In this document: positions 1 through 64,000 of the stretch, one piece after another
How positions within the stretch are numbered: position 1 is the first letter of the stretch
Layout of the letters: each line of letters begins with the position of its first letter
From: Chrysomallon squamiferum
Lineage: Eukaryota; Mollusca; Gastropoda; Neomphalida; Peltospiridae
Length of the DNA stretch: 64,000 nt
Assembly: GCA_012295275.1 (NCBI GenBank)
Contig: CM022668.1
Coordinates: 4,715,802-4,779,801 of the forward strand
Direction of reading: 5' to 3'
Position numbers and translations under genes: made by a program
Notes under the pieces: generated by a model
What the model was told of the DNA's origin: nothing
Seen by the model: the letters and a program-made list of their open reading frames with translations, nothing else
Databases searched by the model: none

Positions 1-611
1 AATTTCTTATTTTTTTCTCATTTTGTTTCATATTTTTATGCTATATCTAATTTTAATAACAATTTCTATTTGTTTTTTTATAATTTTATTTGATTTTGAT
101 ACACATTTGTTATTTTATAATTTTCTTTCTTATTATATTAATTACTAATATTAAAGTTATTTCAGGTGTTTTAAAAAAAAAAAAAAAAAAATAGTTTTGA
201 TTTTAATAATAGTTTCTTATTTTAATAACACTTATTCTTATGCTAATTTTTAATTTTAATATCAGTTTCTATCTTTCTAATTATTTTTGATTTTAATAAG
301 ATTTAAAAAAATTAAAAAATCTATTGTAGTGATTCTGGTTTCAATTTGTAATAATTTGTGATTTTAATTTATACTTGGTGACTTTATTTCTAACTTCTCA
401 TTTTAATTATAAATTATAATTTTTCCATTGTAGTTTCTAATGTTAATTGTAAGTTTTAATGCTGGTTTCTAATCTACAGATCTGGGATATGGACAGTGTT
501 ATGATCAGAGAAATACATTTTGGCACTTCTCATTTTAATTATAAATTATAATTTTTCCATTGTAGTTTCTAATGTTAATTGTAAGTTTTAATGCTGGTTT
601 CTAATCAACAG
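1..611 (+). other. 3' part of an intron of the WD-repeat gene
   Basis: AT-rich intronic sequence upstream of the first exon in the window, with a short poly-A run near 172-190 and no open coding segment. Its last 219 bases hold one full and one partial copy of a 132-bp direct repeat (separate entry). It ends in CAG at 609-611, the 3' splice site of the first exon. Confidence 0.7.
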
Positions 612-656
612 ATCTGGGATATGGACAGTGTTATGATCAGAGAAATACATTTTGGT
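393..656 (+). repeat. 132-bp direct duplication covering a 3' splice site and exon start
   Basis: Bases 393-524 and 525-656 are near-identical. Each copy has about 87 nt of intron, the acceptor (CTACAG or CAACAG) and the first 44-45 nt of the exon. The upstream exon copy (from 480) has no donor and hits TAA after the duplicated part, so only the downstream acceptor (612) leads into the full exon. Confidence 0.9.
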
Positions 657-1237
657 TACCCTGTAACTGCCGTCTGCTTTCTGAACTCTCGCAGTGACCT
701 CCTCATTGGAGTCAACAATTATGTCATGTAAGTGTCACGTTTCCATGACAACAGTTTCAAAACCTTTGTTGCATAATGCACAATATGTTCTTTTAGCTTC
801 ATGTATCAACCATGAGAAATTCAAAACCCATATTGCTAAGATTCATGTATTACATTATGCCTGTAACATCATGCAAGTGACTGTTTCCATGACAACAACT
901 ATACAACCTATTTTGCTGCAAAATTCATGCATCATAGCATTGTTAGTTTCATGTATTGATGGCATCAGTTTTAAAACATTTACAATTCATTCATTATATT
1001 ATGCACATTACATTACGTAAGTGCCATCATGTATCCATGACAACAGAAGAGGTAACAGTTTCAAAACCTTGTTGCTACAAATCATGCACTGTGTTATACA
1101 CATTTTATATACATATTTATATATATATATTTTTGTTTTGTTTTTTTGTTTTTTCTGACTGAGTTCACGGCATTTCTGGACTAATTAAATTGATGAGTAG
1201 AAACTATATTATAAGACTGAACATATATATATATATA

Positions 1238-1268
<31 letters not shown>

Positions 1269-1334
1269 TACACAGGTAACTGAGATGAATTGGGTTAGGC
1301 ATCACTCATCTGTATTATATTTTTAATCATAAAT

Positions 1335-1376
<42 letters not shown>

Positions 1377-2589
1377 CTAAACTGAAAGTGGGCTGTTGCA
1401 ATAAAAATTGAGATATTGACATAATCAGACAGAATATATTAAAAGCTTCAGAAATGTATAAATGCTTATAGATACTTTGAAATTGACTGAGTTATGTACA
1501 TTTTAGTTTTGTTAAAAAGTGGTATTTTTCAGAATCATTAATTGAAAAAAAAAAATGGTCCTGAAATCTATAATAACGTTTGCTATTTACAATTCAAAAT
1601 AAAACTAATTTGTTCTAATGGAACATAAAGGTTAACTGCTATTCTTGTTATGAAGCAAAATGGTGTATATTGGGAGAAAATAAAGATGGTAACATCACAT
1701 GAAAAGCAGAAATTGGTAAAAACTTAGTAACATCGTCTGTACCCTGTATTTGTCAATTTTTTATTAATTGGTACAAATAGACAGAGTATTTACAGGTAAT
1801 TATCTCATTTTGCTGTTAATATCTGTTTAAAAAATAAATCAAACAACTTAACCCTAGACCTCTGAGTAACAGAATATTTTATAAATACTTTATACCACTG
1901 ATTAACTTTGAATAATTAATCTCATTTCAAAACACAGATATTTTATATTTATTTAATAAATAGGATGGTTAGCTGTTTGAATTATCTGCCCTTTGACCAG
2001 TTATACAAGTTGGCAAACATTCCAATTGTGGTGAGTATTTTGTATAACTCATTTTCTTCCATATTATACATATACACACATAATTACATAGACATACACA
2101 CACAGGCATATATATATATATATGTAGAAAGAAATGATTCACATAATAATTCAAGATAGAAAATTAATCAATGTGTTCTAGTGATGTCATTAAACAAATG
2201 TTTTACATAAAACAACTGATGATAGAAAATTAATCAACTATAACATTATTTGAAAGATAACATAAAATCTTAGACTGAAGTTGAAGCAGTGTCTAAAACA
2301 GTTTGATATCAAATATGTAGAAAACTGAAACTTTCTCTTAAACTGAAACTGGGAAATGAGTGATGTCTGAAAAAAAAAGTTTATTATTGTAGCTTAACAT
2401 CTGATATTTATTTTTATTTTATTTTATTTTTTTTTTTTTTTTTTATTATTATTATTATTATTTATTTAGGATGATATGAGAGAAATATTCATTTATGATG
2501 ACTATACGTTAGATCCAAGGTGAGCTTTAAAAAACTATTTTATTTGTTTACTTCTTTGTGAATGAATCAGTAAGTGAATGAATGAATAA

Positions 2590-2645
<56 letters not shown>

Positions 2646-2984
2646 ACAAAAAAAAAAAAATAATAATAAATAAATAAATAAATAAATAAAATAAAGGCAC
2701 ATTTGTAAAATATTTATCATCATCATCCTCCTCCTCCTCATCATCATCATTATTTCCAGGAGCAATATTTTTGCCATAGTTCCTGAGCCACTGGAAGTGA
2801 GCAGACAAAAGATAAGCGTGAGAAAGGTTGTTTATCTGTGGAAGAAGCAGAGAGAGAGTGAAAGAAAACTGATAAACGTGGGCCGGTCTTTCAAAACCAT
2901 CGTCCAGCAGATGATAATACAGAGAACCCTGAAAAAGGAAAGTACGTTCAGCTGTCTGTCATTTTGTTTTGAATAGGAAAATCA

Positions 2985-3035
<51 letters not shown>

Positions 3036-5652
3036 AATATGTATCTGTCTTTGTCTGTGGGTATGTGTATCTGTATGTCTCTCAATATGTGTGTGTTTTG
3101 TGTGTGTGTGTGAATATGTATTTGTCTTTCTGTGTGTGCATGTCTGTGTGAGAATGTGTGTTCTATGTATATATGTATGTATGTATCCATCCATCCATCC
3201 ATCTATCCATCCATCCATCCATCCATCCATCTATCTATCTATCTATCTGTCTATATGTCTATATATATAAATATATATATAGGGGAAGTGTATGTTTACT
3301 GAATTCCCTCACATCTGACATTCATTGCTCAGTGCAGATGGAATCAATGAAGATCAGTCTAGTTGTAGTTGATAGATGTTAGATGTTCTAAGACCCTTGT
3401 AATGTAAAAGTTTAACTTGTAAACTGCAAGTTTTATGGAGCAATAAAACAAATATCAGCAAAGATTCAGCTTAGGGCCCCTGTGACATACACTGAACCCT
3501 GTCGGTTCTTATAAGGACAGAGTGATTCAATACAGGGAATTCCGAGTATTCTTTGTAAATTCCATTTTCAGTACATAATCTTTCGCCTAATTGAGAGTGC
3601 TGCACCAGAGAATTAGAAAAATAAAAAGGAAGGAAGGAAGGAATAAACATCAATTCAAAATAGCATATTCATTGTGTCAGTTATATTCTCCAGATCCTGA
3701 TATAAGTTGATTGACATTTATGATCACAGCATATCTGACTCTATCAACTTGGAAATCAGTTGAATGTCCATCCTCATCTCTGGCAGTATTTTGAAGCTAT
3801 GGTGTTTGGCTATTTACAGTTATAATCAATAATCTGGATTAGTTGGTACTACTTTCAAAGAGGTGAGAGGGACAGTAGTGATGTCAGGTCTTTGTGGTGC
3901 ACAGTACTGTCTTCTCTGGGACCTCGACTCATAGTCTGTATTTTCAGGTTTGTAAATCTTCATTTACAGATTCAGGCAGAGCACAGTGCTGTTCAGGTTC
4001 ATGTTGATTGTCAGGTTGATTGTCAGGTTGACTGTCAGGTTGACTGTCAGGTTCGGTGTTGTTGTTGTTGTCATCATGATCATGACGTCTCTGCGACAAG
4101 AAGTTTTGTTGTATCTGAACTTTCCACTTCAAATCTGGCTGCAGCTGTATAATCAGCAGCAGATCACACATTTGGGTTGCATGGCCAAATGCCACAACAT
4201 TTCAACTGGTGGTTCAGTATAGGGCACTAGACATAAAAATACACATTTTTTGAATGTGTTGTGAAATTCATGTGCAAAGATCGTGTTCTAACCTACAAAT
4301 ATGTAATATCCTACATATGCACACATACATACCCACCAGCACTACACACCTACAAAAATAGCAAAAAGATATATTTACATGGGCAAAATAAGATTTTTGC
4401 TTACCTTTTTAATATCAGTTGACATTTCGCTATCTTTAATATCACGAAATGCATGATGTCAACCAAGATATCACACAGTTGTGGCAAAACACTTTTCAAA
4501 CAATCAGAGGCAGAGAAATGCCAGAGGTTGAATATATGTACACTCCCCCTATATCTATCAGTATGTGTCTCAGTTTGTGTGTATGTGTGTGCGTGTGCCT
4601 TCATGTAAGTAGATGTGCATGTTTGTATTTACTTGTATGCATACATATTTATATATTTTTGCATGTTTCAAGTTTATTTGTATAAGCACATTATTAGATA
4701 TGTACGTGTGTGTGTGTGTGTTTGTGATTCTGTATGTACATGTGTGTTTATATTAGTAAATATCTATGTATGTTTGTGTAAGTACATATGTATTATTATT
4801 TATGTAGGTATGTAAGTAGATTGGTAGGTAGATCGATGGATAGATATGTATCTAAATATGTGTGTGTAATTTCACATATAACACACACATAGATACATAC
4901 ATATCTGAAGTATAATAGTCTATCTGATTATGTGTCTATTTCAACTTTTAATGCAACAGCCCACTTTTGGTTGTATCATGTGTGTGTGTATGTATGTGTT
5001 CAAATGTACATACGTGTGTGTGAATGAATGTATGTATGTAAATATGTGTATGGATGTATGTAAACATATGAATGTATGCAGTATCGTTATGCATATATGT
5101 GTATGTGTACAATATGTATGTATATTTGCATGTTTGTATATATAGGTTTGTGTGTGTGTGTCTTCATTTGTTTGTTTTGAAATGTATTGATTCTTAAGTT
5201 TGGTAGATAATTAAACATGTACACTTATTTTTTTTAAATCATCTTACTGTAGAAAACAATCAATGCTCCATTCTAACAACAAACAGCAGACTGGAACTGC
5301 ACAGCTCACTCGCTTCACTTGACTTTTCTATTTATCGCCACGACGACGCCAATCAAAACCTGTTTAAAAATTAATAAAGTTTCTCTTTCTTGTTATACAA
5401 CAAACAAAAACCTCTGTTTTGTCTCTTCATTTTATCGTCTTAAATGAAAGATTATCTCTGGAACGTTGACAGCGGCACGTTACACAACGATACGTCGATT
5501 CACGATGACATCTGCCCGTTTACAGGTATCGTTAATTTTGATTATTTCTTTCGCTTTGATTTTTTTTCTGTTTTCAGATAAAGTTAGCAACCTGATGTTT
5601 CTCTACGCTATGCTGGGAGAAGAGGCTGCATTGTCAGCCCTGAAAAACAGAG
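612..5652 (+). CDS. Exons 1-6 of the window: end of the WD beta-propeller and linker
   Basis: Exon 612-727 opens with I-W-D-M-D-S and continues with P-V-T-A-V-C-F and L-L-I-G-V-N-N, the spacing of a WD40 blade (a W-D end, then strands of the next blade). Exon 1964-2030 carries S-C-L-N-Y-L-P-F, exon 2470-2519 I-F-I-Y-D-D-Y-T-L-D-P. Exon 2760-2941 is basic and amphipathic. Exons 5451-5525 and 5578-5652 are both 75 nt, phase 1-1, separated by an intron of only 52 bp (5526-5577). Exon 5451 is supported by phase: the split codon and the reading N-Y-L-W-N-V-D-S-G-T join cleanly on both sides. Introns hold GT, ATCC/ATCT and poly-A tracts (notably 2592-2690, 2984-3270 and 4562-5165). Confidence 0.8.
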
Positions 5653-7147
5653 GTAAAAGTTTTCACTGTGTAAATCTTTGTCTAAGTTCAAGGTAAATTG
5701 TAATTTTTGTTGCAAATGAAATGTTAAATGTTTGTGGAAATGTTACGCGTTTTTTAAAGTAAAGAGTTTGTTTTAATGTAAAAAATGTCAATGGTTGTTT
5801 GTAAAAGTTTCAAAAGATTTACTGTGAGAAAAAATAAAAGAAACAATTGGTAATGTGTTTTATTATTTTATTTTATTTTATTTATTTAGTTTTAATTTGT
5901 TTATTTATTTTATTTAATCTGATTTGTTTGATATTTTTTATTTGTTTGTTGTTTGTTTATTTATACACACACACACACACACACATACACAAAAATATAT
6001 ATATATAAATATATATCATTTTATTTTATTTTTTTTTTGTTTTTATTTTTTTTATTTTATGTTTGTCTTTAAAATTTAAAATATTTAATTATTTGTTTGT
6101 ATTTTTTTTTTATCTTTAACATTTTAAATAAAAAAGGCAAAAATTGTTAATAATAATAATAGGGATAATCAGAAAGGTCAACCTATCAAGAGTACCTTGA
6201 AAAAATGTTCTGTGTGAACAATAACAATACCAAAATAACAATGTATCAAATCATAATGACTTTCTTGTTTACCACAGCTAAAATTACCAAAATTTAGTTT
6301 TCTTGTCAGTTGACATGGTAACAAACAGAAAGCAATGAAAAGAAAAGAAAAAAAAAAAAAAAAAAAAAAAAAAAAACAACAAATAATGATTATGAATCTT
6401 TATTAACTGAATTCTGTCTGTGACTGTAATCATGTCATTATTTCTGATAACTAATTACTTGTCTGTTCATCTGTCTATCTGTCCATCAGTTAATGAGTTT
6501 TGAGATCTGTAGCTCAGTGATAGGACTTCTCTAATATCAATACTAATAACTAATAAAAGGTATCATTGATTGCAAGTTCTGTATCTGCTGGTTTTTTAGC
6601 CTGTTATAGCCATTGTCTAGTTAGTGTAAGGAAAGATACGGTGTGTATTTACCTGTCAGTGGGAAGACACGCATAAGAGATTTCTTGTTGCTAATAAAAA
6701 AAAATGTTTTCTTTCTCTCTGGTTCTTAACTACATGTCAGATTAAAAATGTTTTTGTCAGCCATTACATAAAACAGTTTCTTTCAACTGTTAATTTATCC
6801 ATTCATTCATCCACCCATCCATCCAGTAGCCACAGTTCTATCTATCTATACATTAAAAAATGCCAATAAAAGTGTTTGAAACATTGACTAGTAATTGATA
6901 CTAACCAGAATTCATTTTTTTATTTTCATCTATTTTGTTTAAGATGTCGGACATGTTTGTAAATTTGAAATGAAAACCTTCATAAAAATCTTTAACAGTC
7001 AGTTGACAGTGATTTTAGCTTGTTATATGTAGATGATGGGTTTTTCACTTGAACTTGTTAAAGATAGAAAATGTTTGTGTAAAGTTTCAACAGGTCTTTG
7101 CGTTACAAACTAGTCTGTCAGTTGATGTAATAAAAATAGAAATTTTT

Positions 7148-7201
<54 letters not shown>

Positions 7202-7844
7202 TATGTACATTCACAAACACATATGGATAAATGGATAAATATATAATAAATATAATATGTATTAAAGATAATACAAAGATAATGCATATGGAAGATTTTT
7301 AATATACATACACTAAATTACTAGTGTGTGTTAAAACCCAAGCATTTTCATCATGAGTTCCTAATGGTGACCTCTGACCACATTACTTTATCTTGTAATG
7401 GAATAGCCATTTTAAAAAAAACATTCCCATGGCAACGGATGTTTTTTTGCAGTTTAAGATATTGATTGGATGGAGGTAGATTCTTGATCATTAGTTCTCA
7501 CTAATCATTTGTTTTCAGAATTTCTCTTAGAATGGAGGTTTGTTTTTCTTTTTCTTTTTTCACTATTCATAGAGGCAGACATTTAGAAATTTTGGGTTTG
7601 GTTTTTAATTTTAATTTAAACTTTTTTGACCACATTTTTAAGTACTGGATATATATATACATTCACTGTTAATTGTTTTTGTTTAACTCATCTTCTCTTT
7701 TCATGTTTTTCTTGGGTTTATTTTTTCATGTTTTTTCTTTCTATTCATTCCATTATAATTTCTACAATTTTTCTTCTAACAATTCTTCTTCTTTTATTTT
7801 AATGGTCCTTTCTTCTTTTCTTCTTCATGCTTATCATCAGAAAT

Positions 7845-7885
<41 letters not shown>

Positions 7886-8414
7886 TAATAATGTACTTAT
7901 CAATGGAATCAGCTTTGTTTGTTTTCTGCTGACTAAGCTCATCACAAAATCTTGGTCTAATTTCACCAACCTACACAGACATCTGACACAAGGCCAGTAA
8001 TTATTGAATGAAATCACGCCAGTTACAAGAAACGCACTGAGTATTTTCCCTGCCAGATTAATTAATAATAAAACAGATACTTAATTAGGCTGAACGATTT
8101 TCATACTGGCTTTGTGTAGCAGACGTCATTAACTTGTGACTTTCGTGAGTTGTCCCATGTTTCAAATTTAATTTTAATAAATTATTAGCTGGGGACATTT
8201 GCCAGTACAAAATCATTAATTTGTATCTTAGAGTTAAATAAAAAATAGCTGTGCAAATGTCACAGGTTCAAATCTCTCTTGGGAAAAAAAACTTTACTGT
8301 CAGGCTTGAATGGAATTGTGTTATGAATAACATCACTGGGTCACTTATCATAGGAAACCTTTGAAATATGTGTCTTCTTCTTCTTACATATTATTATTAT
8401 TATTATTATTATTA

Positions 8415-8464
<50 letters not shown>

Positions 8465-10177
8465 TATTTATTTTATTTTTGGATTTTATTGTTATTGTTA
8501 CTACTGTTGTTGTTTATATTATTCTTTTATTATTATTGTTATTATTACTATTATTATTATTACTATTATTATTGTTATTATGATTATGATTATGATTATG
8601 ATTATTATTATTATTATTAAAATCACCCTCATCATAATAAACATTAAGAAATAAACAAAAACGATCACATAAAACAAAATCCTAATTTCGTTTTTGCTTA
8701 AAACACTACTCTTTTCTGTCTGCAGCAACTATGATCAGTGAGTGGACTACAGGGTCTGCATCATTTGTACAACAGCATCTGCAGCAGTTCAAACCTTGTT
8801 TTCACATGAAATCAACGCTGCCGGGAGAAGAGAAAGCAGAGATGTTCAAAGCGCCGAAGAAAACGCCAAAAGAACACATAGAAGAGACGGAGACCGCCAT
8901 ACAGCATGAAGAGCCAAAGCCGAAGAAGAAGCTGAAGATGAAGAAGACTGCAGTGGACGCCAATGAATGTTTGGAGTGCCTCAGCGACGTCCTCGAGAAG
9001 AAGAAAGAAAACCTCGAGTTCAACGTTAATGACCTGCAGAAGAAGAAAGTGTCCATCTTGTCCGACTTGGAGTTTCTCAAGCGGAACAAAGATGGCGTGG
9101 AGGCGGGCATTGAGCACGTGCTGCTCGCGATACGCAAAGAGACAGACTCGGTGAAGCGAGACGTCCTTGAGGCGACCTTCAACAAGCTGACGGAGAAGAG
9201 AGACTCGTACAGGAGCAGCATTCGCTACCTGCAGAAGAAGCAGGTGATCATCGAGAGCAACCTGCACTCGCTGCAGAGGGAGAAACACGAGGTGGACAGC
9301 GACATCGACCTCATCAGCAAGAAGTGTGAGCTGCTGCCCTCCAGGTCTGACATGAGCAGGTCGATGTCGAACATCGCCTCGACAGAAAATCTGCTGAGAA
9401 GTGGATCCTCCATAGCCATGTCAGAGCAGAGGGAAGGGTCAGAGGTCGCAACACCACAGCTGGACGATAAAGATGTGACTGAAGAAGAAAACGAAGAGCA
9501 AGAAGAAGAAGAAGAAGAAAAGAAAAAAGAAGAGGAAGAAGAGAGGAAAGGTATACAGTATTGTCGTCGTGAGTCTGTTTAGAGTGTTAACTGACAACTT
9601 ACGATTGTTAGAAATAGTGTGAAGTGTTATAATAATTAAAAATAGTATCAAATATTATCCTTGACCTTTTATCATCAAAAATAGTATAAAATATTATCCT
9701 TGACCTTTTGTCATTAAAAATAGTATTAAGTATTATCCTTGACCTTTTGTCATTAAAAATAGTATAAAGTATTATCTTGACATCTTATCATTGTTAAAAT
9801 TGATATCAAATATTGATATTTTGTAGTTATTAAAAATAGTAAAAAGTTTTTTCTTAACAACTGATTATTATAGAAACATATAAATCTGTGTTATTTAGAT
9901 AGCTGCGTATTAAAAATAAAAAATAAATCATAATAAAAAAAATTCTTAAAGGAATGTTATTAAGTATTGCCTTTGAGTAACTAGTGTACTATGAAAAAAG
10001 TTAAAATTTGTTTTTTTCTTAACAGCTTTACATAACTGTGAATAACAATTTTAAACATATATAGTTTTTGTCTACAATTAAAATATGAAAAGAATATAAA
10101 TATATTTTACTTTTAGAAAAAAGTATTTCAGAAAAACTTAATGTTAACATTATTATAAAATATTTTATTATCTAAAA

Positions 10178-10221
<44 letters not shown>

Positions 10222-11990
10222 CAATAATAACATTATTATTATTATTATTATTTTAATTTTTTTTGGTTTAAAGATATAAAATATTGTGTTTTCTAAAGAA
10301 CTTTTTGACATTAAGAAAAATAGCATAAATAAATAACTACTATTGAAAAATTAATTATATTTTTTGAAATAACTAATCAGTTATATATATATATATATAT
10401 TTCTAAATGTCTGTCTCTATGAATAGTGAAAACAGAAACATTAAATATATATTTGTAGAATGATTTTGATAAATAATTTACAAAAAAATCAAAAACTGGA
10501 CAGAAAAGAAAGACAAATATATTTATAAATTTATTTATTTATTTAAGACACTGTTCAGGAAATGATCAGAGTGTGTGATGTGTCGCTGTTGCCATGGGAC
10601 CTGTATCTGTTAAACAGAAAGCCTATAGTAGCCCCTGACGGGTACATTCCAAACTCCATAGTTCGTAAGAAAATCAAGTGGAAATCCCCCACCCCACGAC
10701 CCACCCCTACCCCAGCCAGGTGGGAGCCGTTGCCAGTAAGTGGTGTTTTTGAAAAACTAAATCAAACTGTTAACTTTGAATTGCCAGCTAAATATTACTG
10801 ACTTGTATTAATTATTAATTATGTTTTTAATTATTTTCTTTTAATTGTTGATTTTAAATTGTTAACATTTAATTATTAATTATTAGGCGTTAATATTTAA
10901 TTATTTTCTTGTAATTGGTAATTATTAATTATTAATATTTAATTTTATACGTTTAATTGTTAATTATTCATTAATCTTATTAATTATGCACTTTTGATTG
11001 TTAATTATAGTTATTAATATTTAATTAGATATACTTTTAATTGTCAATTATTAGTTACTAATAAATTATTCATATTAATAACTGTTAATTGTTAATTATT
11101 ACTATTTAATTGTACACTTTTAACTGTTAATTGTTAATTATTATTTAATTGTACACTTTTAACTGTTAATTGTTAATTATTAATATTTAATTGTATACTT
11201 TTGACTGTTAATTGTTAATTATTAATATTCAGTTGTATACTTTTGATTGTTGATTGTTAATTATTAATACTTAATTGTACACTTTTAATTGTTAATAATT
11301 AATTTTAAATGTTTATTTCTTGCTAGTTACCAGAGGGAGATGATCTCTGGATATACACACCAGACGATGATGTCAAAACAGTCTCTGATGTAAGAACATT
11401 GCTGTTGTAGTAGAAGTAGTAGTAAATTATAGTAGTAATAACAGTTTAGTAGTAGTAATAGTAGCATTTACATATATTAACAAGAGATACAAATATATTC
11501 ACACAAATTATACATACATACACACACACACAAATTTGAGTAGTTCATTTAAGAACGTGTATGTATGAGAGTGTACACAATGCTGCGAGTAAGTGAAATC
11601 TAACTTATTAAATTATTCACTCAATTTTTCATTGATTGTTCATTGAGCTAATTGAAAAATTCAAACATGGCATCACTTTATTTCCTTTTACTGTTAGTAT
11701 ATTATTGATCAGGCTGTTTGGATGTCTGAGGACCTGCATACTGAATCATTGTTTATGTATTTACATAAGTATCCACATTTATTACAGGTTTCATACTGGC
11801 ACCATGTCAGTTATAGCTTGTGTGTTCACAAAGATGTAGTCAGTTGAATATCAGACTTGACTGATGTCTTTGAAAACACATACAGCACTATGATGTCATA
11901 AAATATTTTGTGTTTATGAAGTTTAAAGAAAGATCTTTCAAAAGCATCTTTAATGTTATGAAGTCATAAATGTTGTTTTTTTGCAGTATT

Positions 11991-12025
<35 letters not shown>

Positions 12026-12408
12026 TTTCCTTATTTATTTTGTTATTAGTGTTATTAAACAAGGTATAAACCTTTTTTTCTTTTTTTTTTTTTTTTTTTT
12101 TTTTTGTTCAAAATTACAAAATTGCAGAAAGTCATGTCTCAACAGAATTTTTTCATTTCAGTGTCCAAACCTATACTGATTCTTGTCTGATGTTTGTGTT
12201 GTGTTTTCAGCTTGTGGGTTCAGATTTTGAGAGCAGTCCTATCATTACACCACTGTCTCCCATTTCTCCAATTGTTGAAGAACCAAAAAAGGAAGAGGAA
12301 GAAGAGACAACCGAAAAGAAAAAGAAAAAATACGATGAGCGTTCGAGATACATATCACGTGAACATTTTTTTTCTTTCATACTTTTTTTTTCTTTGATGA
12401 ACATCTTT

Positions 12409-12447
<39 letters not shown>

Positions 12448-14791
12448 GAATTACAGGTAAATAATAATAATAATAATACTAACAATAACAATTAATAATT
12501 GCTAATATTTAAAAAAAACATCTCTTTTTAAGCTTTTGACATAGAACCAAGGACTGGACCCTCTAAATTGGTAAACAATTTTTATTTATTTATTTTTCAT
12601 TTATCTTTTTAATTACAAAAATTTTAATGAGGAAAAAAACCCACACAAAATAAAACAGTGCTAAATGTTTGGAATCTGATAACATAAATCTGTTTAATAA
12701 AATAATTATAAAATGGATGTACAGTATGTTGTAGAAAACTTTTCATATCCAAAATAGTCAAAGTATTAACTAGAATGAGTGGTTGTATAGTGTGATATGT
12801 TTGTAACTTGAATTTATTTGTAATTGTAACAGGTCTTTGTGTAGTGTAACATTAATTTGTAACATTTACATGTGTTGTAATGTAATATTAATTTGTGTCT
12901 TTTTGTGTAATATTAGTTTCTATTTTACAGTGTAATATTAATTTGTGTTTTATAATGAAATATTAATTTATGTTTTACAGTTTAATATTTGTGTTTTATA
13001 ATGTAATATTAATTTGTGTTATAGTGTAATATTAATTTGTGTTTTACAATGTAATATTAATTTGTGTTTTATAATGTAATATTAATTTGTGTTTTATAGT
13101 GAAACATTAATTTGTGTTTGGTAGTGTAATATTTGTGTTTTATAGTGTAATATTAATTTGTGTTTCTAAAGTGTAATATTTATTTGTGTTTTATAGTGTG
13201 TATATATATGTAAGTATGTATGTATGTATGTGTGTGTGTGTGTGTATGTCTACAAATATATATATATATACATACAGCATCCACTTATGTCACTGATTCG
13301 GAAACTTGCCGCAGAGAAATGGTTTCATGGAGACCAAAACAAAACTCTTCACCTCTCGCTGGAGGAGTTGTTGAAGTTGTTGGCTGTACACGACCGAAAC
13401 CTGCACCGTCAAGTGTGTGATTACATCATAGAGTTCAACAAGTACGTTTTTCTTCTTTCTTTGTGTTATTTAACATCACAGAGTTCAACCAGTACATTTT
13501 TCTTCTTTCTTTGTGTTAACATCATAGAGTTCAACAATTACGTTTTTCTTCTTTCTTTGTGTTATTTAACATCATAGAGTTCAACAATTACGTTTTTCTT
13601 CTTTCTTTGTGTTATTTATCATCATAGAGTTCAACAAGTATGTTTTCTTCTTTCTTTGTGTTATTTATCATCATAGAGTTCAACAAGTATGTTTTTCTTC
13701 TTTCTTTGTGTTATTTATCATCATAGAGTTCAACAAGTATGTTTTTCTTCTTTCTTTGTGTTATTTATCATCATAGAGTTCAACAAGTGTGTTTTTCTTC
13801 TTTCTTTGTGTTATTTAACATTACAGAGTTCAACAAGTACATTTTTCTTCTTTCTTTGTGTTATTTGTTTAACATTACAAAGTTCAACAAGAATGTTTTT
13901 TCTTCTTCATTTGTGGTTTTATTTTATAACATATTGTTTCCTGTTTAAATTTGTATGTTTATTTCTGTTATTTTATTTATTTATATTTTATTTTGTATTA
14001 TATTGTGTGTTATTTAATTTCTTGTATTTTTTATTTTATATTATGTTGTTTGCTGTTTAATTTGTTGTGTGTTTATTCTATTTAATTTAATTTAATTTTT
14101 TATTTCTTATTTCTTATTTATGCCTATATGTATAGCTAAATTTGTGTTTGTATGTGTGTATGTATGTGCGTATGCATGCTCATGTTTACATATCTGTATA
14201 TATGTGTGTATGTTTATGCATACATTTATGTATTAATGCATATCTTTATAATGTGTATTTGTGTGTATGTACAGATAGGTACACATAAAAACATCAGCCA
14301 CACACTCACAAATTTACTTATACGTGTTTTCACATCCACAGACTAAATGCCATCAACCCAAAGTACCGCGACAAGTTTGTGACTGTTTTACGAAAACAGC
14401 TGCACTTGCCAACGCCATTCATGAGGCAGGACTCACTGCGGACACTGAGAGAGTTGGTGGATCGCAACTACCACGACGTTGACGAGCTTGTCAATGCAAT
14501 CCTTCCTTTGCTCTTTGATCCAGATGTGAGTTGCCTGCTGTCTTCTTACAGATCTCACAGACTGATTGTGTCTGACTAATGTAATTGTAACACTTCAAAG
14601 GCAGGACAACATTTCTGTGATGTTTGTTAATTTAAAGGCACCATGTCAGAAATGTTAAAGTCAAAGGCAACATGCTAGCATTGTGTAAATTTGAAGTCAC
14701 TATGTGAACAGTGTAAATTTAAATACAAGGTTTTATATAATTTATTATCTTTATTTTATTTATTATCATTATTATTATTGTTACTATTTAC

Positions 14792-14827
<36 letters not shown>

Positions 14828-15074
14828 TATTATTACTATTATTATTACTAGTGTTATTATTACTATTATTATCACTTTTATTATTATTATTATTACAACT
14901 ACTACTGTTATTATTATTATTATTATTGTTATAATTATTGTTAATTTACTATTATTATTACTACTTATATTATTATAGTTATTATTATTATTATTATTAT
15001 TATTGTTATTATTATTACTATTATTATTATTATTACTATTATTATTTTTATTATTATTATAGTTATTATTATTT

Positions 15075-15105
<31 letters not shown>

Positions 15106-16164
15106 TATTATTACAGTTATTGTCATTATTATTATTATTGTTATTATTACTACTTTTATTATTATTACTACTGTTATTGTTATTATTATTATTATTGTTA
15201 TTATAGTTATTGTTATTATTGTTACTACTGTTATTATTTACATCAGGAACATGTGAAAGTTGAAGCAATACTGACTCTAAGGAAGTTCACAGGGCTGGAA
15301 TCTGAGGAGGAGCTGATAGCTCTGATGAAGGAGAGGGGGCTTTTCACAGAGGGGGGATTAGAAATGGAACAGGTAATCTGTTTTGATGTACACAGACATA
15401 ATTATACAGGTACCAGACTAATGTGTGTCTGTATATGTGCATGTGTGTCTGTGTGTGTGTTTGTGTTAATTTATGTGTATGGGTGTACCAGGGGGTGTGT
15501 ATGTCTGTATGTATGTGTATGTTTGTGTTTTTTGTGTATATTTGTGTGATTTTGTATGTGCATGTGTCTCTGTGTGTTTGTACGAGGCTTGAATATATGT
15601 TTATATGGAAGTGTGTGTACCTGCGTGTTTGTTTCCTTACCTCTGTGTGTCTGTACATGCATGTGTTTGTGTATGTGTGTGTGTATGTGTGTATGTGTAC
15701 ATGTGTGTTTGTGTGTGTATGTTTGTGTGTACATATGTATGTTTGTACATGTATGTGTTTGTGTGTATGTACATGTGTGTGTGTATGTGTGTGTAAGTGT
15801 GTGTGTACATGTCTGTGTGTGTGTGTATGTCTGTGTTTGTGTATGTGTGAGTGTGTACATGTCTGTGTGTGTGTGTGTGTGTGTACATGTGTGTGTATGT
15901 GTGTGTGTACATGTCTGTGTGTGTACGTGTATGTGTACATGTATGTGTGTGTACATGTCTGTGTGTATGTGTGTGTGTGTGTGCATGTGTGTATGTGTGT
16001 ACATGTGTGTGTATGTGTGTGTGTGTATGTGTATGTGTCTGTGTAACACAAACAGTAATGTTTTACAGGATGAGCTGGAGAAGGTAGAGTCAATGGAGGA
16101 CAGGTTACTTCTCACAAGAGATGAGACGTCAGTGACAGTGTGCGTGTATGTGTGAGTGTGTACA

Positions 16165-16207
<43 letters not shown>

Positions 16208-17555
16208 GTGTACATGTGTGTGTGTGTGTGTGTATGTGTGTGTGTGTGTATGTGTCTGTGTAACACAAACAGTAATGTTTTACAGGATGAGCTGGAGAAG
16301 GTAGATTCAATGGAGGACAGGTTACTTCTCACAAGAGATGAGACGTCAATGACAGTGCGTGTATGTGTGAGTGTGTACATGTGTGTGTGTGTATGTGTGT
16401 GTGAGTGTGTACATGTCTGTGTGTGTGTACGTGTCTGTGTAACACAAACAGTAATGTTTTACAGGATGAGCTGGAGAAGGTAGATTCAATGGAGGACAGG
16501 TTACTTCTCACAAGAGATGAGACGTCAGTGACAGTGTGCGTGTATGTGTGAGTGTGTACATGTCTGTGTGTACGTGTGTGTGTACGTGTTTGTGTGTGTG
16601 TGAGTGTGTACATGTCTGTGTGTGTGTATGTGTCTGTGTAAACAAACAGTAATGTTTTACAGGATGAGCTGGAGAAGGTAGATTCAATGGAGGACAGGTT
16701 ACTTCTCACAAGAGATGAGACGTCAGTGACAGTGTTAAAACGTCAGGACACGTGGGTCAGCTTAGGATCTGAAGCAGAAGTTAAACTGGTTTGTTATTAT
16801 TAATGTTATAAAAACAATGCAGTTAATAACAGTTTTGTCTCACGTTTCAGTGCAGAGACTTCAATAATTAACAAAAACTGATTTTCAACATGTCGTTATG
16901 CATACACATTTTGATTCAATTCTTGAACCCTAGCAATACATGTTGTAGCTGATTTTCAGTTGCACCATAATAATGACGTTCATGTTGAAAATTGATAATT
17001 TGAATGATAAATCCATTTAGAAATTTCAAAAATAATCTTTTCATATCCATTTTATAGATCTTTTATAATCTAGCATAAATGAGAAGTAATAAAGTTCTAA
17101 AGATCACCCATGAACATTATAACAGCTCATTATATACATCTGGATGCATCTATCTTATGTTGAGTTAAAAAGATAAATTGGCTAATAATGAATGGAAATC
17201 AGTTAAAATAATAAAGTAATGAATATAGAGTATATTTTTAAAAAAAAAAAAAAAAAAAATTATGGTACTTGAACTTTTTCTCTGGATGAAATTGTAATAA
17301 ATTATTCATGTTTTTCTTTATTGTGTCCATGTGCCATACACTGACAACATTTATTGTTATACATGCTGCTGCTGCTGTTGGTGTTGTTGTTCTTCTGTTT
17401 GGTCTTCTTATTATTATCATCAGCATTATTATGCCATCATACTCAGCAACAGCATCATTATAATCATCATCATCATAGCTGCTGTTTTCATTAGCATTTT
17501 TATCATCATTAGTAGAATGTTGACTTTTTGTTTTTATTGTTATTATGATAGCTAT

Positions 17556-17596
<41 letters not shown>

Positions 17597-17686
17597 TAAT
17601 AGTAATTATTATTATTGTTATTGTAATTGTTATTATTATTGTTTTATTGTTATTATTATTATTATCATTCTTCTTCTTCTTCTTAC

Positions 17687-17741
<55 letters not shown>

Positions 17742-19039
17742 GTTATTATTGTTGTTGTTGTTATTACAGCCTGATATTACAGCATCACAGATGAAGGCAG
17801 AATCAGGTCTTGGTCGGCCACCCTCACAAACAGCTGCAGGAAGTGAGTTTTTTTTTTTTGAATCTATTATCTTGTATCTATCCAGAAGGGATTTCTAGAG
17901 GCAAAGCATCTTTTGCACAATTTCCTATCACAGAAAAGAAATCACGTAAAATTGCTGTTAATGAAACAATAATCAGATACATGAAATAGCGTTACAACGT
18001 ATAGTTACTAAGTGACAGGACAGAGATGAAGATTGTGTTTTTGCTTGCAGAGAGGATTTCTCTCGAAGGCGAGCCAGGGGAGAGAAGCAGGACTGCTGCG
18101 GTTCAGTCGAAGGAACTCGCCAAGACACGCAAAGCCAGACTTGCAGCAAGAAGAGAACGAAAGAAAGAAGAAATGTGAAAATAAATTTCATCTTTTGAGC
18201 TGTTTTTATTTTTTATTTTATTTTTTATTTTATTTTCTTATTTCTTCACTTCATATATATATTTTTTTTTTTATTTTTGTTATTTATATATATTTTTAAT
18301 CTGCCTGTATGTTTATTTGTTTAAGTATGTACGTGTGTTTAATATTTATTAACTTTTTTGTTTGTTGTTTTGTTTGTATTTTTATTTATTTGTTTATTTT
18401 ATTTTTAATTTTATTTTGTTTTATTTCTATTTTATTTTATTTTTTGTTTGTATTTTTTTTTGTTATCAGATTATTGATGTTGTAATATATGAATAATATT
18501 AAATACTCCAATTTTGTTTTAAGAGAGTTTATATAGTTAGCATCTGTTGGCTTTGGTGGAGACACCACACACACACATACAGACACACTACAAAAATGCA
18601 TGCATGCATACATATGTAGATACATAGGTGATACATATACATATGCACACATATACAAACACATCAGCATGCTCACTGACAGATACAGACACACCAACAC
18701 ACCTAAACACACATGACATAATAAAAACAAATATTTATCTTTTTGCTGTTTCTATTTGTGTTTTTCCCTCTTTCAGTGCTACACCTAGAAAACATCGCGA
18801 AGCAGTTTCTGAAGAACCCACAAAAGAAGTTCCTGTTCTTATGAGAGTTGATTCAAGGTTTGAATGTAAAATAAGTGCAGACATTGACACAGACAAAAAC
18901 CGACACACCCAGACAGACAGACAGACATATATCCCAGTGTCTTTCGGTCTGTTAATCTGTTTGATGTTGTTTTGCAGGTTTCGACAGAAGGGTACTGCTG
19001 AGCTTGGCAAAACTCCTTCTCAGCCTACTTCTCTAGGTG

Positions 19040-19079
<40 letters not shown>

Positions 19080-20533
19080 TTGTTTATTTCTTTGTTTTTT
19101 GTTTTGTTTATTTATTTATCTTTTTATTTATTTATTTATTTGTTTGTTTATTTATTTATTTATTGTTTATTTCTTTGTTTTTTGTTTTGTTTATTTATTT
19201 ATTTATCTTTTTATTTATTTATTTGTTTGTTTATTTATTTATTTATTTATTTATTTATTGCTTTATTTGTTTGTATTTTGTTTTGTTTATTTATTTATCT
19301 TTTTATTTATTTATTTGTTTATTTATTATTTTATTTATTTATTTGTTCATTTATTTATTTATTTTATTTGTTTGTTTGTTTATTGCTTTATTTATTTATT
19401 TATTGCTTTATTGCTTTATTTGTTTGTTTTGTTTATTTATTTATCTTTTTATTTATTTATTTGCTTATTTGTTTATTTATTATTTTATTTATTTATGTGT
19501 TCTGTTATTTATTTATTTTATTTGTTTATTGCTTTATTTATTTATTTAATTTATTAATTTATTAATTAATTAATTTATTTATTTATTTATTTACTGATTT
19601 ATTTCAGTGTCTTTGAAGTTAACACCCTCTGGAAAGATTAGCAGAGAAGAGTTACAACGTGCAGGTACGTTTTTTAATTAATTCATCCATCCATCCATCC
19701 ATCCATCCATCTGCCCATCCAAAGGTATTCATTTACTTATTCACATAATTATTCTTCCACATTTATTATATATTTCTTAGTTGTTACTAATTTCATTCCT
19801 TTATCAAACTGTCCTTCTGTCTGTCTGTCTGTCAGCACCTCTGGTCATACATTTACACCATCTGTTAAAGTTTATATCTTAGTGAAATAGTCTAAATATG
19901 AACCTTTATTAATAATAAAGAACAATAATAAAAGAGAACAGTAAAAAAAAAAAGGGAATAATTTAACAGAATACTTGATATTGAAATTGCTTAGGAATAA
20001 AAATATTGTAATAGTAGATCGTTTGTTTTTAACTTTTTTGTCCTGTTTGTGGGTGTGGGTGTTTTTTATGTCTGTGTGTGCAATTGAGTATGTACGTGTT
20101 TGACAAGTAATATTAACTTTATATTACTATTACTATTTATTTATTTGTTCATCTTTTTTCATGATTTAATTCACTTATTTATTAACATTTTCAATAATTT
20201 AATATTATACTTGCTTTATCTGTTTATTCATTTCTTCATTTGTTCACTTACTTATTGATTCATTTATTCATTCATATCTTTATCCATTTATTCACATTAA
20301 TATTTTCAGTGAAAACCTCAGGATTAGGAAAGGACCTTATAGATCAGATCAGAGGTTAAAATGAATTTTTAACTTTATTTTTACCTTGAGGCTTCAGAGG
20401 TCAAACTAAACTGGTGTTCTTGTAGGCTATTTCCCATAACACCCACTGTTCCTTGACCTGCTTGCTTACCAAAGGCTGTTTTATTATTTATTTATTTATT
20501 TATTTATTATATTTATTTATTTATTTATTATAT

Positions 20534-20564
<31 letters not shown>

Positions 20565-20726
20565 TTATTGTAAATATTATAGCTATTATTCTTATGTTTA
20601 TTATTAATATTATTAATTATTATTATTAACATCATCATCATTTTTATTATTGTTATTATTGTTAGAATATTGTTATTATTATTGTTATTTTCATTATTAT
20701 TACTTTCTTATTACTATTCTTCTTTA

Positions 20727-20757
<31 letters not shown>

Positions 20758-23700
20758 ATGTCTATTTATCATTTATTATTATTTTTTTTTATTGTTTGTG
20801 GGTAGGTAAATACAGAACAGTCCTTACAGCTAATGAATAAAAGTGACCTATGGAGAATTATTGGAAGGTTTCTTCTGTACTTACTGACCACTAACATTAA
20901 ACTTTTAGAAGTTTCATAAACTGTCATATTAAACAATTACTTACTGTCCCAGATAACAGTTGTTTGTTATTTACATTTCGTTATTTTAAGTCAGACTTCA
21001 CAAACACATTCTTCTAACCATCCACCCTTCATTCATCCACATATCCTTTCATCCATCCACTCATATATTTATTATCTTTTTATCTTTCATATGTGTGTGT
21101 ACGTGTGTGTGTCTGTGTGCACACAAATTCATACATGCAGAAATACATGAAAATCTGACCATACTCTAACACACACACACATATACATGCACAGCATAAG
21201 TCCTATATATAAACACAGAACTGTGTCCATGTCTGTTTGTCTGTTCACATTATGATTTGCTTACAGACAGACTGTCACCTGGAGCTAGAGCCTTGGCAGA
21301 AGAACTGGAAAGAGAAACTGGTAAAAAAAAAACCCCATTTATTCATCCAACTTTCTTCTTCTTTCCCTTCCACCATACCTTCATTCTATTTCTTTTTTTT
21401 TTTTTTGTTTCTTTTACTTTTATTTGTTTAGTTTCTGTTACTATTTAATATGAATACAGTCAGTTATTAACTAAATTTTCCCTTCTTTTGAACATTCTTT
21501 AACATATACATTTTTTTCTCTTCATTTGTTTATTTATTCATTAATCCATTCATATGATAGGTGCTTAGTTGTTTATAATGTTAGTAAAATATGTTAATCA
21601 ACTATTTAACAACTTATTCATTCATCCATTTTCTTCTATATCCATCTATTTACTTTTATAATCAGATTTAAATCAGTTATTTATACTGATTAAAAATTTA
21701 TGCTTTCATTCATTCATTCATCTGTATTTTCATTATACTTAAAACAATATTTTAAGAAGTGATTTACACTATTTAACAACATATTAATTTATTTATATAT
21801 TCATTAGATTAATAAGATTTAAATCAGCTATACCATGTTTTAGCTTTATAATTTATTTGATTTATTTTTCTAGATATTCATTGTATTAATACAATATTTA
21901 TATATTTATTCATTTATTCACTTACCTAACCATTAGATTAATATGATTTTCATAAATTGTAGCATTTTATCATTTATTTAGTTATGTACACCATTTTTAC
22001 CATTTATTCACTTGACTATTCCTAATATTAATAAGATAACTAAATTATTATTTATACATCTTTATTCATTTATTCACTTTTATATTCATAATATTAATAA
22101 CATAACTAAATTATCACTTATACCATTTTAATTATTTATTACATGCATATTCATAATACTGATATAATAAGTAAATTTTATAACTTATTCATTAATATAT
22201 TTAGCCGTATATTCATTGTATTCATAAGACATTAACACATTTTACATTTATTACATCAGTATCTGCATTAATTTATTGAACTATGCCTAAATTTATTTAT
22301 TCCTTTATTTTTATTTATTTATTTATTTTATTTTATTTTATTTATTTTTATTATTATTAATTTTTTTTGTTATGCTGTAGTATCCTTATCACCTACTGAT
22401 CTCAAAGAAAAAGCAGAATTAGTCGATGAAGGTAAAAGTCTGTTCTTTCCGTCTGTCTGTGTGTCTGTCTGCCCATCATCAAACTGTAATAAATAGCTTT
22501 TTGTTTTTAGCTTATAAACTATTCTCCATATAAATAATAATTAATTTACAAGTCTATTTATTCATTAATTTATTTATTCATTAATTGTCCACAAAAACTT
22601 CCATATCTTATCTTTCTGTTTAGCTCATTAATGTTTTCATACATTCAGTATTAAAACTGCTTATATATATATATAAATATATCATGTATTAAATTGGCTC
22701 TTTACTTTATGTTTTTAGGGGGGTTTTGTTTTATTATTATTATTATCTGTGGGATTTTTTTATGGCTTTTTTAATTATTTATTTATTTATTTATTTTTTT
22801 TGTATATATATATATATATTTTTTTTTTCAGCCAGAGAAAGGTTGTCAACTCCTGAGAAAATGAAAGGTTAAAGTTGTATACAATTTCTAACACTGACTT
22901 CATCATCACACACCCTCCACCATAACTATCTCAATACACCCTCCAACATAACTATCTCAATACACCCTCCAACATAACTATCTCAATACACCCACAAAAT
23001 TGATTAGCATCAGTACACCCAGCAACTTCATTATCATATCAAAGCCACCAACTTCATTATCATATCAAAGCCACCAACTTCATTATCATAACAAAACCAC
23101 CAGCTTCATTATCATATCAAAACCACCAACTTCATTATCATAACAAAACCACCAACTTCATTATCATAATAAACTCATCAGAATCATTATTACCATAAAT
23201 CTCAACATTATCATCAGTACATCCACTGATTTTATTATCATTACACTCATCAGTTTTATTATCATTATATACATCAGTTTTACTATCATTACACCCATCA
23301 GTTTTATTATCATTACACCCATCAGTTTTACTATCATTACACCCATCAGTTTTATTACCATTACACCCATCAGTTTTACTATCATTACACACATCAGTTT
23401 TATTATCATTACACCCATCAGTTTTACTATCATTACACACATTAGTTTTATTATCATTACACTCATCAGTTTTATTATCATTACACTCATCAGTTTTATT
23501 ATCATTACACACATCAGTTTTATTATCATTACACCCATCACACCCATCAGTTTTACTATCATTACACACATCAGTTTTATTATCATTACACCCATCAGTT
23601 TTACTATCGTTACACCCATTAGTTTTATCATTATACACATAAATTTTATTATCATTACAAACATCAGTTTTATTACCATTACACACATCAGATTTATTAC

Positions 23701-24155
23701 TATCACCAGACCTACCAACTTTATTACTATCATCATAGACCTACTAACTTAGTTATCATAAGTATTCCCATCACCCTTGTTACCATTGCATCATTCATCT
23801 GTCAGTTCTTACTAATTTATTCATTTGGTTATTTATTTAAACTTTTTTTCATATTTCATTCCGTCATTTATTAATTTTATTAATTTGTTTCTTCTTTCAT
23901 TCACTTATCCATAAATTTATCTAGCTGAAGGTGTTTTGGCTGGAGTGAAGGAAGAAAAAGGTTATATATATTTTACATCAGAACATCTGTGAATATATGT
24001 AGGTGTGTGCGTGTGTGTATGTGCATGTGTGTGTGCGCCTGCCTGCATGCGTGTGTGAATGCGTGCGTGTGCATGCATGTGTGTGTGTGTGTGCATTTAT
24101 GTATTTGTATATGTATTTAGGCAAGTAGGTATGTATGCATGTATGTATGTATGAA

Positions 24156-24190
<35 letters not shown>

Positions 24191-27100
24191 ATGTGCATGC
24201 ATGTGTATGGATGTATATATCTATACGTTTGTGTATGTGTTTATGGGTGGGTGTGTATATGTGTTATATATTACATCATACATATTTCTAGGTATGTAAG
24301 TATATATATATATATATATATAGCTATGTAAATTTGATCATATATGTGTCAGTGGATGCTTCTGTCTGTATACTGGTCCATACATACAACTGTACATCAC
24401 TGATTAATTCATTCATTCATTTACTTGCACTACTTTTGTCTGGCCCATAAACACACATGTAATTTATATTCATCCATTTATTCATATATTCTAATTCATT
24501 CATTTATTTCCCTCTCTTGTATTCATTTGTTCACTATTTAGTTTATTCCATTTGTGCCTTTGTTCATCTACTTATTCATTAATTATATTTACTTACAGAA
24601 ATTTCTGACATTTCTGAAAAGGAAAAAAAAGGTTAATTTTCTTTTTTTTTTCTTCTTTTTTTTTCATCTATCCATTCATATATCCATTTTTCTGTCTATT
24701 AGTCCATCCATCCATCCATTCATCCAACCATCCATCGATACATACATCATTTTTATTATTTATTTATTTATTTTTCATTCACTTATATTTATTTAGTCAT
24801 TTACTTACAGGAGTTTTGGATACTTCTGAAAAGGAGAGAAAAAGTTAATGTTCATCTTTTCTTTCATTTAACTATTCACACATCTGTTTTTCCATCCATC
24901 ATTCTATATTTTTAATTTTTTTTAAATATTGTTTTTTTTTTTTTTATTATATATTTTTTTCATACATAGTGTTCATCTTTTAATTTACAGGAGTTTTGGA
25001 TATTTCTGGAAAAAAGAAAGAAGGTTAAATTTTTTTATTTATTATTATTTGGTTTTTTTATCTGTTATTTGACACACCCAATATTCCATCCATCAATTCA
25101 TCTGTCTATAAATATATAACCTTTTTTTTTTTTAGTTGTTTAGTCATTTTTTTTCCATTCACTTATATTTATTTGTTCATTTACTTACAGGAATTTTGGA
25201 CACTGCTGAAAAGGAGAGAAAAGGTAAATATTCGTCTTTTTTTTTGCATTTAACTATTCATACGTCTGTTTTTCCATCCATCACTCTGTTTATCCGTAAG
25301 TACATATATCTTTTTTTTTTTTTCTTTTTTTATATATTCTTTTCATTTTTAAATAATTTTCTTTTCTTTTCTTTTTTTTTTTTTTATTTTTCATTCACTT
25401 ATAATTATTCATTTATTTATTTATTTACAGGAATTTTGGACATTTCTGAAAAGGAGAAAGAAGGTAAATATTTCTTTTTTTTTTTTTTTCTTTCATCTCT
25501 TTTTTAACAAACCTGTTTAACCATCCATCAATCCTTGTGTCTATAAATATATTATCTTTTTTATCAGTTCATTTTTTTTCATTCACTTTTAATTATTCAT
25601 TTGTTTATTTACAGGAGCTTTGGACATTTCTGAAAAGGAGAAAAAAGGTAAATTTATTTATTTTATCTTATTTTTTATATCTATTATTTAACACATCCAT
25701 TTAACCATCCATCAATACATCTGTCTATAAATATATAACCTTTTTTATTACTTGTTTATTCATTTCTTTTGTTCACTTATATTTATTCGATCATTTATTT
25801 ACAGGTGTTTTGGACATTTCTGAAAAGGAGAAAGAAGGTAAATGTTTTTATTTTTTTTTTTTTTTTATCTATTATTGAACATACCCATTTAACCATTCGT
25901 CAATCCATCTGTCTATAAATATATAGCCTTTTTTATTACTTGTTTATACTTTTTTTTTTTTAGTTCACTTATATTTATTCATTTATTTACTCTTACAGGA
26001 GTTTCAGACATTTCTGAAAAGGAGAAAGAAGGTAAATGTTTTATTTTTTATTTTATTTTTATGTAATATTTAACACACCCATTTAACCATTCATGTGTCT
26101 ATCTGTCTATAAATATATAATCTTTTTTAATACTTGTTTATTCATTTTTTTCATTCACTTATAATTATTCATTTATTTATTTATTAACAGGAGTTTTGGA
26201 CATTTCTGAAAAGGAGACAGAAGGTAATTTTTTAATTTTTTTAATCTATTATGTAACGCCCATTTAACCATTCATCAATCCATCTGTCTATAAATATACA
26301 ATCTTTTTTATTACTTGTTTATTATTTTTTATTTTTTTTGTTCACTTATATTTATTCATTTATTTATTCTTACAGGAGTTTCGGAAATTACTGAAGAGAA
26401 AGAAGGTTAATTTATTTAATTTTTTTTAAATTTATTTTTTTGTCTATCATTTAGCACATCCATTTTTCCACCCACCAATCCATCCATCCATAAACACACA
26501 CATCTTTTTTATTACTTGTTTATTTATTCTTTTATTTCTTTTGGTTCACTTACAATTATTCATTTATTTACTTACAGAAGATCTGGATAGTTCCAAAAAG
26601 AGGAAAGGTTAATCTTCTTTAATTTGTCTATCAGTTAACACCAGCATTATATCCATAATTTTTGAAAAACACACACACACACACACACACACATGCAAAC
26701 ACATACATGCATGTATATGTGTATATATACATGTACCAACACACATATACAGAGACAAATGCACACTTTTTAGTTTATTTGTTTCTTTTAATTTTTTATC
26801 TTTATTTTTTTATGCTATTATTTATATTTTGTTATTGTTATTTTATGTATTTTTTAAATTTTTTCAACTGTTGTATTTTTTCATGTGTCTGATGTGAAAT
26901 ACATCTTTCATATTTTTCACTCTCTTTTTTTTTTCTTTTTCTGCAGAAATGGAGGTGATTGTCAAAATGTCAAAACCTCGCAGAAAATCTGCAGAAGTAA
27001 GGCAAACTTCATTACTTTGCTAGTTTATATGGTCACTTAACAGTTTTAATTTAGTACTAGTTACATTTACTAGTGCCATTAGCAGCTTCACCAGTTGCTG

Positions 27101-30100
27101 TGGCAACATCCTAGTTTTGTAACAGATTTCATTAGTTACATCAGTAACTTTGCTAGTTATTGTGTGTAAAGTTAGTAATAGTGAGAGTAATTTCACTTGC
27201 AGTATTGTTAACATCTGTAATGCTTTTGTTACTACACTACTTATGGCAACAGATTTGCAAGTTGTAATAGTATCTTCAGTAGTTATACCAGTATACTTAC
27301 TAGTTTTATCAGCAGCTTCACTAGTTAACTGGTAACATCACTAGTTATATCAGTTATATCTTTAGTAGTTTTATCAACAGACTCACTAACTGTATTGTTA
27401 ACTTCACTAGTTTTATCATTAGCTTCACTATATATATACAGTTTCACTAGTTTTATTGGTAACTTAATTAGTTATGTCAGTGACTTAAATAGTTTTATTA
27501 GTAAATTCACTAGTTTTATTGATCTGTAACTTCCTTAGATTTGTAAATAACTTCACTAGAGATAGATATGTAACTTCACTAGCTCTATAAGTAATATCAC
27601 CAGCTATACATCAACATATGTCCATCAGTCTCATTCTCTGAAAGTACATGCGTGTGTGTGTGTGTCTGTCTGTCTGTCGAAGCATCAACAAGAAAACAAA
27701 CAAATAATTAATCCTGAGCTAATTATTCATCCATCTAGGTAACTAAACGTGATACCATGCATGGAAGAGATGAATATGAACTGGGAGTGAGGACACCTAG
27801 CCCCACCCTCAGCCTGGAGGGAGAGGTAGGGACAGAGGATGAGCTTGGTAGTGAAGATGACAAGGCCAAAGAGAAAAAAGCCTTGGAGAAGTTTGATCGT
27901 CTTGGCATCAAAATGTTAAAGCTGGCCATGGCTTCTGAGGCAGGACATTTACCTGTAGGTATAGGGCAGAGAGGGACACAAGTTGATTAAGTTGTAAACT
28001 GTGTGTAACCAGTGACAGACAGTTGTTGTGTAGTTTAAAGTACAGGGCAGAGAGGTTGATTAAGTTGTAAACTGTGTGTAACCAGTGACAGACAGTTGTT
28101 GTGTAGTTTAAAGTATAGGGCAGAGAGGGACACAAGTTGATTAAGTTGTAAACTGTGTGTAACCAGTGACAGACAGTTGTTGTGTAGTTTAAAGTATAGG
28201 GCAGAGAGGGACACAAGTTGATTCATTTGTAAACTGTGTGTAACCAGTGACAGACAGTTGTTGTGTAGTTTAAAGTACAGGGCAGAGAGGGACACAAGTT
28301 GATTCATTTGTAAACTGTGTGTAACCAGTGACAGACAGTTGTTGTGTAGTTTAAAGTACAGGGCAGAGAGGTTGATTAAGTTGTAAACTGTGTGTAACCA
28401 GCAACAGACAGTTCTAGTTTAAAGTACAGGGCAGAGAGGGACACAAGTTGATTGAGTTGTAAACTGTGTGTAACCAGTGACAGACAGTTGTAGTTTAAAG
28501 TACAGGGCAGAGAGGGACACAAGTTGATTGAGTTGTAAACTGTGTGTAACCAGTGACAGACCAACAAGTTGATTGAGTTGTAAAGTAACCAGTGACAGAC
28601 AGTTGTTGTGTAGTTTAAAGTACAGGGCAGAGAGGGACACAAGTTGATTAAGTTGTAAACTGTGTGTAACCAGTGACAGACAGTTGTTGTGTAGTTTAAA
28701 GTACAGGGCAGAGAGGGACACAAGTTGTGTGTAACCAGTGACAGACAGTTGTTGTGTAGTTTGTAAACAAGTTGATTAAGTTGTAAACTGTGTGTAACCA
28801 GTGACAGACAGTTGTTGTGTAGTTTAAAGTACAGGGCAGAGAGGGACACAAGTTGATTAAGTTGTAAACTGTGTGTAACCAGTGACAGACAGTTGTTGTG
28901 TAGTTTAAAGTACAGGGCAGAGAGGGACACAAGTTGATTAAGTTGTAAACTGTGTGTAACCAGTGACACAGTTGGGACACAAGTTTTAAAGTACAGGGCA
29001 ACCAGACAGGGACACAGTTGTTGATAGTTTAAAGTTGTAAACTGTGTGTAACCAGTGACAGACAGTTGTTGTGTAGTTTAAAGTACAGGGCAGAGAGGGA
29101 CACAAGTTGATTAAGTTGTAAACTGTGTGTAACCAGTGACAGACAGTTGTTGTGTAGTTTAAAGTACAGGGCAGAGAGGGACACAAGTTGATTAAGTTGT
29201 AAACTGTGTGTAACCAGTGACAGACAGTTGTTGTGTAGTTTAAAGTACAGGGCAGAGAGGGACACAAGTTGATTAAGTTGTAAACTGTGTGTAACCAGTG
29301 ACAGACAGGGTACAGGGCAGAGAGGGACAGAGTTGTAAACTGGGACACAAGTTGATTGAGTTGTAAACTGTGTGTAACCAGTGACAGACAGTTGTAGTTT
29401 AAAGTACAGGGCAGAGAGGGACACAAGTTGATTGAGTTGTAAACTGTGTGTAACCAGTGACAGACAGTTGTAGTTTAAAGTACAGGGCAGAGAGGGACAC
29501 AAGTTGATTGAGTTGTAAACTGTGTGTAACCAGTGACAGACAGTTGTAGTTTAAAGTACAGGGCAGAGAGGGACACAAGTTGATTGAGTTGTAAACTGTG
29601 TGTAACCATACCAGTGACAGACAGTTGTTGTGTAGTTTAAAGTACAGGGCAGAGAGGGACACAAGTTGATTGAGTTGTAAACTGTGTGTAACCAGTGACA
29701 GACAGTTGTTGTGTAGTTTAAAGTACAGGGCAGAGAGGGACACAAGTTGGTAAACTGTGTGTAACCAGTGACAGACAGTTGAGTTTTAGGGAGTTGTAAA
29801 CTGTGTGTAACCAGTGACAGACAGTTGTTGTGTAGTTTAAAGTACAGGGCAGGGACACAAGTTGATTAAGTTGTAAACTGGGACACAGACAAGTTGATTG
29901 TAAACTGTGTTAACCAGTGAAACTGTTTAAAAAGTACAGGGCAGAGAGGGACACAAGTTGATTGAGTTGTAAACTGTGTGTAACCAGTGACAGACAGTTG
30001 TTTGTAGTTTGTAGTTTGACAGACAGTTGTTGTGTAAAAGTACAGGGCAGAGAGGGACACAAGTTGAGTAAACTGTGTGGACAGACAGTTGAGTTTACAG

Positions 30101-30813
30101 GGCAGAGAGGGACACAAGTTGATTAAGTTGTAAACTGTGTGTAACCAGTGACAGACAGTTGTTGTGTAGTTTAAAGTACAGGGCAGAGAGGGACACAAGT
30201 TGATTAAGTTGTAAACTGTGTGTAACCAGTGACAGACAGTTGTTGTGTAGTTTAAAGTACAGGGCAGAGAGGGACACAAGTTGATTAAGTTGTAAACTGT
30301 GTGTAACCAGCAACAGACAGTTGTTGTTTGTGTTGATTGAGTTGTAAAGTTAGTTTAAAGTACAGGGCAGAGAGGTTGATTAAGTTGTAAACTGTGTGTA
30401 ACCAGCAACAGACAGCTGTTGTGTAGTTTAAAGTACAGGGCAGAGAGGGACACAAGTTGATTAAGTTGTAAACTTTGTGTAAAGTTAAAAGTGTTATCAG
30501 TGCTTAGTGTGAAACAGTGTGAGCACTAAGTCGTGTAGCATGATACCATGGCTTGCATGCTTTAGCCTTCCTCACTACTGTGATAAGTGTGTCATGTTAT
30601 TTACTCACAATGCTTAATAAATTTAGTTGTAGTTATCAGTTAATATCCCATTCCAGACTGAGCTTGATATTTATTTTGAGGAATATGCTATGTTATGTGA
30701 ATAATAATAAAGTACAGATACATACATACACACACACATACATACATACATACAAACATACATACCCTAAAGACAGGGAGACACTCATTTGTATTACAAA
30801 CACAAACATAATT

Positions 30814-30847
<34 letters not shown>

Positions 30848-31010
30848 CAAGCACATGCACATACACATACAAACATGTATACACATCAATGTATGTCTAA
30901 TAAATATTTCACTCATTCAGGTAAAACAGTCATCCTCAGCTTCATTACCTCCAGTGTATTCAGAAATAAAGAAAACAGGTTTGTATTAAACAATTCTGTC
31001 TTTTATTTTT

Positions 31011-31062
<52 letters not shown>

Positions 31063-31143
31063 TATAAAAACAACTGCATAAAATACATTTATATTTTTCA
31101 TAATTTATAAATTTTAAGCTTTAAAAGTTTCAATTACGATACA

Positions 31144-31180
<37 letters not shown>

Positions 31181-34100
31181 TATTTTTTTTTTTTTTTTTA
31201 TAAAAAACAACTGCACAAAACATATCTATATTTTGTTACATTTTTATTTTAAATTCTGTTCTTAGTGCTTCCACACAAATGGCCTGGTATGTTTCACAAA
31301 CCATCAACAGCTGAGCAGAAGCTCAAACAGTATTTGCAAGGACATGAAGTAAGTTTACAGGAGCACAAGGGACTTCAAGATGGGACATGACATCCGTCGA
31401 TATTCCGTTGTTGATTCGACGCGTGTAAGAAAAATAATTACTTTATAAGTCTCTGATATTTTTTACATTTTGTAGCAGCCCACACCACAGTCTGAAGATA
31501 TGAAACCTTTTTTGTGTGAACACAGTATGAACATCAAAACAGTATGAACATCAAAACGTTTATATATTAAGTGAACCTCAAAACTTTTATATATTAAGTA
31601 TGAACATCAAAACTACTTTTACATATAACAGTGTGAACATCAAAACTTTTATATATAACAGTTTGAACATCAACACTTTTACATATCACAGAATGAACAT
31701 CAAATCTTTTATAACAATATGAACATCAAAACTGTTATATAATGGTATGAATATCAACATTTTTTAAAATCACAGTACGAGCATCAAAACTTTTGTATAT
31801 TAAGGGTGAACACCAAAACTTTTGTATATTAAGGGTGAACATCAAAACTTTTAGATATCACTGCATGAACATAAAAACTTTTATATATCACAATATGAAC
31901 ATCAAAACTTTTATATATCACAATATGAACATCAAAACATTTAAAAGCACTGAGAGAGAGAGAAAGAGAGGTGTCAAGATGGAGAGAATGAATAACAGAG
32001 TGAATACAGAAAATGTGAAAGCATTATCTAAGAAATAAGAATTCCACATCACTTGATTTTAATGTTAGTTTAAAAATATTTTCAGGGACCTGCAACAGTT
32101 CCTCGGCAGAGACTAAAATTAAAACCAAAGAAAACAGCTAAGTAAGTGCATCTTGTGTACTCTTTATACACACAGCTTAATTCAAAAGAAAAACGCAAAT
32201 GCAGACCATTTGTCAGTCCTTCCTTCCATACATTTCATTTATCCATCTGCCCATCCATTCCATTCATCCAACTTTTCATTCATCCATCAGTTCCATTCAT
32301 CCAACTTTCTGTTTATCGTTCTTTCTTGTATTCTATTCATCTCTCCATTCTCTGCAATTATATATCCAAACATACATCCTTGTGATCATCAGTTGTTCCA
32401 TTCATTCATCTTTCATCTGACTATCCATTCCATTCATTCATCTTTCATCTGACTGTCCATTCCATTCATTCATCTTTCATCTGACTATCCATTCCATTCA
32501 TTCTTCTTTCATCTGACTATCCATTCCATTCATTCATCTTTCATCTGACTGTCCATTCCATTCCATTCATCCATTCCATTTTCATATTTGACTATCCATT
32601 TCATTCATTCATTCATCTTTCATCTGACCTTTCATTTCATTCATTCATCTTTCATCTGACTGTCCATTTCATTCATTCATCTTTCATCTGACTATACATT
32701 CCATTCATTCTTCCTTCATCTGACTATCCATTCCATTCATTCTTCTTTCATCTGACTCCATTCCATTCATCTTTCATCTGACTATCCATTCCATTCATTC
32801 ATCTTTCACCTGACCTTCCATTTCATTCATTCATCTTTCATCTGACCTTCCATTTCATTCATTCATCTTTCATCTGACTGTCCATTTCATTATTCATCTT
32901 TCATCTGACCTTCCATTCCATTCAGTTTCAATTCATCCTGATAGCCATTACTGTTAGTCATTTCCAGTACACACCCAACCTTCCACACACCCTTTTTCCA
33001 GTCATCTCCTGTTTTACATGAGTCACTCACACAAGTCACTCTCCTGTTTTTTGTTCCTGTTTTCCCACTCTACTGTTTTACACCAGTCACCCTGTTTTAC
33101 ACTAAACATGAGTCACTCTCCTGTTTTACACTAATTGAGTCACTCTACTGTTTTACACTAGTCAGTCTCCTGTTTTACATGAGTCACTCTCCTGTTTTAC
33201 ACTAATCACTCTCCTGTTTTACACGAGTCACTCTCCTGTTTTACACTAGTCAGTCTCCTGTTTTACACTAATCACTCTCCTGTTTTACATCAGTCACTCT
33301 CCTGTTTTACATGAGTCACGCTCCTATTTTACACTAGTCACACTCCTGTTTTACAATAGTCACTCTCCTGTTTTACACTAGTCACTCTCCTGTTTTACAC
33401 TAGTCACTCTCCTGTTTTACACTAGTCAGTCTCCTGTTTTACATGAGTCACTCACCTGTTTTACACTAATCACTCTCCTGTTTTACACTAGTCACTCTCC
33501 TGTTTTACACTAGTCAGTCTCCTGTTTTACACTAATCACTCTCCTGATTTACACTAATCACTCTCCTGTTTTACATGAGTCACTCTCCTGTTTTACACTA
33601 GTCAGTCTCCTGTTTTACATGAGTCACTCTCCTGTTTTACACTAATCACTCTCCTGTTTTACATGAGTCACTCTCCTGTTTTACACTAGTCAGTCTCCTG
33701 TTTTACACTAATCACTCTCCTGTTTTACACTAGTCAGTCTCCTGTTTTACATGAGTCACTCTCCTGTTTTACATCAGTCACTCTACTGTTTTACATGAGT
33801 CACTCTCCTGTTTTACACTAATCACTCTCCTGTTCCTGTTTTACATGAGTCACTCTCCTGTTTTACACTAGTCAGTCTCCTGTTTTACATGAGTCACTCT
33901 CCTGTTTTACACTAATCACTCTCCTGTTTTACATGAGTCGCTCTCCTGTTTTCCATGAGTCGCTCTCCTGTTTTACATGAGTCATTCTCCTGTTTTACAC
34001 GTCACTCTCCTGTTTTACACTAGTCAGTCTCCTGTTTTACATGAGTCACTCTCCTGTTTTACACTAATCACTCTCCTGCTTTACACTAGTCACTCTCCTG

Positions 34101-37100
34101 TTTTACACTAGTCAGTCTCCTGTTTTACACTAATCACTCTCCTGTTTTACATGAGTCACTCTCCTGTTTTACACTAGTCAGTCTCCTGTTTTACATGAGT
34201 CACTCTCCTGTTTTACACTAATCACTCTCCTGTTTTACATGTGTCACTCTCCTGTTTTACACTAATCACTCTCCTGTTTTACACTAATCACTCTCCTGTT
34301 TTACTTGAGTCACTCTACTGTTTTACATCAGTCACTCTACTGTTTTACATGAGTCACTCTCCTGTTTTACACTAATCACTCTCCTGTTTTACATGAGTCA
34401 CTCTCCTGTTTTACATGAGTCGCTCTCCTGTTTTCCATGAGTCGCTCTCCTGTTTTACATGAGTCACTCTCCTATTTTACATGAGTCGCTCTCCTGTTTT
34501 ACAGAAAGGGAAGGAAAACGGTGATGGAGTGGACAACAGAAGTTGAGTTTCAGGAAAGTGAAGACAAAGAGAAACTTCCTGTAATCAGTGTAAAAGAGAG
34601 TCGAGACCTGTGAGTTGAAATTAATTCATCAAATACATCATCAAATGAGTTATTTAATCATCACCATATGAGTTATTTTATTATCTCTAATATGAGTTAT
34701 TAAAAGTCATTCTGTTAACAGTATTTGAAATTATTACAGGAATTAATCAATTATTGTATATGAGTTGCAAAATTGTAAATAACTATAATTATCTGAGTTG
34801 TTAATTCATTATATGAGTTATTAAAATCACCAAGTGAACAGCATCTTAAATTATTATGTGAGAGAAAAAATTTTCATTTATGAATGATTAAAGTGTATAA
34901 TTTAAAGTTATTAATGTTAATAAATTACTATGCCTGAGTTAAATAATTATCATAAATAAGTTATTTAATTATCATTTCAGTTCAATGTTAACCATAAATA
35001 GTATCACTACATGTACTATAAATGAGTTTTTTGTATTAACATAATTATGAGTTATTAAATTTTGACACGAGTTACTAAACTATAATACAAATTATTAAAT
35101 AGCAATATCAGTTATAAACATTACCAGGTCAACAGCATTTTAAATTATTATATGAGTTACAGAATTATCAAATGAGTTATTGTATGTGCCTGTCAGTTGT
35201 TTGGTCATTTTTATTGTTGGGGTTTTCCCTCGATTTTCTTTCTTTTCCTATCAGTTTGCCTTGTTTTAGTTGCAGAAATAATATTTAATTGTTTTGGTTT
35301 TTTTGTGTTTGTTTGTTTTTTTTATAAGCTATTGTCACAAATATTTTTTTGTAGTTTGTATGATAGGGACCAGATAGAATCTCTTTATGCTAGGACTGAA
35401 GCTGATGCCACAGATACTGACGAGATTAAAGTGAAGCGGTATGTCAGGGCGTGTACAGGGTGGGGCACGTACAGGGTGGGGCGGTCATCTCCTGTGACAC
35501 ATATTACACATGCTCAGTTAATATATGAATTGTCTGATAAACTTGAAAATAACAATTGCCCGGGGTTTTTTTTGTACTCACAGTTTAACACCAATCCAAT
35601 GATATTCACTCATTCTGTGTAGGTGTTTGTTTACCTCAATCTGCCTGTCTGTTCACTAATCACTAAAGCTGTATCTCTGTTGGTCTGTGATTGTCTGTAT
35701 ATCTATTCATTCAGCTTTCTGTCTGTGTCTCCATATTTCTATCCATCTGTAATTTCCTGTATATCTCATTCATTCCACTTTCTATGTGTATGCTTGTCTC
35801 TTTATATCTCTTGCTATATACATACACAAACATACACACACACACAAACACACACACCCACACACACACACACACACACACATACACACACACAGAAATA
35901 TATATGACTGCATCCATTCATCTTTACATCCGTTAAAACATCTCTGCTGCCATTTTGTTTACTCTCTGACTGTCTGTATGTCTGTCTGTGTCACTGACTA
36001 ATTATGTTTTGTTTTTTTACATCAGGCGACACACTTGGAAACCTGAGCTGCCTATTGAAGCAAGAATGTCTGTTAAGACTTCTGAAAAGATAAAGGAGGC
36101 AGAGAAACACAAAAAAGTGTAAGTTGAAATAAAACACACAAAAAAATATATATGTAACAGATTGAATTGAATTTCTTCTTATTTTTATTATTATTATTTT
36201 TAATTTTTTAAATTTTTTTCTTCCTGTCTTAACCACTTCACTTCAATAGTTTATCAAAAAATGTGATTTCCCTGCCTTCATAGCTGGCTAGAAAGTGATA
36301 TGCTGTCAAAATGAGAAGTTTTGAAGATTGGTATCTTTCTGTCAAAATCACAGTTGTAAAAGTTATGTTTAGTAGTGTGCTGTCACAATGAAAAGGATAA
36401 ATAATATTGTTACTAATTAATGGTATTTCATCCATCCATCGGTTATTTCTCTCTGCCTGACTGTAATATCTAAATATATATATATATAAAAACCAAGCCA
36501 TTAACTCAAATGTTATTCATCCATACAAACATTTGTCTGACGTTTTAATAAATTCAAAAACACATAAATTAATCCAGCTAGTAACAAATGCACCAAAATA
36601 TATTAATTGAGCCATTGATGTATCCTCCATCTGTCCCTCCATCGTGTTCTATTGTCTGTCCACACATCCATTCATGCATTCATTCGTAGCTCACATCCAG
36701 CTGTCCTGATTTTGTCTTTACAGAAAAGAAGCAGCCAAGTCTATGGTTAAAAAAGGAAAAGAAGAAGAAGAAGAAGAAGAAGAAGAAGAAAAAGAAGACG
36801 AAGAAGAAGAAGAAATAAAAGAAGAAAAAGAAGAAAAAGACACATTTCCTCGTCTGTGAGTTTTCTTTTGTGATAAATTGTCTTACATGAGTTATTAAAT
36901 TATATATGAGTTTTTGAATTATCATGTTTGAGTTATTAAATTATTATATATGAGTTATTAAGTTACCGTGTTTCAGTTATTTTTATCTTATATGAATTAT
37001 CAAATTGTCATGTTGAGTTATTAAATTATCATATATGATTTACTAAATTATCATGTTTGAGTTATAAATCTGTATATGAGTTATCCAACTATCCTATGAG

Positions 37101-37931
37101 TTATTAATTTATCATATTATGAGTAATTTAATTGTCATATAGGAGTTACTAAATTATTTTATATGAGTTGTTTAATTATCTTTAAATTAATTAATTATCA
37201 TACAAGTTATTGAATTGTCACATCTGAGTTACTAAATTATCATATTGATGAGTTTATAAATTATGAGATTTGAGTTGAATGTAAAATATTGTGGTATGTG
37301 CTTCCTTCTTTTAATTCAGTATTTAAACATGAACTCCTAATTTTTCTGTCTTATATCAGTTTGCTTCGTTTTTATACCTGTAAAACAAATTTGTTTAATT
37401 CTTATTATTGAATTTTCTTAATTATTATTATTATTAATTTTTAAAAAGTGTATTATTATTATTATTATTTATTTATTTTATTTTTATACATTTTTATTAT
37501 TATTATTCTTTATTACATCCAGCTCTCCACAGAAGAAGATAAGTAGTTGTACCCCTCACGAATGTTTTGTTATTATTATTTTTCGTTCTATACACAGTTA
37601 TGTACACAGCAAAATAAGACAGATACACATCCGAGACGAAGAAGGAGAAACCAGACAGGACATGTTACCACACATCGCAGGACTTCCTCAGTACAGACCA
37701 ACAAGGCAAGACTCTTTTCATTTCTACTTAGCTAGACCCTGTGTGAGAGGAGATTCTCTCTTTCTTTATTTACTTGTATGACTATGTTACATCAGGGTAG
37801 CTAGCTCTCTCTCTCTCTCTCTCTCCACCATGTTGTTTCATTTTTATTTATCTCTCACTCTGTATTTCTTGATATACCTTTCTCCTTATTGCTGTCTGTT
37901 TGTATATCTATTTATCAAACTTTCTATCTGA

Positions 37932-37963
<32 letters not shown>

Positions 37964-39019
37964 TCTATATGTCTATGTAATCTATTTAATATTATGTCAG
38001 TTTGTATGTTATTATATTTCTACTTGTCTCAGTTTGTCTTTCTGTCCATCTTTATACTAGTTATCTAACTTATTGTCTATGTATGTCCTTATATATATAA
38101 CTCATTGCATTCACTTTTCTATGTATATCTAGTCATGCAACTTTCTGACTATCTTCATGTCTTTATTGTCTCTACTATTTGTGTGTCTGTCTGTCTGTCT
38201 GTCTGTAATCAATATTCTGTCTGTACCACCTTTCTTTCTGTATTTATGACTATCTAAAAAATACATCGCATCATCGTGATGTTTGTTTTATCCATTTTAA
38301 ATCTCTGTCTTTCTGATTACTCTGTTTTTGTTACCAGGGAAGAAATAAAATCTTCAAGGTTTATGGACTCGGAGAGAGGGGACAGAACAAAGGTGCTAGG
38401 ACGAGGCAGAGAAGTCGAACTGGTTGAGGTATCGCGGGTAGAAAAAGAAAAACAGTAAGTGAAAATAAAATCTCTCAAAAATAGATTGTTTGACTGCAGT
38501 TTCAGCCTTTCTTTGTATCATTCAGCTGGTTATCAGAAAATTGTAATATGTATTTTCACAAGTGAAAATGTTAAAAACAGTGTTATTTTCATGTCAAAGT
38601 GAAAAGTGTTATTTAGTTTTTTTGTCACAGTTGAAGTATTAATAACTGTTATTTTTTTATCACAGTTAAAAATGTTAATAACTGTGTTATTTTTATCACA
38701 GTTAAAAACACTGACAACTGTTATTTTTTATCACAGTTAAAAACATTAATAACTTTGTTGTTTTTTTGTCAGAGTTAAAAGTATTAATACCTGTGTTACT
38801 TTTCTGTCTGAGTGAAATAAATTTAAAAAGTTATTTTTCTCTGAGTTTTTAATCAAACGTTATGGAAAGTGTTGTCTTGTTTCAGTGAAAAGATGTGTTA
38901 CTTGCTTTTCATTCTTCAAAACTTAGATTAACAAAACATAATTAACAGAGGATCAGTTGAATTTTAGTATCAAAATATATTAGGACAGGTCACTGGTGGT
39001 GTGTGTGTGTGTATTTATT

Positions 39020-39056
<37 letters not shown>

Positions 39057-39316
39057 TTTCAGACCGTACACTCGTAGAAGAGATATATATGCTTTTCCGC
39101 GAGTCAGAATTGGAGGGAGTTATTTTGAATGGCGGTACCCACTTCCACCTCCCCCTGCAAATGTGTCTTTGTCAGATAATGCTCTCCCAACCATACGCAC
39201 AGCCTACAGTCACTACTGTGAGCACCTGAGACTGTCGGAGAAAAACATGCATCACTATATTTCTGTGAGTGTTTGTTTGTTTGTTCGTTTATTTATTTAC
39301 TTACTTAGTTACTTAG

Positions 39317-39359
<43 letters not shown>

Positions 39360-40076
39360 TTTACTTAGTTGCTTACTTAGTTACTTAGTTTACTTAGTTA
39401 CTTAGTTACTTATTTACTTACTTACTTACTTATTTACTTATTTACTTATTTATTTATTTATAAAGTTTGTTATTTAGGTTTATTTTATTTTTATTTTTAA
39501 TGTTTTTTAAAATTAATTATTCTTTTTATATTTTTTATGTTTTATTTTGTTATTGCATTTGTTGTTATTATTTTTATGCTGTTGTTGTTTTCATTATCTT
39601 TATTCTGATTGTTTTTGTAATTATTTATATTGTTATGATTAATGTTAATAATAAATAAATATTATTGTTATTATTACTGGTATTTGTTTACTTGTTGCTG
39701 TTATTATTATCATCATCATCTTTATTGTTATTGTTAAAATCTGATTTTTCATTTTTGTTTCTTAATAACTGACAAAGGTTAATGACTGTATATTTTTTTT
39801 TCTTCCTGCTGCTATTTTTTTTTTTTTCATTTTGTATTGAAGATAACAAAATATTTGGCAAATTCTGAATTAGCCAAAAATATTTTGACGTGTAATCTGA
39901 ATGGTGAGTTTTAAACACAATAGCATGACTGGCTGTTTTCAATATTTTATTTTCTGTATGTGAGATAAAATTCTGTGTAACACAGCACTGATACTTTTTC
40001 TCTCCAGTTTATATAAATGTGATTCATTTATGAGCATTGAGATTTAATTTTTGTTACTGAATAATCTTATCTGCTT

Positions 40077-40130
<54 letters not shown>

Positions 40131-41273
40131 ATTGTATCTGATACACACACTGCTGTAGTGACATATACATCCACACATACACACATACATAAACACACAC
40201 ACACATACATATATTATTCATACATAAACACATGAACACATATACATTCATACATACACACACATCCATATATGTATTCACACACACACATCCATATACA
40301 TATTCACACATATACATATTCACACACACACATACATAAATATACACACACACATATATGATTCTGCTTATTCTTCTACTTGCTCAGTCTTTTTTCAGTC
40401 TCATTCATTGTTTCATAAGCATCTTTATTTCTCCTTATGAATCTTAAACTCTTTCTCTCATTCTTTTATTCATTCTGTTTCTCTCTATCTCAGTTTCTCA
40501 TGCTGTTCAATACACAAAGTTCACCAAGCATGAAGCAGGCTTACAAACCATCATCCTTTCTTTTCAGAATCACCCATCTTTCTTTCCAAAAATAATAGTT
40601 TTTATTTTCTTCAGCAGTATTTCAAATAAAGTTTCACCAGATTCACTTGTGGTTTTTTTTTGTGGTTTTTCTGTCTATAAAATAACAGCTATATTTCACA
40701 TATTTTTCAAAACTACTATTACACTTGGAGATTTGCTGACATTCATTTTTAAACTTTTATGCATCAGTAAACTTTTATTATGTAAATATTTTAATGTTTA
40801 ATCAAATTTACTTCAAAAATGATTTCTCTGTTGCATAAATGTAACAGAGTGAAAAAATATATGTGTCAGTGTATTCAGAGATTGTAATAGGTGTATTTTT
40901 GACTGATCTCTGACAGAAGTGTTGTAAAACAATAGCATCTACTCTCTCATTTACATAATATATTACTACTCAGTTGTAACATTGGATATTTGATGAGATA
41001 GCCACTTACATTTTATTAGTTATATGTTTAATTTTATTATTATTATTATCATTATTATTATTATTATTATTACTGGTGCTACTACAACAATTACTATTAC
41101 TGCTACTACTACTATTTTTATTAATTTATTAGTGTTATTATTATTAATGTTATATTATTATATGGATATTGCTATTAACAGTTATTATTATTGTTTTTAA
41201 TATTGCTATTATTGTTATATTTATTAAATTTTATTTTATTTTATTTTTTATATTTATGTATTTATTTTATTTA

Positions 41274-41307
<34 letters not shown>

Positions 41308-41595
41308 TTTTTTTTTTTTTTTTATTTATTATTATTATTAATGTTTTATTTATTTTTTATTTTTTTTTTTTTTATTTATAATTTTTTTTATTATTGTTTG
41401 CAGGGAGACACTAATCAATCTGCCTTGTTGCGTTATCTTCATCTAGAACAGGTTTCTCGGTTTGCGGAAATTGTTTCATCTGGTTCACATTGTAGTTTCA
41501 GCGACATCCTTGAATCCATGGAAACAGAAAACGTTATAGAGGAACTCTATACCAGCAGCCGAATAGTTTTAACTGAAGAACAAACACAACAATAA
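612..41595 (+). CDS. WD-repeat protein, WDR87/WDR97-like, 3' part (49 exons, 1,631 residues in window)
   Basis: Exons: 612-727, 1964-2030, 2470-2519, 2760-2941, 5451-5525, 5578-5652, 8726-9550, 10548-10735, 11327-11389, 12211-12358, 12533-12570, 13278-13441, 14342-14525, 15247-15372, 16663-16788, 17770-17842, 18051-18174, 18777-18857, 18978-19036, 19608-19664, 20310-20354, 21267-21320, 22381-22431, 22832-22867, 23925-23960, 24599-24631, 24811-24843, 24991-25023, 25191-25223, 25431-25463, 25615-25647, 25805-25837, 25999-26031, 26191-26223, 26376-26405, 26578-26607, 26947-26996, 27739-27954, 30921-30978, 31266-31348, 32086-32141, 34505-34609, 35355-35438, 36026-36118, 36724-36855, 37598-37705 (or from 37523), 38338-38454, 39063-39264, 41404-41595. 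Phase matches at every junction and the sum (4,896 nt) ends at TAA 41593-41595. Family call rests on the WD blade, the coiled coil, HEAT-like repeats and the huge size. Function is not shown by sequence; related vertebrate genes are testis/cilium associated, which is only suggestive. The 5' half is outside the window. Confidence 0.85.
728..1075 (+). repeat. About 145-bp repeat copying a 5' splice site
   Basis: The donor of exon 1 (AT|GTAAGTGTC at 728) and the following TTTCCATGACAACA stretch recur at about 874 (GCAAGTGAC) and 1017 (GTAAGTGCC), giving three diverged units with 144-146 bp spacing. Confidence 0.75.
6499..6600 (+). mobile_element. Possible tRNA-derived SINE remnant
   Basis: GTAGCTCAGTGATAGGAC at about 6510 is a good match to the A box and D-arm of a tRNA-type pol III promoter. 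No convincing B box or full clover-leaf follows, so it is at most a decayed SINE head inside an intron. Confidence 0.3.
8384..8640. repeat. ATT/ATG trinucleotide tract
   Basis: Nearly pure TTA repeats drifting into GATTAT. Translations of it are poly-Ile, Leu or Tyr and are not genes. A separate CAT repeat lies at 7845-7887. Confidence 0.95.
8726..9550 (+). CDS. Exon 7: 825-nt coiled-coil exon
   Basis: The largest exon, about residues 189-463 of the in-window protein. It starts after TGCAG and reads A-T-M-I-S-E-W-T-T-G. It then has a Lys/Glu-rich stretch and a roughly 150-residue heptad-like segment rich in Leu, Glu, Lys and Arg (for example Y-L-Q-K-K-Q-V-I-I-E-S-N-L). A Ser-rich stretch and a Glu/Lys-only tail follow just before the donor at 9551. 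GC content and CpG are clearly higher than in the flanking introns, as expected for constrained coding sequence. The region probably forms a long coiled coil. The downstream intron begins with a roughly 47-bp repeat. Confidence 0.9.
9600..9880 (+). repeat. About 47-bp minisatellite after exon 7
   Basis: Units of AAAAATAGTATAAAGTATTA plus CCTTGACCTTTTGTCATT, about five diverging copies, beginning roughly 50 bp after the exon 7 donor. Confidence 0.8.
10548..12570 (+). CDS. Exons 8-11: Pro/Trp-containing linker
   Basis: Exon 10548-10735 reads D-T-V-Q-E-M-I-R-V-C-D-V-S-L-L-P-W-D and ends in a Pro/Thr-rich basic stretch, W-E-P-L-P. Exon 11327-11389 is acidic (P-E-G-D-D-L-W-I-Y-T-P-D-D-D). Exon 12211-12358 has a Pro/Ser stretch followed by a Glu/Lys run. 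Exon 12533-12570 is only 38 nt (P-F-D-I-E-P-R-T-G-P-S-K-L). The donor of 12211-12358 is C|GTGAAC at 12359; it is the only choice that joins the 38-nt exon in frame. The intron at 10736-11326 is a degenerate TTAATTGTTAATTATT minisatellite. Confidence 0.78.
10800..11320 (+). repeat. AT-rich minisatellite, TTAATTGTTAATTATT family
   Basis: Irregular 35-60 bp units built of TTAATTGTTAATTATTAAT and GTACACTTTTAACTG. It fills most of the intron between exons 8 and 9. Confidence 0.8.
12850..13200 (+). repeat. About 26-bp minisatellite, GTAATATTAATTTGTGTTTT
   Basis: More than ten units of GTAATATTAATTTGTGTTTT plus ATA[GA]T, ending about 80 bp before exon 12. Intronic. Confidence 0.88.
13278..16788 (+). 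CDS. Exons 12-15: HEAT-like helical repeats
   Basis: Exons 13278-13441, 14342-14525, 15247-15372 and 16663-16788 encode about residues 610-809. They contain paired amphipathic helices such as M-R-Q-D-S-L-R-T-L-R-E-L-V and V-K-V-E-A-I-L-T-L-R-K-F-T-G, the pattern of HEAT/ARM-type alpha-solenoid repeats. The last two exons are both 126 nt and phase 0-0. Exon 15 (16663-16788) is preceded by three extra copies of its acceptor and first 72 nt (separate entry). Introns hold ATT tracts (14745-15243) and a long GT/GTAT tract (15420-16055). Confidence 0.82.
13430..13915 (+). repeat. Minisatellite copying the end of exon 12 and its 5' splice site
   Basis: About nine units of 46-58 bp, each with GAGTTCAACAA|GTA[CT] (the exon 12 end and donor) followed by TTTTTCTTCTTTCTTTGTGT and TTA[TC]CAT[CT]A[CT]AG. 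Each unit therefore also carries a pyrimidine tract and an AG just before the copied exon end. Confidence 0.9.
14745..15243. repeat. ATT trinucleotide tract, about 500 bp
   Basis: Imperfect TTA/TTG/CTA triplets filling the intron between exons 13 and 14. Poly-Ile, Leu, Tyr or Asn readings on both strands are artefacts. Confidence 0.95.
15420..16055. repeat. GT/GTAT/GTACATGT microsatellite block
   Basis: Some 630 bp of TGTG broken by TACATGTCTG, open in several frames on both strands only because the period lacks stop codons. It is an intron and contiguous with the duplicated exon 15 starts. Confidence 0.95.
16045..16736 (+). repeat. Four tandem copies of the exon 15 acceptor plus 72 nt of exon
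   Basis: Copies of TAATGTTTTACAG|GATGAGCT begin (exon side) at 16069, 16286, 16465 and 16663, spacing 217, 179 and 198 bp. Each keeps the same 24 codons (D-E-L-E-K-V ... S-V-T-V). Only the fourth goes on to the complete 126-nt exon; the first three run into GTGTATGT[GT]GAGT repeats. Copy 2 offers an 81-nt segment (16286-16366) ending at GTGAGT that keeps frame. Confidence 0.92.
17555..17768. repeat. AAT/ATT tract ending at the exon 16 acceptor
   Basis: Trinucleotide runs, first AAT then TTA, reaching to within a few bases of the ATTACAG acceptor at 17769. Confidence 0.93.
17770..19036 (+). CDS. Exons 16-19: polar linker region
   Basis: Exons 17770-17842, 18051-18174, 18777-18857 and 18978-19036. 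They are low-complexity and charged: S-G-L-G-R-P-P-S-Q, a basic helix L-A-K-T-R-K-A-R-L-A-A-R-R-E-R-K-K, E-E-P-T-K-E-V-P-V-L. No domain was recognised. The donor of 18051-18174 (AAAT|GTGAAA) avoids the TGA that immediately follows and joins the next exon in phase. The intron 19037-19607 is almost pure TTTA/TTTG repeat. Confidence 0.72.
19037..19600. repeat. TTTA/TTTG tetranucleotide tract
   Basis: Fills the intron between exons 19 and 20. A longer-period sub-pattern (GTTTATTTCTTTGTTTTTTG) recurs. Similar TTTA runs occur at 20480-20570. Confidence 0.95.
19608..23960 (+). CDS. Exons 20-25: six small phase 1-1 exons
   Basis: Exons 19608-19664 (57 nt), 20310-20354 (45), 21267-21320 (54), 22381-22431 (51), 22832-22867 (36) and 23925-23960 (36). 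Every one starts and ends in phase 1 and splits a codon G|xx, so each could be skipped without changing frame. Peptides include V-S-L-K-L-T-P-S-G-K-I, D-R-L-S-P-G-A-R-A, V-S-L-S-P-T-D-L-K and A-R-E-R-L-S-T-P-E-K. They share a loose L-[ST]-P theme followed by an acidic/basic helix, perhaps diverged older relatives of the microexon array downstream. Exons this short need transcript support. Confidence 0.62.
22905..23760 (+). repeat. 24-bp minisatellite, CATCAGTTTTATTATCATTA
   Basis: Begins with 25-bp CACCCTCCAACATAACTATC units and CCACCAACTTCATTATCATA units, then about 20 copies of a 24-bp unit ACACCCATCAGTTTTATTAT+CATT between 23215 and 23700. Because 24 is a multiple of 3 it leaves long open frames on the minus strand (an octapeptide repeat C-N-D-N-K-T-D-G). 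It lies in a plus-strand intron and is not called as a gene. Confidence 0.9.
24599..26607 (+). CDS. Exons 26-36: tandem microexon array, 11-residue repeats
   Basis: Eleven microexons at 24599-24631, 24811-24843, 24991-25023, 25191-25223, 25431-25463, 25615-25647, 25805-25837, 25999-26031, 26191-26223, 26376-26405 and 26578-26607. Nine are 33 nt and the last two 30 nt; all are phase 1-1 with TTACAG/AACAG/TTACAGG-type acceptors and mostly AAG|GTAAAT or AAG|GTTAAT donors. Peptides: EISDISEKEKK, GVLDTSEKERK, GILDTAEKERK, GILDISEKEKE, GALDISEKEKK, GVLDISEKEKE, GVSDISEKEKE, GVLDISEKETE, GVSEITEEKE, EDLDSSKKRK; the 24991 copy reads VLDISGKKKE after its split first codon. Introns share a block with CTGTCTATAAATATATAA and a T-rich tract, so the whole exon-intron unit was duplicated. 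The 24811 copy has a weaker donor (A rather than G at -1). Product probably a charged flexible or helical repeat; role unknown. Confidence 0.8.
26947..32141 (+). CDS. Exons 37-41 of the WD-repeat gene
   Basis: Exon 26947-26996 (50 nt) returns the frame from phase 1 to 0 and reads E-M-E-V-I-V-K-M-S-K-P-R-R-K-S. Exon 27739-27954 (216 nt) is acidic with a helix K-A-L-E-K-F-D-R-L-G-I-K-M-L-K-L-A-M. Exons 30921-30978, 31266-31348 (containing H-K-W-P-G-M-F-H-K-P-S) and 32086-32141 (basic, P-R-Q-R-L-K-L-K-P-K-K) follow. The large introns are filled by minisatellites: a 21-22 bp CTTCACTAGTTTTAT type (27020-27600), an 81-bp unit (27955-30480) and a 31-bp unit (31510-31950). Confidence 0.78.
27020..27600 (+). 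repeat. 21-22 bp degenerate minisatellite, AACTTCACTAGTTTTAT
   Basis: Some 25 diverged copies of TAACTTCACTAGTTTTATCA across the intron after exon 37, starting within 25 bp of the donor. Confidence 0.8.
27955..30480 (+). repeat. 81-bp minisatellite starting at the exon 38 donor
   Basis: About 30 units (81 bp full length, several shortened to 70-76 bp). Typical sub-motifs in order: TTTAAAGTACAGGGCAGAGA, GGGACACAAGTTGATTAAGT, TGTAAACTGTGTGTAACCAG, TGACAGACAGTTGTTGTGTA. The first unit starts with the functional donor itself (CCT|GTAGGTATAGGGCAG). The period is a multiple of 3, which gives long repetitive minus-strand readings of no apparent meaning. Confidence 0.95.
31510..31950 (+). repeat. 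31-bp minisatellite, GAACATCAAAACTTTTATAT
   Basis: About 14 units of TATGAACATCAAAACTTTTA+TATATCACA, in the intron between exons 40 and 41. Confidence 0.9.
32225..32945 (+). repeat. About 32-bp minisatellite, CATTCATCTTTCATCTGACT
   Basis: About 20 units of CCATTCCATTCATTCATCTT+TCATCTGACTAT, intronic. Confidence 0.92.
33010..34504 (+). repeat. 22-bp minisatellite ending at the exon 42 acceptor
   Basis: About 65 units of TCACTCTCCTGTTTTACACT+AG (ACATGAG variants). The last unit, CTCTCCTGTTTTACAG, is the polypyrimidine tract and acceptor of exon 42 (AG at 34503-34504), so the array is a multiplied 3' splice-site region. Confidence 0.95.
34505..38454 (+). CDS. Exons 42-47: six consecutive phase 2-2 exons, acidic region
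   Basis: Exons 34505-34609, 35355-35438, 36026-36118, 36724-36855, 37598-37705 and 38338-38454 all begin and end in phase 2. Exon 36724-36855 is a nearly pure Glu/Lys run. Exon 37598-37705 ends at AG|GCAAGA, a GC donor, the only choice that keeps phase with 38338. A second good acceptor at 37522 (TACATCCAG) would extend that exon by exactly 25 codons, but the added peptide includes C-F-V-I-I-I-F from a T-rich tract, so 37598 is preferred. Confidence 0.75.
34610..35190 (+). repeat. ATGAGTTATTAAATTAT repeat after the exon 42 donor
   Basis: Irregular 20-35 bp units around [AG]TGAGTTATTAAATTATCAT start at the donor CT|GTGAGTT (34610). The same family recurs at 36856-37280. Confidence 0.8.
36856..37280 (+). 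repeat. ATGAGTTATTAAATTAT repeat after the exon 45 donor
   Basis: Units of ATGAGTTATTAAATTATCAT begin at the donor CT|GTGAGTT (36856), matching the repeat family behind exon 42. Confidence 0.8.
38530..38850 (+). repeat. About 40-bp repeat, TTATCACAGTTAAAAA
   Basis: Five to seven diverged units of TAATAACTGTGTTATTTTTA+TCACAGTTAAAAA. Each contains CACAG preceded by a T-run, resembling an acceptor. Intron between exons 47 and 48. Confidence 0.7.
39063..41595 (+). CDS. Exons 48-49: C-terminus and stop of the WD-repeat gene
   Basis: Exon 39063-39264 reads Y-T-R-R-R-D-I-Y-A-F-P-R-V, a Tyr/Trp and Pro-rich patch (F-E-W-R-Y-P-L-P-P-P-P) and A-Y-S-H-Y-C-E-H-L-R-L. Exon 41404-41595 reads G-D-T-N-Q-S-A-L-L-R-Y-L-H-L and ends with T-E-E-Q-T-Q-Q and TAA at 41593. 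This block has ordinary amino-acid diversity and is likely a folded C-terminal module, in contrast to the low-complexity middle. The intron between them carries a TTAC/TTTA repeat (39285-39470), a CT tract (40079-40127) and ATT runs. Confidence 0.85.
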
Positions 41596-45499
<3,904 letters not shown>

Positions 45500-45792
45500 A
45501 TGCCAAAGAAACGGTTTTTGGCTCATTATCATATATCTCTTAATTTTACTCCAACAAGGTATGGTACTTTTACTGTCATTTTTTTTTTAGATACGTTATA
45601 AATTTAATATTTTATGTTTCAGAAATGTACGGAAAATATTTAAACGTGAAAGCATTTCGTAATAAATATTTATTAGTAATTAACTATTTGTTAAGTCGGA
45701 ATTACAACAAATATTTAATTCACATAATTATAACAAAATTCTCTGTGCCCATGAACTTTGGTTGTCCGAAATAATAATAATAATACTAATAC

Positions 45793-45858
<66 letters not shown>

Positions 45859-47502
45859 TGATGATGATGATGATGCTTTCGGTAACAATTCACTTTTATT
45901 GTCCAGTAAAATATACTAAAATATATAATTAATACTTACTACGGCATCTGATCCTTCCTGAATAATGTACAACGAATCAGTTTCTTATTGTTGTTGTTGT
46001 TGTTGTTGTCGTTGTTGTTATTGCTGTTATTATCATTTTTGTTGTCATCGTCGTCATCGTTCTTGTTGTTTTTCACTATATATACAAGCATAAGTAGGTC
46101 GGTGTGCATTCAGACAGAGACGTAAATAAATATATATGTAACTGTTAATATGCAAGAAAAGGTGTAAGGTAGTTTTTTTATACCTGTTATTTATTTATTT
46201 ATTTACTTATTTATTTATTGTTACTGTTGTCGTTGTTATTGTTATTAATATACATAGTTCATATTTACAAAGTGAAGTACGAGGGGAGAGAGACAGATAC
46301 AAAGATATGTAATTATTTAAATGTATACTGGGTTCATTGTATGTGTTTTTATATTTATCATTATTATTATTATTATTATTATTGTTATTATTATTATTAA
46401 TATTATCATTATCATGATTATTATTATTATTATTATCATCATTATCATTATCATTATATTATTATTATTATTATTATTATTCAGAGACACTGAACGGGTA
46501 GAGTTTTGTACTTCACACTACAAACGCAATGCATGTCTGGAACCGATTCAAAAAGTCACCAGATTTCAGAAATCTCTGCATGTGGAAGGTGGATCGACGT
46601 TTCGCATCCCCTCGGTATTCGCCTTCAAACCTCCGGACTTCGCAGCCTTTAGAAGCCCATCCAGCACGACTTGCCTGATCCAGCATCATTCTTCCGTCCG
46701 GTCCAAGTCGCTGGTGGCGCTGAAAGCCTCCCGTGCGATCGCTCTGCACATGCCGTCCAAGTGTCCGACTGTCCGTGAGTGTCTGCAGCGAGTGTGGTAC
46801 CGGGACGAGTGGGAGAACATCAGAAATCAGTCGTTCGTGTCTGAAAAGTCTTTGTCAGAAACCATCGACAGATCGTTGTCAGTCAGCATCGAAGAAAGGT
46901 GAACCAAGTTGTTAAGTCTAATACGCTGTAGACACTAGAGTTGTTAAACCAAACTCCAGTTCTGTACGCAATCAACACCAGTTATTTTGAACCAAACTCT
47001 AGTTCTGTACGCAGTAAACACCAGTTATTTTAAACCAAACTCTAGTTCTGTACGCAGTAAACACCAGTTATTTTAAACCAAACTCCAATTCTGTAGGCAT
47101 AAACACTAGAGTTGTTAAACCAAACTCTAATTCTGTATGCAATAAACACCAGAGTTGTTGAACCAAACTCTAATTCTGTACACAATAAACACCAGTTATT
47201 TTAAACCAAACTCTTGTTCTGTACGCAGTAAACACCAGTTATTTTAAACCAAACTGTAATTCTGTACACAATAAATACTAGAGTTGTTAAACCAAACTCT
47301 AATTCTATGTAGACTGTGGACTATAACCATTAGCGTTGTTAGCAAAACATAAAGTCTTGTTTTATACACTGTAAACACAAGAGCTGTTAGTCAAAGTACT
47401 CTGTAATTATGTAAGCAGTGAATACTTTAGTTATTAGTCAAACTAAACTCGAATTCTCTATACAATAAACACTAGTGTTGTTAGTCAGACTAAACTATAA
47501 TT

Positions 47503-47570
<68 letters not shown>

Positions 47571-47900
47571 ATTATTATTATTAATTTTATTTATTTATTT
47601 ATTTATTTATTTATTGCAGTCTTATAAAACAGTACAGAAAAAATCATTTTACACCAGGTGATGCACTCGGCCAGGTGCTGAATATGACTCGAAGGTGCGT
47701 GTTTTTACACATGTTGATATCACTACTTACCTAGTTACAGGTAATGTCACTGCAGGTGTTAATATTACACAGGTGTCTGTATTTGTATGTATTAATGGAT
47801 GTGTAAATGCCTGTATGTATATGTAGGTATTTATTGATGTATATATTTATATATGTTTGTACGTACGTGTGTATCTTCATATGTATGTATGTATGTATAT

Positions 47901-47967
<67 letters not shown>

Positions 47968-48627
47968 ATTTAACTACCGATAAACATGTGTTGTATTGTT
48001 ATCACTGTATTTATACATGTATCACATTGGTATTTCTGTGAATATTTTATACAGTGGATATAAATGTAATTATGTATATATAAATAGATATTTATTTACC
48101 ATATGACTCTCTCTCTCTCTCTCTCTCTCTCCATGTCTCTCTTAGAACTGATTAAATAAAAATATTTATTTATTTATTTATTTATTATTGAATTATCTAT
48201 TTATTTCCAGCGGAGCTCCCAAGATCTTTTTTTCAGAGCAAAATACTGCAGCTGATTCAGATTCAAGGTTTGTGATTAATACTTTTCTTTCTTTGATATG
48301 TTCAAAAATACAACTACTTAGTATTATTATAAATACTGTTACGTCTACTGCTACTTCTGCTATAAAAGCTATTACTTCTTCTACTACTACTACTACTTGT
48401 ATAATTGCTACTAGTACCATAATTTCTACTATTTTTACATTTACTACTACTATTTGCCACTATTTGAAAACAGCAGTGTGTTATTGTTTACTTCAGAACC
48501 GAAGCATTTGTCAAATTCATCACCAAAGAACAACAGCAACAGCCATACTGTCCAAGAAGTAAGCCACAACCAAAACTGCAATAACAACTACTACTAGTGA
48601 TGCTGCTGCTACTATTACTACTACTAC

Positions 48628-48661
<34 letters not shown>

Positions 48662-49408
48662 ACTGGTATGAATGATGTTTGTATGTTGTTTTGTTTTGTT
48701 TTGTTTCTTCTTGTTTGTTTTTTGTGATGGTGGCACTACAATTAATAACAAGAAAAAAGTTAGTTGTATAATCAGCACAGGTTATGAAAGAAATACCAAG
48801 ACATTTATTAAATCATGATAATCAATGGGGCAAGAATATTATCGTAAAAATCCAACAAGGGGCGTTTTTCCCCATTCTGACAACCCTGCACATCTGTTTT
48901 ATTATTATTATTATTATTCTTATTATTATTATTATTATTTTTTGTTTTGTTATCAAATTAAAAGAAATTCCTAACTATACTCTTTTCAGAGATTTTTATT
49001 TTTATTTTTTATTATTATTTTCCCAATGGGATTGTGGGTTTTTGTTTTTCTTATGTAGACAATGACACTATATATTTCTAATACTGCTTCTGCAACTACT
49101 AATAACACTAGTAGTACTGCTACTATTAGTGTTACTTCTACCACTACCACTAATACTACTTCTAGCACTACTACTACATTTACATCTACTAGTACTACTC
49201 TTTATTTATTTATTTTTAATACGGATTATGTCGATATTTTTCTGTGGTTCTGCTAAGACAGAATAATGATGAATATAGAGGGGACTTCATGATTAATTTC
49301 TTTTTTCACTAACTATTGTTACTACTCCTACTACTTCTGTTACTACAACTATTTGTTATTATTCCCATCACCGCTACTACTACTTTTACTAACACCATCA
49401 CATTATGC

Positions 49409-49447
<39 letters not shown>

Positions 49448-50709
49448 TATTATTATTTATATTTATTATTATTGTTGTTGTTGTTGTTATTATTATTATT
49501 ATTATTATTGAAAGAAAAACGCAAGACAAAGCTGAAACAACCAGAGGTGTACGTTGACAAATCATTAAAGAGAGTTACCTTTAATCCGGAAATCTGCCAT
49601 TTCAAACCAGAAGAATTAAAATCGGAGACTGGAGACGTGAAAGAAAAGTGGCAGAGGTAAATATCGAAATTTCTTTTGAACGACATATTTAAAGTGTGTG
49701 TTTGGTTAATTCTGTATATTTCCAAACATTAAAAAATGTATTTAATTTCGTTATACATACTTATTTTCATAATTTTAACATAATTATTTTAATGAATTAT
49801 TCATTTATTGATTTATTTTATTATATTTTAATTGGTTTAATATAAATAATATTTTTAAAATTTTAATTTATCACTTTTTTTATCTTATTATATATTTATT
49901 GTTATACTACTCACTCAGACAGTTTATAATTATTATATATATATATATGATTTGTTTTCCCATGAAGCCTCAATTTCATGCAGTGTGAAAGACCCAGGAT
50001 AATATTATCACCACGGAAAAAACAACCACCAAAACCGATTCAAATCATTGATGATTATTACCTGGATCGTAGTCTTGTGAGCTTTCATTTTTTTTATACA
50101 AGCCAGTTTGTCCACATTTATTTTTTTTTTCCTAAGATTGATAATATGCCAAGTATTCATTTGGGAGTATGGCGATTTCTCCTGTAATTAAATTCCATTT
50201 CTAAGAATGTATGCCTATTATTAAATTTTTAATCTATGCCAACTGTAGAATTGTCTAAAAATAAAAATGCATACTATTCTAAGAAATCCATGGCTACAAC
50301 CAAATTGTATTTAAGAATCATTATCTACTCAGATGTGGGTTTTTTGTTTTTTTTTTTTTAATAAAAAATACCAAATAGTCTAAGAAACAGGACTTTTAAA
50401 AAAAATAAATAAATAAATAAAATAATATAAAATAAAATAAAATAAAATATAAAAATAGTATGTATAAAATTTCTGATTTTTGTTTTCTTTGGTCTTCAGA
50501 CTGTGGAATATTTACAGAAAATTCTAGAGACTACAGCTGCCAAAGACCCCGATATTTATCGTTACAGAGAAACAAAACGGCCCAAACATCGATTTCCTAC
50601 TTTGAAAGGGGTCATACAAGTAGCGGGCGAATCCAGAGACGTAAAAACAGCAAAAACTGCTTTAGATTTTCATGCATTTAAAGATCATGACAAATGTATT
50701 TGTACCTAG
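45500..50709 (+). CDS. Unrecognised basic protein, 375 residues, 8 exons
   Basis: Coding exons: 45500-45558, 46485-46898, 47620-47694, 48211-48267, 48497-48558, 49515-49656, 49968-50076, 50500-50709. They sum to 1,128 nt, in phase throughout, stop TAG at 50707. The start M-P-K-K-R-F-L-A-H-Y has A at -3 and an in-frame TAA 9 nt upstream. Exon 2 (414 nt) is GC-richer and reads D-T-E-R-V-E-F-C-T-S-H-Y, F-A-F-K-P-P-D-F-A-A-F and R-V-W-Y-R-D-E-W-E. Later exons include V-D-K-S-L-K-R-V-T-F-N-P-E and H-R-F-P-T-L-K-G-V-I-Q-V. The protein is Lys/Arg-rich with no signal peptide or membrane segment; a K-K-R-K-T-K stretch could be a nuclear signal. I do not recognise a family. Confidence 0.78.
46899..47490 (+). 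repeat. About 56-bp minisatellite starting at a gene 2 donor
   Basis: Ten or so units of TTGTTAAACCAAACTCTAAT+TCTGTACGCAATAAACACCAG. The array starts at the donor of the 414-nt exon (AAAG|GTGAACCAAGTTGTTAAG), whose first bases resemble the unit. Confidence 0.88.
47512..47572. repeat. GTT trinucleotide tract
   Basis: About 20 TTG triplets followed by ATT and TTTA runs up to the TTGCAG acceptor at 47619. A GT tract follows at 47900-47965 in the next intron. Confidence 0.95.
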
Positions 50710-51900
50710 TCAGACATTACTTTTTTTTTTAAAGAATTTATTATAGATGTCAAGTAGATGTGAAAATTCATTAATAGTTCATTTTTGTTAATTCTTGTTA
50801 ATTTTGATTATTAAGAGATTTGAATACTTTTGTATAAACATTAAAAAAAAAAAGGCCTAGAACCATGACATTCATTTTTTTAAAATTTTTGATTTATTTA
50901 TTTTTTTTATATATTTTTTCACACTTCTGTGAAGGAGTATTTAAATATTAAAAAATTCAAAGTTATTAAAATATTATAAAATTGAAATTTCAGTTATTTA
51001 TTATTACAAATAATATTAGTAACATTCAATACCAGTAGTATATATTTATTTATTTATTATTATTATTATTCCAGTTACTACCCTACTGCTGGAATTAGTA
51101 TGACTTTTACCACCACTACTATATCAACAACTAAAACACAAACACAACTACTTCTATTACAGCACTGCTACCACTACCATTATTACTAAACATTACATAA
51201 GATACAAATATTTAGAAATTTAAAGACTACAGTGTCTTAACACAACTATAATTTTAATCTTCTTTGATGTCATCATACACATAAGTACTCTCTCAGTGAG
51301 AGGAAACCTACTGTTATCACTTGGGTTATCAATTAGTAGCAAAATGTATTCTGTTTGCACCTTCCCATTGACAGGATAACACATACCAAGACATTTTATA
51401 AGCTTAGCTCTGGTTATAATGGGAATGTTACGAGTTTATACTGAGAACCCTTGAGATCTCAGCTGTACACTGTAAATAGTAAACTATAACCCAAGTTGTT
51501 TTGAAATGTTTATTATAATTTTAACATAAATGCAGAAATAATAATTTAATATGTACATCTGTGACATTAAAAATAGAAGAAAAAAATGAAACACACACAC
51601 ACAGTACATTAATAAATATAAAATAAAATAAACAATAAACAAATAAAGACAAATTTTGAAAAGTAATAATAATTTTAAAAACAGATCATGAATTAAAAAT
51701 AAATAACAACAAGTTATGAAAACAAACAACAAAAAGTAATACGACCAACAAAAGAAATATAAGAAAAGATTTCCTGAAATATCAAGATGAAATACTTTCA
51801 AAAATGAATGAAAAATTATGAAACAGGAAAATGTTTTCCGAGAAATGTGGGATAAAATTAAATGAAAAAGTCAAGCTGAACTGATTACAAGTGAGCTTGA
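50710..51900. other. 3' flank of gene 2
   Basis: AT-rich sequence, no gene seen. It includes a TTTA/ATT run near 51040-51072, an ACTACTACC-like triplet stretch (51070-51190) and a Lys/Ile-rich A-rich stretch at 51590-51760. No unambiguous polyadenylation signal was chosen. Confidence 0.55.
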
Positions 51901-54625
51901 ACATTTCACAGGAGCTAAACTGTCTGTAAAAGAGCTAAATTGACTTCATAGGAACTAAAATGTTTACATACCAGGAAACATTAAACTGTCTTCATATTAT
52001 CTAAACTATCTTCATAAGACCTAAATTGTCTTCACAGGAGCAAAATTGTCTTAATATGATCTAAACTGTCTTCATAGGAGCTCCATTGTCTTTACATAAA
52101 CTAAACTGTGTTCATAGGAGCTACCATCTTCACAGAAGCTAAACTCTTCATAGGAGCTCCATTGTCTTTACATAAGCTAAACTGTGTTCATAGGAGCTAC
52201 CATCTTCACAGAAGCTAAATTCTTCATAGGAGCTACATTGTCTTCGTGGAAAACAAGTTGTCTTCATCAGAGCAAAACTGTCTTCATAGGAGTGAAAGAA
52301 GATTCGTGGGAACAAAACTCTTCACAGAAGCTGAATTGTGTTCACAGGAACAAAACTCTTCATGGGATCTAACCTGCCTTCACAGGGGCAAAACTGTCTT
52401 CATAGGAGAAAAAGTGTCTTCATAGGAGCTAAACTGTTTTCATAAGAGGTTAAATTGTCTTCACAGGAGCTAAATTACCTTGATAGGAGCTTAACTGTCT
52501 TCATAGGAGTTAAGTTAACTTCATAGGAGCAAAACTGTCTTCACAAGAGCTAAACTGTCTTCATAGGAGCAAAACTGTCTTCATTCGTGCTCCACTGTCT
52601 TTGAAGAAGCTAAATTGTGTTCATAGGAGCTAAACAGTCTTCATAAGAGTTAAGTTGCCTTCATAGGAACAAAATTGTCTTCATAGGAATTAAGTTGCCT
52701 TCATAGGAGCAAAATTGTCTTCATAGGAGAAATACTGTCTTCATAGGAGCTCAACTGTCTTCATATGAGCAAAACTGTCTTCATAGGAGCTCAACTGTCT
52801 TTACAGAAGGTAAATTGTCTTCACAGGAGATTAAATGTCTTCATACGAGCAAAACTGTCTTCGTAGGAGCAAAATTGCTTTCACAGTAGCTAAACTGTCT
52901 TCATAGGTTTTAAATTGTCTTCACTGGAGCTCCACTGTCTACAGATGGTAAATTGTCTTCATAGGAACAAAACTGTCTTCATAGGAGCTACACTGTCTTC
53001 ATAGAAACAAAAACGTCTTCATAGGAGCTAAATTGTCTTCATAGGAACAAAAATGTCTTCATAGGAGCAAAACTGTCTTCGTAGGAGCTAAACTGTCTTC
53101 ATAGGAGGAAAATTGTCTTCATAGGAGCTAAACTGTCTTCATAGGAGCTAAATTGTCTTCATAAGAGATTACATTGTCTTCACAGGAGCTAAGTTACCTT
53201 CATAGGAGCTAAATTGTCTTCATAGGAGCAAAACTGTCTTCATAGGAGCAAAACTGTCTTCATAGGAGGAAAATTGTCTTCATAGGAGGAAAATTGTCTT
53301 AATAGGAGCAAAACTGTCTTCATAAGAAATTACATTGTCTTCACAGTAGCTAAGTTATCTTCATAGGAGCTAAATTGTCTTCATAGGAGCAAAATTGTCT
53401 TCATAGGAGCAAAACTGTCTTCATAGGACGAAAATTGTCTTCATAGGAGCTAAACTGTCTTCATAGGAGCTAAATTGTCTTCATAAGAGATTACATTGTC
53501 TTCACAGGAGCTAAGTTACCTTCATAGGAGCTAAATTGTCTTCATAGGAGCAAAATTGTCTTCATAGGAGCAAAACTGTCTTCATAGGAGCAAAACTGTC
53601 TTCATAGGAGGAAAATTGTCTTCATAGGAGCTAAATTGTCTTCATAGGAGCAAAACTGTCTTCATAGGAGGAAAATTGTCTTAATAGGAGCAAAATTGTC
53701 TTCATAAGAGATTACATTGTCTTCACAGTAGCTAAGTTATCTTCATAGAAGTAAGTTGCCTTCATAGGAGCTAAATTGTCTTCATAGGAGTTAAATTGTC
53801 TTCGTAGGAGTAAATTGTCTTTGTAGGAGCTAAATTGTCTTCATAGGAGCACTAATGTCTTCATAGGAGCTACACTGTCTTCATAGGAGCAAAAACGTCT
53901 TCATAGGAGCAAAAATGTCTTCATGGGAGCTAAACTGTCTTCATAGGAGCTAAACTGTCTTCATAAGAACTACATGCTTTCATAGGAGCAAAATTGACTT
54001 CATTGGAGTTAAACTGCCTTTGAAGGAGCTAAATTGTCTTTATAGGAGCAAAACTGTTCACAGAACTAAACTGGCTTTCATAGGAGCAAAATTGTCTTCA
54101 TTGGAGCTCCACTGCCTTTGAAGAAGCTAAATTGTCTTCATAGGAGCAAAACTGTCTTCATAGGAACAAAACTGTCTTCATAGGAGTTAAATTATCTTCA
54201 TAGGAGTTAAACTGTCTTCACAGGAGCTAAGCTACCTTTATAGAAGCAAAACTTCACAGAACGAAACTGGCTTCATAAGAGTTAAGTTGCCATCATAGAA
54301 GCAAAACTGTCTTCACAGGAACTAAACTGTCTTCATAGGAACAAACCTGTCTTCATAGGAGCAAACCTGTCTTCATAGGAGCAAAACTGTCTTCACAGGA
54401 GCTAAATTGTGTTCACAGGAACAAAACTTCATAGCTAAACTGTCTTCATAGGAGCAAAACTGTCTTCACAGGAGCTAAATTGTGTTCACAGGAACAAAAC
54501 TTCATAGCTAAACTGTCTTCATAGGGGAAAAAAACTGTCTTCATAGGGGAAAAACTATCTTCACAGGGGAAAAAAACTGTCTTCATAGGGGAAAAACTGT
54601 CTTCACAGGAGCTAAACTTTCATTA
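51900..54625 (-). repeat. 20-bp minisatellite, GTCTTCATAGGAGCTAAATT
   Basis: About 135 units of GTCTTCATAGGAG[CA][TA]AA[AC]T, most regular between 52600 and 54200, with higher-order patterns (a multi-unit block containing AAGAGATTACATT recurs near 53165, 53330, 53490 and 53705). It occupies most of the space between convergent genes 2 and 3. Its gene 3 end overlaps the last codons and stop of gene 3, so much of the array may be transcribed as gene 3 3' UTR. Confidence 0.95.
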
Positions 54626-57381
54626 AGTAGTTTTTTCTTTCTCTGTGAGATCTGTCTCTGGTATTCCTCTAACAATTCTTCAGAAGGAAGACATGATTTT
54701 GGATGTTGTGCAACAATTTCACCAATCATACTAATGGAATTCTGAAAAACAGAAATAAATAAAAATAAGAATATATTGAAACTATTTCTAGCATCATCCT
54801 AACAGAATACTAATAGAGAAATAATACAGCAACATCTTACTACAGTCACCCAAAATGATTGCAACCCATACTGCAATACATAAAATCATGAATAACAATG
54901 CTGTTGTCCTTTTTTTTTTTTTTTTGAGATTCTTCTAAAGGAGTTGATAACAAAAAGATTCATCAATAGAACAGAAAACTTTTTGCATGGACACCTATTT
55001 TAAAATCAGTTCATTTGTGCAGTGTAAGTGACAGGTTTGCACACCACATTCAGAAGTGTCAAACTGGCTGCTTGGAGTGGATTTTGGAAAGGGGATAAAA
55101 TCTGCCCCACAGGGATTAAAGAACCCAAATTTTTAGGACTGACTTGTTATCAACTCAGATTAATGTGTGCGAAAAAGAAAACCCAGTCCATCGCTGGTTG
55201 TAGAAATGACTGGCACTTACACAGCTTGCAATCTGAACTACGTACGTTTATACAAAATAAAACAAAAATAAACTATCTACTGTTAAACTAACACAACTAT
55301 GAAGAAGTAGTATTTCACTTTTAGTGCAGTTTATTACCATTTTCAAGAGGTGTTCTTCCACTCTTTCATCGATGTTTTCTGAGCGAAGTTTTGATGAGTA
55401 ATGAGCGAGAAAACAACGTCTGCTTGCAGCTTCATCCAACATCCGCTCATGTTTCCTACACAACAACATTCATATTATTTATTTACTAGTCAAAATAAAA
55501 CCATTCTCAATTTATGGCTATTTTTGACACATGTGAATAACTGTAATAAATAATAATAATATTCTGTTAACTCTAAATAATAATAATAAGAATAAGAATA
55601 ATAATAATAATAAGAATAATAATAATAATAATAATAATAATACCAACAGCAAATAAATAAATAAACAAATAAATAAAATGAATTGAAAAAGAGAAATTAG
55701 TTTTACCAAATCATACTGTAATAGAGAGAACAAAACAGGACAAATATTTAGTTTAGGAATCATTTATTCAAATTTACTGTTGATGGATAAAATATGATAT
55801 ATTAATACAAAATCTCACCTGCATCGTTTGCATGTTTTTACATCATGGATTTTCATTTCCGACATCTAGCGACAAAACAGAATATTAATTATATGCACCT
55901 GAAATTACTTTTAGTAATAAAGACGGTATGTAAATAAGTAAGTAATAATTACGTAAATAAATATATAATTAAACAAAATAAATAAATAAATAATAAAAGA
56001 AACATTTCTTAAAATCTTCAAAGTAAAAACATGTAAGAAACAAAAAAAAGTAACAAAAAAAAATCCTGATAGTTATAAAATATTATTCAAAATTAAAACA
56101 AAGATAGATTTTCTAAAATTATGTGATAAGAATAAACTTTACAACTCATTACAATGTACCTTCATTGACATCAGAAGACAAAAACGAAAGCTTACAAACA
56201 TAACTGTGAAAATAAAATAAATGTTACCCTCTTCATTCGATCTATCAGGTTTTTCAGTTTAAGTTTTTCTATGACTGCTGGATTCAGTCCGTACGTTTCT
56301 ACTGGTACTGGGTAAACTGTTTTCTTTCTGTAGCTTCTCTCCACTTCTCTTAGGATATCCTTCTCTGCAAAATTATGTTAGTCTTTCTTAATACTTACAA
56401 ATGAGTATATGATAATATATGAAGTCTACATGAGGAGGTATATAGGCATGCATGCATGCATGTATATATATATATATATATATATATAGATAAACATACA
56501 CCAGTGGAACACAGACATACACAAAAAATATACATACAAAAATACCTACCTACACCCAGAAACAGACACAAACAAACGTATGATAACTCTTATTATTAAT
56601 GATTATTACATCCACTGCTACTGGTAGGGAAGGAGGGGCAGGCTATCTCAGAGGGTATGACTGAAAGGTGCTGCCATCTGTTGATTATTGTTAGCATACA
56701 TTTCTTACTGATGTAGGGGAAATGTGATTTTTCTAAAGAACAAAGAACCTCTGACTAAAGGAATGAGTTTGGGTGTTTCATGTCAATCTTAGGGAACCAG
56801 GTTTGTGAATTTCCTTTATGCTCACTCTATAGATTATCCTGAAATCATATGTGATGTAAAGATGCACTGACTTAAATGACCAGGAATTGTCAACAAGGTG
56901 AAAGTTGAGCCAGTGATGACTGGATATATACTACTATTACTACTACTACCATCTCTACAACCACACCTACTAATGTATTATACTCTAACTGTACTACTTC
57001 TGTGTTACAAAAATAATTACTATTACCACTGTTACTGTTAAAACAATACTACTACAAATACTGCTGTTGTTATTATTACACTACCACTATTTCTGCTATC
57101 ACTACTACTACCCCTGCAACACCACCAATATTGCTATGCTACTGCTACTACTATCACTATTGCTTTTAACACTGTGGTTACTATTACATGAATGCAGAAT
57201 GATAACATACTAATATTTAGTACTGGAAACAAAATGAAGAATAAAGTCATTTTAAGAACTTACTTTTTAACATTCCATTGTTTAGCTGTTTGATTTTTTT
57301 CCTGCAGTAGGATTTCACCTGTGGATCTTCTTGTGTTTCTACGTCAACAAAAACACTGAACTATAGTTTATCATCATCATT

Positions 57382-57416
<35 letters not shown>

Positions 57417-60400
57417 GATTATAATTATTGATTTTAAAAAAAAATGTAATTTGGGATGTGCACAGTTCAGTTAGATTATTTTTTAGTTTTAATGATGGTG
57501 AAACTTTAATTACCTGTTTTTCAGGTTTTTTCGGAAGAACATTTTTCTTTTCTCTCAGTCTCTTACACATCTGACTAACAAACTCCAGTTTCTCCTCCTG
57601 CACAATAGCAGCAGTTAGTTCAGCTTCCTGATAAATAAATAAACAAACAAACACATAAATAGAAAATAAATACATAAATATTAATCAATAAACATGAATA
57701 TATAAGGAAGAAAATAAAACAATAAATAAAATAAAAATTAAATATAACTGCAATAATACTAACAACAGAATTAATAGTAGTTTAATAATATCATTTTCAA
57801 TTGTAATAACAGTATTATTATTAGTAGTAGTAATCATATATAATACTTTAATAGTAGTAGTGATAGTAGCAGACATAATTATAATAAGAGAAATAGTAAT
57901 ATAAACAGTAGAGATAGTAGCAGCTTTTATAGTGTATTAAAGAGTACTTAGTGGTAGAAAAAATAATAATAGCTGTTGTAGTTGTAATCATGGTAGTAGT
58001 AGTAGTAGTAGTAGTAGTAATAGTAGTAATAGTCACAGTTGTAATAAAAGCAGTAAGGTCATTCCATGTCAAATGGGTTAAACCCGACTTTCTCAGATTT
58101 TTATGAAACTTGGTTGAGTGGGATCCCATAGCACCAAATCCTTTTAAACTTTTATATGTTTTAGTTAACATGTGGGAGATTAAACTTCAATAAAGGTTAT
58201 CTCAATGTCACGTGATCCACAAGTTCAATTTCTAGGTTATAACAAAGATCAAAAGGTCAGTGTATCCCCAACATTCTGAACAATAATGGCAGATTTAGAA
58301 ACCTTGTCATATTGCCTTTTCAACAATACCAATTTTAGGAAAATTGGCCCAGTAGTTCCTGAGATATGAAGGTTCAAAGGTTGGCCAAAAATCTCAAAAT
58401 TCTGATGGCCATATCTCCCAAACCACTGGTTTGATTGGCCTATCAGAAGCAGCAGAGATTGTAGCAGCTTTAGCAGTATGTTAAAATAAACAAAGTGCTA
58501 GATATAATAAGTAATAGCTGTTGTAGTTGTAATGATGGTGGTGGTAGTAGTAATAGTTGAAGCTGTAATAGGAGTAGTAGTAGCAACAGAAACAGCAGTG
58601 ACAGCAGACACTTTAGCAGTATGTTAAAAATTATCTAGTGGTAGACATAATAAACAGTAGCTGTTGTTGTTGTTGTTGTAATGATGGTAGTGGTAGTAGT
58701 AGTAGCAGCAATAACGACAGTGGCTGTGTAACTAACAATAAACTAAAACTGACAGAAATTTCACGAATGTCTTCTGCACGATGTCTGAAACTGAAGCTTT
58801 CTGTTGGTTCTTGTTCAAATGTGTCTTCATAGCTAGTTTTTGTTCCGTACGACCTGGCAAAGAATTAAATTCAGACAATGTTACAATGACCTGTTACATG
58901 AGAATTCACTTTTAATCTTTGATTTAGTATGAAAATGATTTTATATTATTATTGTTGTTGTTGTTATTGTTCTTCTTACTGTTATTATTATTCCTATTAT
59001 TATTATTATTACTATTATTATTATTATTATTAATATATTTGTTATTGTTATTATTATTATTATTATTATTATTTTTAGTAGTAATACTTAATTAATTTCT
59101 ATTGTTTATTTTATTTTCTAAGCTTCTTGGTTGTTTTCTTTCATTTTAAGTAAAATTTCTGAAAATATTTATCTAGTAACAAGAATTAAATATAAACAAA
59201 ATAAAAACAAGAACAAAACATAACAGAAAGAATTATGATATAAGCAGTAGAAGGGATTTTCATAAAAAATCGTCCAAACCTATTTAAAAATTAAAGAAAA
59301 AAATTCTACAAGAAAGAACAGCAAAAATCAACAAAAAACCCCTGCATTTATTGATTTAAATAAAATAAAATAAAATATGTACAGAAAAAAACAATATATA
59401 TGAAATGAAATTAAAAAACAACAACCCCGACCAAAGAAATCAAACAAACAAAACAAATAAATAAATAAATAAATAAAACTCCAAACAAAATCAAATCAAA
59501 ACAAAATCAAAATAATAATTTCACATGACAAAGTCAAGTACCTTTCAAAACTCGAAGTTCCGTCTCTCTGTGTTGTTACTGATTCTTCAAAATCTGATTC
59601 CTCTTTCAACGTGTCCAGAGTTCTGGGGGGTGCAGAACGAGTGGTGGCTGAGTGGGTTTGTGGTTCAATCACAGACGACTCAAATGTCTCTGAATACGAA
59701 TACTGATCACTGGTTGTATCCTGTGAGTCATCTACAAAACTCAACTCACTACGGTACGACTGAGTATCAGAATAAGAACTGGGGTACTCATCATCATCTT
59801 CTGAAATGAGAAAGAAAGAAATGTTTTATCAGGAAACAAACTGAAATAATGAAAAATTAGTTTTAAGAAGTAGAATGATAATGTAAAAGGAAACATATTT
59901 GTTTTGGATTGGCAGTAAGAAATATTTTATAAGCGCCTTCCTGCAGGCAGAAAAGTAAAACTACATTTTTTCTTAAATCAGTTGTGTGTGTATGTGTTTC
60001 TGTATCCATGTGTGTATTGTATGTATGTCAGTCTGCATGTGTATTTCTCTATGTGTGTATGTAAGTTTGTGTGCCTATGTGTTATGAGTTTTATGAGTTT
60101 ATATAACATTTTTTATACATAAATAAAAAGTTGAAATAAAAAAAATAATTTAAAAAATGTTAAATCTCTGCATAAATAGGGCAAATAGAAACTACAAGAT
60201 TACCTTTAATTTTTCACACAGATTACTTTCAATCAAATATTTCAAATTTATCTCACCTCTTTTAGATATACTGTCCTCGTCATAATCATAAGATTTGTTT
60301 TCAGCTGACTTCAGTGTTTGAGAAGCAGCACTGGAATCAGAGTGATGGGTAGAAGCCGAGGAAGGTGTTGTTGGTTTATCTATACTTTGGGAATACGAAT

Positions 60401-60512
60401 TAGATAAATCTTTTTGTTCTTTCGATGATATGTCAACATTTTCCGAACAGAATGACATCGACTCAAATGTATCTGTGTAGACGTTTTCCTCTGATGTATG
60501 TTTAGATGACAT
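54583..60512 (-). CDS. C8orf48-like protein, 428 residues, 9 exons
   Basis: Exons in transcript order: 60512-60257, 59800-59542, 58853-58754, 57627-57514, 57360-57264, 56364-56228, 55865-55819, 55455-55338, 54741-54583. They sum to 1,287 nt in phase; TGA at 54585-54583. ATG at 60512 has an in-frame TGA shortly upstream. Residues 1-200 are Ser/Asp/Glu-rich with three related motifs: YTDTFES (12-18), YSETFES (121-127) and YEDTFE (180-185). The C-terminal third is helical and basic, with a C-x-x-C pair at 333-336 (C-K-R-C-R-K), E-R-V-E-E-H-L-L-K-M and M-I-G-E-I-V. That spacing recalls human C8orf48 (Cys pair, then E-R-I-D-E-H-L and R-I-G-E), an uncharacterised protein, compared from memory. Function unknown. 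Donors GTCAGT (exon 3) and the purine-rich acceptor of exon 5 are the weakest calls. Confidence 0.75.
57850..58740. repeat. GTAGTAG-type repeat of about 150 bp, three copies
   Basis: A composite unit (GTAGCAGCTTT, AGTATGTTAAA, CTAGTGGTAGA, AATAGCTGTTGTAGTTGTAA, TGGTAGTAGTAG) occurs near 57920-58020, 58453-58560 and 58605-58710. The first and second copies are separated by a roughly 400-bp unrelated insert. Confidence 0.75.
58054..58446. mobile_element. Non-coding dispersed-element-like insertion
   Basis: About 390 bp of ordinary-complexity sequence starting TAAGGTCATTCCATGTCAAA interrupts the GTAG-type repeat. AAGCAG is present on both sides (58048-58053 and 58447-58452), a possible 6-bp target-site duplication. 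No ORF, terminal inverted repeat or poly-A tail is obvious, so it could be a non-autonomous element or fragment; the class is not assigned. Confidence 0.45.
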
Positions 60513-62375
60513 GTTGTTTTTGTTTTTTCAGTTTTTAATTTAATAACTATAAAATCTGAAAATACAATTTGATATAATGAAGGATTATTTATATTGACAT
60601 CATTACATTTTCTTATTATTTAAAAAAAAAAAAAAATACTGCTTTTATTTAATGATGATATCATAGGTATAAGAAAATTGGTTACTGGTGTTCTGTAACT
60701 AAATAAAGAAACTGTTTTACACACTGAATATATCGGTTTATGCATATATAAAAATAGACCGAAGTAAGAGAGAAGTCACAGAATATCAAAACTCGACTGA
60801 CTGAAATATTTATAAATTACTAATGTTCTGTGTATAATTAGTGTAAAACCATTGCAAACTATAAACCCCTAGAAATCACAAGACCAGTTTCGTATATTTA
60901 CCGTACGATTGTAATCCTCCTGTGTAACAACTTTTTTATGCATTTTTGTTATCAGCTCGAATTATTTAGGTAACTTGAGGATGCAGATCCAATATTGCTT
61001 CCATTTTTTATTACCCAGGAATATGTTCATTCCACTATTGCTGGAAACGAGAAAATCTAGTTTTAAGCAGCGAATTATTATTATTATTCTTGTTCAGATA
61101 TTAATAAACAATTAACCGTTTCCAAATGTAAAAGATCAAAATCCAGAGTACGTTCCTGATCGTCCATTACAATTTCGTTTTCTCGCGTATTTTCTTCCAT
61201 GTGAAAGATTTATCGAGTTATAAGAAGCTTTTCACACCAAGTGGTAGAAAAAAAGCTAAGAGAGTATTTCCGTTGGTTTGGTAGTTTATTATACAGATAA
61301 TTAACCTAACATTGAAGGCTTGTATTTGTTAAATTAAAATCCGTCTATAATATAATGTATAAAATCTAATCGTATAGTCTTCCAAATCGATGTTTGCGGC
61401 AACCAAACTAATTTTACTAATTTACTAATGTAAGATAATAAAATGTTTGATTAATAATTTAACAGAAACAGCTATGGTATTCTCTGAAATTGTTGTTTTT
61501 AACAAGAAGGGATTAAACACAGAAGCTAATATTAACACGATATGAAATTGGAAGAACTTTGAGATCCGGGTTTTTGGTAGCAAAAGATCAGAGAGTAAAT
61601 ATGAAATTCGCTAAGTCTGACTAATAATTAGCTTTCTTTCTAATTTACATTCTTGGGCCTAAAATCAAATATGAACGAAAAGTACAATATCATACAATCT
61701 CTTCTGTTGTGACTTTATATCAAATGTATATTGCATCGTCATAAAACAGCAGACTTGTTTGATAAAATTTGGACTTGAATAAAGCCGTCATGTGAAAAAT
61801 AAATAAGTAAATAAGTAAATAAATAAATAAAAATAAAAATATGAGAGTACTGTGATTCACAGATACAGTGTATTTTTCAAACAGGTTGAGAATTTCAGAT
61901 TTATATGATTATGTTATATAATATAAATAAAACATAAAATTACTTTTTTATTTAAAGAAAACAAAACAAGTAAAAACAGCTGATAATAATAATCATCATC
62001 ATCATCATCATAACAATAAAAAAATAAAAAACACGGTAAGGGATATTAGTGAATTTTATTTCCTAATTTCAGCAAAAGAATATATTATTTTAAACTTGAT
62101 GACTTAAAAGAAAGAAAAAATGCTTTTCTAGGAAGACATCCTGAACATCTGAATTGTAACTGATTGCATGAGAAGTCTGTTGAAGGAATAACCTACGTTA
62201 GTATTTAAACATCATCTAGCATAAAATAAAACATTGAAAAAAAGTTTCACATCAAAGACAAAATGTTTCAGTCAGCACAGATTATACACAGGAGATAATA
62301 TTTCCATTAATTAAGCACAAAGCAGAATATTTTAAAACGTAGACATGTTTAATGTACTTGAACTGGAGGCACAAA

Positions 62376-62390
<15 letters not shown>
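60513..62390. other. 5' flank of gene 3 and intergenic sequence
   Basis: AT-rich with few long repeats, so likely to include the gene 3 promoter and 5' UTR. One possible upstream coding exon lies at 61200-61117 (own entry). Short CAT and TAAA runs occur at 61798-61830 and 61990-62010. No other gene seen. Confidence 0.5.
61117..61200 (-). CDS. Possible upstream 28-codon exon
   Basis: On the minus strand ATG at 61200 opens 28 codons (M-E-E-N-T-R-E-N-E-I-V-M-D-D-Q-E-R) ending at GTTAAT. It looks coding: acidic, mixed composition and CpG-containing within AT-rich DNA. It cannot be joined to the gene 3 ATG exon in frame because of the TGA just upstream of 60512, so it may belong to an alternative 5' form, act as an upstream ORF, or be chance. 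Confidence 0.3.

Positions 62391-62465
<75 letters not shown>
62387..62465. repeat. CA/AG microsatellite
   Basis: A short CA run followed by about 37 AG dinucleotides. Confidence 0.95.
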
Positions 62466-62470
<5 letters not shown>

Positions 62471-64000
62471 TAAAATGTTTCACTCATCTGTGATTTCCAG
62501 AAATCAGTCACAAAACTGAACACACAGACACACACAAACACACGCACGCGCACGCACACACACAGAGTGGGTGAGAGAGATAGAGAGAACAAGTGGCAAA
62601 TATCACAGACGTCGATAAAAAGACGTAGACAGAAAGTAAACAGACACAAACGGATGCACTTGTCTCACATTACTAGACGCACATACGTACAGAAACGGTA
62701 ACTAGTGAATATGCCATTCCATACGTATTACAAATCCTACATGTTTATATACATTACAACATACATTACAACATATACATTATAATATGCATTACAACTC
62801 ATACGTTTTTACATAAACCACATGCATTTTTATACAGGGCGCAATACTGCGAGTGAAACACTTGCACATGCGAGTACAATTCTGTGATAGCGACTTAAAT
62901 TTGCAAAACACTAGCGACACTGTCACTGGAACACATTTTAATTTACTGTATCAATCAAACGATACATATATTGATGATCGAAACTTGCACGTTCGTCTTT
63001 TGCGCTGTTTGTGAACCGATACTAGCCGACGTCGATCGAAGTATTCCGCTATCACTTTCGGATCTCTTCGGCCGACTTGACAATCGAATTGTTCCGAATG
63101 CTTTAGTAACCACAATCGGGAAGACTCGTGATATATCGGATTTTGCCGTTTGTAAATGAGCATTCGCAACTTCGTAACCAGTTTGTTTGCTCCCAAAGTT
63201 GAGCTAAATGTTACATCACGGGAATATTTTAAATAAATAAAAGCGTTGGGGAATTTTGTTGGTAACGACAGCATACTGTCAACAAAAACAAATAAACAAA
63301 ATACGTCCTAGTTTCGGTAAATGTATCTGTCCGTATACTTGTCGGAATCGCGTAACCCAATTAAAAATCGGTTTACAAATGAAAGCATATATATAAAAGA
63401 ATTGGTGCTATGCACGCTTGGAAACGGATTTGTTTTTAGCAGTTATGTCAACTGGAAAGAAGAAACCTGCGACTATCTATTGCCAATTTGCAGAGTAATT
63501 CCGTTACGTCTGTAAATAAACGTGTTTCAGACGATGGTTCTGGCGGTCAAACAGGTACAAGTCAGATGTCAGAAGTAGCTTGTCTGTAGGGAGGCTATGA
63601 GAATTCATTCTCTCTCATCTGAGCCACCTGAACTTGTTCAGTTTGATCCGGCTAACTCTGTGACTAACTGGCTGTCTGCCGGTACAAGAAAACCAACAGG
63701 TTGTGCAGGTCAAAGTGAATGGCCAGAGGTCACTGTCTCTGAGTAATCATCTTGTCACACTAGTAGACTATACTTTTAATATTCTACTGAAGAAAGTGCT
63801 ATGTTTGTATGGCATAACATATATTACATTAACATTTTCTTTACTGCTTGTGGCTGCATTCTGAACATTTCCTTGAGTAAAATAAACAACAGAGGTTGGC
63901 GTTTAAAGTTATTTTATTTATTATAGTATATCATATATGTACTTCATATGTTGCCTGGCGAGTAACAATCTCAACATGGCTATTTTATTTTTTTTTTTCA
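62466..64000. other. Right-end intergenic sequence with a CpG-richer block
   Basis: Between about 62825 and 63540 CpG dinucleotides and complexity are clearly higher than elsewhere (for example GACGTCGATCG and TTCGGCCGACTTG near 63030-63075). A 107-codon minus-strand reading (63274-62951) and a 62-codon plus-strand reading (62971-63159) overlap there, but neither shows a domain or clear splice sites. 63540-63900 is unique, repeat-free sequence ending with AATAAA-like bases near 63879; it might be a UTR of a neighbouring gene. No gene is called. Confidence 0.4.

Follow-up and report, generated by a model that had tools for sequence, protein, structure and literature searches.

How does a protein come by a repeat in which each copy occupies an exon of its own, and what does selection hold on to once such a row of exons exists? 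We address this at a locus of the gastropod Chrysomallon squamiferum (assembly GCA_012295275.1, contig CM022668.1, positions 4,715,802 to 4,779,801, forward strand), a stretch of 64,000 nt here called the window. The locus keeps both the exon and the intron copies of one expansion, so that growth of a protein repeat by exon-intron duplication is directly visible, and it shows selection on splicing and reading frame far above selection on the peptide. Its best explanation, which we regard as very probable, is that symmetric exon units were duplicated in tandem and are spliced as ordinary exons, adding charged spacer in a WDR87-like gene.

The microexon array and the small exons upstream

The array consists of eleven microexons (nine of 33 nt and two of 30 nt), all of phase 1-1 and each with AG before and GT after it, at start-to-start distances of 212, 180, 200, 240, 184, 190, 194, 192, 185 and 202 bp. 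The tandem array is thereby confirmed, to the nucleotide, as it was first described, in number, lengths, phase, spacing (180-240 bp) and the acceptor and donor of each microexon. The original prediction that each unit codes for a peptide near GVLDISEKEKE stands as a consensus, from which units 1 (EISDISEKEKK) and 11 (EDLDSSKKRK) are clearly diverged. The parts of the array are as follows (a slash marks the exon end):

24599..24631, + strand: microexon 1, 33 nt, phase 1-1, EISDISEKEKK, donor AAG/gttaat
24811..24843, + strand: microexon 2, 33 nt, GVLDTSEKERK, donor AAA/gttaat, without G at -1
24991..25023, + strand: microexon 3, 33 nt, (G/R)VLDISGKKKE, donor AAG/gttaaa
25191..25223, + strand: microexon 4, 33 nt, GILDTAEKERK, donor AAG/gtaaat
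25431..25463, + strand: microexon 5, 33 nt, GILDISEKEKE, donor AAG/gtaaat
25615..25647, + strand: microexon 6, 33 nt, GALDISEKEKK, donor AAG/gtaaat
25805..25837, + strand: microexon 7, 33 nt, GVLDISEKEKE, donor AAG/gtaaat
25999..26031, + strand: microexon 8, 33 nt, GVSDISEKEKE, donor AAG/gtaaat
26191..26223, + strand: microexon 9, 33 nt, GVLDISEKETE, donor AAG/gtaatt
26376..26405, + strand: microexon 10, 30 nt, GVSEITEEKE, donor AAG/gttaat
26578..26607, + strand: microexon 11, 30 nt, diverged, EDLDSSKKRK, donor AAG/gttaat
24632..26577, + strand: span of the ten short introns (147-207 nt), mostly mutual copies
26947..26996, + strand: predicted exon downstream of the array, entered in phase 1 (EMEVIVKMSKPRRKSAE), donor GAA/gtaagg

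The acceptor reads TTACAG in ten of the eleven units and TAACAG in unit 9, the donor begins with GTTAA in units 1-3, 10 and 11 and with GTAA in units 4-9, and TTCACTT lies within 60 nt upstream of 9/11 array exons. A splice-aware gene model of 104 kb (30 kb upstream, the window and 10 kb downstream) chains all eleven microexons, three of which are among its 16 training exons, in phase 1-1 and in one frame into exon 26947-26996. Of two such models, the first (123 exons) over-predicts and the second (93 exons, on the 104 kb) keeps many doubtful exons outside the parts tabulated here. Separately, CAGGAG stands at the exon start of units 2, 3, 6, 8, 9 and 10, a possible tandem acceptor three bases apart whose use would drop one residue.

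Two 36-nt phase 1-1 exons upstream look, by sequence, like older relatives of the array units. Among 307 open phase-1 candidates in the 104 kb, 287 do not overlap the array exons; ranked by how well they align to the array, the best four of them (scores 22.5, 18.0, 18.0 and 17.0; next 14.0) are these two exons, each counted twice, at its own start and at an internal one. Further small symmetric exons are predicted ahead of them, and the gene model has an unbroken series of 17 symmetric phase 1-1 exons between 19608 and 26607.

23925..23960, + strand: probable diverged older unit, 36 nt, phase 1-1, AEGVLAGVKEEK, acceptor tctag (the gene model chose a later AG, 23931)
22832..22867, + strand: probable diverged older small exon, 36 nt, phase 1-1, ARERLSTPEKMK
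19608..22431, + strand: further symmetric phase 1-1 small exons, predicted by the gene model only, at 19608-19664 (57 nt), 20310-20354 (45 nt), 21267-21320 (54 nt) and 22381-22431 (51 nt)

The host gene

The array had been placed in a WD-repeat gene of ciliary type. A WD-repeat gene of flagellar type is supported: the host is WDR87-like, being colinear with proteins of amphioxus, a hemichordate, echinoderms and a bear. The parts that carry this assignment are:

609..727, + strand: last WD-repeat exon, QIWDMDSVMIREIHFGYPVTAVCFLNSRSDLLIGVNNYV, homologous to WDR87-like proteins by tblastn, its end set from the donor CAT/gtaagt
10548..10735, + strand: exon with IVAPDGYIPNSI, common to all five WDR87-like proteins compared
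14342-14525 and 15247-15372, + strand: helical HEAT-like exons, apparently colinear with WDR87-like proteins, with the array after them

In tblastn, the matches of five relatives are colinear; they start 14.5 kb upstream of the window and continue over 609-725 and 10625-10735 and, weakly, 13287-15378. Their N-terminal WD region gives ordered matches from 14.5 kb upstream to window position 725 (best E 2.8e-6, many single matches weak), and an APDGYIPNS motif is matched from window 10625-10631 in 5/5 relatives (47-85% identity over 12-36 residues, E 0.011-0.15). In the joined translation, residues 280-620, which hold the motif and the helical part, match Branchiostoma lanceolatum WDR87-like (P0001; 7.1e-7, 25% identity), and a sequence search with two query lengths matched two amphioxus proteins only. 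The WD part of the B. lanceolatum protein has 49 matches, which include other amphioxus proteins, WDR87-like proteins of Glandiceps and Ursus, and proteins of Amphiura and Apostichopus with 52-55% identity to the B. lanceolatum one; the remainder are mostly general WD proteins. These two echinoderm relatives carry only the name 'uncharacterized protein'. A search of the whole genome with P0001 gave no match and missed the host gene itself, and so is uninformative. 'HEAT-like' is our own reading of the helical part, whose single exons match the relatives weakly (E 2.4-3.9); five exons gave nothing above cut-off in Pfam, and the best match in PDB by sequence had an E of 0.075.

Beyond the HEAT-like part (13287-15378) tblastn found no homology to the WDR87-like relatives, which would place the array in a lineage-specific tail. 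The relatives (P0001, P0005, P0006, P0007 and P0035) resemble the host in the colinear WD part, the APDGYIPNS motif, apparently the helical part, and a charged tail, and differ from it in that the 11-residue repeat is absent from the last 700 residues of the four that are informative, P0005 being short (1085 aa) and without the tail. The only 5-mers repeated in the relatives' last 700 residues are STAPT in P0001 and EEEEE in P0005 and P0006. In 4/4 relatives E, K, D and R make up 29-33% of the tail after the HEAT-like part versus 17-19% of the first 700 residues; in the array peptide they make up 55%. The array comes after the conserved part, within a linker that is charged and changes fast. 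The relatives' C-terminal FG..W motif had no match to a narrow regular expression on the unspliced 104 kb, in which introns may split the motif and beyond which it may lie. WDR87 is reported, in a review, to be located in the sperm mid-piece and to form a complex with CFAP47 (PMC11506864).

Duplication of units and selection on splicing and frame

The introns had been described as copies of each other, and this is borne out for most of them. Normalised alignment scores between introns average 0.41 (0.19-0.72), versus a mean of 0.13 and a maximum of 0.21 for dinucleotide shuffles; three pairs (1-2, 3-4 and 4-6, at 0.19-0.20) are within the shuffle range, and introns 2 and 4 form a separate subtype with a mutual score of 0.39. 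For 25387-26536, which is part of the array, Tandem Repeats Finder gives periods of 194 and 382 bp. These periods and the homology of the introns support growth of the repeat by duplication of whole exon-intron units of about 190 bp, as had been proposed. In a tree of whole units, unit 2 groups with unit 4 with a support of 95 (remaining nodes 24-86), and this pairing together with the double period suggests that some duplications took two units together. Exon gap counts from the unit comparison include free-end-gap artefacts and were left out of the assessment.

Selection was assessed on the same tree by parsimony and simulation. The AG and GT columns show 0 changes across the 11 units, and the steps per column are 1.06 in exons and 1.70 in introns away from splice sites, where 21/123 columns are invariant. 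In neutral simulations (2000 runs per setting), which take the counted units to be all units, the 22 splice sites and 11 open frames were all kept with P <= 0.002 (0 runs at full branch lengths, and <=0.2% with halved branches and no indels); the regular spacing leaves little room for dead internal units. Frame keeping as evidence on its own was rejected as weak; by reading of the unit alignment, most intron indels fall in T runs and few in complex stretches. Among units, purifying selection on the array amino acids was not detected from codon positions (1.09, 1.18 and 0.91 steps per column), from changes relative to the consensus (9 synonymous, 29 non-synonymous and 0 stop, with shared changes counted once in each unit; neutral expectation 26/70/4%), or from the nine 33-nt units, whose 17 distinct changes comprise 5 synonymous, 4 conservative and 8 radical ones, a neutral-like mix. 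Splice sites and frame are kept and the peptide hardly, so that spacer length and charge would matter more than sequence; the units appear to behave as spliced exons whose exact sequence hardly matters.

Neutral-looking peptide evolution would also suit a non-coding intronic satellite, in which the microexons are what is left, as unspliced AG-ORF-GT stretches, of a single ancestral exon. In the window's first 60 kb, 7.1% is tandem repeat of period 100-500, versus 1.5% in a genome sample (19 pieces of 10 kb, spread over the genome), and other arrays in the host gene hold partial exon copies that on reading appear dead, both of which fit such a satellite; the survival of every one of the 22 splice sites and 11 open frames does not, and we consider this explanation unlikely. 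Better kept splice sites than codons could further point to poison or recursive splice elements, whose sites would serve to define a long linker intron or to delay its splicing, and not to code. Poison exons, however, would be expected to hold stops or frameshifts, and length and frame are kept in 11/11 units, which leaves such elements very improbable.

Under the preferred explanation of tandem-duplicated, spliced exon units, a block of ~190 bp with one complete symmetric (phase 1-1) small exon and both of its splice sites would have been duplicated in tandem, partly two units at once, by unequal exchange or slippage in a tandem-repeat-rich WDR87-family gene. Copies that caught only part of an exon (13423-13922 and 15939-16440) appear, by reading, to be dead. 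All 2048 exon subsets have lengths that are multiples of three and 0 have a stop or broken frame, in agreement with the earlier claim that neither copy-number change nor skipping of any subset can break the frame, and copies could be spliced in without harm for this reason. Each unit included in the mRNA would lengthen by ~11 residues a charged spacer, probably disordered, that follows the HEAT-like part.

The donors differ along the array. T is found at +3 in 0/12 homology-anchored donors of the host gene, which were picked by eye from 16 (four unclear ones were dropped, one of them offering a GTT site), versus 5/11 array donors, and the GTAA donors of units 4-9 resemble most of the 12. The outer units 1-3, 10 and 11 are predicted to be skipped more often, and the inner six, 4-9, are likely to be constitutive. 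GTTAA donors also occur at two other predicted linker exons (ends 20354 and 22867); such donors may therefore not be weak in this gene, which weakens the prediction of outer skipping.

A reading that extends the preferred explanation, and does not exclude it, is an intron-bearing coding minisatellite, whose copy number varies among individuals and species and whose many unit combinations give a range of sperm-protein spacer lengths. We put this forward tentatively, as a possibility that we do not expect to hold. It fits the preserved frame of every exon subset, the GTTAA donors on the outer units, the double-unit period with best intron partners that are not neighbours (e.g. 2 with 4), and the expansion and contraction of chicken BG small exons (PMC4046983); the units are well diverged (pairwise identity 0.66-0.90 for introns and 0.63-0.94 for exons), which argues that the array is not very young. 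Rather doubtful is its form as a sperm-flagellum coding minisatellite, in which units would turn over by unequal exchange, the peptide would drift freely with splicing and frame kept, and the GTTAA outer donors would yield graded spacer lengths, possibly different from one individual to another and responsive to sperm competition. Should copy number or inclusion vary, WDR87-like proteins would be a natural test of flagellar spacer length.

Known small-exon arrays and other repeats

Tandem small-exon arrays are already known from a few genes, and the array here is outside the BG, titin and MEG families. Davis et al., in 1988, reportedly described tandemly repeated exons of 81-base repeats. What the present array shares with BG- and PEVK-type arrays is tandem homologous exon-intron units of symmetric phase.

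The cytoplasmic tails of chicken BG have 13-36 tandem exons of 21 (sometimes 24) nt that code for one 7-residue repeat each and whose number varies between genes, with expansion and contraction (PMC4046983). The likeness lies in tandem tiny exons that each code for one peptide repeat. As described there, BG differ in being Ig-superfamily membrane proteins with presumed coiled-coil heptads, in forming a multigene family and in having been compared with cDNA; their 21-nt heptad exons lie behind Ig-V and transmembrane exons, whereas the units here have 33 or 30 nt (11 or 10 residues) in a WD-repeat gene. The spring region of titin has many short PEVK exons rich in P, E, V and K that expanded by exon duplication and are commonly missed by annotation (PMC6469411). 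Such runs of short duplicated exons resemble the array; titin differs in being a muscle protein with varied exon lengths, those here being almost uniformly 33 nt. Schistosome MEGs likewise have runs of very small symmetric exons whose skipping need not shift the frame, and one exon duplication (PMC4350168, PMC10526429). They differ in coding for secreted proteins mostly from microexons, with introns of up to ~5 kb, whereas the host here is a WD-repeat gene with predicted exons of up to 825 nt (others of 188 and 184 nt) and array introns of 147-207 nt. The claim that such an array had not been described in a WD-repeat ciliary-type gene holds among the open-licence PMC papers listed in literature searches (most subscription papers fall outside them), where no tandem microexon array in a WD-repeat gene was found; the type of array is not new, being known from BG, titin PEVK and MEGs.

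Within the 404.6-Mb genome (22 contigs), a 34-letter exon pattern with <=3 mismatches matches only this array, in 5/11 units, and so misses diverged copies, the other 6/11 units included. A DNA search of the genome gave 88 matches, three of them in the array; the other 85 involve little but low-complexity intron stretches of the query. Over the 104 kb, an ungapped profile scanned on both strands listed nothing beyond the array units, and Rfam gave 0 matches at gathering scores in the window. An apparent second array downstream of the window (73087-73762, in piece L012), with ORFs every ~324 bp that resembled 42-nt phase-1 exons, was rejected: on reading the sequence, these ORFs are the 5' part of a longer exon of an apparent fibrinogen-domain gene. 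At L012:9087-9840 and L034:560-2230, an apparent fibrinogen-domain gene has the 5' part of one exon three times, in a 324-bp unit.

Other repeats were observed in and around the host gene. At 393-655, a 132-bp tandem duplication (99% matches) takes in the acceptor of the last WD exon together with the exon's 5' part. At 13423-13922, ~10 tandem 50-bp copies hold the 3' end of predicted exon 13278-13441 and its donor (ATAGAGTTCAACAA/GTACG), forming a row of donor-like sites. At 15939-16788, a 217 bp repeated unit with an exon (DELEKVDSMEDRLLLTRDETSVT...) is present four times; copies one to three pass into TG repeats and seem to be cut short. An 81-bp satellite of about 30 copies occupies 27955-30455, beginning near the predicted end of exon 27739-27954. 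Elsewhere, one sampled piece of the genome (L029, C10:8000001-8010000) is 98% tandem repeat with periods of 10-99 bp and a GC content of 20%, and is perhaps a centromeric satellite.
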